Translations under genes and position numbers: made by a program
Assembly (NCBI GenBank): GCA_900065925.1
Contig: LN890280.1
Coordinates: 240,451 to 304,450 of the forward strand
Length of the DNA: 64,000 bases
From: Nitrosotalea devaniterrae
GTDB lineage: Archaea; Thermoproteota; Nitrososphaeria; Nitrososphaerales; Nitrosopumilaceae
Direction: 5' to 3'
The notes under the pieces: generated by a model
The model's database searches: none
What the model was told of the DNA's origin: nothing
The model's input: the letters and a program-made list of their open reading frames with translations, nothing else
Part shown: piece after piece, positions 1 to 64,000 of the stretch
How positions within the stretch are numbered: the stretch's first letter is position 1
How the letters are laid out: every line of letters starts with the position of its first letter

Positions 1-80
1 GTGTATGGCAATCCAATCACGGCACTACCAAAAATTAGTATTGTTAGTAGTGTTAAACCATATCTTTTGTTCGTATACAA
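1..80 (-). CDS. Possible 5' end of an exported or membrane protein, cut by the window edge
   Basis: A minus-strand frame opens at a TTG at position 80 and runs off the left edge. It gives 26 residues: a short polar start with Lys and Arg, then a hydrophobic stretch that would fit a signal peptide or membrane anchor. A TATA-like TTTTTATAC lies about 27 bp upstream of the TTG, as expected for a leaderless archaeal transcript. No family can be named from so few residues, and the frame may be chance. Confidence 0.35.
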   Translation of the reverse strand, partial: MYTNKRYGLTLLTILIFGSAVIGLPY

Positions 81-272
81 GATACACTCAACATATGTTG
101 TAAGTATAAAAATACACTTGTTTCATTTGAAAATGGTTTGAATTTTTTCTTGAATTCTTCATAGATCTTAAAAAAAATTAAAATCGAATAGAATTATCCA
201 TAAATTTTAGGTCATAGTAATTCAACGGGTTTTCAGAGGTCTGAACCTTCCAAGACTCGCCACCATAGTGTT

Positions 273-842
273 TTAGGGCAGTTGCCACAGACTTACGGTG
301 TAATTTTTTTCGCCAACCTGATCATGCAATCCAATCTTAAAATCATTTGTACCATATTGGTATATCGTGGAATTCAAATCACTAAATGCTTGACCGGGGA
401 ATGCATTCTCAAGAACGTCAGGTACATTGAATTTGAATTGTTTATAGTAATGGTAATACAAGTCATTACAACTTGTATCAATGGTCTTTAGATCTGTGCG
501 TATGAATGATCTACAATGATCATAAACGGCAATAGGTACACGATTATCTTCATTTGTTGATGTCACGCTATTTTGTAGGTTAGAAATTGATTGTTGTCCC
601 TGTAAAGATATTCGTTGAATCGTACTACCCGTATTGTTGATAACTTTGTTAGCCTCATTCTGTATATTTTGAGGGGTTCCATAGGTTTGCAAAACAAAGT
701 ATCCCCCAATTAACACGCATATTATGGCTGAAAATATGATGATGATTCGTTTGGTGCCTGATTGCCCGGAATGTCTTTTTACGCCCTTGTAACGATTATC
801 GTTTTTGCCATTCTTCCAACTACGCCAATCATCATCACCCAT
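273..842 (-). CDS. Hypothetical single-pass membrane protein
   Basis: This encodes 189 residues. The first 32 are strongly polar (many Asp, Lys, Arg, Asn), followed by one hydrophobic segment at about residues 33-51 and then a soluble domain of about 135 residues rich in Asn, Gln and Ser. It looks like a type II membrane protein with its C-terminus outside the cell, and the outer part contains at least two Cys that could pair. An AGGG lies about 8 bases before the ATG. I do not recognise a family. Its place in the accessory block near an integrase suggests a strain-specific gene. Confidence 0.65.
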   Translation of the reverse strand: MGDDDWRSWKNGKNDNRYKGVKRHSGQSGTKRIIIIFSAIICVLIGGYFVLQTYGTPQNIQNEANKVINNTGSTIQRISLQGQQSISNLQNSVTSTNEDNRVPIAVYDHCRSFIRTDLKTIDTSCNDLYYHYYKQFKFNVPDVLENAFPGQAFSDLNSTIYQYGTNDFKIGLHDQVGEKNYTVSLWQLP

Positions 843-1130
843 ATTTTTCCCTGATAATGGATATGATATGAGTTAGATAAGCATGTCAAAAATACAAGCC
901 CTGTAAGACTCAGATTCTCACAGGTCTGAATCTAGTTGAATTTTTCCAGTACAATACGAGTTTGAAATAAGTATTATAATTATTTCAGGTTCTGCATAGT
1001 CTTCAGCACATTTGTGAGCTTTTCCTACATGTAAAGGCACGACTCATTTTGAGCCTGTAAATCACTTTTCTAGTCAGCGTTTTTTAGGTATTATTCAAAT
1101 ATACCCACATTCTCCTAAAAAAATGGGAGG
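843..1130. other. Intergenic region without a recognisable gene
   Basis: I see no supported gene here. The region holds the upstream sequence of the minus-strand gene starting at 842 and an imperfect inverted repeat around 911-933 (AGATTC and GAATCT arms). The hairpin island begins directly to its right. Confidence 0.4.
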
Positions 1131-1369
1131 GGAATATGAGGGCAAACTCATATTCCAATGGGAAGATTGTTTGTTCAATCTTCTTATTTTCTCACCTTTT
1201 GCTGCAATTAACAATCATCTCAGTTTATGTGAGATGATTGACCCATTGTGGTGCGTTCTGAAAGAACATAGTGCAGAGTTGAGTTGCACTATGAAACGCC
1301 GATGGGTTGTTGGCAGTATTCTGATATGCAATAGGACACATTTGTCCCATTACAATTATGCCAACGACC
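1131..1369. repeat. Island of consecutive inverted repeats (hairpin array)
   Basis: At least five hairpins follow one another. The arms are 1131-1140/1147-1156 (10 bp, perfect, loop 6), 1162-1169/1176-1183 (8 bp, perfect, loop 6), 1212-1222/1230-1240 (11 bp, perfect, loop 7), 1267-1275/1285-1293 (9 bp, perfect, loop 9) and 1306-1315/1360-1369 (10 bp with one wobble). The fourth is nested inside two further helices, 1253-1257/1295-1299 and 1241-1246/1302-1307, so it extends into a long interrupted stem. This density cannot be chance. It may be a structured RNA, or a replication or recombination region of a mobile element. It overlaps the 3' part of a small minus-strand gene. Confidence 0.7.
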
Positions 1370-1428
1370 GCCACAATTGCAACCCCTATAGCTGCTATTG
1401 CGGCCTCTATTGCTTTCTTAATATTCAT
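1225..1428 (-). CDS. Small hydrophobic membrane protein, unknown
   Basis: This encodes 67 residues. After a short basic start, residues about 5-28 form one long Ala/Ile/Val helix with a Gly pair, followed by a polar tail with two Cys. The composition resembles small membrane or coat-like proteins of archaeal mobile elements, but nothing specific is recognised. The 3' two thirds of the gene lie inside the hairpin array, which could constrain or mimic coding sequence. An overlapping plus-strand frame of 130 codons (1123-1515) is a less likely alternative because it is Cys- and His-rich and lacks a plausible composition. Confidence 0.45.
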   Translation of the reverse strand: MNIKKAIEAAIAAIGVAIVAVVGIIVMGQMCPIAYQNTANNPSAFHSATQLCTMFFQNAPQWVNHLT

Positions 1429-1767
1429 GTTATTACTAATAGTAATGATCAGAAGATTATAAAATTTAGAAAACCTATTTTTTGCCGCAGTGTTTATTTA
1501 ACTCCCATTTTTTAGTTGCAGAATTATTTTTTATCAAAAAATAATACGGTGTAATATTTTATAATATTTGATAACATAAATTATTAATTAATAATATTCT
1601 ATATTATTTTCTGACAAGTAAAATTTTAACAGATCAGGAGTTTTATCGTCTAAAATCATGTGTGGTCTAAACATAATTGTAATAAATCTGATAGTATCCA
1701 CATAGAATATCATTTCGTACCTTCACCAGTTTATAGACAAAAAGTAGTATCCTAATAGTATCCAGAA
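1429..1767. other. AT-rich intergenic region
   Basis: No gene is seen here. The region is very AT-rich between about 1520 and 1615. It contains a perfect 10-bp hairpin with a 3-base loop (1523-1545, arms ATTATTTTTT and AAAAAATAAT) and a palindromic TTATTAATTAATAA. It presumably holds the divergent promoters of the genes on either side. The AT-rich hairpin could be a terminator or an unwinding element. Confidence 0.4.
1693..1763 (+). promoter_or_regulatory. Three AGTATCC repeats upstream of a zinc-ribbon gene
   Basis: The word AGTATCC occurs at 1693-1699, 1746-1752 and 1757-1763. The last two copies are 11 bp apart, one helical turn, and the last ends 4 bp before the ATG at 1768. This spacing fits an operator, but it has not been shown. 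Confidence 0.3.
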
Positions 1768-2040
1768 ATGATTGTAATTTCAGTATCAAAACGATGGTAT
1801 CATCCAAGATCGGAGGTAAGACAGCATGGAAAAAACGGTGCAAAGAAGCGTTGGTTTGTATTTTATTTGGATGAAGATGGCAGATTCCGCTCAAAAAGGA
1901 TTCAATGGTACGAGGTTTTGTGGTACAAATCTCAAAAACACTACAAAAGAAGATTGATTTGTCTTGATTGCGATAGAGAGTTTTTCGGATATGTCAGGTC
2001 AATAGATCAAGAGGTAGAGTGTCCTTACTGTGGAAATTAA
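1768..2040 (+). CDS. Small C-terminal zinc-ribbon protein
   Basis: This encodes 90 residues, very basic and aromatic in the first two thirds (several Trp, Tyr, Arg and Lys). A zinc ribbon follows, made of two CxxC knuckles at about residues 68-71 and 85-88 and separated by 13 residues. Such proteins usually bind nucleic acid or act as small adaptors. The three AGTATCC repeats upstream may be its own operator. Its last 4 bases overlap the end of the convergent gene at 2037. The family is not recognised. The gene belongs to the accessory block beside the integrase. Confidence 0.6.
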   Translation: MIVISVSKRWYHPRSEVRQHGKNGAKKRWFVFYLDEDGRFRSKRIQWYEVLWYKSQKHYKRRLICLDCDREFFGYVRSIDQEVECPYCGN

Positions 2041-2594
2041 TCTGCATACCAAAAGGAACCTTTCTTCAAATTACCTATAACATAAGGAAAAAAATATTTT
2101 TCAATTGCAATACCGTTTTTCTTGTATGCAGGATCTGGAGTGTTTAGATATTGACAGACTCTGCATTTTTTGTGGTTAGAGTGGGTATACGTAAGCCAAT
2201 ACTCTACAGGTCTCTCTTTTTTTGTTGATGTATCCTCTTTATTCCTCCATGTTCTTGTCCTATTGTCACGAGTATTTTTTTTCTCAATCTTTGGCACACC
2301 GCGTTTATGACATCTGGGACAAAGATCAATCAATTCCCTTACTGCAGGCTCAACTTTGATGACTTTGACCTTGAAGGACTGGTTATTTTCTATTTCTTTT
2401 ATTACTCCATCTAGGTTTGAAACTGGTTTGACAAAATATTCCCATGTAGTCTGTGCTTTTGCAATGTTGGGATCGTTAGTTTCTACAGTTAATGCGTATA
2501 GAAAGGGCATCTTTACATTGTATTTTTTAATTATCGTATCTTCTTGGAATGCAAGGCTTGCTTCAGTGAATTCGTTTTTTGGTTTTCTTCCCAA
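2037..2594 (-). CDS. Hypothetical zinc-binding protein
   Basis: This encodes 185 residues starting at TTG. Residues about 110-115 form a CPRC-type knuckle and a second CxxC lies near residue 160, with His residues close by, so a structural zinc site is likely. The middle is highly charged (Lys, Arg, Asn, Thr) and probably disordered or nucleic-acid binding. The TTG lies about 26 bp from a TATA box shared with the divergent integrase gene, which supports a leaderless start. I do not recognise a family. Co-regulation with the integrase is an inference from the shared promoter. Confidence 0.6.
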   Translation of the reverse strand: MGRKPKNEFTEASLAFQEDTIIKKYNVKMPFLYALTVETNDPNIAKAQTTWEYFVKPVSNLDGVIKEIENNQSFKVKVIKVEPAVRELIDLCPRCHKRGVPKIEKKNTRDNRTRTWRNKEDTSTKKERPVEYWLTYTHSNHKKCRVCQYLNTPDPAYKKNGIAIEKYFFPYVIGNLKKGSFWYAD

Positions 2595-2616
2595 TGGTAT
2601 AGTGTACCTTCACAGC

Positions 2617-2623
2617 TATAAAA
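2617..2623. promoter_or_regulatory. Single TATA box between two divergent genes
   Basis: The only TATA-like element between the starts at 2594 (minus) and 2648 (plus) is TATAAAA. Its centre is about 26 and 28 bp from the two start codons, the leaderless distance in both directions. Read on the minus strand it is TTTTATAG preceded by purine-rich AGCGG, which fits the archaeal consensus better. Confidence 0.45.
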
Positions 2624-2647
2624 CCGCTAAACCCGTTATGTAGAATA

Positions 2648-3961
2648 ATGGCAATAGCCGAGTCTGCAGACTCGATCAAAAAAAGAGTAAATACTACAAA
2701 CCCTCTTGTTCTCACAGATGAGGACTGCATTGTGCAGTCTGATGTGGGAAAAAAATTGACATACAAAAAGACAATCTATACAAAGACACAAACCATTCGA
2801 AAGAAACCAACAAAGAAAGCAAAACTTCTAGCCATTCCAGACGTAAAAAGATGGTATGACAATGTCGCAAGGGGAAGTCCAGTATCAGCAGAGATCAATC
2901 TGCGAAGACTATCCAAATTCTGCGAGGACAACAAGATAACACCAACACAGCTTGCAGAATTGGGAATAGCAGATGTCAGAAAAGTCACGGATCTGCTTCA
3001 AGACCAGATATCTTGGATGGAAAGTCAGGGAAAAGCTCCGCAGTACATCAAGGGAACCATAACTGCAATAAAATCATGGCTACATCATTTTGATGTCTTC
3101 ATAAAAAGAAGGATCAAGATAACAGATGTAGATTCCACCCCTACTCTTGCAAACGAAAGAGTGCCAGAAGGATACGAGCTTGCAGAACTGTTCAGCAGAG
3201 CAAACCTGAGGGCAGGAGCTGTCATGTCATTGATTGGAAAGGCAGGACTGCGACCCGAAGTACTTGGAAATCACAACGCAACAGACGGGTTGATGATTAA
3301 GGACTTGCCAGACCTTGAGATCAAACACGGTATGGCTACCTTCTCCAACAAACCTTCCAAAGTGCTAGTAAGAAAGACACTTTCCAAAGCACGTCACGAA
3401 TACTTTACCTTCCTGACAGACTTGGGAGGCAAAAGTCTACTTGCATACCTGAATGAAAGGATAGTTTCAGGGGAAATGCTTACACCCGAGTCTCCAGTTA
3501 TTGCACCGTTTGCAAAATACGAAAGATTCAGGGGAGAGAACAAGGGAAAAAGATTCGTAGAGACACTGACAATCCGCAGGGAAGTCCAAAAGATTATGCG
3601 ACCAAGATTCTTGTGGAGACCATATGTGCTAAGGGCATACTTTGACACACAGTTGCTAATTGCAGAATCTAGGGGAAAGATAGCGCATGACTTTCGTGTG
3701 TTCTTTATGGGTCACAAGGGAAGCATGGAAGCCAAGTACACAACCAATAAAGGAATTCTTCCAGACTTGCTCATCAATGAAATGAGAAATGCATTTAGTA
3801 GAAGTGAAGAATTTCTTGATCTGGAAAAAGTAAACGATCAACAGTTGAAAAAACAAAAAGAGACAACAGAAAAACTTGGCAATCTGACACAAGAAGAACT
3901 TGAACTGTTGCAAAAATTACTTGCAAAAATTGACAACAGCAAAACTAGTATGACCAACTAG
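2648..3961 (+). CDS. Tyrosine recombinase / integrase
   Basis: This encodes 437 residues and is a site-specific recombinase of the phage-integrase fold in an archaeal form. An N-terminal SAM-like DNA-binding domain (about residues 55-150) precedes the catalytic domain. The box I Arg is in GLRPEV near residue 200. Box II is represented by the Arg in YVLRAYFD near 325, and the C-terminal GHKG followed by Tyr in EAKYTTNK (about 354-363) gives the His and the nucleophile. The last 40 residues are Lys/Gln/Glu-rich and probably a coiled coil. The gene ends 105 bp from the 3' end of tRNA-Arg, the usual attachment site of such enzymes. It probably drives integration and excision of the element to its left. 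Confidence 0.88.
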   Translation: MAIAESADSIKKRVNTTNPLVLTDEDCIVQSDVGKKLTYKKTIYTKTQTIRKKPTKKAKLLAIPDVKRWYDNVARGSPVSAEINLRRLSKFCEDNKITPTQLAELGIADVRKVTDLLQDQISWMESQGKAPQYIKGTITAIKSWLHHFDVFIKRRIKITDVDSTPTLANERVPEGYELAELFSRANLRAGAVMSLIGKAGLRPEVLGNHNATDGLMIKDLPDLEIKHGMATFSNKPSKVLVRKTLSKARHEYFTFLTDLGGKSLLAYLNERIVSGEMLTPESPVIAPFAKYERFRGENKGKRFVETLTIRREVQKIMRPRFLWRPYVLRAYFDTQLLIAESRGKIAHDFRVFFMGHKGSMEAKYTTNKGILPDLLINEMRNAFSRSEEFLDLEKVNDQQLKKQKETTEKLGNLTQEELELLQKLLAKIDNSKTSMTN

Positions 3962-4066
3962 ATCACTGACAGAAAAAAATTCATAACAAAAAACAAAATC
4001 AACATCTTGAAACTTTCGAATGGAAATAGGTGTAAAAAACGACAGGACGCGCTATATCAGATTAAA

Positions 4067-4141
4067 CGGGCCCGAAGGGCTTCGATCCCTTGACCACTGG
4101 ATTAGAAGTCCAGCACTCTATCCAAGCTGAGCTACAGGCCC
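4067..4141 (-). tRNA. tRNA-Arg (anticodon TCT)
   Basis: It folds as a cloverleaf with acceptor arms GGGCCTG and CGGGCCC, an anticodon stem TGGAC/GTCCA enclosing loop TTCTAAT (anticodon TCT), and a TTCGAAG-type T loop. The discriminator base is G, and CCA is not encoded. I see no intron. Its 3' end faces the integrase gene, so it is the likely attachment site of the integrated element. Confidence 0.93.
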
Positions 4142-4176
4142 AAATACCGGGCAATTAGTAGCCATATTAAGGGTTT

Positions 4177-5025
4177 TTACAACCAATTTTTTTTGTTAAG
4201 ATCTCTTTCCATCTTGAAGAGAAATTGTTGTGAATAACCAGCGTATGGTCCAAAATATTCTACAATCTCTTCATGAAGTTTTTCATATTTTTTTTCAGTC
4301 ACAGGTTTCTCTGTGATGTTGTCAAAAAATTTCTTGTAATATTTTAACAAAATTTTTTGTGTCCATGTGTCAATTGGAAAAGCCTCCATTTTGTCAAGAG
4401 AAAATAGTGCAATACAATCTGCCACTTTGTTACCTATCCCCAGAATTTCTTTCAAAGATTCTATGGCAGTTCGATAATCTGTTTTTTTCAACCATTCAAA
4501 ATCGATCTTGCCAGAATTTACTGCCTGGGCGGCCTCCTTGACATATCTTGCCCTGAATCCTAGCTTGCAATCAATCAGATCTTTCATGGTTGCATTTGCA
4601 AGAGTGTCTGCTTTTGGAAATGTAGCCAGTTTATGTCCCTCAAACTCTTTCTTGGTGCCAAATTTTTTGCACAAGTTTTCAAGCATTGACTTGATATTTT
4701 GTATGGTTGAATTTGACGAGCAGATAAATGATATGTAGCACTGGAACGGATCCTGTCTTATCAATCTCAAACCTGGTGATTGTTTTACCGCACTTTTTAC
4801 AATCTTGTCTTTTGTAATGTTTGATAAAATTTTTTCTAAATTGTCATCTGCCCTAAGAAAGTTGTCTATTCCATTAGACGATGATCTGACACTGAAAGGT
4901 GACTGGTTTAATATGAGAAGATCCTGGCCGTCTATTCCAACCCATTGTACTCCAATTTTATTCCAGAGAAAAACCTGCCCGCTGTTAATTGTAGTTTCTA
5001 TGTCTATTGCATGGATTTTCTGCAT
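4177..5025 (-). CDS. ogg: 8-oxoguanine DNA glycosylase / AP lyase (OGG1 type)
   Basis: This encodes 282 residues. It removes 8-oxoguanine from DNA and cuts the abasic site in base-excision repair. The N-terminal TBP-like half contains the family's SGQ-F-W start (about residues 15-21). The helix-hairpin-helix motif LGIGNKVADC carries the catalytic Lys200, followed by the Gly/Pro-Asp loop with the catalytic Asp219 in FPIDTW. The length matches archaeal OGG1 proteins. It ends the minus-strand pair with the nuclease gene upstream, whose stop is one base away, so the two are probably cotranscribed. Confidence 0.92.
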   Translation of the reverse strand: MQKIHAIDIETTINSGQVFLWNKIGVQWVGIDGQDLLILNQSPFSVRSSSNGIDNFLRADDNLEKILSNITKDKIVKSAVKQSPGLRLIRQDPFQCYISFICSSNSTIQNIKSMLENLCKKFGTKKEFEGHKLATFPKADTLANATMKDLIDCKLGFRARYVKEAAQAVNSGKIDFEWLKKTDYRTAIESLKEILGIGNKVADCIALFSLDKMEAFPIDTWTQKILLKYYKKFFDNITEKPVTEKKYEKLHEEIVEYFGPYAGYSQQFLFKMERDLNKKNWL

Positions 5026-5026
5026 G

Positions 5027-6283
5027 TTATACGGTTATTGTTTCACCAGCATCTGGTGCATATGCTTCAAATCCAAATTTCTCATGTATCTCATCTGCAA
5101 ACTTTGTACAAGAATCCTTGTCACCGTGAATAGTGAGGACCTTGGGGTTGCCCTTGATCTTTTTCATCATATCAAAAAGAGAATTCCTATCAGCATGGCC
5201 TGAAAATTCAAACTGTCTTACCTCTGCTTCACACTTGAATTCTTTTCCTCTTGTATTTACCATTCCGGTGTCCAAAAGTTTTCTTCCCGGTGTTCCTTCG
5301 CCTTGATATGACACCAGTGCAATACCGTTTCTTTTATCTGCCGCCAAGTTTTGCAAATAAAATACTGCAGAACCACCTACTAGCATACCAGCAGGTGAAA
5401 TTATGACAGATGGTTCACTTAGTGCATTCTTTCTTTCCTTTTCTCCTTTTATCCAGACTGCATGATTAACCGAGTCTGCAAAAACTTTAGCATCGCGCAA
5501 ATATTCAGGATAGTTTAGCATTATCTCATTTACCTTTACTGCCATGCCATCCATTACAACTCTATGTTTGAATCCTGCATTTTTTAAGACACATGCAATT
5601 TCCTGGGATCTTTCTACTGAAAAGGCAGGAACAAAGAGGGAGCCTTTTCTATCCAACACTTCGTATGCAAATTCCATAAATTTTTCTTCTGATTCGTTTC
5701 TAGGCATCTGATTTGTCTGGGAATAGGTACTTTCAGTAATGACCATGTCTACCTCTCCGAAATCAAGATCTGCCTCCCTTAACATTCTTGATCCTTTTGG
5801 ATTAATGTCTGCAGTGTAAAACAATCGCTTGTTTTCAGATTCAACTAGAACTGACGCTCCTCCCAAAACATGGCCTGATTCAAGGAGCTGAAAAGAAGCA
5901 TTTCCTCGCTCTATTTTTTCTTTATATTTTATCTCCTTTGAATGCATCATCATGTTTGAAACACTAGCAAAGTCATACGGTAGATGACTTTTTTGAATTC
6001 TGAGCATATCTTCAATTAATAATCGCGATAGGTCAAATGTTGGGGGGGTAGCATATACATCAGTGCTACCGTTTACAAAAAGCGATGGCATATTTCCTGA
6101 ATGGTCCAAGTGGGCATGAGTAATAATGGCCGCATTAATCTCATGGGGATTGACTGCGATCGGGTATAGTGATTCCTTTTTTAGTTCTACTCCATAGTCT
6201 AACAGAAAGCTGGCACCATCACAATTGACTTGAAAAGCTGATCTGCCTACTTCCTTGGCAGCACCTAAAACTCTTACTTGCAA
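5027..6283 (-). CDS. Beta-CASP metallo-beta-lactamase-fold ribonuclease
   Basis: This encodes 418 residues and belongs to the RNA-processing beta-CASP group related to CPSF73 and RNase J. Motif 2, THAHLDHSG, lies at residues 55-63. The beta-CASP insert includes PAFSVERSQE, and the C-terminal motif C histidine follows in FEFSGHADR, with a last His in TIHGDKDS. There are no N-terminal KH domains, so it is the short form (aCPSF2-like) rather than aCPSF1. It probably cleaves or trims RNA with two zinc ions. It lies one base upstream of ogg. Confidence 0.85.
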   Translation of the reverse strand: MQVRVLGAAKEVGRSAFQVNCDGASFLLDYGVELKKESLYPIAVNPHEINAAIITHAHLDHSGNMPSLFVNGSTDVYATPPTFDLSRLLIEDMLRIQKSHLPYDFASVSNMMMHSKEIKYKEKIERGNASFQLLESGHVLGGASVLVESENKRLFYTADINPKGSRMLREADLDFGEVDMVITESTYSQTNQMPRNESEEKFMEFAYEVLDRKGSLFVPAFSVERSQEIACVLKNAGFKHRVVMDGMAVKVNEIMLNYPEYLRDAKVFADSVNHAVWIKGEKERKNALSEPSVIISPAGMLVGGSAVFYLQNLAADKRNGIALVSYQGEGTPGRKLLDTGMVNTRGKEFKCEAEVRQFEFSGHADRNSLFDMMKKIKGNPKVLTIHGDKDSCTKFADEIHEKFGFEAYAPDAGETITV

Positions 6284-6401
6284 GAATTCAAAACTTTTTC
6301 AAAGTACTTTTAAATCTTTAGCACTCAATATTGCCTGATCTCTTGTACTGCTTGTGTAATTTACAAAAGACTTAATTAGATCAAAAAAAAATGATCCGAG
6401 T

Positions 6402-6623
6402 ATGGGTAGAACTTTTGAACAATGGTGGAGTACAATCCCAAAAGACCTCAGAGAAAAAGTTCGAAGAGGCGATGAAGGAAATAAACCATTATTGAATCAA
6501 ATAAACTGGATTTGGGTTCACAATATGATGAATCAGAAAGGAGATCTAAATCCTACATCTGCGGAATTGCTAGACTGGGTAACATCAGGCCAGATTGAAG
6601 CAATGCGCCAAATAAAGAAGTAA
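6402..6623 (+). CDS. Small conserved-looking hypothetical protein
   Basis: This encodes 73 residues, amphipathic and probably all-helical, with three Trp in the first half and one near the end. There is no Cys, signal peptide or membrane segment. It starts at an ATG with no clear ribosome-binding site. It is isolated between the divergent nuclease gene and the ferredoxin gene, with about 100 bp on each side. The composition and clean start suggest a real gene, but no function can be given. Confidence 0.65.
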   Translation: MGRTFEQWWSTIPKDLREKVRRGDEGNKPLLNQINWIWVHNMMNQKGDLNPTSAELLDWVTSGQIEAMRQIKK

Positions 6624-6724
6624 AAATATCATTTATACTTTCTTTTTGTTTTTCTTTTCTTTTTAAAATTGAAATAATTCTATAACTCCGTTATGGATTT
6701 TGCAGATCGTTTAAATAGCAAACG

Positions 6725-7045
6725 ATGAAGATCAAAAATAGAATGCCAATCGCAATTCTTCCAGACGTTGATGAGCAGAGATGTATAGGTTGTGCACTAT
6801 GTGTAGAAATCTGTACTTCTCTTGGCCCAGACGTTCTTCGTGTAAAACCAGTAGATGGTTGGAAGAGAGGTAAAGCATTTGTATTTTATCCAGAAAGATG
6901 CATCTCAGACGGAGCATGCATCGGAGTTTGCCCAACAAAAGCAATCTTCTGGATGAGACCAATGAGTTACACTCCAGGTCAACCAGTACCTCTACACAAG
7001 AACGGTATATTCGTAAAAGGCTGGGCAGAAGACGCCGCACTATAA
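6725..7045 (+). CDS. Two-cluster ferredoxin with an Asp in the second motif
   Basis: This encodes 106 residues, or 100 if the start is the ATG at 6743. The first motif is CxxCxxCxxxC at residues 20, 23, 26 and 30. The second is CxxDxxCxxxCP at 59, 62, 65 and 69, with Asp62 in place of the second Cys. In characterised archaeal ferredoxins this change gives a [3Fe-4S] or a labile, Asp-ligated [4Fe-4S] cluster. The C-terminal 35 residues extend beyond the usual fold. It is a probable soluble electron carrier. Nothing adjacent names its partner. Confidence 0.85.
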   Translation: MKIKNRMPIAILPDVDEQRCIGCALCVEICTSLGPDVLRVKPVDGWKRGKAFVFYPERCISDGACIGVCPTKAIFWMRPMSYTPGQPVPLHKNGIFVKGWAEDAAL

Positions 7046-7069
7046 AAGCGGAATCTATCTTCTTTTTTA

Positions 7070-8584
7070 TTATTTTTTGATATTGAAAAATTTGATCTTT
7101 GTTTTCATTCCTTTTGAATGGAATTTTAAGAACTCGTCATTTGTAGCATAGATGTTCTTGAATTTGTTGTTCTTGAGAAACATGTTCCATGTTTTAGAAA
7201 ATTCAGGAAATTCATCTTGGTTATAGTCTGTATTGGATATCACATAGTGAGCGGCAGGATAAATGTCTGATAGTTCCAATGGGATTATTCCAAGATATGG
7301 GTTGTATTGACAAAACTGTATGTCATCTAGTTTAGAAGCAAATTTCTTTTTTAGGTTGTTATACTCTGATGAAGTGTAAAATGGCCTTATACTCCCGTCT
7401 GGTGTGATTACTAGTGTTTTCTTCTTTGTTTTAAATTTGCGTACCATGGAATGGAATCTTCCAAGTTCAGGTCTGAACTGATCTTCTTTAGAAAAAAGAA
7501 ACACCGCATTTTCCTTGTATCGTGGGGTGGTCTCTGTGAAAAATGTTGTATTTTTGGTAAAAATGGGTATACTCTCAAATAACTTGGGATGCGCTCTTGC
7601 CTTTCTTATGGTGTACTCCCATAACCGCCCCTCGTGAATTGCTTCTTTTACTCTGTCTACCTCTGCCTTTATGGCGTACAAATTGTGAAGTGCTATCTTG
7701 TTGATTCTATCTTCCTTGTCTAGCGACAGCATCTCTTTTGGCTTTAGTTTGGTACAGACTTCGCAATTGCAAGAAAAATAAGCCACTTCTGAAAGATGTG
7801 CAGTGCCATCTTCCATGATATATCTATCATGTTTTGCATATAGCATGTATGATGCCGAGTCAAATGTATCACAACCAAGAGCTACTGCAAGGGGTATGGT
7901 AAGTGGATGTCCAGCTCCGAACAGGTGAAGTGGAACGGAATCAGGAATATTTTTCTTTGCTGTTATTATCATTTTGGCAAGCAGTTTGTATTCGTATGAC
8001 TCCATGAATTCAACTGGACTTCCCAATGCTAACATCTGAAAACCTGAATCAAGTAGTGCCCTTGTTGATTTTTTTACAAGATCAGAATGTTCGCTTCCTT
8101 GTATTGGTCCGACCCATATCTGACCATTATCGTCTCTTGCATCAAGGGTCTCCTTTGATACTTTGAGTGTGTGCTGTACGTATTCGATTGCTTTCTTTTT
8201 TGATAGACCAAGTCCTGTTGGTCGATCCAAAGGAATTGCAATATCTGTTTTTATTCCCTTTTCAAAATCCGCAATTTTTTTATAATCTACATCAATGTCT
8301 CCGTATTCCAAGACTTGGTATCCGCCAGAGTCTGTCATGATCGCACCATCATAATCAATTATTTTGTGAATACCCTGTTTTATTGCCTCATCACCATATC
8401 TCTTCAGTGTGATGTATGCATTTGTTATTACAAGATCAAATCCCATCTCTCTTAATTTTCTGGCAGGAATTTTTTGTTTGACCGGATGAATCACAGGAAC
8501 AAATGCAGGAGTCTCAATTTTTCCATGGTTTGTATGAAGTATTCCTATTCTTCCAGCAAGATCTGATTTTTTTATCTCAAACAT
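7070..8584 (-). CDS. tgtA: Archaeal tRNA-guanine(15) transglycosylase
   Basis: This encodes 504 residues. It exchanges guanine-15 of tRNA for the archaeosine precursor preQ0. The TIM-barrel domain carries TDSGGYQV at residues 84-91 with the base-binding Asp, and the nucleophile region CDTFDSASY. The zinc site is C-x-C-x2-C near residue 280 plus a His about 25 residues later. A C-terminal domain of about 170 residues follows, but the protein stops before a PUA domain, so it is shorter than the classical archaeal enzyme. It lies 34 bases downstream of the AK6-type kinase gene on the same strand. Confidence 0.9.
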   Translation of the reverse strand: MFEIKKSDLAGRIGILHTNHGKIETPAFVPVIHPVKQKIPARKLREMGFDLVITNAYITLKRYGDEAIKQGIHKIIDYDGAIMTDSGGYQVLEYGDIDVDYKKIADFEKGIKTDIAIPLDRPTGLGLSKKKAIEYVQHTLKVSKETLDARDDNGQIWVGPIQGSEHSDLVKKSTRALLDSGFQMLALGSPVEFMESYEYKLLAKMIITAKKNIPDSVPLHLFGAGHPLTIPLAVALGCDTFDSASYMLYAKHDRYIMEDGTAHLSEVAYFSCNCEVCTKLKPKEMLSLDKEDRINKIALHNLYAIKAEVDRVKEAIHEGRLWEYTIRKARAHPKLFESIPIFTKNTTFFTETTPRYKENAVFLFSKEDQFRPELGRFHSMVRKFKTKKKTLVITPDGSIRPFYTSSEYNNLKKKFASKLDDIQFCQYNPYLGIIPLELSDIYPAAHYVISNTDYNQDEFPEFSKTWNMFLKNNKFKNIYATNDEFLKFHSKGMKTKIKFFNIKK

Positions 8585-8618
8585 TTTACATTATACCCAC
8601 GTATGGCGTAATTTGAAT

Positions 8619-9170
8619 CTAGTATGGAAAGAATTTCCGCATGTCTTCTTTTTTGAGAACCAATTGCAGCCAATCCACCTTATCCTCATTTGTCCCGGTT
8701 CCTCTAAAAACTGATTCAGCTTTCTTTACAGTAGAAGAAATTGTTCTGGTGCTTGTATCAATTTGAAAAGTCTTTTTTTGGCCAAATTGATGTACTGCAT
8801 CATAATATGTTATGCCTAGTATCTCACTGCCAAGATTTTCAAGCGATTTTTTTTTAGCATAATTTCTTTTCTTGTATATTGATTGTAGTTTGTACGGACT
8901 TTTTCTTAATATTATTGACATCTCCACATTCTTTGATGATACCACATATGGTGCAAGGTGTCCAACCAGTATAGATTTTTCTGATATTTTTTTATCTATT
9001 ATTTTCTTCAACTTGCTTACATCTACATCCAAAACTCCATTATTTTTTTTGAACAGCCCTTGCTCAACTGCAACTCTGTTTATGTCAATCATATCCAGGC
9101 CTAGTTTCTCTGAAACTAATTTTGCTATGGTGTGCTTACCTGTTCCAGGATTTCCAGTTATTACTTTCAA
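8619..9170 (-). CDS. Adenylate kinase 6 / Fap7-type NTPase
   Basis: This encodes 183 residues. The Walker A loop GNPGTGK is at residues 6-12, and the LxxYKKRNYAKKK segment near 95-110 resembles the lid of the AK6/hCINAP family. In archaea and eukaryotes these proteins pair with S11 during small-subunit assembly and have ATPase and AMP kinase activity. The protein is shorter than ordinary adenylate kinases and its N-terminus ITGNPGTGKHT is typical of the family. The gene is divergent from ychF across 72 bp and is probably cotranscribed with tgtA. Confidence 0.85.
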   Translation of the reverse strand: MKVITGNPGTGKHTIAKLVSEKLGLDMIDINRVAVEQGLFKKNNGVLDVDVSKLKKIIDKKISEKSILVGHLAPYVVSSKNVEMSIILRKSPYKLQSIYKKRNYAKKKSLENLGSEILGITYYDAVHQFGQKKTFQIDTSTRTISSTVKKAESVFRGTGTNEDKVDWLQLVLKKEDMRKFFPY

Positions 9171-9242
9171 TAAATGTCCTAAAATGAATTGAAATTAAAC
9201 ACTTTTGGAATACTAATAAGAGCATATGCCAGACTATTTTGC

Positions 9243-10436
9243 ATGCAAATTGGTCTGTTAGGGAAAACCAATGTGGGCAAGTCAACTTTTTTTTCAGCAG
9301 CTACTCAAACAACTGCTCAAATTGGTAATTATCCATTTACAACTATTGAGCCTAACATGGGAATTGCTTATGTCAAAACTGATTGTGCGTGTAAACATTT
9401 TGCTATATCACACATTCATCCCATGTGCGTTAATGGAACTAGGTATATTGCAATCAAGTTAATTGATGTAGCAGGTCTTGTACCTGGTGCTCATGAGGGT
9501 AAAGGCCTTGGCAACAAATTTTTGGATGATGCAAGAACATCTGAGGTTTTAATTCATGTAGTGGACGCATCAGGTTCTACTGATATACAGGGACAATCAG
9601 TTCCTGCAGGCACTCATGATCCACTTGAGGATGTAAAATTTGTTGAAGAAGAATTTGATCAATGGATGAAACAAATACTCCAGAGAGAATGGCAAAAACT
9701 TGCTAGGGAGTTGGAAAGTAAAAGCGGAAAGGTAATTCAGGCAATTGCACAAAGATTTAGTGGACTTGGAATAGATGAGTATGACGTAGAATATGTAATA
9801 CATAACCTGCATTTGCAGTCAAAGAAACCTAATGAATGGAATGAAGACGATCTTGTTTTATTTGTTAAAACACTCAGAAAGCGAACAAAACCTATCATAA
9901 TAGCTGCCAACAAATCCGATCTTTGTCATGATCTCAGTATACTAGATGAGTTTAAAAAAATACATCCAACAATTGCATGTAGTGCAGAAACAGAACTTCT
10001 TCTCAGAAAAGCAACAAAGAATGGGCTCATAGACTATTTACCTGGGGAAAAATCCTTTAAGATAAAAGATGGAATAAATCTAAACCCTCCGCAACAAAAG
10101 GCTCTAGAGTTGGCAGAAAAAGTTGTGTCAAAACTAGGTGGAACTGGAGTGCAGCAAACTCTTGATTATGCATGTTTTGATCTTTTAAAACTGATTACCG
10201 TATTTCCAGTAGAAGACGAAACAAAACTATCTAACAAAAATGGAGAAGTTCTACCTGATGCAAAACTCTTACGCTTGGGTGCCACTGCACGAGACTTGGC
10301 AAAATCTATACATCAAGATCTTGCAAAGGGGTTTCTTTTTGCAATAGATGCAAAGACAAAACAACGAGTAGGTGCAGACCATCAGCTCAAAAATGGCGAT
10401 GTCTTGAAAATTGTATCAACTTTGAGCAGGGGATAA
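9243..10436 (+). CDS. ychF: YchF/Obg-like P-loop NTPase with TGS domain
   Basis: This encodes 397 residues from the ATG at 9243. An earlier in-frame ATG at 9189 would add 18 residues that do not fit the family, since G1 normally begins within ten residues of the start. G1 is GKTNVGKS (7-14), G3 is DVAGLVPGAHEGKGLG, and G4 is NKSD. A coiled-coil insert follows G3, and the last 80 residues form the TGS domain. These proteins are linked to the ribosome and stress responses. kae1 begins one base after its stop, so the two form one transcription unit. Confidence 0.92.
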   Translation: MQIGLLGKTNVGKSTFFSAATQTTAQIGNYPFTTIEPNMGIAYVKTDCACKHFAISHIHPMCVNGTRYIAIKLIDVAGLVPGAHEGKGLGNKFLDDARTSEVLIHVVDASGSTDIQGQSVPAGTHDPLEDVKFVEEEFDQWMKQILQREWQKLARELESKSGKVIQAIAQRFSGLGIDEYDVEYVIHNLHLQSKKPNEWNEDDLVLFVKTLRKRTKPIIIAANKSDLCHDLSILDEFKKIHPTIACSAETELLLRKATKNGLIDYLPGEKSFKIKDGINLNPPQQKALELAEKVVSKLGGTGVQQTLDYACFDLLKLITVFPVEDETKLSNKNGEVLPDAKLLRLGATARDLAKSIHQDLAKGFLFAIDAKTKQRVGADHQLKNGDVLKIVSTLSRG

Positions 10437-10437
10437 A

Positions 10438-11421
10438 ATGCTAGGTCTTGGGATTGAAAGTACGGCTCATACATTTTCTTGTGCGATAGTGGAAAAAAAA
10501 GGAAAACAAGGAAAAATTCTCTCTGATGTTAGAAAAATTTACAGACCTCCAGAAGGAGAAGGAATTCACCCGCGAGAGGCATCGCGCCACCACGCAGAGC
10601 ATTCTTCAGAAGTTCTTTCTGAATGTCTTAGAAAATCTAATGTAAAAATTGATGATCTTGATATTATATCGTATGCAGCAGGCCCAGGTCTTGGACCATG
10701 TTTGAGAATTGGAGCGGTTGTAGCTAGGTCCCTATCTTCATACTATGACATTCCGATATATCCTGTAAATCACGCACTGGGTCATATCGAACTTGGAAAA
10801 ATGTTGACTGGCGCAAAAGACCCGCTGGTATTACTTGTTTCAGGAGGTCATACAATGATTTTGGCATTTCTTTCAAAAAAATGGAGAGTTTTTGGTGAAA
10901 CACTGGATATTACTGTGGGTCAATTATTAGATCAGATTGGACGCCATGCAGGCTTTGCATCTCCATGTGGCCCAAAGATCGAAGAACTTGCATCCAAGTC
11001 AATAGAGTATTTACCATTACCTTATGTTGTAAAGGGAAACGATGTATCATTTTCAGGTCTCTTGTCAGCAACAAAAAGAATAATTCCAAAAGGAATTGAA
11101 TCTGCATGTTTTTCATTGCAAGAAACTGCATTTTCCATGATGGGCGAAGCTACGGAAAGAGCCCTTGCATTTACAGGAAAAAAAGAACTCTTGGTTGTTG
11201 GTGGAGTTGCTGCAAACAAGAGGCTGTCAAATATTCTATCAAGTATTTGTGCAAGACACCACTGCAAGTTTTTTGTAGCACCAAAGGAGTATGCTGGAGA
11301 TTGTGGATCTCAAATATCTTGGATCGGACTATTAGAATCGTCAAAGAAACCTGGAGTAAATCTTGAAAATACTTTTGTAAAGCAATCTTGGAGGTTAGAT
11401 ACTGTTGAGGTTCTTTATTGA
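10438..11421 (+). CDS. kae1: KEOPS subunit Kae1, tRNA N6-threonylcarbamoyladenosine transferase
   Basis: This encodes 327 residues with the ASKHA fold. It transfers the threonylcarbamoyl group to A37 of ANN-decoding tRNAs as the catalytic part of KEOPS. The metal-binding HHAEH motif, the AAGPGLGP loop and the C-terminal GGVAANKRL phosphate motif are all present. The protein is not fused to Bud32, which is encoded 430 bp downstream on the same strand beyond a small opposite-strand gene. The 3' end overlaps that gene by 7 bases. Confidence 0.95.
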   Translation: MLGLGIESTAHTFSCAIVEKKGKQGKILSDVRKIYRPPEGEGIHPREASRHHAEHSSEVLSECLRKSNVKIDDLDIISYAAGPGLGPCLRIGAVVARSLSSYYDIPIYPVNHALGHIELGKMLTGAKDPLVLLVSGGHTMILAFLSKKWRVFGETLDITVGQLLDQIGRHAGFASPCGPKIEELASKSIEYLPLPYVVKGNDVSFSGLLSATKRIIPKGIESACFSLQETAFSMMGEATERALAFTGKKELLVVGGVAANKRLSNILSSICARHHCKFFVAPKEYAGDCGSQISWIGLLESSKKPGVNLENTFVKQSWRLDTVEVLY

Positions 11422-11741
11422 GATGAAAATTTAGAAATAGCTTCCTTTACGTCTTTTTCCCATTTGCCTGTATTGTATACTCCAAACTTGTAGGTCTTTT
11501 CATTTTCATCTGATTTTATTTTTATTCTAACTTTTTTTATTATTCTACCTTCTTTTGCTACCTCTGTTATCTGATTGAGGTTAGCTTCTAGAACGGTCTT
11601 TCCAAATTTCTTTGAAAAATCAATTATTCTTCCCTCTGTCTTATCAAAAGCAATTCTCTTATTTGTTAGCGTGAGAATGCCAGGACCTAGTGAGTCTTCA
11701 GAACAATCTTCTTGTGTTATTCGTTTCTCGTCTAACTCCAT
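11415..11741 (-). CDS. Hypothetical protein, possible PH/GRAM-like domain
   Basis: This encodes 108 residues, acidic at the start, then alternating beta strands with the pattern GILTLTNKRIAF near residues 20-31. That pattern is typical of PH-like or GRAM-like domains. The last 20 residues look helical and charged. There is no Cys, signal or membrane segment. It sits between kae1 and bud32 on the other strand, so it is probably not part of KEOPS. The domain call rests on pattern only. Confidence 0.6.
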   Translation of the reverse strand: MELDEKRITQEDCSEDSLGPGILTLTNKRIAFDKTEGRIIDFSKKFGKTVLEANLNQITEVAKEGRIIKKVRIKIKSDENEKTYKFGVYNTGKWEKDVKEAISKFSSQ

Positions 11742-11850
11742 GTCGTTTTTCTTACATCCTGTGTTATAATTGTATATTGTTTTTTCAAAACTAATTTTAT
11801 GATCTAGACATTATTGTAACTTAAATTATGTTTAACCTTATCGAGTTTCA

Positions 11851-12471
11851 TTGAAACTTGTCAAAAAAGGTGCGGAAGCAGATATCTATGTTACAACTTG
11901 GAATGGACAAAATTCTATTTTAAAAATTCGAAAAAAGAAAGATTATCGAGTTAACTCTCTTGACATAAGAATACGAACTTTGCGAACAATCCGAGAAGCA
12001 AAAATGATATATGAAGTCAAATCTTTTGGAATATCTACACCCATTGTTTATTTTGTAGATGAGAAAAAATGTGAAATATATCTCCAATTCATAAAAGGAA
12101 AATTAGTTAGAGATCTTCCTATGAAACAAATTGTAAAAATATGTACGGATATAGGAAAAATAGTGGGAACTCTACACAAGAATGGTATTATGCACGGAGA
12201 TCTGACAACCTCTAATTTCATTCTCTCTCAAAGAGGATTGGTTATACTTGACTTTGGACTTTCGCAAAAGACCGATGCAATTGATGACTATGCAATTGAT
12301 CTTCGTTTATTCAAAGAGGTTCTAAACAGTGCTCATGCACAAATTGTAGTTGGAGCTTGGGCGTCATTCATTCAAGGATATCAGAGCATACTGGGAAATA
12401 CTCTCACCGAAAGAATTGTCAATCAGGTTTTAGTAATAGAAAAAAGGGGTAGGTATGCAAATGTCGTATGA
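11851..12471 (+). CDS. bud32: KEOPS subunit Bud32, atypical protein kinase / ATPase
   Basis: This encodes 206 residues and starts at TTG, 26 bp after a TATA-like TTAAATTAT, so it is probably leaderless. The minimal kinase fold shows the catalytic HGDLTTSN loop, ILDFGLS as the metal-binding DFG, the Gly-rich GAEADIY start and an invariant Lys in ILKI. It is the ATPase that activates Kae1 in KEOPS. The stand-alone form here matches the separate kae1 gene. The end overlaps the next gene by 17 bases, which suggests translational coupling. Confidence 0.93.
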   Translation: MKLVKKGAEADIYVTTWNGQNSILKIRKKKDYRVNSLDIRIRTLRTIREAKMIYEVKSFGISTPIVYFVDEKKCEIYLQFIKGKLVRDLPMKQIVKICTDIGKIVGTLHKNGIMHGDLTTSNFILSQRGLVILDFGLSQKTDAIDDYAIDLRLFKEVLNSAHAQIVVGAWASFIQGYQSILGNTLTERIVNQVLVIEKRGRYANVV

Positions 12472-13024
12472 CCTACTTTTTGCAAGCTCAAACAAAAACA
12501 AGTTTGACGAAGCAAAAAACATCACATCAAAATTTGGTCTAACACTAAAGTTTCTCAAATCTCATCTACAAGAAATCCAGGCAAATACTTTGGAAGAGAT
12601 TGCAAGACACAAAGCCATTCAGGCATTTTCAATCTGTTCAAAACCTGTAATTGTGGAAGATGCTGGTCTTTTCATAAAATCATTGAATGGATTCCCCGGA
12701 CCATACTCGTCATTTGTGTTTGATACTATTGGCAACAAGGGGATTCTACGGCTTGTATCAATGCAACGAAGTGCCACATTTAGATCAATTATTGCATATT
12801 GTCAAGGGCCTAACGATGTTCATTTTTTTAGTGCAGATGTAGATGGAACAATAGCTAAAAAAGAACAGGGCAAAAATTGGGGTTTTGATCCTATCTTCAT
12901 ACCCTCTGGAAAAAACAAATCCTATTCTCAACTTGTAGAAAAAAACCAAATCTCACATAGATATTTGGCATTGAAAAAATTTGTTAATTGGTATCTGAAT
13001 AAGAAGAGATCCAGCGATCTATGA
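12455..13024 (+). CDS. Non-canonical purine NTP pyrophosphatase (Ham1/RdgB)
   Basis: This encodes 189 residues and hydrolyses ITP, dITP and XTP to the monophosphate, cleaning the nucleotide pool. The family start LLFASSNKNKFDEA is near residue 6, VEDAGLFI is near 69, and the substrate-specificity motif NWGFDPIF lies near 140. Starts at 12455 and 12461 are both possible; a GGGGTAGG stretch just upstream may act as a ribosome-binding site. It overlaps bud32 at the start and the convergent Taw1 gene by 41 bases at the end. Confidence 0.92.
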   Translation: MQMSYDLLFASSNKNKFDEAKNITSKFGLTLKFLKSHLQEIQANTLEEIARHKAIQAFSICSKPVIVEDAGLFIKSLNGFPGPYSSFVFDTIGNKGILRLVSMQRSATFRSIIAYCQGPNDVHFFSADVDGTIAKKEQGKNWGFDPIFIPSGKNKSYSQLVEKNQISHRYLALKKFVNWYLNKKRSSDL

Positions 13025-14012
13025 ATCGCTGCTGATTCTGTAAAACTACAATTCTTGACATGTCGCTTTCATCCATGGTGGAATACATTCCACTCTGTTT
13101 TGCAAGTTGGTCTGCAAACTGCCTTATCTCTAACATGTCTAGAGAATTTGAATACTCTAACCTGTTAGTTGATCTACCCACATGCATGTATGATTTTATT
13201 TCTATGAAATGCGCATTCGCACGCTTTATCATTTCTGCATATTTTGGAATTAGTTTTTCATCCGCATTATAATCTTTGATTAGCGTGAAACGTAGTACGG
13301 TTCTTGTATTTAATTTTGAAAGTAATTCAAGGCTTGTATTCCATCTTTCCCACGCATCTTTGTATTTTGGTCTATTTACTAGAGTAAATATTTCAGAGTC
13401 TGGAGCGTTTGTTGAGAGGTATAGCTGTGTTGGTAATGCATCTTCATCACTTAATCTTTGCAACATTTCGGGCTCTTGACCGTTGGTTACGAGAAAGATT
13501 GATTTTGTGTTTTCTAGGTTTCTTAGATATTTTATAAGATCTGGTAATTGCGGATACATGGTTGGTTCCCCTGATAATGAAATTGCATAATGGCTTGGAA
13601 GTAATGACTCGTCAAGTTTTTCTTTATTGCTTTTTGGATCTCCGTAATGTCCCATGATTAATTTTCTTCTCTCTGCCATCAAGTTAGACATGATTACTTC
13701 TGGAGGTGCAACCTTGTCTGTTGGCATCTTCAAAGCACTGTAAAACTCCATTGGCCTCCAACAATACACACATCTATTTTCGCAAAACATGCCTGCTGGT
13801 GAAAATTCCATACATCTGTGAGTTGAAATGCCATAGAACTTGTGTTTGTAACATTGACCATCATCTTTGAATGATTTTTTTGTCCAATGGCATAGTTCTA
13901 CAGTTGCATGATCTGAAATTCCATACTTTGCTTTTTTTAATTGATTTAGAATCATAGGTTTGATCTGGATGAATTCATTTTCAACTTCAACCGTCTCCCC
14001 AGAACAACTCAT
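12984..14012 (-). CDS. taw1: Taw1, 4-demethylwyosine synthase (radical SAM)
   Basis: This encodes 342 residues. It condenses pyruvate with m1G37 of tRNA-Phe to build the tricyclic wyosine core. The radical-SAM cluster Cys are 77, 81 and 84 (CENRCVYC). Three N-terminal Cys at 41, 54 and 67, spaced 13 and 13, match the second [4Fe-4S] cluster of the archaeal enzymes. The SGEPTMYPQ motif for SAM binding is also present. It has no flavodoxin domain, as usual in archaea. Its 3' end overlaps the ITPase gene by 41 bases. Confidence 0.95.
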   Translation of the reverse strand: MSCSGETVEVENEFIQIKPMILNQLKKAKYGISDHATVELCHWTKKSFKDDGQCYKHKFYGISTHRCMEFSPAGMFCENRCVYCWRPMEFYSALKMPTDKVAPPEVIMSNLMAERRKLIMGHYGDPKSNKEKLDESLLPSHYAISLSGEPTMYPQLPDLIKYLRNLENTKSIFLVTNGQEPEMLQRLSDEDALPTQLYLSTNAPDSEIFTLVNRPKYKDAWERWNTSLELLSKLNTRTVLRFTLIKDYNADEKLIPKYAEMIKRANAHFIEIKSYMHVGRSTNRLEYSNSLDMLEIRQFADQLAKQSGMYSTMDESDMSRIVVLQNQQRFIDRWISSYSDTN

Positions 14013-14052
14013 GACTAGATTTTTGCGCCGGTTTTAATTAAATCTAGGTAAT

Positions 14053-14181
14053 CTATTTCAAAAATGATACGCATGGAGCATTTTCCATTGGGACACAAAG
14101 AACTGTACCTAGATACAACATGGCGTAGAAGACTACTCCTGCAGCTATTCCCATGGAAATCCACCACATTCTCAGTTTCAT
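14053..14181 (-). CDS. Very small membrane protein
   Basis: This is a 42-residue frame with an ATG start and a TAG stop. A short basic start with two Trp leads into one hydrophobic helix (about residues 8-30), and the tail holds two Cys seven residues apart with the second preceded by Ala-Pro. It lies in the gap between taw1 and the alcohol dehydrogenase gene and overlaps nothing. The hydrophobic profile is clean, but no family is recognised. Confidence 0.5.
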   Translation of the reverse strand: MKLRMWWISMGIAAGVVFYAMLYLGTVLCVPMENAPCVSFLK

Positions 14182-14344
14182 ATTTGCGATTAGTTTTTTT
14201 GTTGCTAATAAACCTAACCTTGATTTTCAGAAAATAATTGATAAAAAATATGATGCCATGATCTGAATTCTTGTTTTAGATCACTGCATTGGCTCTTGTT
14301 TTATCCACAAAACTATCTTATATGACGTATTGATACCTATGAAC

Positions 14345-15397
14345 ATGAATGCTGCAAGAATAATTAATGTAAAAGAACCTCTGGAAATTCAGTCTCTTGA
14401 AACTCCAAAACCTCGAGGTTCTCAAGTTCTCATTAAAGTAGAGTCTGCCGGTGTATGTCATAGTGATATCCATCTCTGGGATGGCGGATATGAGGGTCCT
14501 GCAGGTTCATTCATGAAAACAACTGATAGGGGTGTAAAGTATCCATTAACTCCTGGACATGAGGTGGCAGGAGTAGTAGAAAGTATGGGTGAGGAAGTAG
14601 AAGGGTTTGTAAAAAATGAAAAAGTTTTGGTATTTCCTTGGATAGGAGAAGGTCTCTGTCCTGCTTGCAGGGTAGGTGAGGAAAATCTCTGTGACAAGCC
14701 AAGGTCTTTGGGTGTATACAATGATGGAGGTTATGCAGAGTATGTTCTTGTTCCAAGTTACAAATATCTGGCAAAAATCAATGACATGGATACTGATATT
14801 TGTGCTCCGTTGTCTTGTTCTGCTCTTACAGCTTATGGTGCAATCAAGACTGCCAAACTAAATCCCAACGACAATGTGGTTATAGTTGGAGCAGGGGGCC
14901 TCGGTTTGATGGGCATCCAATTAGCCAAAGCAATCAGCGGTGCAAGAATAATCTCGCTGGATGTAAATGATGAAAAATTAAAAGTAGCAAAACAAAGTGG
15001 TGCAGACATTACCATAAATTCTGCAAAAGAAGATCCTATCAAAGCCATTATGGAGTTAACAGGTAATCTGGGTGCCGATGCTGTAATTGATTTTGTCAAT
15101 GCTACAAAATCTGTAGAAACTGACATGCAAATACTTCGACGTAGAGCACGAGTTGTACTTGTAGGGCTATTTGGTGGTTCTTTGCAATTAAATCTTGTAA
15201 CAATGCCTACTCGCGCATACAAGATTATGGGATCGTACACGGGTTCTATGACTGATATGATTGAGTTGATTTCACTTGCTCGAAGAGATATAATAAAACC
15301 AATGATCTCAAACAGATTCAAACTAAATCAAGCTACTGAGGCATTGACAATGCTAAAAGAAGGAAAGATAATCGGTAGGGGAATAATAAACCCATAA
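14345..15397 (+). CDS. Zinc-dependent medium-chain alcohol dehydrogenase
   Basis: This encodes 351 residues from the ATG at 14345, which lies about 24 bp after the TATA box TTATATG. Starts at 14330 (TTG) and 14339 (ATG) are also in frame. The catalytic zinc ligands are in GVCHSD and GHEVAG. The structural zinc loop keeps three visible Cys (CPACRVGEENLC), with its first ligand position less clear. The Rossmann motif is GAGGLGLMG, followed by an acidic residue in SLDVND that favours NAD. It oxidises or reduces an unknown alcohol or aldehyde. It is a single gene with no operon partner. Confidence 0.9.
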   Translation: MNAARIINVKEPLEIQSLETPKPRGSQVLIKVESAGVCHSDIHLWDGGYEGPAGSFMKTTDRGVKYPLTPGHEVAGVVESMGEEVEGFVKNEKVLVFPWIGEGLCPACRVGEENLCDKPRSLGVYNDGGYAEYVLVPSYKYLAKINDMDTDICAPLSCSALTAYGAIKTAKLNPNDNVVIVGAGGLGLMGIQLAKAISGARIISLDVNDEKLKVAKQSGADITINSAKEDPIKAIMELTGNLGADAVIDFVNATKSVETDMQILRRRARVVLVGLFGGSLQLNLVTMPTRAYKIMGSYTGSMTDMIELISLARRDIIKPMISNRFKLNQATEALTMLKEGKIIGRGIINP

Positions 15398-15503
15398 AAT
15401 ATTTACTGTTATCACAAAAAACAAGTTTCATGCGTTCTGAAAGGCAAACATCTGGTATAATTGAGTTAAGATTAATACTGGACTGGAAAGATTTTCCTTA
15501 TGT

Positions 15504-15576
15504 GGCCCTTGTAGTATAGTGGTTAGTATAGGGGACTGTGGATCCCCGGACAGGAGTTCGATTCCCCTCAAGGGCC
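15504..15576 (+). tRNA. tRNA-His (anticodon GTG)
   Basis: The cloverleaf has acceptor arms GCCCTTG and CAAGGGC, anticodon stem GGGGA/TCCCC with loop CTGTGGA (anticodon GTG), and T loop TTCGATT. The genome encodes the extra 5' G (15504) opposite the discriminator C, as expected for tRNA-His. There is no intron and CCA is not encoded. Confidence 0.95.
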
Positions 15577-15619
15577 CTCTTTAATTTTATATCAATTCGC
15601 TGTATATCAAATGGAAATT

Positions 15620-15970
15620 TCAAAATATTCCAAATTTGCTTGATTCCATCTCTTCTTTTATGGCTAGTTTGACCTTGAGATTCTTCTGACTAACCTTGTC
15701 ACCTAACCACGTCAAAAACTTGTGATCTAACCCCTTCCCCTTCATCTTCTCAAAATCTGGTCCCATCTGGTCTGATAATCTTTTTACAAGTGATCTATTG
15801 ACGCAAACTACGTAGAAATGCCAACCAAATGCAAATTCTGAATCAGTTACTATGAATTCGTTTTCTCCATGGACCATCTTTTCTACATTGCTAAGAGTCG
15901 ATATGATGGCTTTACTGGTATTTTCATAATCGATAGCTGATACGTTGATGTTAATCCTTTCCTGCATCAT
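15620..15970 (-). CDS. Hypothetical protein
   Basis: This encodes 116 residues, soluble, mixed alpha/beta, with two Trp and one Cys. No known motif, signal or membrane segment is visible. It lies between tRNA-His and the methyltransferase gene on the minus strand, 47 bases from the latter, and may share its transcript. An ATG two residues upstream of the conserved-looking start is the first in frame. The function is unknown. Confidence 0.65.
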   Translation of the reverse strand: MMQERININVSAIDYENTSKAIISTLSNVEKMVHGENEFIVTDSEFAFGWHFYVVCVNRSLVKRLSDQMGPDFEKMKGKGLDHKFLTWLGDKVSQKNLKVKLAIKEEMESSKFGIF

Positions 15971-16017
15971 GAACTTTATATCACGTTTACAAATAAAAAC
16001 ATGACTAAGAACTTGGT

Positions 16018-16782
16018 CTAATTACCAAACAAATGTTCTACTTCTATATTGAAAAAAGTCTTAAGAATGCCGATATAGCTCTTTACTGGATCTGGTATAT
16101 CATCTCCGCATGCAATTCCTAGATTTTTTGCATTTATCCATATTACAACAGTCTGAAGTATTGTTAGAAACCTATCATTTTCCAAATTTCTTGAACCTAT
16201 GGCCCTGGAATATCTATCGGCAAATTCCCATGCCACTGCAAAATCAATACAGTCTGTATTGAATATTGCAAGCATTTGATCTCTGAGAGATTCTGCTTTC
16301 TTGAATGGCGTAACATTTAGAATATATGGAAAATCTATCTTGTCAGGCATGTGCCCAGTGAGTGGACCCCATATTGTTATTATTTTACATCCGGGTTTTA
16401 GATTTTGAAATTTCAAAATCATTTTTTCAATTATTTTTTCATCTGAGAACCAGAATAGTATTACACTTGCATCACTTATGTCAGAGACTGTGATATCTTG
16501 ACACCTAAACGATCCATTTGTAATCTGTTTTTCCTGCAGTAATTTTTGACCTTGGAGTATTTTCTCTTTATTGTTGTCAATTCCTATTGCTTTTTCTACC
16601 TTGAATTCTTGTAAAGCTATTGCAATACTATTACCATTTCCGCATCCTAAATGATAAAAAATGTCATTTTCAGTTAGTTCTGCAAATCTGAAGATCTCCT
16701 TTATTGTTTCATCTGATAACTCTACATCTTCACCGCTAATTATCGAGCTTGGAAGTGATGATAGATATTCCTCAATTTTCAC
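16018..16782 (-). CDS. Class I SAM-dependent methyltransferase, Dot1-like
   Basis: This encodes 254 residues. Motif I is YHLGCGNGNS (about residues 43-52), followed by an acidic residue in IGIDNN and an FWFSDEKI motif. This order resembles the Dot1-like and archaeal protein-lysine methyltransferases. The substrate cannot be read from sequence. The C-terminal half (about residues 155-254) is helical and not recognised. It is 25 bases downstream of the UPF0147 gene on the same strand. Confidence 0.7.
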   Translation of the reverse strand: MKIEEYLSSLPSSIISGEDVELSDETIKEIFRFAELTENDIFYHLGCGNGNSIAIALQEFKVEKAIGIDNNKEKILQGQKLLQEKQITNGSFRCQDITVSDISDASVILFWFSDEKIIEKMILKFQNLKPGCKIITIWGPLTGHMPDKIDFPYILNVTPFKKAESLRDQMLAIFNTDCIDFAVAWEFADRYSRAIGSRNLENDRFLTILQTVVIWINAKNLGIACGDDIPDPVKSYIGILKTFFNIEVEHLFGN

Positions 16783-16807
16783 TAAATAAGTCCAGTTTGG
16801 ACTAAAT

Positions 16808-17092
16808 TTATTCTCTTATTCTCTCAAGGGCCGAAACTGCTTGCCATAGTGTAACTCTGACATATGATGGCATGTTGGGATCTTGAGATATGTCATCAAG
16901 AAGACTGATGGCATTTGCTGCTCTTACAGAAACAGGAGAGTCTTGTTTTTTCAAGTTTGCTACAAGATCTGTCAAATCCTTCTTTATGTTTCTTGGAGTG
17001 GAAGGATTTGATGCAATTTCAGCTAGAGTGTTTATGGCCGTGTTCAGAGTATCAATATTTGGATCCTTTTTCTCGACCATTGTACCATTCAA
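16808..17092 (-). CDS. UPF0147 family protein
   Basis: This encodes 94 residues, all-helical, with the archaeal UPF0147 pattern: two similar halves in which a proline-containing ASNPSTPRNIKK segment and a SQDPNMPSYVR segment cap helices. The biochemical role of this archaeal family is unknown. A TATA-like TTTATAAAA lies upstream. A second in-frame ATG at 17080 is an alternative start. It is probably cotranscribed with the methyltransferase gene. Confidence 0.85.
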   Translation of the reverse strand: MNGTMVEKKDPNIDTLNTAINTLAEIASNPSTPRNIKKDLTDLVANLKKQDSPVSVRAANAISLLDDISQDPNMPSYVRVTLWQAVSALERIRE

Positions 17093-17128
17093 GCTTATGC
17101 TAATTGAGCTTATTTTATAAAGTTTGCA

Positions 17129-17437
17129 CTATACTTCTACAAAGATGTTTTCTGATTCAACTATCACTTTGTATGAATTCAAGTCTTTTATCTTGACTGG
17201 AAATTCCGAAAGATTACCTGCTTTACAATCAAATTTTGCTCCATGCCAACCGCATGTCACAATTGATCCATTCAAACTTCCTTCAGAAAGACTTGCTCCT
17301 GCATGAGTACATGTATCGTTAATTGCATGATAACTTCCATCTATGTTTACAACAAGAACATCTTTACCATCTATCGTAACTTTTTGCATCTTACCTGGAG
17401 CAAAATCGCTTGTTTTTCCGACAATTATCTTTCCCAT
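17129..17437 (-). CDS. Rieske-type [2Fe-2S] ferredoxin
   Basis: This encodes 102 residues with the two Rieske ligand boxes C43-T-H45 and C62-x2-H65, separated by 16 residues. No disulfide Cys accompany the boxes and there is no signal or membrane anchor. It is therefore a soluble Rieske ferredoxin of the dioxygenase-ferredoxin type rather than a cytochrome bc subunit. It probably carries electrons for an oxygenase or reductase encoded elsewhere. It is the only redox gene nearby. Confidence 0.9.
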   Translation of the reverse strand: MGKIIVGKTSDFAPGKMQKVTIDGKDVLVVNIDGSYHAINDTCTHAGASLSEGSLNGSIVTCGWHGAKFDCKAGNLSEFPVKIKDLNSYKVIVESENIFVEV

Positions 17438-17501
17438 GCTAGACTAGAAACTCTGTCTCTTAATAATTTAATGTCCGTTTTTACGATGAGCAGATCCTAC
17501 G

Positions 17502-18362
17502 TTAAACAAATTTTACGGTATTTTGTAATCTACCGAGATTTTCTATCTCCATCTCTATTTTATCACCATTTTTCAAAAACACGGCGTCTGGTTTGTTGAG
17601 CATTACTCCTGCAGGTGTACCAGTTGATATGATGTCTCCTTTTTCTAACGTCATTGCTTTGCTTAACAATGATACAATTGAGTATACCTTTAGATGCATA
17701 TTTGAGGTTGAGGAATTTTGTCTAATATCTCCATTTACTTTGGTCATCATTTTGAGATTCTGTGGTTCTGGTATTTCGTCTGCAGATGTTATCCAAGGAC
17801 CGCAAGGTGCAAAAGTGTCAAAACCTTTTGCTCTGGTAAACTGTTTATCTTTTGCTTGTATGTCTCGTGCAGAAGTGTCGTTTAAGACCATGTATCCAAA
17901 AACAGCCTCTTTTGCCTCTTTTTCTGATATGTTTTTACAATCTTTACCAATTATGACTGCAAGCTCAATTTCATAATCAAGCTTTGAAACAAATGATGGG
18001 CAAACTATGTCTGATGTCGCTCCGTTAAGTGTTGTTCTGGGTTTTATTACGATGGCAGGCTCATCTGGAGGAATCAAGTTTTGTTCTTTTGCATGATCTT
18101 TGTAATTAAATGCTAAGCAAATTATTTTAGATGGATTTGGAATTGGTGGAAGAAATTTAAAATCTGATAAATTTTCAGTGTAGTTTAGATTTTTTGCATT
18201 ATTCTTTATTTCATCATACCATCCATCAAATAAGAAATCTTTGATACTCTGAGGTATGGGAATTCCAGTCTGAGATGTCATACTCTCTCTTGTCAAAACC
18301 TTTTCTCCATTAACAAAAGCATATGTTTCCATATTTTGTCTAAGCAATCTTGCAATTTTCAT
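17502..18362 (-). CDS. Fumarylacetoacetate hydrolase family protein
   Basis: This encodes 286 residues from the ATG at 18362. A longer in-frame start at 18413 would overlap gltX and adds residues unlike the family. The fold is that of FAH-type C-C bond hydrolases or 2-oxo acid isomerases and decarboxylases. The metal ligands are in DYEIELAVIIGK, and STGTPAGV near the C-terminus closes the site. The true substrate is unknown. The gene starts 5 bases after the gltX stop, so it is the last gene of that operon. Confidence 0.88.
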   Translation of the reverse strand: MKIARLLRQNMETYAFVNGEKVLTRESMTSQTGIPIPQSIKDFLFDGWYDEIKNNAKNLNYTENLSDFKFLPPIPNPSKIICLAFNYKDHAKEQNLIPPDEPAIVIKPRTTLNGATSDIVCPSFVSKLDYEIELAVIIGKDCKNISEKEAKEAVFGYMVLNDTSARDIQAKDKQFTRAKGFDTFAPCGPWITSADEIPEPQNLKMMTKVNGDIRQNSSTSNMHLKVYSIVSLLSKAMTLEKGDIISTGTPAGVMLNKPDAVFLKNGDKIEMEIENLGRLQNTVKFV

Positions 18363-18367
18363 TTTCT

Positions 18368-20074
18368 TCACTTGTGTGTATATATCGCTTGATTTGCAGA
18401 ATCTTTTCTGCAATATCCGAATCTTACGAACTGGATTTGTGCTCCCACATTTAACTCTAAGTAGTATTGTTCTGTAATAGCTTGCTTGACTTCTAGACTA
18501 TTTTCATTAAATTGGTCATTTATGAAGAGTACATTTGATGTTAGAACCTCGATGTTAACTGGATTTTTTCTTGAGATCCATTGAATTTTAGAAATACCGG
18601 ATTTATATCCTGTACCAATAACTTCCCCCTCCACCTCTGATCCTATCTTTGTTATTCTTATGTTGTATAGTTCTAGTAATCTCACTTCATCACCAATCTT
18701 CAGTAGATTGGCATCATCTCCCGAAATGTAAAAATTTCCATCTATCATAACTTGCCTCTTACCCATCTCGTTTTGTGGATGATTTGAAATCTCAATTTCA
18801 GTAAGATTATTGTTGGTTATTGTCAATTTCACAGGGTCAAATACAATGAATAGTCTTACACTTATTGGATCAATTATTTTTCGATTAAATGATTCAAGTG
18901 TTTCAAATGGAGGCATAGTATCAGACTTTGTAAAACCAAGAGAAAGAACAAATTTTCGAATAGCTTCCGGAACTATTCCTCTCCTACGTAATCCTTCTAG
19001 GGTTGGAAGTCTAGGATCGTCAAATCCTGATACTTTTCCTTCCTCTACAAGGGGTTTTAGTACTCTTTTGGATACTGGCATTCCCTCAAACTCTAGCCTT
19101 GAAAACTCTAACATCTTTGGTTTACGCATATTCAGTTTGTCTAAAAGTGTATAGTAAAGTTCAGTTCGTAATTCATATTCTTTGGTTCTAAATGCATGGG
19201 TGATTCCATCAATACTGTCTTCAATGGCCACTGCAAAGTCATAATTTGGCCAAACGCGATATTTGTCTTTGTGTATTGGGTGTGGCTCATCTATTATTCT
19301 GAATAAAGTAGGATCTCGCATCACTGTATTTTCTGAACTCATATCTCCTCGGAATCTAACTATTGCTTCTCCTGGTTTGAATTTATCGAACATTTTGTTC
19401 CAACGAATATTATTTTGATCAAGATCCCCTGATCTGCATTTACATGATATCATTTCTCTTCTGTTTTTGCTAATTGTTTCCTTGTCGCATGTACATACAT
19501 ATGCATAACTTGAATCAATAAGCTCTTTTCCTTTCTTGTAAATTACTTCCATGTCATCTGAGGTATTTTTTATAAGATCATATTTTACATCTAACCAGTC
19601 CAGGCCAACTTTGATTGCCGCATAATATTCTAGACGTTCTTTTTCTGGATTTGTATCATCAAACCTTAAAATGAGTTTTCCTCCGTACATTTTTGCGTAT
19701 TCTTCATCAATTATTGATGCCTTTGCATGACCAATATGGGGATAACCATTAGGTTCTGGAGGAAAACGTGTAACTACATTACCTTGTTCTGCGTTTTCTA
19801 GGGGGGGAAGACCTGTTCTTTCTTGTTTTGGTTTTACTATCAATAGTTCTGCATAATTGCTCTCAAGTTCCTCTCTTTGTGATTCTATTGATAATTTGTT
19901 AACATCAACTACTGTCTGTGAAATAAGCGGTATGACATCTTTTATTCTAGATCGAAGTTCTGGTTTTGTACCGATTACTTTGGATATGATCGAATCATTT
20001 CTAGTTTTTCCGTCATGTTCAGATGCATTAAGCAGGGCAATTCCTCGAATTATCCTCTTTAACTCGTCATCCAA
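18368..20074 (-). CDS. gltX: Glutamyl-tRNA synthetase, archaeal type
   Basis: This encodes 568 residues, starting at a TTG that directly abuts the idsA stop codon. The order is a helical N-terminal extension of about 95 residues, the catalytic Rossmann domain with GYPHIGHAK as the HIGH motif, the KMSKS equivalent VSKR, and the eukaryote/archaea-type beta-barrel anticodon domain. It attaches Glu to tRNA-Glu and probably also to tRNA-Gln for the amidotransferase route, as in most archaea. It sits in an operon with isoprenoid genes. Confidence 0.95.
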   Translation of the reverse strand: MDDELKRIIRGIALLNASEHDGKTRNDSIISKVIGTKPELRSRIKDVIPLISQTVVDVNKLSIESQREELESNYAELLIVKPKQERTGLPPLENAEQGNVVTRFPPEPNGYPHIGHAKASIIDEEYAKMYGGKLILRFDDTNPEKERLEYYAAIKVGLDWLDVKYDLIKNTSDDMEVIYKKGKELIDSSYAYVCTCDKETISKNRREMISCKCRSGDLDQNNIRWNKMFDKFKPGEAIVRFRGDMSSENTVMRDPTLFRIIDEPHPIHKDKYRVWPNYDFAVAIEDSIDGITHAFRTKEYELRTELYYTLLDKLNMRKPKMLEFSRLEFEGMPVSKRVLKPLVEEGKVSGFDDPRLPTLEGLRRRGIVPEAIRKFVLSLGFTKSDTMPPFETLESFNRKIIDPISVRLFIVFDPVKLTITNNNLTEIEISNHPQNEMGKRQVMIDGNFYISGDDANLLKIGDEVRLLELYNIRITKIGSEVEGEVIGTGYKSGISKIQWISRKNPVNIEVLTSNVLFINDQFNENSLEVKQAITEQYYLELNVGAQIQFVRFGYCRKDSANQAIYTHK

Positions 20075-21058
20075 TTAAAGACTCCTCTGTACTACAAAAT
20101 CAAGCAAAGAAAGTAATTCATTTTTTGCAGGTCCATTGTATATTGAAATGGATTTCTTGGCTGCATTAGAGTGATATGTTGCCTTTTGTTTTATTGCATT
20201 CTCTATTCCTAATGATGAAATTATAGAGATAGCTTTTGCTACTTCACTTTTTGAAACAGATGAATTGCCAAATGCATTAAGAATTACCTTTCTTTCTTGA
20301 TTATCAGCTTTTTTAATTGCCATCAAAATTGGCAATGATTTTTTTCCTTCCCTGATATCATTTCCTACAGGTTTTTTTGTAATTTTTGGATCACCTATTA
20401 CTCCAATCAAATCATCGATTATTTGAAAAGCAATTCCTAAATTTCTTCCAAATGTAGACAATCTTACCACATCTGAAAAATTTTTCTCTGCTGATATTGC
20501 ACCCATTGCACAAGATGCTACAAATAATGATGATGTTTTTTTCTCAATCATTTTTATGTATTGACTCTCACTTGGTATTTTGCTTGATTTTGCCATGCTG
20601 ATATCAAGCGTCTGACCCTCACATACCTCAGTACAAGCTTTCGCTAATGTGGCAACAAGATTCAAACCTACATCTTCTGACTTGTGAAGATATGGTTTTG
20701 AGATGGTCTCAAATGCTCTTGAAAACAACAAGTCTCCTGCAAGAATTCCAATTGGCATTCCAAATCTCATGTGAACTGTAGGTACGCCATGTCTAACCTC
20801 ATCGTTGTCCATGATGTCGTCGTGTACTAGTGTAAAATTATGCACCATTTCAATTGCAGCTGCGGCAGGTATGGCCTGTTTAGTAGTTCCTCCTAAAAGT
20901 TGACAACTCTTTATGACCATGTATGGTCTTAGTCTTTTTCCTCCATGATCGATCAAGTAACTTGCTGCATGATACAGATCCTTTGGCTCTCCTGACAGTC
21001 TAGTTGAAAGAAAAGAATCTATCTTTGATGCTGTTTCTGCAAGTTTTTCTAACTTCAT
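20075..21058 (-). CDS. idsA: Geranylgeranyl / farnesyl diphosphate synthase
   Basis: This encodes 327 residues from the ATG at 21058, which overlaps the idi stop as ATGA and is a better start than the upstream one at 21076. It condenses IPP with allylic diphosphates to make the C20 chain of archaeal ether lipids. The first Asp-rich motif DDIMD is at 80-84, and the second, DDLIGVIGD, lies near 213. The residues before the first motif include Thr and His, with no bulky aromatic block evident, consistent with a C20 product. Confidence 0.93.
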   Translation of the reverse strand: MKLEKLAETASKIDSFLSTRLSGEPKDLYHAASYLIDHGGKRLRPYMVIKSCQLLGGTTKQAIPAAAAIEMVHNFTLVHDDIMDNDEVRHGVPTVHMRFGMPIGILAGDLLFSRAFETISKPYLHKSEDVGLNLVATLAKACTEVCEGQTLDISMAKSSKIPSESQYIKMIEKKTSSLFVASCAMGAISAEKNFSDVVRLSTFGRNLGIAFQIIDDLIGVIGDPKITKKPVGNDIREGKKSLPILMAIKKADNQERKVILNAFGNSSVSKSEVAKAISIISSLGIENAIKQKATYHSNAAKKSISIYNGPAKNELLSLLDFVVQRSL

Positions 21059-21699
21059 TCTTTTTTTAGCTCCCATTTATGGTCTGGAAAATGATACTTT
21101 AACGATGCTTCTAGTTTACTTTTAAGGTCCTTTCTATTCCACATCTTGAGAATTTCCTTATGTCCATCACTGATATTGTGATTTGATTCTGGTAAAAAAT
21201 ACAAAGCTACTAGCATCCATGGACAGAAAATCTGAGGCGTCTTTTCAATCTCTGACAATATTTGTTCTAATGTAACCCATCTGATATCTGAAATTTCATC
21301 TTCAACAAGTTTTATTTTTGAGGGATCATCTAATGTGCCAATTAACGTGCCACAAATTTCATTCTCTGATCCAATATTTTTGTAGGGAACATGATATTCA
21401 AATTTATACAAATAATCTAATTTGCATGTAACTCCTAATTCCTCTGGTAATCTTCTTTCTGCAGATGAGATGTAATTCTCGGACTGTCTTGGGTGGCTTG
21501 CTACCGTTCCATCCCAATCTCCCGGCCACAACATTTTGCTCATGCTTCTCTGCGTAAGTAAAAGCTGTCCTTCTTTATTGAATAAAAATATAGTAAAAGC
21601 TCTGTGAAGTTTTCCATTTGGTAAATGGCATGTTACCTTCTCTTCAGTTCCTATCTGACTATCAGTATCATCTACAAGAATAAGATATTCCATAGTCAT
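21055..21699 (-). CDS. idi: Type 1 isopentenyl-diphosphate isomerase, catalytic Cys replaced by Ala
   Basis: This encodes 214 residues with the Nudix fold and clear similarity to bacterial and eukaryotic type 1 isomerases. The metal ligands align: His25, His32, His69, Glu112 and Glu114. The catalytic Cys that precedes the HP motif in E. coli (Cys67, in VCGHP) is Ala67 here (VASHP). The acid/base Glu is retained in ENEIC. In the known mechanism the Cys takes part in proton transfer, so activity or chemistry may differ. The gene overlaps both neighbours by 4 bases, between ipk and idsA, which strongly implies a role in isoprenoid synthesis. Confidence 0.88.
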   Translation of the reverse strand: MTMEYLILVDDTDSQIGTEEKVTCHLPNGKLHRAFTIFLFNKEGQLLLTQRSMSKMLWPGDWDGTVASHPRQSENYISSAERRLPEELGVTCKLDYLYKFEYHVPYKNIGSENEICGTLIGTLDDPSKIKLVEDEISDIRWVTLEQILSEIEKTPQIFCPWMLVALYFLPESNHNISDGHKEILKMWNRKDLKSKLEASLKYHFPDHKWELKKE

Positions 21700-22436
21700 C
21701 CTCTAAATATTGTTCCCTCAAAACTCTTACCATTTATTGCATTTGTTATTCTCCTTGGGGTATTTCCGTTTACAAAGAAGACATCTGTTCCGTTCTTTGA
21801 TATGTCAAATGCCTCTTTTATTTTACGAGCCATGCCTCCAGTAACATCCATTGATACTTTTGAAGTAATTGGCTTCTTTTCTGTAATCTCGCTCAAAAGA
21901 TTCTTATTTTTCATATCTGAATATACTCCATCTACATTAGTGACAAAAATCGCAAGACGGGGATGTAATATTTTTGAAAGAATTCCCATGATTCTATCTC
22001 CAGACAAAATATAGAATTTATTTTTTCCAAACCACATGACGTCTCCATAAGAAATTGGTGTTAATCCTATCTTTGCAATTTTGGGAATCTCTTTAATCTT
22101 CTTGATTAACGGCTTGCTGCCTATGATGAAATCGCCAGGTGGTAGGCAATATGGATTTAAGCCAGATTCCAAAAATGATTCCAGTACAATACTGTTTAAT
22201 TCCACCATGGAGTTCTTAACATGAGAAACTCCTTTGGCTCCATGTCGTTGAGGTTTTGTATGCATATCATATTTTACGGACCAGTAGTGCCCAAAGGATC
22301 CTCCTCCATGTACTATGATAATTGGTTCATCTATATTTTTGAGACTTGTCGCAATTTTTTTTATTGAGTTCCTATTTGGTGTTAATGGTTTCTCTTTGTT
22401 GGTAATTATCGAGCCTCCAAGTTTCATCAAGATCAT
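21696..22436 (-). CDS. ipk: Isopentenyl phosphate kinase
   Basis: This encodes 246 residues of the amino-acid kinase fold. It phosphorylates isopentenyl phosphate to IPP in the archaeal mevalonate variant. MKLGGSIIT opens the protein, the HGGGSFGH loop contains the family's catalytic His (His50), and VTNVDGVY and VTGGMARK are the nucleotide and phosphate motifs. The ATGA overlap with idi shows tight coupling. Confidence 0.95.
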   Translation of the reverse strand: MILMKLGGSIITNKEKPLTPNRNSIKKIATSLKNIDEPIIIVHGGGSFGHYWSVKYDMHTKPQRHGAKGVSHVKNSMVELNSIVLESFLESGLNPYCLPPGDFIIGSKPLIKKIKEIPKIAKIGLTPISYGDVMWFGKNKFYILSGDRIMGILSKILHPRLAIFVTNVDGVYSDMKNKNLLSEITEKKPITSKVSMDVTGGMARKIKEAFDISKNGTDVFFVNGNTPRRITNAINGKSFEGTIFRG

Positions 22437-22583
22437 GATTTTTAATAATGCTATAGACGGTTTTAAAAAGTATCTTACTGAATTACTGACACAATTCTTT
22501 GACTGAAATAATACTTTAGTTACTTCATTTCTAGATGATGTGTATAACTGAAGAATTTGGGTTTTGAATACTTCTAGTATTTC

Positions 22584-23537
22584 TTAGGTATATCTAAGAC
22601 CACTATAGTCTATCTTTGCAATGAAACAATCTGCGGTTTTTCTTAAATTATCAAGTGTACTTTTTTTGTTGGAATCATCTACAAGAGAAATTATACATCC
22701 GCCTCCTCCAGCTCCTGTTATCTTTGCACCATGCGCAGTTTTTTTTGCCTCTTTGACTAGAAAATCTATTTTTTCTGTAGACACTCCTATCTGTTTTAAT
22801 AAATTATGATTTTCTAGCATCAGTGAACCTAGTTTAACCAAGTTATTTTCTTTCAGAGATATTATTGCATTATTGACTATGTCAATTTCTTCATTACATA
22901 ATTTATTAAAAAGTTCAGTGTTTTTATCTTTAAACTCTTTGACCTGTCTTACAACATTTTGGGTGTCATGAACTTGTGCAGAATTTGATATTATAAAACT
23001 CAGCTCATTCTTTGATGAAATATCCTGAAATCCATTCTTTAGGTCATATGACACCAGTCCACCAAATGTTGAAACTGATGAATCCGCACCTGAGTTTTGT
23101 TCAAATATCGTACGCTCTGCTTGTATGGCTATCTTTACTACTTCATCTTTTGATAATCTATGAAATAATCCATTAACGGAAGCTGTAACTGCAACACAAG
23201 ATGCAGATGATGAACCTAGTCCGACTCCTGACGGTATTTCAGATTCTATGACTATCTCTATGCCCCGCTCCATGGAGTTTTCCTTTATTGCTTTTTGTGC
23301 TATGTAAAAGAATGGTTTCATAAATTTTTGTTGCACATTTTCTAAATTATTTAGCGAATCTACATTCATCTCAAACTCTCCTAACGAAGATCTTATTTTG
23401 ATTATTTTATCGTCTACGAATTGTGATGTGGCGGTTATTCTCTTATCTATGGAACATAATATGGCACTGATGCCATACACTACAAAATGTTCCCCAAAAA
23501 GAATAATTTTTCCTGGGGCCGATGCAATAGATTTCAT
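22584..23537 (-). CDS. mvk: Mevalonate kinase
   Basis: This encodes 317 residues of the GHMP kinase family. It phosphorylates mevalonate at O5. The start APGKIILFGEHFVVYG, the ATP loop GVGLGSSSAS and the C-terminal TGAGGGG motif are all typical. The catalytic Asp is in the segment ENSGADS... (about residue 145). It overlaps the memo gene by 4 bases; a 146-bp gap separates it from ipk, so the latter may have its own promoter. Confidence 0.95.
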   Translation of the reverse strand: MKSIASAPGKIILFGEHFVVYGISAILCSIDKRITATSQFVDDKIIKIRSSLGEFEMNVDSLNNLENVQQKFMKPFFYIAQKAIKENSMERGIEIVIESEIPSGVGLGSSSASCVAVTASVNGLFHRLSKDEVVKIAIQAERTIFEQNSGADSSVSTFGGLVSYDLKNGFQDISSKNELSFIISNSAQVHDTQNVVRQVKEFKDKNTELFNKLCNEEIDIVNNAIISLKENNLVKLGSLMLENHNLLKQIGVSTEKIDFLVKEAKKTAHGAKITGAGGGGCIISLVDDSNKKSTLDNLRKTADCFIAKIDYSGLRYT

Positions 23538-24370
23538 GAAAACACTATCGATGCATATCCTACCACTGAACTCTTGTCTCCTGTTATGTCTCCACTGGTC
23601 GCATATTTGATCAAAGTTCCTTTGGTTGCTCCTAGTTCCTTACAAGCTATCATGGTGGATGCAATCGCTCCATATCCACACGCACTAATTTGTTTTTCTT
23701 GTAATGTGCTATAAAATTTGTCTATATCCAAGTTAACTATTGGATCTATTAGCGACATATCTTGTTCATATGCAAAATCATTTGGTTCGTAATGGGTAAA
23801 ATCCGAGGAACCAATTATGACTGTCTTCCTAGTTTTTGCAATCATCGCTATAAATTTACCAATTTCAATTGCAGTATTGCGACTCTGATCAATCAAAATT
23901 ATGGGCAAAATTTTGAATTTGTGAGAAAATATTTCTTGAAGCATTGGTAATTGTACTTCTAAACAATGATCTCTTGTATGTGAAAAAAAATCAAATTCTA
24001 TTAATTTTGAAACCTCGTTGATCTCAATTGCAGCCTCTGTATCTACCTCAATATCTCCAATGGGCGTTCTCCATGTACCTTCTTTCATTACTGCAATATC
24101 CAGACCGATTCCCCAATGATTTGGTCCTATGATTATTACAAGATCAGGTTTTTGAGATGAGATGGCGTAGTATGAATCTGCAGCTATTGGACCTGAGTAT
24201 TCGTATCCGGCATGTGGGCATATGGCACCAATAATTTTTGTGTCATGAGATGAAGGTGGTAATTTACCTGGACCGTATTTGTGCAAAAAACAATCTCTTA
24301 TACTTGATTTTAATTCTTGAGTTGTTTTTGGATAGAACATTCCAGCAACAGCTGGTGTCCTCACCTGCAT
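23534..24370 (-). CDS. MEMO1 family protein
   Basis: This encodes 278 residues of the Memo family, related to class III extradiol dioxygenases. The family motifs PAVAGMFYP, CPHAGYEYSG with a conserved His, GPNHWG and GSSDFTHYEP are present; several His are candidate metal ligands. The biochemical role in archaea is not settled. Its ATGA overlap with mevalonate kinase suggests a link to isoprenoid metabolism, which is an inference from context only. Confidence 0.9.
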   Translation of the reverse strand: MQVRTPAVAGMFYPKTTQELKSSIRDCFLHKYGPGKLPPSSHDTKIIGAICPHAGYEYSGPIAADSYYAISSQKPDLVIIIGPNHWGIGLDIAVMKEGTWRTPIGDIEVDTEAAIEINEVSKLIEFDFFSHTRDHCLEVQLPMLQEIFSHKFKILPIILIDQSRNTAIEIGKFIAMIAKTRKTVIIGSSDFTHYEPNDFAYEQDMSLIDPIVNLDIDKFYSTLQEKQISACGYGAIASTMIACKELGATKGTLIKYATSGDITGDKSSVVGYASIVFS

Positions 24371-24374
24371 TGTG

Positions 24375-25046
24375 TTATTGCCTCTGAGTTCTCATTCTTT
24401 GAGGTGGCATCCTTTCGGACTCTTCCTCTAACTCTTCTTCTGTTATTTTGGTTTCAAAATCATCTATTTGATATTTCATAGATTCTGCACTTTTTAATTT
24501 GCCTTTTTGCATTAGTATTTCTCTTGCTAAAAGCCAATAGGTAGCAGCTAGAGATTTTCTTCCTCTATTGTTTGCTGGAATGACCAAATCAATTTTAGAT
24601 GTAACATTATCTGTGTTGGAAATGCCTATTACTGGAATTCCTGCATTGGTTGCTTCTACAACTGCCTGCTCATCTACTTGCGGATCTGAAACAAAAACTA
24701 ATTCTGGTTCTCTATAGTATGGTAATGATGGATTTGTTAGGGTTCCGGGCATGAATCTACCAAGCATAGGAGTTGCACCGGTTACCTCACAGAATTTCTC
24801 AACAGGTGTACTTGCATACTCTCTGCCTGAGCAAACTAGGATTTTTGTAATGTCTGCTCTATTGATGAATTTGGCAGCTGTTTGAATTCTGGATAATGTT
24901 TTCTTACTATCGATAATGTAAAGTCCTTCATTTGTTGCCTTGGTGACAAATGGAGTCATAAATTTTGTTTTTACTTGAGTACCTACTCTTATTCCAGTAG
25001 ACAATACGTATTTTTCCATATGTTCAAAATCTTCTTGTTTGCTCAT
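24375..25046 (-). CDS. rps2: Small-subunit ribosomal protein S2 (uS2)
   Basis: This encodes 223 residues. The family signatures YVLSTGIRVGTQVKTKFM, GRFMPGTLTNP and the EPELVFVSDPQVDEQA segment identify archaeal S2. The C-terminal 30 residues are a Glu/Arg-rich tail. It lies between enolase and Memo on the minus strand with 4-9 bp gaps and is cotranscribed with them, matching a conserved archaeal block of S2, enolase and RpoN. Confidence 0.95.
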   Translation of the reverse strand: MSKQEDFEHMEKYVLSTGIRVGTQVKTKFMTPFVTKATNEGLYIIDSKKTLSRIQTAAKFINRADITKILVCSGREYASTPVEKFCEVTGATPMLGRFMPGTLTNPSLPYYREPELVFVSDPQVDEQAVVEATNAGIPVIGISNTDNVTSKIDLVIPANNRGRKSLAATYWLLAREILMQKGKLKSAESMKYQIDDFETKITEEELEEESERMPPQRMRTQRQ

Positions 25047-25055
25047 TCTGTGTTT

Positions 25056-26294
25056 CTAAATCTCGGCCATTCCACGTATTAAATCATACTCTGAGAGTCG
25101 TATAAGTTCATTAAGTTTGGCCATTCTTTCTCCACCTAATATGCCAACCTTGAGCATCTTTGATCTGGTGGCAATTCCGATATGGGATATGTGGGAATCA
25201 GTTGATTCACCAGATCGATGAGATGTGATTAGTTTTACATTGTTACTGTTTGCTTCTTTAGCAAATTCAAGTGCATCATAAAGACTTCCTGCTTGATTCA
25301 CTTTCAATATTGCTCCACTACAAGCTCTAATTTTTACTGCTTTTTTGAGAATTTTTGTATTTGTTACTAGTAGGTCATCGCCAGTTATGAGAACACGTGG
25401 GAATTTTTTAGTCAAGACTGCCATGTCTTCAAAGGCTTCTTCATGAACTGCATCTTCAGCATAAACAAGTTTGTATTTCTTTATTATGCTCGAGGCAAAC
25501 TCTATTTGTTCATCTGGAGTGTTTTCAAATCCTGCTCTGTCATATACATACTTCTTTTTCTTTTCATTCCACTGTGTAGATGAAGCAAAGTCTACTCCTA
25601 ACGAAACTTCCTTTCCTAGTGTAAAACCTAGTTGTTCACACGCTTTTGCAGATATTTCTAATGCTTCTTCATTTTTTAATTTGGGCGCCCAGCCACCTTC
25701 ATCTCCTCTTCCATTTGTAAAACTTGGATCTTTTTTTGCTAGGATCTTCCCTACCTCTTTATGTACCATCAAGTTTGTCTCTATTGCATCACGAACAGTT
25801 TTGGAACCTATGGAACAAACTAAAATTTCTTGAATGTCTGGTGTACCTGGTCCCGCATGCGCACCTCCTCCTAGAATATTTCCAAGAGGGAATGGATATC
25901 TAAAAGTTAAATCTTTTGCCAATAACTTGAATATTGGTACTTGTAATGATTTTGATGCTGATTCTATTGATGCAATAGTTAATGCAAATGCAAGTGAACC
26001 ACCCACTTTTGAATAATTTGGAGTTGAATCAATCTCTCTTAGAGTTTCATGAATTATTTTTAGATTTGATGGATCAAGACCTACAAACTTTCTTGCATTT
26101 TTTTTTAAGATATCTAGACTTTTTTCTGGCTTGTTTTGAGGAAAGCTCTGAGCTTCATGTTTTCCAACACTTGCGCCTGATGGAGCGCAGACTCGTCCTA
26201 CATGTTGATTATCTGATGTTACATCAATTTCTATGGTCTGACTTCCTCTACTGTTGTAAAGTATCCTGCCTTCAATGGATGTAATCCGAGGCAT
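25056..26294 (-). CDS. eno: Enolase
   Basis: This encodes 412 residues and interconverts 2-phosphoglycerate and phosphoenolpyruvate. The N-terminal NSRGSQTIEID motif, the metal ligands in VDFASS, AEDAVHEE and TGDDLLVTN, the catalytic Lys in AILKVNQAGS and the SHRSGESTDSHISH loop are all visible. It is intact, of usual length, and starts one base after the rpoN stop. Confidence 0.96.
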   Translation of the reverse strand: MPRITSIEGRILYNSRGSQTIEIDVTSDNQHVGRVCAPSGASVGKHEAQSFPQNKPEKSLDILKKNARKFVGLDPSNLKIIHETLREIDSTPNYSKVGGSLAFALTIASIESASKSLQVPIFKLLAKDLTFRYPFPLGNILGGGAHAGPGTPDIQEILVCSIGSKTVRDAIETNLMVHKEVGKILAKKDPSFTNGRGDEGGWAPKLKNEEALEISAKACEQLGFTLGKEVSLGVDFASSTQWNEKKKKYVYDRAGFENTPDEQIEFASSIIKKYKLVYAEDAVHEEAFEDMAVLTKKFPRVLITGDDLLVTNTKILKKAVKIRACSGAILKVNQAGSLYDALEFAKEANSNNVKLITSHRSGESTDSHISHIGIATRSKMLKVGILGGERMAKLNELIRLSEYDLIRGMAEI

Positions 26295-26295
26295 T

Positions 26296-26538
26296 CTATT
26301 CTAATTCAGATCTTACTTCTTGTTCTCTTCTTCTTATGGCTTCGTAAAATGGAATGACTTGGTGAATCGTTTCAACTGATGTTAGTATCATTGCTCTACA
26401 ACAATATCTTTTAAAACCAAAAGAATCTAAAACTTTTCCTGGATCCTCGCCACTTTTAACACGAGTTTGATATTCTTTAAACTTGTCAGCAATCAAATTT
26501 CCGCATGTAAAACATCTGACAGGAATTAGCACAGTCAC
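26296..26538 (-). CDS. rpoN: RNA polymerase subunit N (Rpb10)
   Basis: This encodes 80 residues with the zinc site C9, C12 (CFTCG) and the adjacent pair C46-C47 (YCCRAM), exactly the Rpb10 pattern. It is a bridge subunit of the archaeal RNA polymerase. It is the first gene of the rpoN-eno-rps2-memo-mvk run. RpoK, often next to it in archaea, is not present here. Confidence 0.95.
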   Translation of the reverse strand: MTVLIPVRCFTCGNLIADKFKEYQTRVKSGEDPGKVLDSFGFKRYCCRAMILTSVETIHQVIPFYEAIRRREQEVRSELE

Positions 26539-26585
26539 AAAAAGTAATCAAGGCTTATAAAAACCATACATGGGTAAAACCAATT

Positions 26586-26670
26586 GCGGGAGTCGCCCAG
26601 CCTGGTCAAAGGCGCTAGCTTGAGGGGCTAGTATCTTAGGATTTCGTGGGTTCAAATCCCATCTCCCGCA
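26586..26670 (+). tRNA. tRNA-Leu (anticodon GAG)
   Basis: This is a class II tRNA with acceptor arms GCGGGAG and CTCCCGC, anticodon stem CTAGC/GCTAG with loop TTGAGGG (anticodon GAG), a long variable arm (about 14 nt) and T loop TTCAAAT. The discriminator is A. I see no intron, and CCA is not encoded. Confidence 0.95.
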
Positions 26671-26746
26671 TTAATGATTTTAAAATGATTGTACATTGAA
26701 TTGATTGAATGAATATTTTTCATATGCTTGATGGTGGGTATGTGCT

Positions 26747-27439
26747 TTGGTAAAGCCCTTATTTGACATGAAATTGTGTATTGATATGGAAATTACTGTA
26801 AAACAAATGATGCGAATTGAAGAGAACGGACATCAAATGGGTTTTTTTAGAAAACTAATGATGGAAAATGCCGGTGCTATTACTACACGACATATTGTTG
26901 AGCATTATCCTGATTTGATATCAAAAAAAATAACAATTTTTGCTGGATTGGGAAACAATGGTGGAGATGCTTTTGTAGTGGCCAGACACTTGGCGGCATT
27001 TGGTTGTAATCCAACTGTCATACTTTTGGGACACCCTGATAAGATAAAATCAGAAGAGGCTCGATCAAACTGGAAAATTTTAGAGAAAATGAATTCGGTA
27101 AATCTCATACTTGCATCTGATGCTAGTAAAATTGTAAGTGAATCAGAAGTAATAGTAGACGGAATACTAGGAACTGGCATGTCTGGAAAAATCAGAGAAC
27201 CATATTCATCAGCTATAGATCTGATAAATCAATCACATGCTTTCAAATTATCTGTTGATGTTCCATCTGGTCTTGATCCTGATACCGGAATGGTACATGA
27301 CAAATGTGTAAAAGCCGATATTACTGTGACTTTTCACAAGATGAAAATTGGGATGCCAAAAAACCAAAATATGTGTGGGAAAATAATGGTAGAAAAAATA
27401 GGAATCCCACCTGAAGCGGAGATTGGGATATTGATATGA
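26747..27439 (+). CDS. nnrE: NAD(P)H-hydrate epimerase (YjeF N-terminal domain)
   Basis: This encodes up to 230 residues. The TTG at 26747 lies about 28 bp after a TATA-like sequence; ATGs at 26768 and 26786 are alternatives and the last matches the family's usual N-terminus. It repairs the R form of damaged NAD(P)H hydrate. The phosphate loop AGLGNNGGDAF, the acidic GILGTGMSG segment and the SVDVPSGLDPDTG motif are typical. The dehydratase domain NnrD, often fused, is absent. The gene overlaps the following hydrolase gene by 4 bases. Confidence 0.9.
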   Translation: MVKPLFDMKLCIDMEITVKQMMRIEENGHQMGFFRKLMMENAGAITTRHIVEHYPDLISKKITIFAGLGNNGGDAFVVARHLAAFGCNPTVILLGHPDKIKSEEARSNWKILEKMNSVNLILASDASKIVSESEVIVDGILGTGMSGKIREPYSSAIDLINQSHAFKLSVDVPSGLDPDTGMVHDKCVKADITVTFHKMKIGMPKNQNMCGKIMVEKIGIPPEAEIGILI

Positions 27440-28050
27440 TAGTTTATCAACTTCAAGTAGGAAATATGCAAAATTTTACCTATGTTCTTGAAGATGAAGA
27501 AACAAAGGAGTCTGTTGTCATTGATCCATCCTGGGATCTAGAGCTAGTTCTGGAAACCATAAAAAGAAATGATCTAAAAGTCAAATACATCATAAACACA
27601 CATCATCATTTTGATCATACTATAGGAAACGATGCAATGGTAAATCACACTAAATCTAAGATATTGCAACATGAATCCTCAACTCTAAAAAATGATGTGC
27701 GTATATCTGATGGTGAAAAAATAACATTTGGTAAATCTGAACTTATTGTGATACATACACCTGGACACTCAAAAGATAGTGTTTGTCTGGTTGGGGATGG
27801 CAAGATCTTTTCTGGTGATACACTTTTTGTAGGAAACTGCGGTAGAATTGATTTGCCTGGAGGAAGCGCAAAAGAACTCTATCATAGCCTATTTGATATC
27901 CTCTACAAACTTGATGATGATCTAGTATTATATCCGGGACATAATTATGGAAGTTCTCCACACTCAACTATAGGAAAAGAAAAAAAAACAAATTTTGTAT
28001 TGCAACCTAGAACCGAATTGGAGTTCTTGGATTTTATGGGCAGTGATTAG
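27436..28050 (+). CDS. Metallo-beta-lactamase-fold hydrolase, glyoxalase II-like
   Basis: This encodes 204 residues. The metal motif THHHFDHTIGN lies near residues 56-66, with further ligands in HTPGHSKDS, SGDTLF and the last His in YPGHNYG. It is shorter than true glyoxalase II and lacks its C-terminal substrate domain, so the substrate (a thioester or other ester) is unknown. It is coupled by a 4-base overlap to nnrE and is followed after 3 bases by the CobT-like gene. Confidence 0.85.
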   Translation: MIVYQLQVGNMQNFTYVLEDEETKESVVIDPSWDLELVLETIKRNDLKVKYIINTHHHFDHTIGNDAMVNHTKSKILQHESSTLKNDVRISDGEKITFGKSELIVIHTPGHSKDSVCLVGDGKIFSGDTLFVGNCGRIDLPGGSAKELYHSLFDILYKLDDDLVLYPGHNYGSSPHSTIGKEKKTNFVLQPRTELEFLDFMGSD

Positions 28051-28053
28051 TTA

Positions 28054-29109
28054 TTGCATGATATTGAAATACTTGGGAACAAGGAAAAGGGTTTAGAATT
28101 CATAAAACAGACTGAACAAAAAAAATTCATCTTCTCTCTAGTGATATCTTATACTGAAACATCTGAAATACCTGGAATCACTATGGCAGGAGAACATCCT
28201 GATTTGATAAAATTTACAGGACCTGCTGATGCTGAATTCATTCACTATGGGTATTGCAGAAGCATCTCTGTGATTCCAATGACTCCTGATGGAAAACCAA
28301 CTCCTGCATTGTTAACAAAAACTGCACTAGAAGCAGCAAGCATTCCAAGTGTTGTTATAAATGCAGGTAGCAAAGTATCGCCAAAACTTCCATTCATTGA
28401 CATGGGTTTGGATTGTGGAAAAAATATTGGAAAAGAACCGGCCCTTAGTCTTGATGATGTTGGAAAAGCAGTAGAATATGGCAGAATAATTGGAAGATTC
28501 TTGGGTGCTTCAACTGATTGTGTCATAATAGGTGAAAGTATTCCTGGCGGTACTACAACAGCTCTTGGGGTGCTTGAGGGATTTGGAATTACGGGATTTG
28601 TTAGCAGCAGCATGCCAAAAAATCCTGTCAATCTCAAAATTCAAACAGTGAAAGATGGATTGAAAAGACTTCGTTCAAAAGATCCATTTGAAATCATATC
28701 ACAATTGGGTGACCCCATGATTCCAACAATTGCAGGTATTCTTAGCACTGCTTCTGAAATTTCTAGAGTGATATTAGCTGGTGGAACACAAATGGCAGCT
28801 GTACTTGCTTTTGCAAAAAGTATGGGATTTGACGGAAAAAATACTGCTATTGGTACTACTTCTTATGTGACAGAAGATAACTCTGCAAATCTAGTCAATA
28901 TGATTTTGCAGATATTGGATATTCCTATACTTGTTGCTAAACTAAAACTTGCAGAATCAAAAATTTCTGGATTAAACTCGTATGCTGAAGGATTTGTCAA
29001 AGAAGGGGCAGGTGCTGGAGGTGCATCTATTGGTTGCATGTTAAAAACTGGTATTGATGCCAAAGGTCTTTTGGATTTAACTGAAAAAGAATATTCTAAA
29101 ATTACTTGA
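28054..29109 (+). CDS. CobT-like nicotinate-nucleotide phosphoribosyltransferase family protein
   Basis: This encodes 351 residues from a TTG start. It belongs to the archaeal family (UPF0284 type) distantly related to nicotinate-nucleotide:dimethylbenzimidazole phosphoribosyltransferase, which acts in lower-ligand activation of cobamides. The Gly-rich IPGGTTTALGVLEGFG, AGGTQMAAVLAF and GAGAGGASIG loops are visible. Cobamide is used by ammonia-oxidising archaea, but the substrate in this family is not established. It ends 8 bases inside the convergent glmS gene. Confidence 0.8.
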   Translation: MHDIEILGNKEKGLEFIKQTEQKKFIFSLVISYTETSEIPGITMAGEHPDLIKFTGPADAEFIHYGYCRSISVIPMTPDGKPTPALLTKTALEAASIPSVVINAGSKVSPKLPFIDMGLDCGKNIGKEPALSLDDVGKAVEYGRIIGRFLGASTDCVIIGESIPGGTTTALGVLEGFGITGFVSSSMPKNPVNLKIQTVKDGLKRLRSKDPFEIISQLGDPMIPTIAGILSTASEISRVILAGGTQMAAVLAFAKSMGFDGKNTAIGTTSYVTEDNSANLVNMILQILDIPILVAKLKLAESKISGLNSYAEGFVKEGAGAGGASIGCMLKTGIDAKGLLDLTEKEYSKIT

Positions 29110-30862
29110 CTGTTACTGATTTTGCCAAATTTCTTGGATAATCTGGATCAAAGTCTTTGTCAATTGCAGCATAATATGCAAGAAGTTGTATTGGTACTAT
29201 CTCTACAAGTGGATATAATGACTCGTTGATACTGGGAATATCTATCCAATAATCATACACGTCACTTGGCTTATCTGAAATTCCTATTATCTTGGCACCT
29301 CTTGCCTTTATCTCTCTAGCTGATGTTAACGTATCATTGTATGTGGAATCATTAGGATTTATGATCAAAACATAGGAATCGGAATCCATCAATGCTAAGG
29401 GACCGTGTTTTAATTCTCCTCCGGGCAGTCCTTCTGCATGTATGTATGTGAGCTCTTTTAATTTTAATGATCCCTCAGAAGCTATTGGATAGTGTATACC
29501 TCTTCCTAGTACGTAAATATCTGAAACATCTTTTAGTTTCTTTGCAACATCTTTGATCTTAGAATCGTTGGAAAGAATTTTTTTTATTGCTTCTGACACT
29601 TTTACAAGATCCAATTCTATGCAACCATTACAGATTTTATCGACCATTTTGTACAAGACAACAAGTTGTGATGTGAAACTTTTAGTTGCGGCAACTCCTA
29701 TTTCTGGACCACAGTTTAGTCCCATTGAAATGGATGATTGATGAACCAGTGACGATGTCATCATGTTGACTATTGATATGATTTTTGATCCTGACTTTTT
29801 TGCAATATCTACGGCTTCTAATACGTCTGCACTTTCACCGCTCTGAGATATTGCAATTAAAATTGATTTCTCTTCAAACATGTCTGGAGAAAACTGTGCT
29901 TCACTAGAAATTAATGGATCAATCTTTATCTTTGCATATTTTGAAAAAAGAAATTTTGCAATTAATGCAGCATTATAGCTTGTTCCGCTTCCTGTAATGT
30001 ACACATTTCTTGCATGTTTTATCAAATCTGAAGCCAAATCAATCTCTAGTTTGGTGTTGTTTCCTGCACTCAATATTGTTGATGGTTGTTCTGAAATCTC
30101 TTTCAAAGTGTAGTGGGCATATTGTCCCTTGTATGCATCAGCAAACTCTTTTGATACTTTTGTTATCTGGTGTTGTACTGGTTTTGCATCAAAATCAAAA
30201 ATCTTCAATCCATCTTTGTCAATAATTACAAACTCTTTGTTATCTGGATAAATCACTTCATCTGTATATTCTACAAATCCGAGTACATCGCTTGAAATGA
30301 AATATCCTTCTTTTCCAACTCCAATTATTAATGGTTCATGGAGTCTGGCCGCAGCTAATGTGCCATCTTGAAAAACCGCCACAAAAGCATAATTTCCCTT
30401 TAATTCTGATACTGTATCTACTACAGATCTTTTGATCTCTTTAGTCTTGTCATAATTATATTGAAGAAGATTTGCTATCACTTCGCTGTCTGTTTGACTT
30501 TTAAAAGCATAACCTCGTTCTTGAAGCATTTTTTTTAATTCTTCATGATTCTCAATTATCCCGTTATGTACAATAGCTACTTCTCCTGAACTTGATGGGT
30601 GTGGATGAGCATTTGCATCAGTTACCATTCCATGGGTAGCCCATCTTGTGTGGCCTATTCCTATGGTGCCAGAAAGCTCATCTAGTTTTACTGCCTTGTT
30701 TACCTCTAAGACTTTGCCTACTCCTTTTCTTACATTGATTTGATGTTCTGAAAAAGTTGCAACTCCCACACTGTCATAACCGCGATATTCCATTCTTTTT
30801 AGTCCCTTGACTATTATTGGCGCTGCAGAGCTGATACCGAGATATCCTATAATGGAACACAT
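29102..30862 (-). CDS. glmS: Glutamine-fructose-6-phosphate aminotransferase (isomerizing)
   Basis: This encodes 586 residues and makes glucosamine-6-phosphate, feeding UDP-GlcNAc and glycan synthesis. The N-terminal class II glutaminase has Cys2 as nucleophile (MCSIIGY), GHTRWATHG and the NGIIENH loop. Two SIS domains follow (about residues 275-410 and 440-575), with SGTSYNAAL and SQSGESADV. The C-terminus ends LAKSVTVK, as in active synthases. It overlaps the convergent CobT-like gene by 8 bases. Confidence 0.96.
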   Translation of the reverse strand: MCSIIGYLGISSAAPIIVKGLKRMEYRGYDSVGVATFSEHQINVRKGVGKVLEVNKAVKLDELSGTIGIGHTRWATHGMVTDANAHPHPSSSGEVAIVHNGIIENHEELKKMLQERGYAFKSQTDSEVIANLLQYNYDKTKEIKRSVVDTVSELKGNYAFVAVFQDGTLAAARLHEPLIIGVGKEGYFISSDVLGFVEYTDEVIYPDNKEFVIIDKDGLKIFDFDAKPVQHQITKVSKEFADAYKGQYAHYTLKEISEQPSTILSAGNNTKLEIDLASDLIKHARNVYITGSGTSYNAALIAKFLFSKYAKIKIDPLISSEAQFSPDMFEEKSILIAISQSGESADVLEAVDIAKKSGSKIISIVNMMTSSLVHQSSISMGLNCGPEIGVAATKSFTSQLVVLYKMVDKICNGCIELDLVKVSEAIKKILSNDSKIKDVAKKLKDVSDIYVLGRGIHYPIASEGSLKLKELTYIHAEGLPGGELKHGPLALMDSDSYVLIINPNDSTYNDTLTSAREIKARGAKIIGISDKPSDVYDYWIDIPSINESLYPLVEIVPIQLLAYYAAIDKDFDPDYPRNLAKSVTVK

Positions 30863-30908
30863 GCTGATACCTTATACATTTTATTGATAAATAATGATTG
30901 TGTGTGCT

Positions 30909-31448
30909 TTATTCGGCTGGTTGTTCAGTTTTTACTTCTTGAGCTGGTTGTTGCTTTGCCTTATTGAGGTCTAATTCTGGAGATAAGTGAATTTGATCTT
31001 CTTCCTCCACTTTTACAGTATATGAAGGAACTGTAACCACTCTTTCTCCAATCATCACATGACCATGAACTACTATCTGTCTTGCCAGGTATGGACTCTT
31101 GATTGATTCCTTTTTCTGGATGAATGTCTGTAATCGTCTAGACAAAAAGTCAGTTACTTTTAGATTAAGTACATCATCTAATGTTGAATTCTCTTTTACT
31201 AATCCAACTCTTACAAGTGATTTCATAAGTATTGGTTCTTTTGTACTTCTAACATCTTTAGTTAAAGCTAGGAGTGATCTTGCCTGATTTCTTATTCTCG
31301 AAAGTTCCGTATGAGCTTTCCACAATTCTCTTTTGTTCTTGAGTCCAAAAGTACCTAATACGTGTAATTCTTCATTTAGTAAATCATAGTTGAGAGGACG
31401 TTTTGGTTTCCTCCACATTTTTCGCGAATTCTTTGGATGATCTCCCAT
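30909..31448 (-). CDS. rps4: Small-subunit ribosomal protein S4 (uS4)
   Basis: This encodes 179 residues of the archaeal/eukaryotic S9-type form. The S4 RNA-binding domain covers about residues 100-160 (SRRLQTFIQK, ARQIVVHGHVMIGERV). A Gln/Glu/Ala-rich tail of about 20 residues closes the protein. It binds 16S rRNA early in small-subunit assembly. It starts 9 bases after the rps13 stop, the conserved archaeal S13-S4 order; S11 is not next to it. Confidence 0.95.
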   Translation of the reverse strand: MGDHPKNSRKMWRKPKRPLNYDLLNEELHVLGTFGLKNKRELWKAHTELSRIRNQARSLLALTKDVRSTKEPILMKSLVRVGLVKENSTLDDVLNLKVTDFLSRRLQTFIQKKESIKSPYLARQIVVHGHVMIGERVVTVPSYTVKVEEEDQIHLSPELDLNKAKQQPAQEVKTEQPAE

Positions 31449-31457
31449 CTAGTACAC

Positions 31458-32051
31458 CTACTTTTTCTTTTCCGCTGCAGGTTTTGCTGCAGGAGCTGCA
31501 CCAGCCTTTGGAGCTGCTGCCGCTGCAGGAGCTGCACCAGCCTTTGGAGCTGCTGCCGCTGCACCTTCAGCTGGAGCACCAGGTGAACCAGCTGGCAACA
31601 CTTTGCCTCCTTTCTTGACTCCGACAGCACCACCTTTTCTACCGGTAGTACGTGTACTTTGTCCTCGAACTTTTAATCCATATGTGTGACGAAATCCTCT
31701 CCAACTATTCATGCCCTTTTCGCGTTCAATATCGTTTCTTACATTAAAATCAATATCAGAAGTAATAAGATGAAAATTATTTCCGGTGTCCATGTCTTTT
31801 CGTCTGTTTAAGAACCATGATGGTATGTTGACAGATGCTGGGTCTCTCATCGCCTTTTCTATTTCTTCTACTTGTGATTCAGTTAGAAATCCTACATTGC
31901 TATTGGGATTAATTTTTAATACTTCTAAAAGTGATTTTGCAAAATTATAGCCAATTCCTTTTACCTGGCCAACTCCGATAATGGTCTTTTTAGCACCAGG
32001 GATATCCTTACCCGCAATTCTAACTATGTGTCTAAATTCCTGTGAAGACAA
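31458..32051 (-). CDS. rps13: Small-subunit ribosomal protein S13 (uS13) with an Ala/Pro/Lys repeat tail
   Basis: This encodes 197 residues from the TTG at 32051, which gives the usual N-terminus [13 protein letters not shown] and lies about 29 bp after a TATA-like TTTTTATC. An ATG at 32087 would add 12 residues read from that promoter. The S13 domain ends near residue 143 with [16 protein letters not shown]. The last 50 residues are a low-complexity Ala/Pro/Lys tail coded partly by a 36-bp tandem repeat, which is not part of normal S13. Confidence 0.92.
31486..31557 (-). repeat. 36-bp tandem repeat inside the rps13 tail
   Basis: Two identical 36-bp units, 31486-31521 and 31522-31557, encode two copies of a 12-residue Ala/Pro/Gly/Lys unit in the tail of S13. 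The lack of any difference suggests a recent slippage duplication. Confidence 0.9.
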
Positions 32052-32192
32052 GTACAAAAAATCCCCTGTACCCCCGATAAAAACCATACTAAAATAATGG
32101 GGTTTCACGGTCTGCCCACAGCCAAAAATTGATAGAGTTTTGACAAGTGATTTTATATCTAACGAGAAAAAAATATTACATTCTGGGAATAG

Positions 32193-32513
32193 TTGGTAGA
32201 TTTGAGTGAAAATTTTGATAAGCAAAAAATGATGGAAACTCTGGTAGACCCGGATGTTTCGTCTATTCTTGCAGAGCTTGAAAGCGGAGAAAAAGATTCT
32301 GTCTATTTGACAGATAAACTACAATTACCCGTAAATCAAATCAAAGATCGCCTTTCATATGTAATAGAAAATAAGTTTGTTATGGTGACCCAAAATAATG
32401 GAAAGGAAATTTTCAGTGTAGATTTGATCAAACTTAATAAGATTATGGAAAATGATGATAATTTTAAAAATGTAGTTGATGGGTTAACTGAACTAGATCA
32501 ATTTCTTAACTAA
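32193..32513 (+). CDS. Hypothetical protein, possible winged-helix fold
   Basis: This encodes 106 residues, starting at TTG at 32193 (a second TTG at 32202 is possible). The order [32 protein letters not shown] and a strand pair with [15 protein letters not shown] matches a winged-helix domain of the type found in archaeal regulators. There is no Cys or membrane segment. It is divergent from rps13. The regulatory role is only inferred from the fold pattern. Confidence 0.7.
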
Positions 32514-33010
32514 GATTTAACACGATTTCTTATGAGATACATCATGCCAACTGCAAGTCCACTAAGTCCTATCATTAATGCTATGAATCCTGAGATATCT
32601 GCTAACTCTATTCCTTGTGGATAATATCCAATAATTCCAAGAACTTGAATCTCTCTCTGTCCTTGATTCTCTATCTGCAGAGTATAGTTTCCAGACTTGG
32701 TAACCTTGAATATTTCCTGAATCGGACTCTTTGTTATGGACTTTGTTATAATTGCAGTACCCACGGGATCAATCACCGTAGACTTGACATTGTCACCATC
32801 TTTGAAATCTGTTATTTGAATAGAATACACCCCATTCTGATTATTGTCCGGATTCATCTCTTTTGTAACAGTCATCTGTGTTCCAATACCTAGAGTGTTT
32901 TGCTGGTTAGAAAGATTTTCTGAAGTTGTTTGAGATTGATATGCGGTTATTGCAATCCCTATCAATACCAGTACTCCACTTGCTATTAGGATTGGTTTGG
33001 GATTTACCAT
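32510..33010 (-). CDS. Hypothetical membrane protein with two membrane segments
   Basis: This encodes 166 residues. A first hydrophobic helix spans about residues 7-24, and a second spans about residues 136-158 near a basic C-terminus. Between them is an extracellular domain of about 110 residues with beta-strand character (YTLQIENQGQREIQVLG) like a jelly roll or emp24-type lumen domain. It overlaps the convergent upstream gene by 4 bases and is divergent from the large exported protein 75 bp away. No function can be named. Confidence 0.7.
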   Translation of the reverse strand: MVNPKPILIASGVLVLIGIAITAYQSQTTSENLSNQQNTLGIGTQMTVTKEMNPDNNQNGVYSIQITDFKDGDNVKSTVIDPVGTAIITKSITKSPIQEIFKVTKSGNYTLQIENQGQREIQVLGIIGYYPQGIELADISGFIALMIGLSGLAVGMMYLIRNRVKS

Positions 33011-33084
33011 GTTCGCATTTGTCTTCTAACCCTAGTTAAAACTTCTCAGTATGCGGTTGACATAAACTTCTAGTAAAATTTAGT

Positions 33085-36000
33085 ATGAATTATTCGACAA
33101 CGTTATCTTATACATCTTCTAATATTAGAAAGTTGTATAAAATTCTAGTAACTTTACTAGTCTTCTCATTGATTATCCCGCCGATCTCTTCACCTAGTGT
33201 AAATGCATATTCTGATCATCCTAATCTTTTTGTCTCTGCAGAAAATAGTCTATTTACTAATCATTTCTCAGGACCAATGATAGTGCAAGTTATTGTACAA
33301 GAAGATAATACCCAATTAGATCAAGCAATAGGACAACCGAATGTCTCCGTAAACGGACGGCATCTTCAGATGGTACAAGGCTCTGATGGTAATTGGCATG
33401 CATTTTTTGCTAATACTGATAGTGCGAAACAGGCTGATCAAGCTGCTCTATCTGGCTCTTCAGGACAAAGTATTGATTTTGGAGTCTTTTGCTCAAGCTC
33501 TACTTCTCCAACTGTTCTAGGAATAGATGTATCTCAAACTGATGGAGTGGCAATTCCTGATTCTGCAGGATTATCTGGTACTACTCAGGGAACTGCAGGT
33601 TTTACTTCATGCAGTGGTACGCCTACAACCCCCTCAAATCAAAACAATGTGATAAGAAATCCTCCTTCTTTGAATCTGAATCCACAAGTTCCAACTGGCC
33701 AAATAGGAATAAATCAAAATGTTTGGCCACTCATTCAGCTTTTTACATTGAGTAATAATGTTCACATAGAATATGATCGTTCTACCGGTACACAAAGCGT
33801 TGATCTTGATTATTCTGATATTCCAAACATTTCATTGGGTGTTGATAGAACTGGATATCCTACCGGTTCCGATGTTTTTGCAACTATTGATGATGCTGAA
33901 TTAAGCATAGATCCCACATCTCAGGATTCATGGACCTTTAATGTTGGTTCTAATCCTGCAACATTTTATCAAGCATTTGCAGAATCGGGCAGTAGTGCAA
34001 GCGGATCTGGTCTAGTAAATCTGATACCTTATCTGAATAGTCTTGGATTCAAAGATAATGGAAAACTGAGTATGGATACCTCAGATGTTATTAACTTGAA
34101 AACTAATTCTGTTCAAACAAGCTCATCACTAAATGGCATGTACAACAAGCTAGTAACTTTTGTAGAAACAGGGCCACATACTGGAATTTTTGAAAGCTCG
34201 TTTGCTGGTGTATCGACAATTGGAACACTTCCAAATGCTCCTAGAGCTCACTCTGGATCAATCACCTATGACCTTCAAAGTGCTTCTATTGTTTCAGGTA
34301 CTTCTACTGCAAGTCTCACTGTTGGTAGTGGTCAGAGTCAGTTTGGTCCTGGTCAAAGGGAAGCGATTACTCTGGTAGATAATGATCAAAACATTAATTC
34401 TGCACAGGTTGATCAACTAAATGTCTTTAGATCTGCTGCAAAAATTCCAACCTTGAAGATTGGAAATCCAATAACGCTGAGTAGCTCATCTAACGTTAAA
34501 TTTTATAATAATTTACTTTCCATTTCTGTACCGTCTACAGTATTTGATGCCAATTCACTAAGATTGATAATTGATACTAAATCTCAATCAATGTCAAATT
34601 TTCAGAAAATTACCCTAAATCTGGGTGTTTCAGCCCAGTCTCTTAAGGACTTGCTCATAGATACAAGCCAATCAAATTCAAAAGGAACTAATTGGGTTAA
34701 TTATGATCTGAGATCATTTCAACAGCAGCTTGGAATAACTTCATTTTCCAGTGTTACCATGACATTATATTTTGGATCTGTTGGATCTTCTCCGGTCGTA
34801 ATTGTACCATCTGGAACAATCGTGTCAGGTAATGGTCTACTTCAGATAAGTAATTCTGCAGTAACGTCCATCAAATCAATGTCATCAAACCTACCTGTAT
34901 TTTTAGAAATTAATTTCAATACTTCTGGTAAGATTTCAAATCCAAGTGATACACAACCCATTGTATTTGATCTCTTTTCTTTTGGAAATAATGGAAACCA
35001 ACTAGTAAACAATGCTATCTATAGAGCAGAACTACAAGAAACATCTGCTAACTCTGGTGTCTTTTCTGGAACAATGGAATATGCCGTAATAAATCAATTA
35101 AATCAATTTGATCCTAATTTGATCAAGGGACTTCGAACTTTTGGTAGTAATATTAAATTTCTTGTAAGTACTGAACTTACAGACTCCAATGCAATACACT
35201 TTTCAATTCTAGGTACACAAGGAGGAACATCAACAACAGTGACATCACAACACAATCTTCCAACAAATACTGGTGTAGTTACGCTTGATTCGCCAAATTA
35301 TAGAATTGGATCTGATGTTACAATAACAGTCAATGATCCGGATCTAGTTACTGATGCTAATACAATTGTAACATATACAAGTGTAAACGATCCTGGTTCC
35401 ACAGCTGATGATACCGTTGGGGATAATGGTGGAAACATACTCTTAGAGGTATGGATTAAAGGATTCAGATTTCAACATTGTACCGTGAATGGAGTTGCAC
35501 ATGGAGGGCTTGCTGCCACCGGTTTTACATTAACTGAAACCGGACCAGGTACTGGAATATTCAAAGGAATTTTTAAAATGCCTTCATCGATATGTATCGA
35601 AGATAAGGCTTCTCTAATATCACCAGTGGGTGGCAGTGTCCAGGCATGGTATCATGATTTTCGAGATCAATATGGTAGATCCGTCATAATCAGTTCAACG
35701 GTAGCAATTCCTGCTAAAACTCAATCTACAACAACCGCCAATCAATATGTGCCAACAATTGCTACACCGGTAGTCTCAACATCCACTCAGATTAGTGATC
35801 AATCTGGAAGACCTCTTCTACAGAGCCCACACGTTGGACAAACAATCAACTTCAAAGGCATGATATCAAATAAATATTATCAAGATTCCCAGAGAATTTC
35901 CTACATTGTTCAAATAAAAGATAGTAATAACAAAGTGGTTTTTCTAAAATGGTCTGAAGATAATCTTGTAAATCTATCTACCACTAATGAAGAAATTAGT

Positions 36001-36114
36001 TGGGTACCAACATTATCTGGAGCATATTCTGCAGAAGTTTATGTATGGAATGGAATGGATTCTCTAGTACCGCTTGCAGATCAAAATCAATACAAAATTC
36101 AAGTTTTACCATAA
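33085..36114 (+). CDS. Large exported surface protein
   Basis: This encodes 1009 residues. A signal peptide (hydrophobic residues about 21-38, ending SVNA before YSDHP) leads into a Ser/Thr/Asn/Gly-rich beta-sandwich ectodomain. It contains repeated motifs of the kind ETGPHTGIFE, ETSANSGVFSG and ETGPGTGIFKG, each ending a sandwich domain, as seen in thaumarchaeal S-layer-like proteins. There is no C-terminal membrane helix and no PEFG signal, so it is probably secreted or held non-covalently. It may be a cell-surface or S-layer component. It has no operon partner. Confidence 0.75.
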   Translation: MNYSTTLSYTSSNIRKLYKILVTLLVFSLIIPPISSPSVNAYSDHPNLFVSAENSLFTNHFSGPMIVQVIVQEDNTQLDQAIGQPNVSVNGRHLQMVQGSDGNWHAFFANTDSAKQADQAALSGSSGQSIDFGVFCSSSTSPTVLGIDVSQTDGVAIPDSAGLSGTTQGTAGFTSCSGTPTTPSNQNNVIRNPPSLNLNPQVPTGQIGINQNVWPLIQLFTLSNNVHIEYDRSTGTQSVDLDYSDIPNISLGVDRTGYPTGSDVFATIDDAELSIDPTSQDSWTFNVGSNPATFYQAFAESGSSASGSGLVNLIPYLNSLGFKDNGKLSMDTSDVINLKTNSVQTSSSLNGMYNKLVTFVETGPHTGIFESSFAGVSTIGTLPNAPRAHSGSITYDLQSASIVSGTSTASLTVGSGQSQFGPGQREAITLVDNDQNINSAQVDQLNVFRSAAKIPTLKIGNPITLSSSSNVKFYNNLLSISVPSTVFDANSLRLIIDTKSQSMSNFQKITLNLGVSAQSLKDLLIDTSQSNSKGTNWVNYDLRSFQQQLGITSFSSVTMTLYFGSVGSSPVVIVPSGTIVSGNGLLQISNSAVTSIKSMSSNLPVFLEINFNTSGKISNPSDTQPIVFDLFSFGNNGNQLVNNAIYRAELQETSANSGVFSGTMEYAVINQLNQFDPNLIKGLRTFGSNIKFLVSTELTDSNAIHFSILGTQGGTSTTVTSQHNLPTNTGVVTLDSPNYRIGSDVTITVNDPDLVTDANTIVTYTSVNDPGSTADDTVGDNGGNILLEVWIKGFRFQHCTVNGVAHGGLAATGFTLTETGPGTGIFKGIFKMPSSICIEDKASLISPVGGSVQAWYHDFRDQYGRSVIISSTVAIPAKTQSTTTANQYVPTIATPVVSTSTQISDQSGRPLLQSPHVGQTINFKGMISNKYYQDSQRISYIVQIKDSNNKVVFLKWSEDNLVNLSTTNEEISWVPTLSGAYSAEVYVWNGMDSLVPLADQNQYKIQVLP

Positions 36115-36129
36115 TTAAATTTCTAAAAT

Positions 36130-37287
36130 CTAAAAGTTATACTTGCTTTTGTATGGTGATACAGCACGTAGTTCCTGAACCACTTTTTTTAACGTATCCA
36201 CAGTTTCATCTATTTCTTGTTCCGTATTTGTTATTCCTACTGTAAGGCGCAATGAGCCTGTAACTTGTTCATGTGAAAAGCCCATTGCTTTTAGTACATG
36301 TGATGCTTTCTGTATTTTCACAGAACATGCAGAACCTGTAGATGCAGATATTTTATTTTCATCTAGTTTTATTATTAGATCCTCACCGTTTACTCCAAGA
36401 AAAGTGAAATGGGTATTATTGGGAGTCCTCATATCCGGATGTCCATTAATGGTAGTAGTAGGTATCTCCTGTAAAACTCTTGAAACCAATTTTGCGGTTA
36501 ATTTTTTGAGATGAATAGTATTTACATCCATGTTATTCTTTGAAAGTTCACACGCCATTCCAAATCCTACAATGCTTGCCACATTTTCTGTGCCAGACCG
36601 AAATCCATTTTCTTGCCCTCCTCCTAATATCAAAGGGGATATCTTTACTCCTTTTTTGACATATAATGCACCAACACCCTTTGGTCCGTTTATCTTATGT
36701 GATGATATTGAAAGCAAATCAATACCAAGATCCTTAACATCTACAGGAATTTTTCCTACTGCCTGTACTGCATCTGTATGAAAAGCAATATTTTTTTCCT
36801 TTGCAATCTGAACCATTTCTTTTATTGGTTGTATCGTTCCAACTTCATTATTTGCATACATTATTGTGATTAGGCAGGTATCGCTTGAAATTTCTTTTTT
36901 AAGATCTTCAGGATTTGTACTACCATGTTTGTCTACCGGAAGAAAAGATATCCTGTATCCTTGTTTTTCAAGATGCTTACATGGTTCTAGTATAGCGTCA
37001 TGTTCTATGGAAGATGTTATGATATGTTTTCCTTTGTTCTGTGATGCTATGCCATAAATTGCAGTATTGTTTGATTCTGTTCCACCAGATGTTATGAGTA
37101 TTTCATTACTGTCTGCATTGATGAGTGATGCAATTCGTTTTCTTGCATTTTGAATAGCTACATTTGCAAGCCTACCATGTTTGTGTATGGAAGAAGGGTT
37201 TCCATATTGTTCTCTAAAATATGGTAACATTTCCTCTATGACTTTTTCATGAACTGGAGTAGATGCAGCGTTGTCTAGATAGATCAA
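36130..37287 (-). CDS. Cysteine desulfurase (NifS/IscS type)
   Basis: This encodes 385 residues of the PLP-dependent class V aminotransferase fold. The PLP Lys is in SISSHKINGPKG (about residue 200), DNAAST opens the protein, and the active-site Cys is in STGSACS (about 325), the short-loop IscS/NifS type. It releases sulfur from cysteine. It overlaps larE by 4 bases at its start, so the genes are translationally coupled. This suggests the sulfur is delivered to LarE or its cluster. Confidence 0.93.
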   Translation of the reverse strand: MIYLDNAASTPVHEKVIEEMLPYFREQYGNPSSIHKHGRLANVAIQNARKRIASLINADSNEILITSGGTESNNTAIYGIASQNKGKHIITSSIEHDAILEPCKHLEKQGYRISFLPVDKHGSTNPEDLKKEISSDTCLITIMYANNEVGTIQPIKEMVQIAKEKNIAFHTDAVQAVGKIPVDVKDLGIDLLSISSHKINGPKGVGALYVKKGVKISPLILGGGQENGFRSGTENVASIVGFGMACELSKNNMDVNTIHLKKLTAKLVSRVLQEIPTTTINGHPDMRTPNNTHFTFLGVNGEDLIIKLDENKISASTGSACSVKIQKASHVLKAMGFSHEQVTGSLRLTVGITNTEQEIDETVDTLKKVVQELRAVSPYKSKYNF

Positions 37288-38084
37288 TCTGTTATCACAT
37301 TGAGTTTACCTGGTCTATAGCCGTTAGGATCTACTGTGATACGGTAAAATCCTAATCCATTCATGTATTTTTCTAGAATTGACATATTTTTTTTATTATC
37401 TAAAAAAATAATTTCGTTTTTATCCACTTCTATACTAGCACTATCTCCAAAATCGCGAACTCTTACCTGTCTTACGCCAAAAAGCTGTTTGACCATAATT
37501 TCACTTTTTTCTATTCTTACAAGTTTTTCAGCGGTTACTGTGTTACCCCATGGAATGCGTGATGCCAAACAAGAGTTGGATGGTTTGTCATGAATTGAAA
37601 GGTCTATCTCTCTTGCCACTCTTCTCACATCAGATTTTGTAAATCCTATTTCTACTAGTGGACTTTGAACACCATTTTTTTTGAGTGCTACTAATCCGGG
37701 TCTATATTCAGCAAGATCATCAAGATTAGTACCATCTACAATTAGGCTAATTTTTTCTTTTTTTGATAATGCCAGAAGATGTTCTGCTAATTCTGTTCTA
37801 CAATGAAAACATCTATTCTGATCATTTTTTACAAAGTCAGGATTGTCTAACTCACTGTATTCTATAATCACATGTCTAATTCCTATCTCTTGACAAACGC
37901 TCTTCGCCGATTCTAATTCTTCTTGAGACAATGTCTTATAGTCAGCCGTTGCAGCAACAGCTTGTTTACCTAATGCTTTTTGGGCCGCACATGCTACTAG
38001 AGCACTATCCACTCCTCCTGAAAGAGCTATCAAAGCTTTTTCTTTTCCATAAAACCAATCAACTAGATCTTCTATCTGTTTCAT
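37284..38084 (-). CDS. larE: LarE, sulfur transferase of nickel-pincer cofactor synthesis
   Basis: This encodes 266 residues. The PP-loop SGGVDS is at residues 22-27. It adenylates the carboxylates of the cofactor precursor and inserts sulfur. Three Cys line up with those binding a [4Fe-4S] cluster in catalytic LarE forms: Cys92 and Cys95 (RCFHC) and Cys172 (NSCLASR). The L. plantarum form has only one and is sacrificial. The 4-base overlaps with larC upstream and the desulfurase downstream support a single operon. The cluster assignment is inference from the Cys pattern. Confidence 0.9.
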   Translation of the reverse strand: MKQIEDLVDWFYGKEKALIALSGGVDSALVACAAQKALGKQAVAATADYKTLSQEELESAKSVCQEIGIRHVIIEYSELDNPDFVKNDQNRCFHCRTELAEHLLALSKKEKISLIVDGTNLDDLAEYRPGLVALKKNGVQSPLVEIGFTKSDVRRVAREIDLSIHDKPSNSCLASRIPWGNTVTAEKLVRIEKSEIMVKQLFGVRQVRVRDFGDSASIEVDKNEIIFLDNKKNMSILEKYMNGLGFYRITVDPNGYRPGKLNVITD

Positions 38085-39313
38085 TTTGTGTTTAATTTCC
38101 GTTTGACCTCTTCTGATATCAAATATGATGTTTCTTTGAATGACAATGATAATGAATCTGCAATCTCTCTGACTTCGTCTGATTCTACTTTGAAATGTTT
38201 CACCATGTCATTGTGTTTTACAATCTTACATCTTACGGTGAAATTTTTTTCCTGTATTGATATGGGTATTGAAACAATTATTCTTGGAACTATATAACGA
38301 CTTGATGATCTTACTCGTATGCCCAAAGTGCCAGTCTCTGAAACAAGCATATTGATTAAACTATTTGTAGCAGATGGATCGCATATTATAGAAACAAGAT
38401 TTGTTGGCCTTCCTTTTTTTGTTATACCACTTGTTATAGTAACATCTTTTGCTCCGTTTGAAATCAACTTGTCAATCATATGTCCTATTATCTCACCTGA
38501 TATGTCATCAAGATTTGTTTCAAGAATTTGCACAGTATCTAATTGAAACTCATTTACTGCTTCCCCTTTAACAATTTTTAAAACATTGGAAAAGCCGTTA
38601 AAGTCCTTACTCCCAGCTCCGTATCCTACTGACTTTATCTTCATTGAAGGATAAAATTCTGAACATCTGTTTGCTAGATTTACAAGTAAACTTGCGCCTG
38701 TAGGAGTAGTGAGTTCTTGTTTTGACTGTCCCCCACAAATTATCATATCTGAGTCACGAAATATTTCCAATATTGCACTTGCGGGATTGGATGTAGTACC
38801 ATGGGAAAATGTTAGAGTCCCGCCACCAACTGCCACTGGAGTTGCAATAATCTCATCTGAAAATAATTTTAAATCATCTAACGCAATAGCAGAACCTATG
38901 ATATCAATGACGGTATCAATACTTGACGCCTCATGAAAGTGTACTGACTCAAGGGGCTCTCCATGTATGTTTGATTCTGCATGAAGCAATGATCTGATAC
39001 TTTCCTTTGCAAAAACTCTGGCTTTTTCAGATAATCCTATATTATCTGCTGTGGATAATATGCATTCTTGAATCTCAATTCCTTTTCTTTCGTGTTGATT
39101 TTCACTTGTCTCTAAGACAAGATGTGTTGCAACTGTTCCATATTTGTTGACTTTTTCAAAACCCATTTTTAAAATTTTAGAACCTTTGAGATATTCTTCA
39201 GCGGAATGTGCCCCATTTATAACTCTGGACTCGTTTGCTCCCATGTTAATTAATGAAGAAAGTAACATATCGCCTGAAATTCCAGCTATCTGTGCATCAA
39301 TTACCAACACCAT
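38081..39313 (-). CDS. larC: LarC, nickel insertion protein of the pincer cofactor
   Basis: This encodes 410 residues in one uninterrupted frame, unlike the L. plantarum gene, which needs a frameshift. It performs the CTP-dependent cyclometallation that inserts nickel into the pincer nucleotide. The family starts with DAQIAGISGDMLLSSL, and the His-rich segment SVHFHEASSIDTVID, GGGTLTFSHG and the PTGASLL motifs are visible. It begins at an ATG 29 bp from a TATA box and leads the operon larC-larE-cysteine desulfurase. Confidence 0.92.
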   Translation of the reverse strand: MVLVIDAQIAGISGDMLLSSLINMGANESRVINGAHSAEEYLKGSKILKMGFEKVNKYGTVATHLVLETSENQHERKGIEIQECILSTADNIGLSEKARVFAKESIRSLLHAESNIHGEPLESVHFHEASSIDTVIDIIGSAIALDDLKLFSDEIIATPVAVGGGTLTFSHGTTSNPASAILEIFRDSDMIICGGQSKQELTTPTGASLLVNLANRCSEFYPSMKIKSVGYGAGSKDFNGFSNVLKIVKGEAVNEFQLDTVQILETNLDDISGEIIGHMIDKLISNGAKDVTITSGITKKGRPTNLVSIICDPSATNSLINMLVSETGTLGIRVRSSSRYIVPRIIVSIPISIQEKNFTVRCKIVKHNDMVKHFKVESDEVREIADSLSLSFKETSYLISEEVKRKLNTK

Positions 39314-39337
39314 GATTTTCTAAACATACTGGAATGC

Positions 39338-39346
39338 ATATAAATT
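39338..39346 (-). promoter_or_regulatory. TATA box of the larC operon
   Basis: On the minus strand this reads AATTTATAT, centred about 29 bp before the larC start. It is the best TATA element in the 126-bp gap between larC and mdh. The mdh side has its own TTTAATTAG near 39410-39418. Confidence 0.5.
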
Positions 39347-39439
39347 GTAATTTGATTCGTGATTTGGTTACAATATGAAAAACTGTAAATCTAACAAGAG
39401 ACAGTCAAGTTTAATTAGAGATTACATGGAGGGCCTTTT

Positions 39440-40354
39440 ATGATTACAATTATCGGTTCAGGTAAAGTGGGTGGAGCAGCTGCACTATTTACTGCTCTCA
39501 GAAAAGTCACAGATGAAATACTATTGCTTGATGTGGTCCAAGGTCTTCCACAGGGAGAAGCTATGGACATAAACCATATGTTGGCAGAAAAAGGAATTGA
39601 TGTCAACGTCAGGGGATCAAATGATTATTCTGAAATGAAAGGTTCTGATATTGTGGTAGTTGTTGCAGGTTCTGGAAGAAAACCTGGTATGACAAGGATG
39701 GACCTCCTAAAAATAAATGCGTCAATAGTCAAGGGTGTTGTAGAAAACATCCAGAAATATGCTAAGGATGCTATGATAATACCTGTAACTAATCCATTAG
39801 ACCCAATGGCATACCTAACATACAAAGTGTCAGGGTTCCAAAAGAACCGGGTGTTTGGTATGGGTGGCATGCTTGATTTATCACGTTTTACACAATTCAT
39901 CCACGAATCTACTGGTTATTCTAGGAATTCGATACGCGGTCTTGTGATGGGCGAACATGGAGAAAATATGTTACCACTACCGCGGTTCTCTACTGTCTCT
40001 GGGATACCATTACCTTCAATCTTACCAAAAGAAAAAATTGAAGAGATTGTACAGGGAACAAGGCAGGTTGCAGCAAAGGTAATAGAACTCAAGGGTGCAA
40101 CAGTCCATGCCCCGGGTAACGCGATATCTGTCATAGTTGAAGCCGTATTGAACGATACCAAACAAGTCATCCCTGTTGCAACATACCTTGACGGGGAATA
40201 TGGTTACTCTGATGTCTCAATTGGAGTTCCTGCAGTCATAGGCAAAAATGGCGTTGAAAAAATAATAGAACTGGATCTAGATTCAAACGAAAAAGAGTGG
40301 TTCAAAAAGGGAGTGGAAAGCGTCAAGAATGCCATCTCAAACCTTGAGTACTGA
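39440..40354 (+). CDS. mdh: Malate dehydrogenase (LDH-like family)
   Basis: This encodes 304 residues. The nucleotide loop [10 protein letters not shown] is at the start and LLLDVV places an Asp that selects NAD. The substrate loop [13 protein letters not shown] has Arg at the position that separates malate from lactate dehydrogenases. The catalytic His is in GEHGENM. It interconverts malate and oxaloacetate. A GGAGGG stands 7 bases before the ATG. It is divergent from larC and 30 bases upstream of larB, so it forms part of the Lar locus. Confidence 0.92.
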
Positions 40355-40384
40355 TTAAATTTTTAACTGTAATGTAATTACCAC

Positions 40385-41188
40385 ATGTCATTGGATTTGA
40401 CTGAAATATTAGAATCACTTGAACTTGGAAGAATAAGTGTATCTAAAGCCAAAAAATTGCTTTCTCTTTATGCTGTAGAAAAAATCGAAGATTTTGCCAA
40501 AATAGATACTAGTAGAAAACTAAGACGTGGAATCCCAGAAGTTGTATTTGCTGAAAAAAAAGAATTTTTGGATCTCAAGAAAATAATTCTCAAAGCCACA
40601 TCAAAAACAGATTCAGTTCTTGTCTCTAGAATAAATAAAAACCACTACAAGAAAATTCTGGCTTTTTCTAGAAAAAACAAATTGAAAATACATACGGGAA
40701 AGAATACGACAACCATACTTTTCTCAAATAAACTAAGTTCTACTGGAGGAAAAGTGGGCATACTTACCGCAGGAACTTCTGATATTGGTGTGGCAGAAGA
40801 AGCAAGACTAGTATGTGAATCTATGGGATGTCAATGCATTTGTAGTTATGATATTGGAATAGCCGGAATTCATAGGCTTTTTCCTGTAATTAAGAAAGTA
40901 ATACGTGAAGATGTGGATGTGATCATAGTGGTTGCTGGAATGGAAGGAGCCCTTGCATCTGTAGTGTCATCATTGGTGGACATACCCGTAATCGGGGTTC
41001 CTTCATCAGTTGGATATGGTTATGGAGAAAAAGGAGTTGCAGCATTGGCATCTATGTTACAAAGTTGTACTTTGGGACTATCTGTTGTTAATATTGACAA
41101 TGGCATTGGTGCAGGAGCATTTGCAGCTAATGTTGCTAATAGAAGTGTACGAAAGAAATCACGTTTTAATAATTCCAAGACTTCCTAA
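40385..41188 (+). CDS. larB: LarB, carboxylase/hydrolase of pincer cofactor synthesis
   Basis: This encodes 267 residues. It carboxylates nicotinic acid adenine dinucleotide and splits the phosphoanhydride, the first step toward the nickel-pincer nucleotide. The PurE-like C-terminal domain shows GILTAGTSDIGVAEEA, VVAGMEGALASVV, and the GVPSSVGYG segment. The first 120 residues form the N-terminal domain typical of LarB. It follows mdh by 30 bases on the same strand and overlaps the convergent CCC1-type gene by 30 bases. Confidence 0.93.
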   Translation: MSLDLTEILESLELGRISVSKAKKLLSLYAVEKIEDFAKIDTSRKLRRGIPEVVFAEKKEFLDLKKIILKATSKTDSVLVSRINKNHYKKILAFSRKNKLKIHTGKNTTTILFSNKLSSTGGKVGILTAGTSDIGVAEEARLVCESMGCQCICSYDIGIAGIHRLFPVIKKVIREDVDVIIVVAGMEGALASVVSSLVDIPVIGVPSSVGYGYGEKGVAALASMLQSCTLGLSVVNIDNGIGAGAFAANVANRSVRKKSRFNNSKTS

Positions 41189-41878
41189 CTCTGATCCTAT
41201 TCCATATCCTATGAGGGCAATGCCCGTACCAAGTCCTGCCATTTCTAACCCTCCTCGTAACATACTGATATTGGCAATCTTTGATTTTATTGCACCAATT
41301 ATGAAAGATGCAGAAAGACTAACCCCGATTGCTACAAAGAGCGGAACATATCCATTCAAAAAGAAATATGGTATAATTGGTAAGATTCCTCCCACAAGAA
41401 AAGCACCAAACATACGAAATGCACTTTTTAGTGGACTTCCAACTATTTCTAAATTCAATTTGAGTTCCTCTGTAAGCATTGTGTCTAGCCAAACTTTTTT
41501 GTCGGATGTTACCTTGTCTACAATCTTTGCTAAATCTTGACCTGTGAATCCTTTTGCTTTGTACACATCTTCTATTTCTTTTCTCTCTGCTTCTGGGACA
41601 TTATTCATTTCCCATTTTTCACGTTCTATTTCTGAATCTAGAATCTGTCTTTGTGATTTTACTGCAAGATAATTTTGAACTGCCATTGCTTTTGCACCTG
41701 TGAACATGGCAACAATTGCCGCAAGTATAATTATGTTTGAAGATACCTCTGCTCCTCCAACACCTGCTACAAGTCCTAGTGATGTGTTTATACCGTCACC
41801 GAATCCGAATACGAAATCTCTTATCGAACTACTCTCTTTTTGATGTGCTTCAACATGTCGTGGTTCTACTCCACTCAT
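41159..41878 (-). CDS. CCC1/VIT1-family metal transporter
   Basis: This encodes 239 residues. The first conserved block, DFVFGFGDGINTSLGLVAGV, is the family signature, followed by membrane helices at about residues 45-65, 155-180, 180-200 and 210-235. A cytoplasmic charged segment at about 78-145 carries several Glu that bind metal in this family. It transports Fe(II) or Mn(II) out of the cytosol. Its role in nickel is not implied by sequence, despite the Lar neighbourhood. Confidence 0.87.
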   Translation of the reverse strand: MSGVEPRHVEAHQKESSSIRDFVFGFGDGINTSLGLVAGVGGAEVSSNIIILAAIVAMFTGAKAMAVQNYLAVKSQRQILDSEIEREKWEMNNVPEAERKEIEDVYKAKGFTGQDLAKIVDKVTSDKKVWLDTMLTEELKLNLEIVGSPLKSAFRMFGAFLVGGILPIIPYFFLNGYVPLFVAIGVSLSASFIIGAIKSKIANISMLRGGLEMAGLGTGIALIGYGIGSELGSLGIIKT

Positions 41879-41985
41879 TGTCTGTAGTATTATGCTGCCT
41901 GTTTATATGTCAAAAGTAAAAATTTTTAAAATAATGCACTTAGGTAAACGATTTATATCATAGTAGAAAGAACTCGAAGAAAGGA

Positions 41986-43551
41986 ATGGCAGGAAGGAGA
42001 ATAGTTCTAACTGCAGATCGTAGCCTTATGACTAACTATAGGGGAAATTTTCTTTATGGTTTTATAGCATGTGGTCCTTACGAAGTAGTCCCTGAATGGG
42101 TATTTGATAAGGTATTCTGTCCTCCAGTTGAGACTGATCAAATAACTGGTGAAGCAAAGGTTGCTCAAGTGGGATTACGTAGAGTGGAATCTGCATTATT
42201 GCAAGGTTATAAAAGAGAAGATGTGTTTATTGCAAATCCTGATTATCTTGAAAAATGTATTGGTCCTGATACTAAAGTAGTTGGAATAAATGTAATGGAT
42301 CCACTTGGTATGGCTCCGGTAACCACTACCATGTCTCCCGAAAAACTCTCTTACGTTGCAATGAAATTCAAGAGGATGTGTGCTAAAATAATTCAACTAA
42401 AGAAGAAGCATAATTTTCATGTTGTCGTTGGTGGTAACGGAGCATGGGAACTTGCAAAAACGGATAGAATGAAAATTCATGGAATTGATACAGTTGTTGT
42501 AGGTGAGGCAGATGAATTAGCTTTAGATCTTTTCCATGACCTTGAAAAAGGTGATGCTCCAGAGTTAATGCATTGTTTTGTTAAGAATATCCAAAATATT
42601 CCTATGATTCAAGGACCTACTGTTAATTCTCTAATAGAAGCAATGCGAGGATGTGGAAGAGGATGCGACTTTTGTGATGTAAATAAAAGATCGAAAAAAG
42701 ATCTTCCACTAGAAAGATTACAACAAGAAGCAAAAATGAATCTAAATTATGGATTTGATTCTATTTGGTTGCATTCTGATGAAATGTTGCTATATGGTTG
42801 TGATAATAGAAATTTCCAACCAAACTATGACGCAATAATTGAATTGTGGAAAGGTCTAAAATCTCTTGGTGCTAGATTTGTTGGAACAACACACATGACA
42901 TTTTCTGCTGTATGTGCTGATCCAAAACTTCTACATGATATGTCTGAAGTAAATGGTATGGGTGATGAAAAATGGCTTGCTACAAACCTTGGAATTGAAA
43001 CAGTAGCACCAAGAATGGTCAAGAAACACCTCGGTGTAAAAACAAAACCGTTTTCAACAGATGAATGGGGTTGGGTTGTAAGAGAAGGAGCTAGGATATT
43101 GAATGAAAATCACTGGTTCCCAGCAGCCACTATCATAATTGGTTGGCCTGATGAGACTCCTGATGAAACTCAATATACAATAGATTTGATTGAGGATTTC
43201 AAGAAAACAAGAATGCGTGGTCTTGTTGCACCTTTGTTATACCAAGACTTTAATGAAAAGAACTCTATGCACTTTGGCAACCTAAATGAAGCACAATTCA
43301 CATTATTCTGGAAATCTTGGGAACATAATCTTAGAGTTATCAATGATATTATTCCTATAATAATTAGAAACAAGACATTTGGTCCTCCCATGAAACTTGT
43401 CATGTATGGTATGATAAAAGCAGGAACTTGGGCAATAATGAGATATTTGAGAGGCTTGTCTAAAGATCTATTCAACGGCAAGCTTCCAGAGGATATAATG
43501 GAAAAATACACAAGGAGCAGATCTGTGAATGCTCCTTCTTACACTAGATAG
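41986..43551 (+). CDS. B12-binding-type radical SAM enzyme
   Basis: This encodes 521 residues. The N-terminal 200 residues resemble a cobalamin-binding Rossmann domain (VVGINVMDPLG, VVVGGNGAWEL) though the DxHxxG His motif is not obvious. The radical-SAM Cys are 223, 227 and 230 (CGRGCDFC). Several later Cys (for example near 272 and 300) could serve extra clusters. Such enzymes in archaea build tetraether lipids or cyclopentane rings, methylthiolate, or make other C-C bonds. I cannot assign the substrate. A TATA box (TTTATATCA near 41952) precedes it. Confidence 0.8.
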   Translation: MAGRRIVLTADRSLMTNYRGNFLYGFIACGPYEVVPEWVFDKVFCPPVETDQITGEAKVAQVGLRRVESALLQGYKREDVFIANPDYLEKCIGPDTKVVGINVMDPLGMAPVTTTMSPEKLSYVAMKFKRMCAKIIQLKKKHNFHVVVGGNGAWELAKTDRMKIHGIDTVVVGEADELALDLFHDLEKGDAPELMHCFVKNIQNIPMIQGPTVNSLIEAMRGCGRGCDFCDVNKRSKKDLPLERLQQEAKMNLNYGFDSIWLHSDEMLLYGCDNRNFQPNYDAIIELWKGLKSLGARFVGTTHMTFSAVCADPKLLHDMSEVNGMGDEKWLATNLGIETVAPRMVKKHLGVKTKPFSTDEWGWVVREGARILNENHWFPAATIIIGWPDETPDETQYTIDLIEDFKKTRMRGLVAPLLYQDFNEKNSMHFGNLNEAQFTLFWKSWEHNLRVINDIIPIIIRNKTFGPPMKLVMYGMIKAGTWAIMRYLRGLSKDLFNGKLPEDIMEKYTRSRSVNAPSYTR

Positions 43552-43882
43552 ATTTTTTCTCTAATGCTTTAATTGCTGCGTCTGCAATAGTGTTTGATTT
43601 TGGAGTTAGTACAACAAAATAAATTTTATCTGATCTTTCTGCAGTCTCTACATTTTTGAATTTTTTTAGGTTCATGTCAAACTCTAGTAACTTTCCATCA
43701 AGCTTTCCTTTTACATATATCATCAAATATGAATTTCCTGAAGCTGGTGTTAACGGTATTATTGAAAACACATATCCTTTGTATGAGTTTATTGGCAGGA
43801 CATTTTTCATTGGCGGGGCCATTGTAGACATGGCGATAAATATGTCCTCAGGCGAATCAAACTCTTCAAATTCAAAATCCAT
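43544..43882 (-). CDS. Hypothetical protein
   Basis: This encodes 112 residues from the ATG at 43882, which lies about 25 bp after the TATA-like TTATACAAG; an earlier start at 43939 would read through that promoter. It has alternating beta strands (YVFSIIPLTPASGNSYLMIYV) and a helical C-terminus (ADAAIKALEKK). There is no Cys, signal or membrane segment. It overlaps the convergent radical-SAM gene by 8 bases. The family is not recognised. Confidence 0.6.
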   Translation of the reverse strand: MDFEFEEFDSPEDIFIAMSTMAPPMKNVLPINSYKGYVFSIIPLTPASGNSYLMIYVKGKLDGKLLEFDMNLKKFKNVETAERSDKIYFVVLTPKSNTIADAAIKALEKKSI

Positions 43883-43951
43883 TATCTGTAATTTGTTGGC
43901 CTTGTATAATAATCTATGATCTGAATGTAATGTTACCACCTGACTAGATTG

Positions 43952-44980
43952 TCAAAGTTTTGTTTTATGCAATTGGATAATATTTGTAATGTTGAGAGTT
44001 CTATATTTTGGCATAAATCTTAGTCCAGTCTTTGCTGACACTGCAATAATTGATACTATTGCAATTGCAAGTACTAGATCTGCGATTGGGCCAAACTCTG
44101 GAACTGCTACTGTACCGACTATGTCAATCTTGGAATCTCCATTGTGGAATGGAATACTTAGTATTCTCACACTCTGGTTTTTAGTTTCACTAAACTGTGT
44201 AACTTGTTTTCCGTTAACTGTTACTATGAATGAACTATCTTCTAGTCCAGCTGTATCAATTTTTGCTCCTGTCAAGTTTGCATCAGGATTTGCAGGCGGA
44301 GGTACCTTTGAATCAATCATGTTTCTAGGTAGGGTAACTGTGATAGAACCATCTGAATTAGTGTTTAGTGTTATTTCAAAGGTGTATTGTTGTGCTAGGA
44401 TGTTCATGCTGCTTACAGTGCCTCCTTTTATGATGTATGGGATATTGTAAATCTGATTGCCTGATTGTAGTCCATATGTTGCATTGATAGCTTTGGTAAT
44501 TGTAGAGCTTCCATCTCCACCATTATAGTGAAATTGTACTGTGGCATTTGTGTACAATCCATACTGTGCAGTTATTGTGTAATTCCCTGCATCTTTCCAA
44601 TATGGGCCTGTAGCTGCAAATGTCTTTGTAAAACTTCCATCTGCTGATGGTAATAGTTGACCTATGAAAACTAGATTCTTTATCGGGCTGATGACTTTGA
44701 TTGTTACAGCTGTTGCATTCTCAGGGTCTCTTACATGCCCTGCCATTATGATAGTGTCTCCCTGATTATATGCGGGTAAGTCGGTGGCTATTGCCAATGG
44801 TGCAAGTGTTGATTTACTCACTCCTGTCTGATTGACCTCTTGTTCTAAAAGATCATACGCAGTTGTTGTATTTCCTTTTGGATTGGTTACCGGTGTTTGT
44901 GCATAAGCTGGTAATGTAATTACTGTAATACTTGCAGTGATTACCAATAAAACTAAACAAAAGATACTTGATCTTTTCAT
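43952..44980 (-). CDS. PEFG-CTERM surface protein with a frameshifted, extended C-terminus
   Basis: This encodes 342 residues. A signal peptide (about residues 1-27, ending in Ala-Tyr-Ala) leads into an Ig-like beta domain (DTIIMAGHVRDPENATAV) and a second beta domain. The C-terminal sorting signal has PEFG (near residue 293) and a hydrophobic helix, followed by the basic KTGLRFMPKY end. The other four copies in the array stop after this Tyr. Here one base is missing in the TACTAG junction (now TATAG), so the frame runs on for 16 residues. The protein is presumably exported, cleaved and anchored by an archaeosortase encoded elsewhere. Confidence 0.8.
   Translation of the reverse strand: MKRSSIFCLVLLVITASITVITLPAYAQTPVTNPKGNTTTAYDLLEQEVNQTGVSKSTLAPLAIATDLPAYNQGDTIIMAGHVRDPENATAVTIKVISPIKNLVFIGQLLPSADGSFTKTFAATGPYWKDAGNYTITAQYGLYTNATVQFHYNGGDGSSTITKAINATYGLQSGNQIYNIPYIIKGGTVSSMNILAQQYTFEITLNTNSDGSITVTLPRNMIDSKVPPPANPDANLTGAKIDTAGLEDSSFIVTVNGKQVTQFSETKNQSVRILSIPFHNGDSKIDIVGTVAVPEFGPIADLVLAIAIVSIIAVSAKTGLRFMPKYRTLNITNIIQLHKTKL
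43994..44125 (-). repeat. PEFG 3' cassette, copy 1
   Basis: This is the most diverged of the five near-identical 3' cassettes. It has lost the shared stop codon by a one-base deletion at 44001-44005, and it differs from copies 2, 3 and 5 in the bases just before PEFG. Confidence 0.8.
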
Positions 44981-44992
44981 ACTTGCTAGCCA

Positions 44993-45013
44993 ATACTCAA
45001 GGATCTTGAGTAT
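44993..45013. promoter_or_regulatory. Perfect dyad in the leader of the first PEFG gene
   Basis: The arms ATACTCAAG and CTTGAGTAT (9 bp, perfect, 3-base spacer) lie 13-33 bases before the start at 44980 and just downstream of the TATA-like ATACATAAATA. This is a fit place for a repressor operator. Confidence 0.4.
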
Positions 45014-45048
45014 TTATGTATTGATAAAAGAAAATTTGACTTTTAGTT

Positions 45049-45174
45049 CTAGTATTTTGGCATAAATCTTAGTCCAGTCTTTGCTGACACTGCAATAATT
45101 GATACTATTGCAATTGCAAGTACTAGAGCTGCGATTGGGCCAAACTCTGGAATTATCTGTGTACCGATTATCTC
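45049..45174 (-). repeat. PEFG 3' cassette, copy 2
   Basis: This is near-identical to copies 3 and 5 from the stop codon through PEFG to the IIGTQ codons. The flanking sequence beyond the stop is different from copies 3-5. Confidence 0.85.
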
Positions 45175-45888
45175 GATATCCTGATCTCCTTGTAGAAATT
45201 GAACAGTTATGTTTCTAAAATCATTGTTTGCAGATTCACTTTGTGGTTTAACTTCTGCGCCATCTATTAGGATGATAAATGCATCATCTTGGCCAGAATT
45301 TGTCTTTGAATCGATCAATGCTCTTGGTAATTGCAATGTGATTGTTCCATCACTTGTAGAATTTATTGAAACAATAACTGACAAACTCTGGGTGTCTATA
45401 GTCATGGTCTTTACAGTTCCTCCAACTATTGTATAATTGACATTGAAAGTCTGTTGGCTGCTAGGATCTTTGAGCTGAAATGCATCACTTGTGGTAGTAG
45501 GTGTGCTTTGAAAAGTGAAAGTATCCTGTGCAGTTACATTTGGAGGGCCATATTGCACTTTTACTGTATAAGCACCATTTAATTTCCAATATGGTCCTAC
45601 AGCTTTTATGGTATCTGTATATTTGCCGTCTTGTGAGACATCAATTTGTGCCACTTGAACCAAACTGTTGTTTGGATCAAAGATCTGTATGACTAGAGGA
45701 GTTCCAACTACTACTGACTGTACTTGACCTGAGATTACGATTGTATCTCCTAATGTGTATGATGTCTTGTCAATACTAGTTGTAATTAATGCAGCTGTGG
45801 GTGGGGCAGGTGCTGTATCTGCAAAAATGGGGATGGATAATGCCGATAATGATAAGATGACTATCATGAAAATTGATGCATAGCGCAT
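45049..45888 (-). CDS. PEFG-CTERM surface protein
   Basis: This encodes 279 residues. A signal peptide (about residues 1-24) precedes an Ig-like domain with ITTSIDKTSYTLGDTIVISG, a Thr/Ser-rich middle and the C-terminal IPEFG-helix-basic sorting signal. The ectodomain follows the same plan as its neighbours but is clearly diverged, while the 3' 126 bp are almost the same as in copies 3 and 5. It is probably an archaeosortase substrate attached to the cell surface. The function of the ectodomain is unknown. Confidence 0.82.
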   Translation of the reverse strand: MRYASIFMIVILSLSALSIPIFADTAPAPPTAALITTSIDKTSYTLGDTIVISGQVQSVVVGTPLVIQIFDPNNSLVQVAQIDVSQDGKYTDTIKAVGPYWKLNGAYTVKVQYGPPNVTAQDTFTFQSTPTTTSDAFQLKDPSSQQTFNVNYTIVGGTVKTMTIDTQSLSVIVSINSTSDGTITLQLPRALIDSKTNSGQDDAFIILIDGAEVKPQSESANNDFRNITVQFLQGDQDIEIIGTQIIPEFGPIAALVLAIAIVSIIAVSAKTGLRFMPKY

Positions 45889-45936
45889 ATTGGAATTGTG
45901 TCTTTCCGTTGTATATTTCCTTTACTATGTTAATAA

Positions 45937-46086
45937 TAAAAAATGAAAAAGTAGAGAGTTCTAGTATTTTGGCATAAATCTTAGTCCAGTCTTTGCTGAC
46001 ACTGCAATAATTGATACTATTGCAATTGCAAGTACTAGAGCTGCGATTGGGCCAAACTCTGGAATTATCTGTGTACCGATTATCTC
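45937..46086 (-). repeat. PEFG 3' cassette, copy 3
   Basis: This copy continues about 22 bp past the stop codon with TAAAAAATGAAAAAGTAGAG, shared with copies 4 and 5, so the repeat is longer than the coding end. Confidence 0.88.
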
Positions 46087-46854
46087 AATCTTTTCTGATG
46101 CCATTTGGAATGGAATTGTAACCATTCTTGTGTCTGTGGATGGTGAATCTGTGAATTGTTGTACTTCTTCGCCATCGACTAGGACTGCAAATGCGCTGTC
46201 ACCTGTACTACTTTTTGCATCGAGCACTGATCTTGGAATGTTAAGAGTTATCTGACCATCGTTGTTTGCTTGTATGTTAACAACAAGGGCTTTAGATGCT
46301 GAGTTCAATGTTGCTCCTGAAACTGTTCCGCCATCAATGGTGTAGTCGATACAGTACATTTCAGTACCTACTGTAGCTGAAAGTTGTTGTGATGTACAAC
46401 TTGTTTGTCCGCCTCCACCAGGTAATGTGAACTGTGTTGTTGTTGAAAGCAGTCCTTGTTGTGATCCAGCTTGAACGTAAATGGTATAAGTTCCACCTGA
46501 AGTCCATAGTGGGCTTGCGGTGTTGATTTTATCTTGAAAATCACCATTGTTGCTCAATGTTAGCTGATCTATTTCTACAACCTTTCCATTTGGGTCTGAA
46601 ACTTTCATTGTAACAGATTGTCCGCCTATGGAATTCTGGACATGTCCTGTAACAATTATTGTTGACTGTCTGTCATATGCATCTTTGTCTGTTGACACTG
46701 CAATTGGCAGAATTTGTTGAGATCCAGTACTGGGGCTGATTTGGCTTGAATATGTTGCTGTATCTGCCGATGATAAGGCAAATGCTGGCATAATGCCTAC
46801 TACAGCTGCTGTAGCAAGAATAGCGATTAACGCATATTCTTTATGAGTACTCAT
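45961..46854 (-). CDS. PEFG-CTERM surface protein
   Basis: This encodes 297 residues. The signal peptide starts MSTHKEYALIAIL, the same as in the gene at 47112-47663, and ends near residue 26 in AFA. The ectodomain has the Ig-like pattern AVSTDKDAYDRQSTIIVTG and a Cys pair (TSCTSQQL and MYCIDY) that may form a disulfide, which the other copies do not clearly share. The sorting signal is the common IPEFG helix and basic end. The TATA box and leader also match the 47663 gene, so these two are the closest paralogues outside the ectodomain. Confidence 0.82.
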   Translation of the reverse strand: MSTHKEYALIAILATAAVVGIMPAFALSSADTATYSSQISPSTGSQQILPIAVSTDKDAYDRQSTIIVTGHVQNSIGGQSVTMKVSDPNGKVVEIDQLTLSNNGDFQDKINTASPLWTSGGTYTIYVQAGSQQGLLSTTTQFTLPGGGGQTSCTSQQLSATVGTEMYCIDYTIDGGTVSGATLNSASKALVVNIQANNDGQITLNIPRSVLDAKSSTGDSAFAVLVDGEEVQQFTDSPSTDTRMVTIPFQMASEKIEIIGTQIIPEFGPIAALVLAIAIVSIIAVSAKTGLRFMPKY

Positions 46855-47111
46855 CTTATTTGCGATTATGAAGCAAGACTATTTATGTATATTTAAAAAG
46901 ACGATCAAAATTTGATGTTGGTGTCATGTATGATGATCTTATTTTAGATCAATTTGTAGATGGATGGTTTGTCAAAACTAGAATCTACTCTGATGTTATA
47001 ATGGAAATTTGATTTATAGTTGAACAGCATGTTTCTGTGCTTTTTTGGTTCTAATTGATGAGTGTTTTCACTAGTGTGCGAAAATCTTAAAAAATGAAAA
47101 AGTAGAGAGTT
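46855..47111. other. Intergenic region between PEFG genes
   Basis: This holds the promoter of the 46854 gene (TATA on the minus strand, TTTAAATAT near 46889-46897, about 39 bp upstream) and otherwise no recognisable gene. Its left part reads as plain AT-rich spacer. Confidence 0.5.
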
Positions 47112-47218
47112 CTAGTATTTTGGCATAAATCTTAGTCCAGTCTTTGCTGACACTGCAATAATTGATACTATTGCAATTGCAAGTACTAGAGCTGCGATTG
47201 GGCCAAACTCTGGAATTG
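47085..47218 (-). repeat. PEFG 3' cassette, copy 4
   Basis: The 3' part and about 27 bp of flank after the stop are the same as copy 5. Upstream of PEFG the identity stops at once, because this protein lacks the second beta domain. Confidence 0.88.
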
Positions 47219-47663
47219 CTGGTGCTTCACCTGCGAGTTGGAATACAGCTGAATTAACTCTTGCTTGTTCGTCTCCTTGTTGTACTGTAATTGTGTACTG
47301 TCCATTCTCAAACCAGAGATTGCCAACAGTGCTTACTGATTTAGTAAAGTCTCCGTTGTTGTCTAGGGTTACTTGAGCTGCTGTTACTACATTACCTGAT
47401 GGGCTTGTTACCTTTATGGCCACATCTTGTCCTGGATATGGATTTGCAACATGTCCAGTGATCATAATTTGTGAATTGTGATCGTAAACTGGCTTGTCAG
47501 TTGTCACCGTGATTGCTATTGGTGGTATCTGTTGGATGTTGCTAGTGTCGTTACAGTCGGGGCATGCTAGGTACGGGTTGTCTGCTGCAAAAGCAGGTAC
47601 CACACCTACTACAGCTGCCGTAGCAAGAATTGCGATCAACGCATATTCTTTATGAGTACTCAT
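47112..47663 (-). CDS. Short PEFG-CTERM surface protein
   Basis: This encodes 183 residues from the ATG at 47663, giving the signal peptide MSTHKEYALIAIL shared with the 46854 gene. A longer start at 47759 adds 32 residues that read through the TATA box and is rejected. It holds a single Ig-like domain (TTDKPVYDHNSQIMITG) before the PEFG signal, so it is a minimal form. Two Cys follow the signal peptide (ACPDC). It lacks the second beta domain and the IIGTQ codons found in copies 2, 3 and 5. Confidence 0.82.
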   Translation of the reverse strand: MSTHKEYALIAILATAAVVGVVPAFAADNPYLACPDCNDTSNIQQIPPIAITVTTDKPVYDHNSQIMITGHVANPYPGQDVAIKVTSPSGNVVTAAQVTLDNNGDFTKSVSTVGNLWFENGQYTITVQQGDEQARVNSAVFQLAGEAPAIPEFGPIAALVLAIAIVSIIAVSAKTGLRFMPKY

Positions 47664-47804
47664 CTTATTGGCGATTAAGCAGAATGGATATTTATGTATA
47701 TTTAAAAAAGACTCTGGACCTTCTGGGGACAGATTTCTCCGTGTTACTAGTCGGGACATGGCGAAATTGATCTGTTTAAGACATAGTGTGAGTTTGATCG
47801 AATA

Positions 47805-47981
47805 ATGTTAAAGAAATTTGGTATTATTGTCATTCTCTTTTTTGGGAGTCTAATACTGGTATTAGGACTGGTAAAGACTGTTTTTGACATGGTGATTGGG
47901 ATTACTTTTTACTTGCATGTGGTTGGCGGTATCGCAATCATAATTTTTGGCGTCATCTTATACAAAAAATATGCCGTGTAA
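47805..47981 (+). CDS. Small two-helix membrane protein
   Basis: This 58-residue frame with ATG and TAA has a basic start (MLKKFG), one hydrophobic helix at about residues 6-23 and a second at about 38-53, then a short basic end (YKKYAV). It is a clean membrane hairpin on the plus strand inside the PEFG array, with no overlap with coding sequence. No family is recognised. Small membrane proteins are often missed in annotation. Confidence 0.6.
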   Translation: MLKKFGIIVILFFGSLILVLGLVKTVFDMVIGITFYLHVVGGIAIIIFGVILYKKYAV

Positions 47982-47982
47982 C

Positions 47983-48180
47983 TCACAGACTAGTCCTTTG
48001 GATCAAAGTTTTCCACTTGTCTTGACCTTCAATCTCTATCCCACAAGCTTGTGCGGGAGTCTTGCCGTCCAAGCTCATGTGTGGTCTGATATAGTTGTGG
48101 TATAGTTGATAGCCGTTAATCATAACTGAATCAGATTTTTTCAAACCCTTGACAACCTTCTTCTGTCCTACTGGAAACAC
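47983..48180 (-). pseudogene. Remnant of a DDE-type transposase
   Basis: This encodes about 65 residues from a GTG, and the same frame stays open about 30 bases further upstream. The peptide YHNYIRPHMSLDGKTP and AQACGI is the C-terminal end of an integrase-core transposase, including the usual end of the catalytic domain. The rest of the transposase is missing: upstream the sequence changes to the flank of PEFG cassette 5. It is therefore a truncated insertion sequence, likely a scar from a rearrangement in the array. Confidence 0.8.
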
Positions 48181-48208
48181 GGGGAATTGTGTACCAAGAA
48201 GGTAAGAG

Positions 48209-48362
48209 TCTTAAAAAATGAAAAAGTAGAGAGTTCTAGTATTTTGGCATAAATCTTAGTCCAGTCTTTGCTGACACTGCAATAATTGATACTATTGCAA
48301 TTGCAAGTACTAGAGCTGCGATTGGGCCAAACTCTGGAATTATCTGTGTACCGATTATCTCT
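48209..48362 (-). repeat. PEFG 3' cassette, copy 5
   Basis: This is near-identical to copies 2 and 3 across the coding end. Its flank after the stop equals copy 4 and ends exactly where the transposase remnant begins (about 48208). Confidence 0.88.
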
Positions 48363-49132
48363 ATTTCTTCAGTTCCATCAGTGAATGGAATTGATAGAGT
48401 TCTGTCGGTTGTTGTAGTGCTTGTCTCTTGGAAATCAGCTTCCTGACCGTCGACTAGTACATAGTACTTGTCATCCTGACCGGTTGGTAGTGTTGCATTA
48501 ATTAGTGATCTTGGGAGTGTTACTGTTAATACTCCATCTCCAGTAGTCTGTATCGATACGATAAGAGACTTTGACTGGATGTCAGCCTTTATGCCAAGGA
48601 CTTTGCCATTGGTTATACTGTATTTTACAGAAAGGTCTGTACCATCAACTTTTATGGTATTTCCTGATCCACTACCTGCAGATCCAGCGAATTGGAAGGT
48701 TGTTTGAGCTGTTCTATCCTGGCTACCATATTGTACTTTGATGGTGTATGCTCCAGCTTCTTGCCAGAGAGCACCTGTAGCCGTTATGGATGTTGAAAAG
48801 GTTCTGTCAGATCCTAAATCCACTTGATCAACTTTGACAATATTTCCTATTGGACTAATGATTCGGACTGTGATTGGTGTATCAGAAATGTAGTCTTGTG
48901 TACTTCCTGATATCATAACCTTGTCTCCATCATTGTATGAAGTCTTGTCTGTTGTTACGCTGATCTCACCTGTGGATGCAGAACTAACAAATGTACCTGT
49001 ATTTCCAGATGTAGCATTTGTAGAATTTGAACCTGGATTCTGCAGAGCATATGGAGAAGCAAAAACGGGCATTACTCCTATAGCACAAAGCAGAATTGCA
49101 AGTAACGCAAATCCTTTAAAGCGAGTACTCAT
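48236..49132 (-). CDS. PEFG-CTERM surface protein
   Basis: This encodes 298 residues. A signal peptide (about residues 1-25) precedes an Asn/Ser/Thr-rich segment and an Ig-like domain (SVTTDKTSYNDGDKVMISG). A second beta domain and the IPEFG sorting signal follow. The plan matches the 45049 and 45961 genes. It is the outermost member of the array, next to the rpo operon, which is divergent. The ectodomain has no recognised function; a surface or adhesion role is inferred from the sorting signal. Confidence 0.82.
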   Translation of the reverse strand: MSTRFKGFALLAILLCAIGVMPVFASPYALQNPGSNSTNATSGNTGTFVSSASTGEISVTTDKTSYNDGDKVMISGSTQDYISDTPITVRIISPIGNIVKVDQVDLGSDRTFSTSITATGALWQEAGAYTIKVQYGSQDRTAQTTFQFAGSAGSGSGNTIKVDGTDLSVKYSITNGKVLGIKADIQSKSLIVSIQTTGDGVLTVTLPRSLINATLPTGQDDKYYVLVDGQEADFQETSTTTTDRTLSIPFTDGTEEIEIIGTQIIPEFGPIAALVLAIAIVSIIAVSAKTGLRFMPKY

Positions 49133-49218
49133 CCTGGTTGGAAATAATTTTTTTTGCTATTTAAAGTTGCGGAAAAAATTATTGACAAAAGATGCTATTT
49201 TTGACACGCTTCCAATTA

Positions 49219-49295
49219 GATATATATTAACCTCTCGGTGGATGCATCTTAGTTTGTGGATTAGTCATACGTTTACAGCTAATGTTCAAAGGAGA
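49219..49295 (+). promoter_or_regulatory. Promoter and ribosome-binding site of the rpo operon
   Basis: A TATA box TATATATTAA (49221-49230) is followed by a leader of about 50 bases with AAAGGAG ending 9 bases before the rpoH ATG at 49304. This gene thus has a leadered transcript with a Shine-Dalgarno site, unlike many others here. Confidence 0.6.
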
Positions 49296-49303
49296 TTTTA
49301 AAC

Positions 49304-49555
49304 ATGATAAGTAAAAAAGAGAAAATACTCATTCCAGATCACATCTATGTTCCAAAACATGAGATAATAAATAAAGACGAAGCAGTGAAGGTTCTTGAAA
49401 AATATCATACCAAGCCTACTGAAATGCCGTTGATCTATGTGAGCGATCCAGCAATCAGAGGTTTAGGTGTAAAGCCTGGTGATATGATAAAAATTACAAG
49501 AAAAAGTCCTACTGCTGGAGAGAGCTTGTACTATAGGTATGTGGTGGAAGAATAA
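49304..49555 (+). CDS. rpoH: RNA polymerase subunit H (Rpb5 C-terminal type)
   Basis: This encodes 83 residues matching the C-terminal half of Rpb5, with ILIPDHIYVPKH and the end YRYVVEE. It is the jaw subunit of archaeal RNA polymerase. It begins the operon, and its last base is the first base of rpoB, so rpoH and rpoB overlap by one base. Confidence 0.95.
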   Translation: MISKKEKILIPDHIYVPKHEIINKDEAVKVLEKYHTKPTEMPLIYVSDPAIRGLGVKPGDMIKITRKSPTAGESLYYRYVVEE

Positions 49556-52500
49556 TGGTAAACATTTCAAATAAACGCTGGCCCATAATTCAAGATATAC
49601 TAAAGAGAGAAGGAATTGCAAGACAACATCTTAACTCATATGATGAATTTCTTGAACGCGGACTTCAAAGTATTATAGATGAAGTTGGACAGATTGAAAT
49701 TGAAAGTGCCGAGTATCCATACAAAATTCAACTTGGCAAAGTAAAACTTCAACAACCACGTATGATGGAACTTGATGGTTCAATTACTCACATTGCACCA
49801 ATGGAAGCACGACTTAGAAATGTTACATATGCATCTCCTATAATGCTTGAAGCAAGCGTTGTAGAAGACGGCAAAATTCTTGAATCACGATATATCCACA
49901 TCGGAGACATGCCTGTCATGGTTAGATCAAATGCTTGCATATTGCATAATCTATCTGAGCAGAAACTTGTAGAGCATGGCGAAGATCCAAGTGACCCTGG
50001 TGGCTACTTTATCATAAATGGCTCTGAACGAGTTATAGTTGGACTAGAAGATCTTTCTTACAATAAAATCATTGTAGATAGAGAAACTGTTGGCGGTAAT
50101 ACTGTTTTCAAAGCTAAGGTATATTCTTCAATTGTTGGATATAGAGCAAAATTAGAATTAATAATGAAAAATGATGGTCTTATTGTTGCAAAGATTCCTG
50201 GCTCTCCTGTTGATATTCCAGTAGTTACTCTGATGCGAGCATTGGGTCTTGAATCAGATCGAGAGATAGCCGCATCTGTGTCATTAGTAGATGACATTCA
50301 AGATGAACTTGAGGGCTCATTTGAAAAGTCAGGTGATGTACCAACTGCAAAAGATGCCATAGTCTACATTAGTAAGAGAATTGCACCTGGTATGCTCGAA
50401 GAATTCCAGATAAAGCGAGCAGAAACATTACTTGATTGGGGTCTTCTTCCACATCTTGGTAAACACCCTGATAACAGAAAAGAAAAAGCACTATTCTTGG
50501 GCGAAGCTACATGCAAATTAATTGAATTAAAGTTGGGCTGGATTGCCACTGATGATAAAGATCATTATGGAAATAAAGTCATAAAATTCGCAGGTCAAAT
50601 GCTTGCTGATCTTTTCAGAACTGCATTTAGAAATCTAGTTAGAGACATGAAATATCAACTAGAAAGATCAGGTCAAAAAAGAGGTATCAACGCAGTAGCA
50701 GCTGCTGTTAGACCAGGAATTGTTACTGATAAAATGAATAATGCTATTGCAACTGGAAACTGGGGAAGAGGCAGAGTTGGTGTAACTCAACTTCTTGATA
50801 GAACTAATTATCTTTCAACTATTAGTCACCTTAGAAGAATTCAATCTCCTTTGAGTAGAAGCCAGCCTAACTTTGAAGCAAGAGATCTTCATGCTACACA
50901 CTTTGGTAGAATATGCCCAAGTGAAACTCCTGAGGGTTCAAATTGTGGACTAGTAAAGAATTTAGCTCTCTCTGCAATAATTTCTGTCAATGTTCCATCT
51001 GAAGACATAATAGAAAAGCTCTATGATTTGGGTGTAACTTATGTGTCTGATGCAAAAGATGAATTGAAAAAAGAGGGCACCAGAGTCTTTGTAGATGGAA
51101 GATTAATTGGATACTTTAAAGATGGACAAAAACTTGTTGACTCTCTAAGAGATCTTAGGAGAAACTTCAAGATTCATCCACACGTTGGAATATTCTTGTA
51201 TCAGTCTAGCTTTGAGGGCTCTACTAAACGACTTTATGTCAATTGTAATGCTGGAAGAGTTTTACGTCCTCTTATTGTAATAAAAGAAAATAAAATTCTC
51301 CTAACTCAAGAATTAATTGATAAGGTAAGTAAGAAATTCCTTTCATGGACAGATTTGTTACACATGGGAATAATCGAATTAGTAGATGCTAATGAAGAAG
51401 AAAACTCTTACATTGCAATTGATGAAACCGAAATAAAGAAACATACTCACATGGAAGTATTCCCATCTGCAATTCTAGGTGCGGGTGCATCAATAATTCC
51501 ATATCCAGAACATAACCAGTCTCCAAGAAATACATACGAATCTGCAATGGCAAAACAAAGTCTTGGTTTTTCAACTCCACTCATGAATGCCAGTACATAT
51601 GTCAGACAACATCTAATGTTGTATCCTCAAACTCCAATTGTTAACACAAAAGCAATGGGTCTTCTGGGATTAGAGGACAGACCAGCTGGTCAGAACTGTG
51701 TTGTTGCAGTATTACCATTTGATGGCTATAACATTGAAGATGCTATCGTCTTAAGCAAATCCTCAATTGACCGAGGTCTTGGCAGAACATTCTTCTACAG
51801 AATCTATGAAGCTGAAGCAAAACAATACCCTGGAGGAATGCGAGATAATTTCGAAATTCCAACTGCAGAAGGAAATATTCGTGGATTTAGGGGAGACAAG
51901 GCATATCGATTATTAGAAGAAGATGGAGTTATTGCAACCGAATCTACTGCACAAGGCGGAGATATATTGATTGGAAAAACTAGTCCACCAAGATTTATGG
52001 AAGAATATAGAGAATTTGAAGTAAAAGGACCATATCGAAGAGATACCTCCATAGGAGTCAGACCATCTGAAAATGGAGTTGTTGATACCGTTGTTATGAC
52101 TCAATCACATGATGGAGGAAGAATGTATAAAATCAGAGTTAGAGATCTTAGAATTCCAGAAATTGGTGATAAATTTGCATCAAGACACGGTCAGAAGGGT
52201 GTTGTAGGATTACTTGTTAATCAAGAAGATCTTCCATACACTGCAGACGGAGTTGTCCCAGATGTTATGATTAACCCACATGCTTTTCCGTCCAGAATGA
52301 CTGTTGGAATGTTCCTAGAATCTGTAACTGGAAAAGCAGCTGCACTACGTGGAAGCAAAATGGATGGCTCTGCTTTTGTTGGCGAAAAACTTGAAGATGT
52401 AAAAGGTGTCTTGGAACAAAATGGATTCAAGTATTCTGGAAAAGAAGTAATGTATGACGGAAGAACCGGAAAACCATTTGCAGTAGATGTATTCATTGGA

Positions 52501-52902
52501 GTTGTATATTATCAAAAACTTCACCACATGGTTGCAGACAAGATTCATGCCAGAGCAAGAGGTCAGGTCCAGATGTTGACAAAACAACCAACCGAAGGAC
52601 GTGCAAGAGGTGGAGGTCTACGATTTGGTGAAATGGAAAGAGACTGTCTTATTGCATATGGTGCATCCATGATGTTAAAAGATAGATTGCTTGATGAATC
52701 TGACAAGGCTGATATCTATATCTGTGAAAGATGTGGATTGGTTTCCTATTATGATATTAAACAAAGAAGATTTGTATGCAGAGTATGTGGTGATAAAGCC
52801 AAAGTCACATCTATCTCTGTTGCATATGCATTCAAACTACTTTTACAAGAAATGATGAGTCTTGATGTGGCACCAAGACTTTTGATAAAGGAGAGAGTAT
52901 AA
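49555..52902 (+). CDS. rpoB: RNA polymerase subunit B (unsplit)
   Basis: This encodes 1115 residues, the second-largest polymerase subunit, in one piece (some archaea have B' and B''). The GDKFASRHGQKG segment and the MTVGMFLESV region are typical of the hybrid-binding and clamp parts, and a zinc ribbon near the end has CERCG and CRVCG. It begins on the last base of rpoH, ends on the first base of rpoA, and is fully intact. Confidence 0.97.
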   Translation: MVNISNKRWPIIQDILKREGIARQHLNSYDEFLERGLQSIIDEVGQIEIESAEYPYKIQLGKVKLQQPRMMELDGSITHIAPMEARLRNVTYASPIMLEASVVEDGKILESRYIHIGDMPVMVRSNACILHNLSEQKLVEHGEDPSDPGGYFIINGSERVIVGLEDLSYNKIIVDRETVGGNTVFKAKVYSSIVGYRAKLELIMKNDGLIVAKIPGSPVDIPVVTLMRALGLESDREIAASVSLVDDIQDELEGSFEKSGDVPTAKDAIVYISKRIAPGMLEEFQIKRAETLLDWGLLPHLGKHPDNRKEKALFLGEATCKLIELKLGWIATDDKDHYGNKVIKFAGQMLADLFRTAFRNLVRDMKYQLERSGQKRGINAVAAAVRPGIVTDKMNNAIATGNWGRGRVGVTQLLDRTNYLSTISHLRRIQSPLSRSQPNFEARDLHATHFGRICPSETPEGSNCGLVKNLALSAIISVNVPSEDIIEKLYDLGVTYVSDAKDELKKEGTRVFVDGRLIGYFKDGQKLVDSLRDLRRNFKIHPHVGIFLYQSSFEGSTKRLYVNCNAGRVLRPLIVIKENKILLTQELIDKVSKKFLSWTDLLHMGIIELVDANEEENSYIAIDETEIKKHTHMEVFPSAILGAGASIIPYPEHNQSPRNTYESAMAKQSLGFSTPLMNASTYVRQHLMLYPQTPIVNTKAMGLLGLEDRPAGQNCVVAVLPFDGYNIEDAIVLSKSSIDRGLGRTFFYRIYEAEAKQYPGGMRDNFEIPTAEGNIRGFRGDKAYRLLEEDGVIATESTAQGGDILIGKTSPPRFMEEYREFEVKGPYRRDTSIGVRPSENGVVDTVVMTQSHDGGRMYKIRVRDLRIPEIGDKFASRHGQKGVVGLLVNQEDLPYTADGVVPDVMINPHAFPSRMTVGMFLESVTGKAAALRGSKMDGSAFVGEKLEDVKGVLEQNGFKYSGKEVMYDGRTGKPFAVDVFIGVVYYQKLHHMVADKIHARARGQVQMLTKQPTEGRARGGGLRFGEMERDCLIAYGASMMLKDRLLDESDKADIYICERCGLVSYYDIKQRRFVCRVCGDKAKVTSISVAYAFKLLLQEMMSLDVAPRLLIKERV

Positions 52903-55900
52903 TGGCACTTGAGACAATCAAAGTAATAGACGGAATAAAATTCTCGGTATGGTCGCCTACAGAAATTAGAAAATACTCTGTTGCTGAAATCACTGCACCA
53001 GAAACCTATGATGAAGATGGAATGTCAGTTCAAGGCGGATTGATGGATGGAAGACTTGGTACACTAGAACCAGGTCAGAAATGTCTTACATGTGGTAATA
53101 CTGCTGCACGATGTCCTGGTCACTTTGGCCATATCGAACTTGCAGAACCTGTCTTACATATTGCATTCATTGATAACATCTACAAACTTTTGCTGACTAC
53201 CTGCAGATCATGTGCTAGATTAAAAATTCCTCAAGAAGAACTAGAAGAATATCATCAAATCATGAAGAAAGAGGCAGCTTATACCGTAATTTCAATTAAA
53301 CACATTCCAACAGAAATAATTGAAAGAGCCAAGAAAGAAAAAACCTGTCCTCATTGTGGCAAGTCACAGTATGAGCTCATATTTACAAAACCAACAATAT
53401 TCATAGAAAGAACTGAGCTTGGTGAAAATAGATTACTACCAATTACAATCCGTGAAAGATTTTCACACATGATTGATGAAGACCTTAAACTGTTAGGATA
53501 TGATCCTACTACTGCAAGACCTGAATGGTTTATCTTGCAAGTTTTACCTGTTCCTCCAGTTACAGTAAGACCATCTATCATTCTAGAAACAGGAATCAGA
53601 TCTGAAGATGATTTAACTCACAAGCTAGTAGATATCATACGAGTTAATCAAAGACTCAAAGAGAGTAAAGAAGCTGGAACACCTCCACTTATCGTACAAG
53701 ACTTGGTTGATCTTTTACAATATCATGTTACCACATACTTTGATAATGAAGTATCTGGAATTCCACAAGCCCATCATAGATCCGGCAGGCCTCTGAAAAC
53801 TCTAACACAAAGACTGAAAGGAAAGGAAGGAAGATTCAGAGGTTCATTATCTGGAAAAAGAGTTGACTTTTCAAGTAGAACTGTTATCTCACCTGATCCA
53901 AACTTGCAAATCTCTGAAGTAGGAGTCCCAGAAGCTGTTGCAACTAAATTAACAATTCCTGAAGTTGTCACTGAATGGAACATTGAAAGACTGAAAAAAC
54001 TTGTCATAAATGGACCAAGCAAATTTCCAGGAGCTAATTATATTGTAAGACCCGATGGAGTAAAAATCCGACTTGACTTCGTTGAGGATAGAGAAACAAT
54101 TGCAAACAACATTGAGATTGGATATCTTGTAGAAAGACATCTGTCTGACGGTGACATTGTCATGTTTAACAGACAACCATCATTGCACCAAATGTCAATT
54201 ATGGGTCATTATGTTAGGGTACTACCTGGCAAGACCTTTAGATTGCATCCTTCTGTCTGTCCTCCTTACAACGCTGACTTTGATGGAGATGAAATGAATC
54301 TTCACGTACCTCAAAGTGAAGAAGCACGAGCAGAAGCTATACTCTTAATGCGTGTCCAGGACCAATTGATTTCTCCAAGATACGGAGGTCCTATAATTGG
54401 AGCATTGCGTGATTTCATTACCGGAGCATATTTGCTAACAAAAGATGATACTACTCTAACGCCACAAGAATTTGCAAACCTTGCCATGTTGGCTGGTTTT
54501 AGTGGAACATTTCCAGAACCTGCCGTAAAAGCAAAAGGCGGATCACTTTATAGTGGAAAACAATTGTTTTCGCTTTTCTTACCAAAAGACTTCAATTATG
54601 TGATTACTTCAAAGTGGTCTAAAGGAACAAAAGGTCCTGTAAAAGATGTCGTAATTAAAAACGGACAACTAGTTAGTGGTGTAATTGACAAGGCATCTAT
54701 TGGTGCAGAAGAACCTGATAGTGTCTTACACAGAATCACAAAAGATTATGGATATGAAGAAGCAAAGAACTTCCTAAACTCTATTCTAATCATGTTGAAA
54801 CAGTTCATCACTGGTTATGGATTTAGTTACGGTTATGCTGATCTTGAACTTGCAACAAAGACAAAAGATGGAATTCTTGAAAATATTCAAGAGTCATATG
54901 ATAGAGTTTATGATTTCATTGCTCAAGCAAAGAAGGGTACTCTACAACTCAGCAGAGGTCTTTCTGCAGAAGAAGCATTAGAAGCATATATTGTAAATGA
55001 ACTTTCAAAAGCAAGAGACAAGGCTGGAAACTCTGCAGACAAGTCATTTGATGAAACTAATGCCGGCAGAATAATGGCAACAACCGGTGCTAGAGGTTCT
55101 TCACTAAACATTGGCCAAATGGCAGGTGCATTAGGTCAACAGTCTATTAGAGGTAGAAGAATTCTCAAGGGTTATAGTAACAGAGCATTACCACACTTTA
55201 AAGAAAATGATGCAAATCCAGATGGTAAAGGATTTGTAAAATCTAACTATAGAGAAGGATTGTCTACACTAGAATTTTTCTTCCATGCTATGGGAGGAAG
55301 AGAAGGTCTTGTCGATACTGCAGTTAGAACACAACAAAGTGGATACATGCAGAGAAGACTCATCAATGCACTTGAACACCTCAAGCTGGAATATGATGGA
55401 ACAGTAAGAGATCCACACGGTCACATCATACAATTCCTTTATGGTGAAGACGGCATAGATGTAGCAAAAAGTGATCACGGTGAAGCATTTAGAATTGCTA
55501 GGTTGATAGAATCTGAGAGCATCATTGATTCCGGAAAGAAAGCTACAAAAGAAGAGATAACTGATCTAGTGAAAAAATATGTAAAGACATTCAATCCTCG
55601 TTTATCAAAAACTGTGTTAGAAGCTTTGCTTGAATCAAAACTTAGCAAAGAAGGTGTAGATAAAGTCTGTAAAAAAGCATTAGAGCTCTATGACAATGCC
55701 AAGGTTGAGCCTGGCCAAGCAGTAGGTGTAGTCACAGCACAATCTATTGGTGAACCTGGTACTCAGATGACTCTAAGAACATTCCACTTTGCAGGAATTA
55801 GAGAAAGAAACGTAACTCTAGGACTTCCTAGATTGATTGAACTTGTTGATGCAAGAAAGAAGCCAGTTACACCCACAATGGATATTTACTTGGAAGAAAA

Positions 55901-56696
55901 TCACAAGAAATCAAAAGAAAAGGCAATCAAAGTAGCAAGAGAAATCTTACACACTAAAATTAGTGCATTGATATCAAGTACCGAAACTGACTACTCTACA
56001 AAAATTAAACTCAACCTAAATCAAGACAAGTTACGAGAAAGAGCATGTACAATTGAGGATGTAGTAGATGCCTTACAGTCTTCCAAAAAGAAATTTGAAA
56101 TTGAACCAAGTGGAAATTCAATTACACTAACACTACCAGAAGAATCTGATACTCAAACTGTTCTTGCAATGAGAAATAAAGTATTATCCACCACTGTCAA
56201 GGGTGTAACCGATGTAGAACGAGTTACTATTGTACAACAAGGTGAGGAGTGGGTTATACAAACATCTGGCTCAAACATTGCAAAGGTGTGGGAAATAGAT
56301 GGAATTGACAAGAAAAACATCAGAACTAATAATATTTTTGAAATTGCAGGTACATTAGGTATAGAGGCTGCACGAAACTCCCTGATAAACGAACTAAGTT
56401 CTACTCTAGAAGATCAAGGCCTTGAAGTTGATGTGAGATACATCATGTTGGTATCTGACTTGATGTGTTCTAGGGGATATTTGCAACAAATTGGAAGACA
56501 CGGTATCGCTGGAACAAAGACCAGTGTACTTGCAAGAGCTGCATTTGAAATTACAGTTCCAACAATCGCAGAAGCTGCATTAGCAGGAGAGGTTGAAGAA
56601 CTAAAAGGAGTAACAGAAAATGTTATAGTGGGAGCAAATATTCCAATTGGTACAGGAACAGTTGATCTATACATGAGAGTGGTTCAAGATGGCTAA
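52902..56696 (+). CDS. rpoA: RNA polymerase subunit A, fused A' and A''
   Basis: This encodes 1264 residues, covering what other archaea make as separate A' and A'' chains. The zinc knuckle CLTCGN and CPGHFGHIE is near residues 59-80, the catalytic NADFDGDEMN lies near 462, and the bridge-helix and trigger-loop region follows. The A'' part starts near residue 940 with VEPGQAVGVVTAQSIGEPG. The unsplit form is the rule in Thaumarchaeota. It overlaps rpl30e by 8 bases. Confidence 0.97.
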   Translation: MALETIKVIDGIKFSVWSPTEIRKYSVAEITAPETYDEDGMSVQGGLMDGRLGTLEPGQKCLTCGNTAARCPGHFGHIELAEPVLHIAFIDNIYKLLLTTCRSCARLKIPQEELEEYHQIMKKEAAYTVISIKHIPTEIIERAKKEKTCPHCGKSQYELIFTKPTIFIERTELGENRLLPITIRERFSHMIDEDLKLLGYDPTTARPEWFILQVLPVPPVTVRPSIILETGIRSEDDLTHKLVDIIRVNQRLKESKEAGTPPLIVQDLVDLLQYHVTTYFDNEVSGIPQAHHRSGRPLKTLTQRLKGKEGRFRGSLSGKRVDFSSRTVISPDPNLQISEVGVPEAVATKLTIPEVVTEWNIERLKKLVINGPSKFPGANYIVRPDGVKIRLDFVEDRETIANNIEIGYLVERHLSDGDIVMFNRQPSLHQMSIMGHYVRVLPGKTFRLHPSVCPPYNADFDGDEMNLHVPQSEEARAEAILLMRVQDQLISPRYGGPIIGALRDFITGAYLLTKDDTTLTPQEFANLAMLAGFSGTFPEPAVKAKGGSLYSGKQLFSLFLPKDFNYVITSKWSKGTKGPVKDVVIKNGQLVSGVIDKASIGAEEPDSVLHRITKDYGYEEAKNFLNSILIMLKQFITGYGFSYGYADLELATKTKDGILENIQESYDRVYDFIAQAKKGTLQLSRGLSAEEALEAYIVNELSKARDKAGNSADKSFDETNAGRIMATTGARGSSLNIGQMAGALGQQSIRGRRILKGYSNRALPHFKENDANPDGKGFVKSNYREGLSTLEFFFHAMGGREGLVDTAVRTQQSGYMQRRLINALEHLKLEYDGTVRDPHGHIIQFLYGEDGIDVAKSDHGEAFRIARLIESESIIDSGKKATKEEITDLVKKYVKTFNPRLSKTVLEALLESKLSKEGVDKVCKKALELYDNAKVEPGQAVGVVTAQSIGEPGTQMTLRTFHFAGIRERNVTLGLPRLIELVDARKKPVTPTMDIYLEENHKKSKEKAIKVAREILHTKISALISSTETDYSTKIKLNLNQDKLRERACTIEDVVDALQSSKKKFEIEPSGNSITLTLPEESDTQTVLAMRNKVLSTTVKGVTDVERVTIVQQGEEWVIQTSGSNIAKVWEIDGIDKKNIRTNNIFEIAGTLGIEAARNSLINELSSTLEDQGLEVDVRYIMLVSDLMCSRGYLQQIGRHGIAGTKTSVLARAAFEITVPTIAEAALAGEVEELKGVTENVIVGANIPIGTGTVDLYMRVVQDG

Positions 56697-57006
56697 ACTA
56701 TTAGAAAAAATAATAAAAGATGCAATTGAAGATGGCAAGTACTCCTTTGGTACAAAAGAAGCTATCAGTACAATCAAAAACTCCAAAGTAATTGTATTGT
56801 CAAACTCTGTACAAGAAAAGACACTTGAAAAAATACAAGAAGTCGCTAAAAACTCAAAGGTCCCAACACTGCATTATAATGGATCTTCAGTAGAACTTGG
56901 TAGATTATGTGGAACGCAATTTCGAATTTCTGCGCTCTCACTTAAGGCTCTAAGTGATACTAATCTTAAAGCAATAACAAAAGAACTTGAAACAGAGACG
57001 AAATAA
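56689..57006 (+). CDS. rpl30e: Large-subunit ribosomal protein L30e
   Basis: This encodes 105 residues with the L7Ae/L30e fold: GTKEAISTIKNSKVIVLSN at the start and LGRLCGTQFRISALS near the end. It binds rRNA kink-turns in the large subunit. The start overlaps rpoA by 8 bases. The order rpoA-L30e-nusA-S12-S7 is conserved in archaea. Confidence 0.93.
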   Translation: MAKLLEKIIKDAIEDGKYSFGTKEAISTIKNSKVIVLSNSVQEKTLEKIQEVAKNSKVPTLHYNGSSVELGRLCGTQFRISALSLKALSDTNLKAITKELETETK

Positions 57007-57047
57007 TCACATGTACTTTACACCATCCATTTTCTATCAAGATTTAA

Positions 57048-57539
57048 ATGTCCCACCAAGAGATCGAGTTTAAAAAAGGCATGACGGAAACAATCAAACT
57101 CTCAACAGATCAAATAAAGTTAATGTCACTTTTTCAGAATGTGACAGGAGCTACAGCACGGGACTGTATTGAAGATGAAAAACAAGACAGAGTCATATTT
57201 GTAGTAAATCAAGGTAAGATGGGATTAGCTATTGGAAAAGGCGGTTCCACAATAAAGAATCTACAAAATGTAGTAAAAAGAAATGTTGAGCTTGTAGAAT
57301 ATTCCGAAGAACCAGCCGAGTTTCTCAAGAACATGCTTAATCCAAAATTAGTTTCTGAAGTAAAAATAAATAAAAGATTAGACGGTTCACTTCAAGCAAT
57401 TATTCTTGTTGATGCAAAAAAGAAAGGAATTGTAGTAGGTAGAGAAGGCCGAAATGCAGAAAAAGCAAGACTATTAGCAAAGAGATACTTTCAAATTTCT
57501 AGTGTTCTTATTCAAAGTCCGGAGAAAATAATGGAGTAA
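57048..57539 (+). CDS. nusA: NusA-like KH-domain transcription factor
   Basis: This encodes 163 residues, with two KH domains and no bacterial N-terminal domain, as in archaeal NusA. The GxxG loops are GKGGST (about residue 65) and GREGRN (about 147). It binds RNA and probably acts in termination or antitermination. It is next to rps12 with a 5-base gap. Confidence 0.93.
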
Positions 57540-57544
57540 ATGGT

Positions 57545-57982
57545 ATGGCAAAATCACCCTTAGGTCTATTTGCAGGAAGAGTTCTCAAAGATAAGAGAAA
57601 GCGACAAAAGTGGTCAATTGGTACCTACAAAAGAAGAGAGCTAGGTCTTGATAGAAAAGCAAGTCCACTTGGAGGTGCTCCACAAGCTCGAGGTATAGTT
57701 TTAGAAAAAGTTGGAATTGAGGCAAAACAGCCAAACTCTGCTGTAAGAAAATGTGTCCGAGTCCAACTCATAAAGAATGGTAAAACCGTTACTGCATTCC
57801 TTCCTAGGGACGGTGCGCTTAACTTTGTCGATGAACACGATGAAGTACATGTAGAAGGTATGGGTGCATCAATGGGCGGAGCACTTGGTGATATTCCTGG
57901 TGTCCGATGGAAAGTTTTCAAAGTAAATGGAACTTCACTTAAAGAACTTGTTTATGGAAAGAAGGAAAAACCAAGGAGATAG
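57545..57982 (+). CDS. rps12: Small-subunit ribosomal protein S12 (uS12)
   Basis: This encodes 145 residues of archaeal S12. The [20 protein letters not shown] core and the [15 protein letters not shown] end are diagnostic, and the decoding-site PNSAV loop is intact. It belongs to the operon with rps7, which starts 3 bases after its stop. Confidence 0.96.
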
Positions 57983-57985
57983 AAA

Positions 57986-58585
57986 ATGACTGAAACGCAA
58001 AATCTCTTACTATTCAGAAAATGGGATATCTCTAACATTGATGTTAAAGATCCTGGATTGAAAAATGTAATATCTCTAAAACAAGAAATAATGCCGTTAT
58101 CATTTGGTAGATCAGCTCTTAAAAGATTCAACAAGGCCGAAGTCAACATTGCTGAACGACTCATTAACAAACTATCTCACTTTGGAAAGAAATATGCCAA
58201 AAATACAGGTAGAATGGGTGGCAAGAAAATTCGTGCAATCAATACTGTCAAGGCTGCATTTGATATTATACACCTGAAAACTGGCAAAAATCCAGTTGAA
58301 GTTTTGATAAGAGCAGTAGAATATTCTGCACCAAATGAAGATACAACTAGAATCGTATACGGTGGAACTGTTTACCATGTTTCAGTAGATGTTGCACCAT
58401 TGCGAAGAGTTGATCTAGCATTAAGATTCATTGCAGAAGGTGTAAGAGATGCATCATTTTCTAATCCTAAAGCAGTTGAAGAAAACCTTGCAGAGCACTT
58501 GATACTTGCTTCTGCAAATGACATGAATGCACCTTCTGTTAAGAAGAAAAACGAATTAGAAAGAATTGCAATGGCCTCAAGATAG
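57986..58585 (+). CDS. rps7: Small-subunit ribosomal protein S7 (uS7)
   Basis: This encodes 199 residues of the archaeal type with a longer N-terminus. The conserved KNPVEVLIRAVEYSAPNEDT, VDVAPLRRVDLALRF and C-terminal ERIAMASR segments are present. It organises the 3' domain of 16S rRNA. It is the last gene of the rpo operon here; elongation factor 1A and S10, which follow in many archaea, are absent. Confidence 0.96.
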   Translation: MTETQNLLLFRKWDISNIDVKDPGLKNVISLKQEIMPLSFGRSALKRFNKAEVNIAERLINKLSHFGKKYAKNTGRMGGKKIRAINTVKAAFDIIHLKTGKNPVEVLIRAVEYSAPNEDTTRIVYGGTVYHVSVDVAPLRRVDLALRFIAEGVRDASFSNPKAVEENLAEHLILASANDMNAPSVKKKNELERIAMASR

Positions 58586-58610
58586 AGGCATAGTTTTTTA
58601 AAAAGATAGA

Positions 58611-58713
58611 TAGCCCGAGGCAGATTCGAACTGCCGTCCCCAGGTGTCCTCTCGTAAGATCCAGAGCCTGAGATCCCTAACCCAAAATTGTTTGGCCACT
58701 AGACTATCGGGCT
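58611..58713 (-). tRNA. tRNA-Gln (anticodon CTG) with two probable introns
   Basis: The gene spans 103 bases. Acceptor arms AGCCCGA and TCGGGCT, T stem GGCAG/CTGCC with loop TTCGAAT, and the anticodon loop CTCTGGA (anticodon CTG) are clear. A normal cloverleaf needs only 73 bases. The surplus splits into about 15 bases after position 37, before ACCTG, and about 15 bases in the D loop between CCAA and GGAT. The first is the canonical archaeal site; the second is a non-canonical site. Exact ends are ambiguous. Confidence 0.85.
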
Positions 58714-58744
58714 ACCGAGACGACTGGTATTTCTTGAGAATATA

Positions 58745-59065
58745 TTATTTTGTACTAGCCTCACGGACTGCAGTGGAATAATCACAATTTGCACCAAGTC
58801 TCATGTAAGGAATTAATCTATAATGAATTGAATATAGATCATTTTCTTTGTATAAAATTCCCTTTAGCAATAATGATACAAAACCTCCTGCAATTCGGGA
58901 AGCTGGAATATCAAGTTCTTTGCACACCTGATCACGTCTTTTCTTGTATTGTTGATTTGTAAAACTAGTTGTATTTAGCTCTAAAATTAGTGGCCACATG
59001 ACTTTCTCCCAGACAAACCTTCGATTTTGAGTGGCAGATGCATACTTTCCCTTTTCTTCAAGCAT
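58745..59065 (-). CDS. Hypothetical protein
   Basis: This encodes 106 residues, basic and largely helical, with the segment NRRFVWEKVMWPLILELN and a pattern ELDIPASRIAGGFVSLLLKG that could be a helix-turn-helix. Two Cys are far apart. It has no signal or membrane helix. It is divergent from the YkgJ-type gene. The function is unknown. Confidence 0.6.
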   Translation of the reverse strand: MLEEKGKYASATQNRRFVWEKVMWPLILELNTTSFTNQQYKKRRDQVCKELDIPASRIAGGFVSLLLKGILYKENDLYSIHYRLIPYMRLGANCDYSTAVREASTK

Positions 59066-59102
59066 TGATAACGTTCAAAAAGTTCCGATCTTAATTTATT
59101 AG

Positions 59103-59804
59103 TTGATGAAATCAAATATTGAAGAGGCCCTAGAGTTATTATCTAAAAACTGGAAAATAGAGCCAATAATTCAAGATTTTATTTTGGGTAAAAAAACAAA
59201 TGTCTCTGACTTTTCAATAAAAATCAACGATGTGATTTTTCACATTCCATACCTGCCTGATGAAAATGGTTATGTTTTATGGAAATGTTATTGGCCTGAT
59301 TGTCATAACTGCTGTAACAGACAAGGTAGATTGCCTCTAACAAGTAGTGATTTGATTACAATAAGTAAAAATCTCAAATATGACAAGATATCGGATTTTG
59401 TAAAAAAAGAAACTAACATAGCAACATGGGAGGAAAAAGGACCTACTGGGAATCCTGTAGTGATGACAATGATAAACCTGAAACGCAAAGAAGATGAAAA
59501 AGAATCTGAGGATGGTACACATATTTCATGTAGGTTTCTTGACGACAAAGGCTACTGTGGACTACATCCATCAAGACCAGGAGTTTGCTATCTGTATCCT
59601 TTCTCATCATGGCTTGAAAACGAGAAAGGAATGGCCCGAGTTCATGCCACATTTCAATTTACAGGTGATTGCCCTGGATTTTATTTTGCAAAGTCTCATG
59701 ATGAAATGAAAGAAATTCTGCTTGAATATTCTAAGATGATCTATGATTATACGATGAGCTCAAACAGAACAACAAGAGAAAATTTCGGTTATGTAAGTAT
59801 GTGA
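59103..59804 (+). CDS. YkgJ-type cysteine-cluster protein
   Basis: This encodes 233 residues. The Cys cluster of the CxxCC type (CYWPDCHNCCNRQGRLPLT) near residues 62-80 and the second pair CRFLDDKGYCGLHPSRPGVC near 140-160 define the family, which is thought to bind zinc or an iron-sulfur cluster. Cys-rich proteins of this type occur in many prokaryotes with no fixed function. It ends 2 bases from the convergent reductase-like gene. Confidence 0.8.
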   Translation: MMKSNIEEALELLSKNWKIEPIIQDFILGKKTNVSDFSIKINDVIFHIPYLPDENGYVLWKCYWPDCHNCCNRQGRLPLTSSDLITISKNLKYDKISDFVKKETNIATWEEKGPTGNPVVMTMINLKRKEDEKESEDGTHISCRFLDDKGYCGLHPSRPGVCYLYPFSSWLENEKGMARVHATFQFTGDCPGFYFAKSHDEMKEILLEYSKMIYDYTMSSNRTTRENFGYVSM

Positions 59805-59806
59805 TT

Positions 59807-60814
59807 TTAGGCCTTTGCCACTTTCATCATATCTGTCATCTTGATTTCCATTCCAAATCTTTTCTCGTTTTTCTTCATATATCTGTAAATTGATAGCATG
59901 TCCATGAAATTTTTCATAATACCAAATTTGCTTTCCATTTTGTTTCTTACAAATGATAATACTTTTGAATAGATTGCAAATTTTTCAAGAACCATTTGTC
60001 TATATCTTTCATTATTGCCAAGTGTCTCGACAAAAATATCTCCACATGTCATACTTGGAATTATTCCTTCACCAAGTAATGGATAGACAGTTCCTATGGA
60101 TTCTCCTACACCTACCACCTTTCCATGATAAAATGGCTCACAGAGGTTTGGAGTGGCAAGACGTATTGGTCTTCCAACAGTCTTTGTGATTTTTCCGCCA
60201 TATTTTTTCAAGAATGCATTAGTTTCAACTATGTGATTTCTGTTTTTATCACCAGCACCAATATGCGCAGTCTTGTCTCCTAGAGGGAAATACCAGAAAT
60301 ATCCACTAATTGAGGAAAATGGCTTGAGATAAAAATCATCAAATGGTACGCCATTTTCGTATTCTACCTTATACTGAAAAGTTGGCAAGTGAAAATCTTT
60401 TTCAAGTCTAGGCAAGTATGACCGATGAAAACCTGTAGAATCGACAATCATGTCAAACTCTGATTCCAGATCTTGCAATTTCGGAGCAGCACCATAATGT
60501 ATCTTACATCCGCTTGCCATGTCTTTTATCAGTCCAATTTTGTTGTAAGTGCAAAGTCCTTTGAGTTTAATTTGGAATCTCTCCAAGCCCATGTCTACAT
60601 ACATTTGCTTTCCATCGTGAATTACATAATCGTCAAAATCTAATCCGACTTTTTTTGAAAATTCTTCCATTGGTGCTTTTGATGTACCCCAGGCGCATAT
60701 GGAGTCATGATTCTCTAGTGTAGATCTTTCAAAACCTACTACTTCATGTTGATTCTTTAATCTTGCAAGGAGGTAAGCACCGGCGACTCCTACTCCTACT
60801 ACAGCTATCTTCAA
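59807..60814 (-). CDS. Geranylgeranyl-reductase-family flavoprotein
   Basis: This encodes 335 residues. The FAD loop GVGVAGAYLLARL is at the start, an acidic E follows in VGFERS, and the second motif with GAGDKNRN and GVGESIGTVYPLLGEGI lies near 205 and 250. These match the group that reduces isoprenoid double bonds in archaeal lipids or chlorophyll. The enzyme is shorter than usual at the C-terminus. Its substrate is not certain; lipid saturation is the best guess. Confidence 0.8.
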   Translation of the reverse strand: MKIAVVGVGVAGAYLLARLKNQHEVVGFERSTLENHDSICAWGTSKAPMEEFSKKVGLDFDDYVIHDGKQMYVDMGLERFQIKLKGLCTYNKIGLIKDMASGCKIHYGAAPKLQDLESEFDMIVDSTGFHRSYLPRLEKDFHLPTFQYKVEYENGVPFDDFYLKPFSSISGYFWYFPLGDKTAHIGAGDKNRNHIVETNAFLKKYGGKITKTVGRPIRLATPNLCEPFYHGKVVGVGESIGTVYPLLGEGIIPSMTCGDIFVETLGNNERYRQMVLEKFAIYSKVLSFVRNKMESKFGIMKNFMDMLSIYRYMKKNEKRFGMEIKMTDMMKVAKA

Positions 60815-60859
60815 GCGATCTTATACCTAAAATAACCTAATAAAAACATGTGGCGATTA

Positions 60860-63730
60860 CTATTCAATCAATATCGCTGGTTTGTATGGTCTTGATGTCC
60901 TTGATTTATTTTTTGGATCATACTTGTCTTGATCAGATTCTGAAAATACCTGAGATGTGATTCCAAACTCTGCCTGTACCAATGAATCAAGCTCTGAAAG
61001 AATTTTCTTTTCATCAATAAGACCAATTCTATTCTTTGATTCTCTTTCTTCTTGTGACTCTGATAAAATATCATTTACTGTTTTCTTTACAAAATCAGGA
61101 TCTTTTTTGATCTCTTCTGTTTCTTTGTCTGCTATGAGTGATCTAATTATGGCGCCTATATTGACTTCACCTGAAACTACTTTGGATAAAATTTTCTGAT
61201 ATGCTTTTACTTTCCATTGGGCTGATGTGTAGATTGTTATCTTCTTTGGAGTAATTTTTGTGACCTTGATGATATTCTTTATGTCTTCAATTGTATTTTT
61301 TAACAGGTTTTCAGATTGAATTGACTCAAAGTCAATCATGTTTTCGTGATAATCTGGCCAAGTAGATTTTGATACAATTCCTGCATTTCCTAATCTTGAC
61401 CACATTTCTTCTGATGCATATGGTGCAAAAGGTGACATCATTGATACTCGTATTGACGACACTTCATGCAAGATTCCTGAAAAATCATTGCGTTTCTTTG
61501 CCAGGGCCCGCTTTGTGTACCACTGAAGATCTGACTCAAATTCATAAAGTATGAAATGCAATGCTTCCCTTAGTCTCATTTTTTGTATTGAAAAAGTTGT
61601 TTTGTGGACAAGTTGTTCCATCTTGCTTTTTATCCATTTATCCTCTTGTTCAAGTTTGACTATATTTCCAGATTGATATTTTGAGCACTCTTCTAACATA
61701 TTTTCTAGTTTATTTTTTATTCCTTTGACTGCCTCTTGGTTAAAGTCTGCATCTTGTAGCAGCTCTGCTGAAATCAAAATTGCAAGTCTAATGGAATCTG
61801 CACCATGGTTCCTTATTGCATCTCTAAGTGGAATTATGTTTCCCTCTGATTTTGACATCTTTTTTCCATCCATGAGCACTGATCCGTTAACCACAATCTC
61901 TTCTGGCCAGTATTGTTTTGGAAATATGGCAATGTGATTGAAGATAAAAAATGTCAGATGGTTTGGTACTAGATCTCTTCCCGAGTGTCTGGCATTAACA
62001 GGATAAAAATACTGGAATTCATTTTTTATCTTCTCTAAAAGTTCTGGTGCTATTTTACACTGGGATGCTATGCTTTCCAAGCTTCCCTTGTTCAAAAATA
62101 TATAGTCAAAAAAAACATCAGGCGTATTTTCTGATGTAATTTCTTTATTGTTTACATATTTTGCTATGGTATAGTATGCCATGTATATTACAGAATCTGA
62201 TAGACTTTCTATTATCCAGTTTTTGTCCCAAGGTAGTTTTGTTCCTAATCCGTGTTGTCTTGCACATGCTCTCTCTCTGAGCCAATCCACCACATTGTTA
62301 AACTCGTTTCTAATTTCCTCTGGAAGAATTTTCATTTCATTTATCCACGAGTGTACTTTTGCTTTCCATTCAGGATCAGAGTAATTGAGAAACCACTGGT
62401 TGCTTAGAATTTTTACTACACATTCTGCACCGCATCTGCATCTTATGGGAGTCTCGTTTAATTCGTATAAAATATCTGCATTTTTCCCTTGCAGCATCCA
62501 TTTTTTTACCTCTTCTTTTGCTTCTGAAACTGTCTTGTTTGCAAATTTTCCTGTATTTTGCGTTAGTCTGCCACCGTAAAATTCCTTTGAGTAAATCTCT
62601 TTTGTAGCTTCTTCTAGTTTAGGACTATTTTGATCTTCAATCTGAAATTTAGTAATTGCATCTAATGAGGGAATTTGGCCATAGCCTTCTGTCTGGATTA
62701 TTGGTATGGCCTTTACATCTTGAATTTCAGATAGGTTTGGATATTTTGTAATATCTTTTTTGAGATCTTCTAGGGCTTGATAATCAAAAGGAGCATGTGC
62801 TGGAACTGACATTACAATGCCAGTACCATTTCCACTTTTGACAAAACTTGCTGGCAAAATTAAAACTTGATCATTTCTCTCAGGAACTTGAACTTTTTTA
62901 CCAACTAGATCTTTGCCTGTCATGTTACCTAATCGTGTTATTGTTTTATTGTGAAACTCCAATTTTCTTGCACATTCACTAGTTACTATCCATGTTTCAT
63001 TGTCTACTTGTATTATTTCATAAACAAATTCTGGATTTACCCAAATGTTTGTTACACCAAAAATAGTTTCAGGTCGTAATGTTGCAGTAGGGATGACATA
63101 TTTGTCATATCTGAATTTTATTATTGTATATTCTGTAAAGCTTGGTTCTACATCGCCTTGCGTATCATGCTGTGATACTGGATTTTGATCCTTTGGACAC
63201 CATCCTACTGGATGGGTACCCTGAATTATGAGATTTTTTTCTTTTAGTTTTCCAAACTGCCATTCGATAAACTTGCTATACACTGGATCTATTGTGGTAA
63301 ATTCTCTTCTCCAGTCAATAGAATATCCCATTTCGATCATTCCAGCCTTTATCTCTTGGTGAAAATAATCTGCAATTTTTATTGGTTCTACGAATTCCTT
63401 TATCTTATCTTCGGGAACTTTGTACAGTGTACGAAATGTTTCAAGTAGTTTTGTATCATTATCTTGAACTCTTCTGGCCATGCCCAAAATTGGTGTTCCT
63501 GTATAGTGGAATCCCATTGGAAATAATACATTATACCCTAACATGCGCATGAATCTTGCATGAACATCTGCTAGCGTGTATGTTCTCCCATGTCCTACAT
63601 GCTGTGGAGAATTTGGATATGGGTATGCTACTGTAACAAAGAATTTCTTGTTGGAATTTGGGTCTGTCTCAAAATATTTTTCTTCTTCCCATCTCTGTCT
63701 CCACTTTTCTTCAAGTGATGTCCATTCCAT
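60860..63730 (-). CDS. leuS: Leucyl-tRNA synthetase, archaeal type
   Basis: This encodes 956 residues. The HIGH motif is HVGH (residues 44-47), KMSKS is intact in DGKKMSKSEGN, and the editing domain sits between them with TATLRPETIFG. The archaeal C-terminal extension is Asp/Lys/Glu-rich. It charges tRNA-Leu. It starts 3 bases after the alaS stop and is the last of that minus-strand pair. Confidence 0.97.
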   Translation of the reverse strand: MEWTSLEEKWRQRWEEEKYFETDPNSNKKFFVTVAYPYPNSPQHVGHGRTYTLADVHARFMRMLGYNVLFPMGFHYTGTPILGMARRVQDNDTKLLETFRTLYKVPEDKIKEFVEPIKIADYFHQEIKAGMIEMGYSIDWRREFTTIDPVYSKFIEWQFGKLKEKNLIIQGTHPVGWCPKDQNPVSQHDTQGDVEPSFTEYTIIKFRYDKYVIPTATLRPETIFGVTNIWVNPEFVYEIIQVDNETWIVTSECARKLEFHNKTITRLGNMTGKDLVGKKVQVPERNDQVLILPASFVKSGNGTGIVMSVPAHAPFDYQALEDLKKDITKYPNLSEIQDVKAIPIIQTEGYGQIPSLDAITKFQIEDQNSPKLEEATKEIYSKEFYGGRLTQNTGKFANKTVSEAKEEVKKWMLQGKNADILYELNETPIRCRCGAECVVKILSNQWFLNYSDPEWKAKVHSWINEMKILPEEIRNEFNNVVDWLRERACARQHGLGTKLPWDKNWIIESLSDSVIYMAYYTIAKYVNNKEITSENTPDVFFDYIFLNKGSLESIASQCKIAPELLEKIKNEFQYFYPVNARHSGRDLVPNHLTFFIFNHIAIFPKQYWPEEIVVNGSVLMDGKKMSKSEGNIIPLRDAIRNHGADSIRLAILISAELLQDADFNQEAVKGIKNKLENMLEECSKYQSGNIVKLEQEDKWIKSKMEQLVHKTTFSIQKMRLREALHFILYEFESDLQWYTKRALAKKRNDFSGILHEVSSIRVSMMSPFAPYASEEMWSRLGNAGIVSKSTWPDYHENMIDFESIQSENLLKNTIEDIKNIIKVTKITPKKITIYTSAQWKVKAYQKILSKVVSGEVNIGAIIRSLIADKETEEIKKDPDFVKKTVNDILSESQEERESKNRIGLIDEKKILSELDSLVQAEFGITSQVFSESDQDKYDPKNKSRTSRPYKPAILIE

Positions 63731-63733
63731 TTG

Positions 63734-64000
63734 TTATCGTTCTCCGACAATTGATTTTTCTATGGTCAATAAAGCATCTTTTATCTTTGACAGGTCTTTT
63801 CCTCCTCCTTGACCAAACGTATCTCTTCCACCTCCTGAACCGCCAAGAACACTGGATGCTTCTTTTACCAGATCTCCTGCTTTCTTGGTAGATGTAGCAT
63901 CTGTACCAGCAAATGCTATTATCTTGATAGTTTCATTTTTCACTACCAGTACACAATAAATCAAAGACTTGTCAAGCCTAGTTGCTACCTCTCCAACTGA
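63734..64000 (-). CDS. alaS: Alanyl-tRNA synthetase, C-terminal fragment (runs off the right edge)
   Basis: The 89 codons in this window are the end of the DHHA1 domain of AlaRS. The Gly-rich GGSGGGRDTFGQGGGKD segment is the AlaRS signature, and the frame is open to the edge (64000), where the upstream part begins. The short start at 63964 is inside the domain and is not the true start. It lies 3 bases upstream of leuS. Confidence 0.9.
   Translation of the reverse strand, partial: SVGEVATRLDKSLIYCVLVVKNETIKIIAFAGTDATSTKKAGDLVKEASSVLGGSGGGRDTFGQGGGKDLSKIKDALLTIEKSIVGER

Follow-up and report, generated by a model that had tools for sequence, protein, structure and literature searches.

Genetic context of the hairpin array

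We analysed a stretch of 64,000 nucleotides (hereafter the window; G000:C1:240451-304450) from a single-contig genome of 1,805,304 bases. A tyrosine-recombinase element of 5,456 bp, whose exact ends are set by a 12-bp att sequence, reaches into the window from the left, and its genes encode a receiver-domain protein, p253, p189, p67, p90, p185 and an integrase. An array of five closely packed hairpins, arranged head to tail at 1131-1370, lies within this element, less than 4 kb from the start of the window. The main features are as follows.

G000:C1:239061-239072, outside the window: left att copy (12 bp, tRNA 3' end)
273-842, minus strand: p189, membrane protein, downstream of the array
1225-1428, minus strand: p67, 67-codon ORF with an N-terminal membrane segment
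1768-2040, plus strand: p90, Zn-ribbon protein of the conserved module
2037-2594, minus strand: p185, conserved module protein
2648-3961, plus strand: integrase, assigned as a thaumarchaeal XerC/D-like tyrosine recombinase
4067-4078: right att core CGGGCCCGAAGG, inside tRNA-Arg(TCT) at 4066-4142

The first-pass annotation had supposed an integrated element here, and its boundaries could be demonstrated. The 12-bp att is duplicated, and the site is empty in the sister species G010 and G021, where a flanking 116-aa gene, the tRNA and a DNA-glycosylase gene follow one another without interruption; the alignment ends at the 12-mer. The integrase gene ends about 100 bases from tRNA-Arg(TCT), and relatives of the integrase were found in 61 of the 250 family genomes. 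The family gave no match above cut-off in Pfam, PHROGs or NCBIfam, and its probable assignment to the tyrosine recombinases is based on invariant residues (R, H, GH and Y) together with the context. A profile search of the integrase against the PDB matched only TAL-effector repeats, over a stretch of 30-40 residues, which we judged spurious. Thaumarchaeal cryptic integrated elements (CIE) are described by Krupovic et al. (2019, PMC6563490) as spanning 2.6-98 kb, most of them with att shorter than 26 bp. With an integrase, an att duplication and empty sites in relatives all found, the element fits this class.

The integrase/p185/p90 module recurs in L024 and in another genus (G237), with p90 identities of 85% and 75%, respectively. 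The element of the other genus occupies the same tRNA-Arg between the same flanking genes and carries different cargo. Homology stops at about 1640 (L024) and about 1712 (G237), indicating that the array belongs to the private cargo of the element. The related loci carry the names Candidatus Nitrosotalea, Nitrosotenuis, Nitrosarchaeum and other Thaumarchaeota. Homologues of p189 in other genomes are weak and have mainly an N-terminal motif in common.

Several further observations were made around these genes. The p253 gene (L010:14319-15080, minus strand) lies left of the window and extends into it at 1-80. Its product resembles the N-terminal ~250 residues of long surface-protein-like ORFs (about 1000 to 1990 aa) that occur across the genus, one of them at 33085-36114 of the window, which suggests that p253 is a truncated S-layer-type protein carried by the element. 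The genes flanking tRNA-Arg are 1.2-8 kb apart in many congeners, consistent with other insertions, and the site at 4066-4142 looks like an integration hot spot. Beside p90, at about 1640-1760 on the minus strand, a decayed remnant has similarity to the C-terminal end of a DDE transposase; it is better kept at L024:3193-3570, where the rve_3 match (E 0.05) does not reach the curated cut-off. At 1500-1620, where private cargo meets the conserved module, the sequence is 78-88% A+T and contains short palindromes.

We also found a conserved 35-base intergenic box near p189, with the consensus TCCTGTAAGACTCRGAYTCTCACAGGTCTGAACCC, at 899-934 on the plus strand. A second copy is located at G000:C1:386890-386937, and further copies occur in eight congeners, some of them near integrases. 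Most copies retain a 6-bp stem with the loop CTCACA, and they do so largely by G-U changes on one side of the stem. A degenerate partial copy, TTTTCAGAGGTCTGAACCT, is located at 222-248 on the other side of p189. The two thus flank p189, an arrangement that may be due to chance.

Structure of the hairpin array

The first-pass annotation had listed stems of 10, 8, 11 and 9 bp and a longer wobble stem in succession. All of these are present, and the parts of the array are given below.

1131-1156: H1, perfect 10-bp stem GGAATATGAG/CTCATATTCC, loop GGCAAA (6 bases)
1157-1188: H2, AATGGGAAGATTG/CAATCTTCTTATT, 13 bp with two G-U on the plus strand
1162-1183: H2 core, 8 bp, perfect
1201-1252: H3, perfect 11-bp stem at 1212-1240 with a loop of 7, within an 8-bp outer helix
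1253-1300: H4, perfect 9-bp stem at 1267-1293 with a loop of 9, nested in GCGTT/AACGC
1304-1370: H5, outer wobble stem GGTTGTTGGC/GCCAACGACC (1305-1369) with one G-U on the plus strand
about 1327-1354: H5 inner hairpin, its full 12-bp helix (two G-U) on the minus strand only

The DNA fold adds a further closing helix around H4 that is common to H4 and H5, and the earlier description of one stem nested in two more helices is borne out by H4. H1, H3 and H4 are perfect Watson-Crick stems and thus the same on both strands. The non-Watson-Crick positions appear as G-U on the plus strand in H2 (two), the H3 outer helix (three; present on this strand only) and the H5 outer stem (one), and on the minus strand in the H5 inner hairpin (two) and a marginal sixth hairpin (one). 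These counts, about six on the plus versus about three on the minus strand, give no clear strand preference and do not decide between the strands. Between 1122 and 1350 (about 230 bases) there are four occurrences of the hexamer AATGGG or its complement; 0.16 are expected in the 306-base region tested, a figure that carries no correction for the choice of motif.

Folding strength and rarity of the array

Folding placed the region well below its shuffles on both strands. The RNA fold of 1100-1400 gave z = -6.3 (plus) and -6.5 (minus), and the DNA fold of 1127-1375 gave z = -7.69 and -7.63 on the two strands. None of the 100-200 shuffles folded as well on either strand, as RNA or as DNA. The half at 1129-1254 reached z = -7.09 on the plus and -5.77 on the minus strand as RNA, with fold energies of -50.6 versus -40.4 kcal/mol. 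On the plus strand, the minimum free energy structure of this half equals the centroid and has an ensemble frequency of 24%.

Across its 64 kb, the window has 19 perfect hairpins with stems of 8 bp or more; eight of these lie in 456-1608, and four fall within 163 bases in the array. No second cluster of four stems of at least 7 bp within 300 bases was found in about 0.72 Mb, made up of stretches of the host genome and loci around related integrases. In a wider scan of 0.95 Mb with a 260-base span, the array reached 38 summed stem bp, and the best rival 31. It also ranked first of 6,309 composition-corrected 200-base windows (residual -6.46; next distinct locus -5.39), and first among same-tRNA-site insertions and the closest elements. 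Strong folds at L028, L033 and L058 proved to be mostly single long inverted repeats and no arrays. Taken together, the array is rare and goes beyond chance.

Search for relatives of the array

As the first-pass annotation had stated, no known element explains the array, and no Rfam covariance model scored above its gathering threshold. At the DNA level, the 36 congeners gave three weak matches, all due to chance, and the search of plasmids and phages that the annotation had called for returned nothing beyond chance, nor did two of the stems used as queries against viral contigs. Single-sequence covariance models of both halves found nothing beyond chance in the element loci; the same held for model R1 against the 36 congeners and for model R2 against the host's own genome. 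The two R1 matches, both in G008, fall within a MarR-like gene, have many of their pairs broken and were assigned to chance. The same judgement was made for a match of the H1 palindrome to viral contig L201, which is a single 18-bp hairpin between genes; this contig carries a type II topoisomerase-like gene.

No such array is present in the elements that share the integrase/p185/p90 module, the one at the same tRNA included. Elsewhere in the genome, the arms gave only chance matches of fewer than 30 bases, and the multiple copies that mark REP, MITE or IS sequences were not seen. The annotation had held that its reading would be refuted if the array were absent from all relatives and lacked covariation, or if its stems were explained by repeats of a known insertion sequence. 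The first of these is half true, as the array is absent from every relative searched; the second does not apply, the arms not being copied in the genome. Across these searches, the array is an orphan.

The array and the p67 gene

The annotation had placed the hairpins over the 3' half of a small gene and its flank. This gene is p67, the 67-codon minus-strand ORF running from 1428 to 1225, followed by its downstream flank: H4 and H5 lie in its 3' half and its stop codon falls within H3. Two signals accompany it.

1456-1463, minus strand: TATA-like TTTATAAT, 35 bases before the p67 ATG
1118-1124, minus strand: U7 tract (A7 on the plus strand), just past H1, candidate archaeal-type terminator for a p67 transcript

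The p67 frame is the best-scoring frame of the minus strand, with 0.21 bits per codon, compared with 0.15-0.30 for p90, p185 and the integrase and 0.04 for p189. The position of TTTATAAT is one base outside the TATA peak (-34 to -29) of 182 upstream regions from the host and related genomes, a peak that was found with a fixed consensus. Archaeal terminators are U tracts of 4-7 (PMC8716108). Scanning from the p67 ATG, U7 is the first long U tract on the minus strand, so that all the hairpins lie between the p67 membrane segment and U7.

Mainly because of the p67 start, the box at -35, the frame score and the U tract just past H1, we prefer, tentatively, the reading in which the mRNA of p67, a private gene for a small membrane protein, forms the array by folding of its 3' half and 3' UTR; we consider this possible rather than probable. 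Minus-strand transcription would start leaderless at about 1428, proceed through p67 (H5, H4 and the stop codon in H3) and on through H2 and H1, and terminate at 1118-1124, in the U7 tract. The stems, their departure from randomness, their position in the element, the ORF and the signals are observed; that such a p67 RNA exists, and the role of its hairpins, we infer. They would protect the 3' end of the short p67 message and insulate the downstream co-directional gene p189, and may also slow translation near the p67 stop.

The minus strand folds as far below its shuffles as the plus strand, which is in favour of this reading. Against it, it is the plus strand that gives the strongest half (1129-1254) its better and more unique fold, and archaeal termination does not need hairpins. 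The coding signal of p67 is positive in the first 30 codons and nil in the remainder. No credible p67 homologue was found in the 250 family genomes, and none at E 0.001 in 400 class genomes; matches at E about 0.004 lie inside or across other genes and were rejected. The C-terminal half without a coding signal and the lack of a credible homologue together suggest that the p67 gene may be spurious.

Alternative explanations

The equality of the two strands would also suit a structure formed by DNA. In the circle formed by excision of the element, the palindromes could extrude as hairpins or cruciforms and serve as a signal for packaging or one of the origin type, which we regard as a somewhat doubtful explanation that still deserves attention. 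The strand-equal perfect stems H1, H3 and H4, the equally extreme DNA folds (z -7.69 and -7.63), the imperfect positions, which are transitions split between the strands (about six G-U on the plus, three on the minus), and the 88% A+T stretch nearby are all consistent with it. There is also a precedent in pRN1, where the essential origin stem-loop of 100 bp shows poor sequence conservation and is kept in shape (PMC4234260). However, no Rep or primase-helicase of the kind that goes with a rolling-circle or pRN-type origin was recognised among the element proteins, the elements sharing the conserved module, even at the same tRNA, have no such array, and the array partly overlaps an ORF. A plus-strand non-coding RNA of abutting hairpins, starting near 1127, would instead account for the most extreme RNA fold (1129-1254 on the plus strand, z -7.09) and for H2 and the H3 outer helix, which are continuous only on that strand. 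A TATA-like box, TTCAAATA (1094-1101, plus strand), fits as a weak candidate; a transcript directed by it would begin at about 1124-1128, where H1 has its foot. By our estimate, however, about 0.6 matches of this quality are expected by chance in the scanned stretch. We think such an RNA rather unlikely, given the lack of an Rfam match, the two chance matches of model R1 in a MarR-like gene as its only yield from 36 congeners, the better formation of the H5 inner hairpin on the minus strand, and the U-rich runs at 1184-1199, which would tend to end a plus-strand transcript after H2.

The orphan status of the array, its place in private cargo, the four copies of AATGGG or its complement and the scattered palindromes of other elements would agree with operator-like dyads or a neutral palindrome-rich patch having no structural role. 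The arms of 9-11 bp around loops of 6-9 bases nevertheless differ in sequence, unlike repeated operators, and the few mismatches point to recent origin or maintenance, so we consider this improbable. We give a similarly low probability to an as yet undescribed module of several hairpins that would serve replication, packaging or regulation in a satellite-like thaumarchaeal element, having entered it as cargo and changing too quickly for its relatives to be found by sequence. A recombinase target, as the first-pass annotation had proposed, or the remains of an insertion sequence would be in keeping with the integrase 1.3 kb away and the weak transposase-like remnant at about 1640-1760. However, the att is elsewhere and fully defined, its core (4067-4078, in tRNA-Arg) being 2.7 kb off and sharing no repeat with the stems; the arms are not repeated in the genome; and the remnant is outside the array, in the stretch that L024 also has. 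We consider a recombinase target unlikely and hold this whole explanation to be very improbable.

Comparison with known systems

In small cryptic elements of ammonia-oxidising archaea, genes for replication and transfer are often not recognised. A densely structured segment in such an element offers a concrete candidate for an element-borne RNA or a signal acting in cis. As an isolated case without homologues, the array is of value mainly because it gives transcript mapping in the host a defined target.

Like REP and RIT palindromic repeats (PMC12306157), the array consists of palindromes clustered between or near genes, but its hairpins are not repeated in the host genome or its relatives. 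The U7 tract at the putative transcript end resembles archaeal U-tract terminators and 3' UTRs, although these do not require hairpins (PMC8716108) and five in succession would be unusual. As in pRN plasmids (PMC4234260, PMC3869888), a small mobile element of archaea carries strong stem-loops whose sequence is not conserved, whereas pRN1 has one 100-bp stem-loop by its replication gene and the present element has five short hairpins, with no replication gene recognised. While the main text on CIE mentions no hairpin, the element resembles those described there in its tyrosine integrase, short att in a tRNA 3' end, orphan cargo and small size (PMC6563490).
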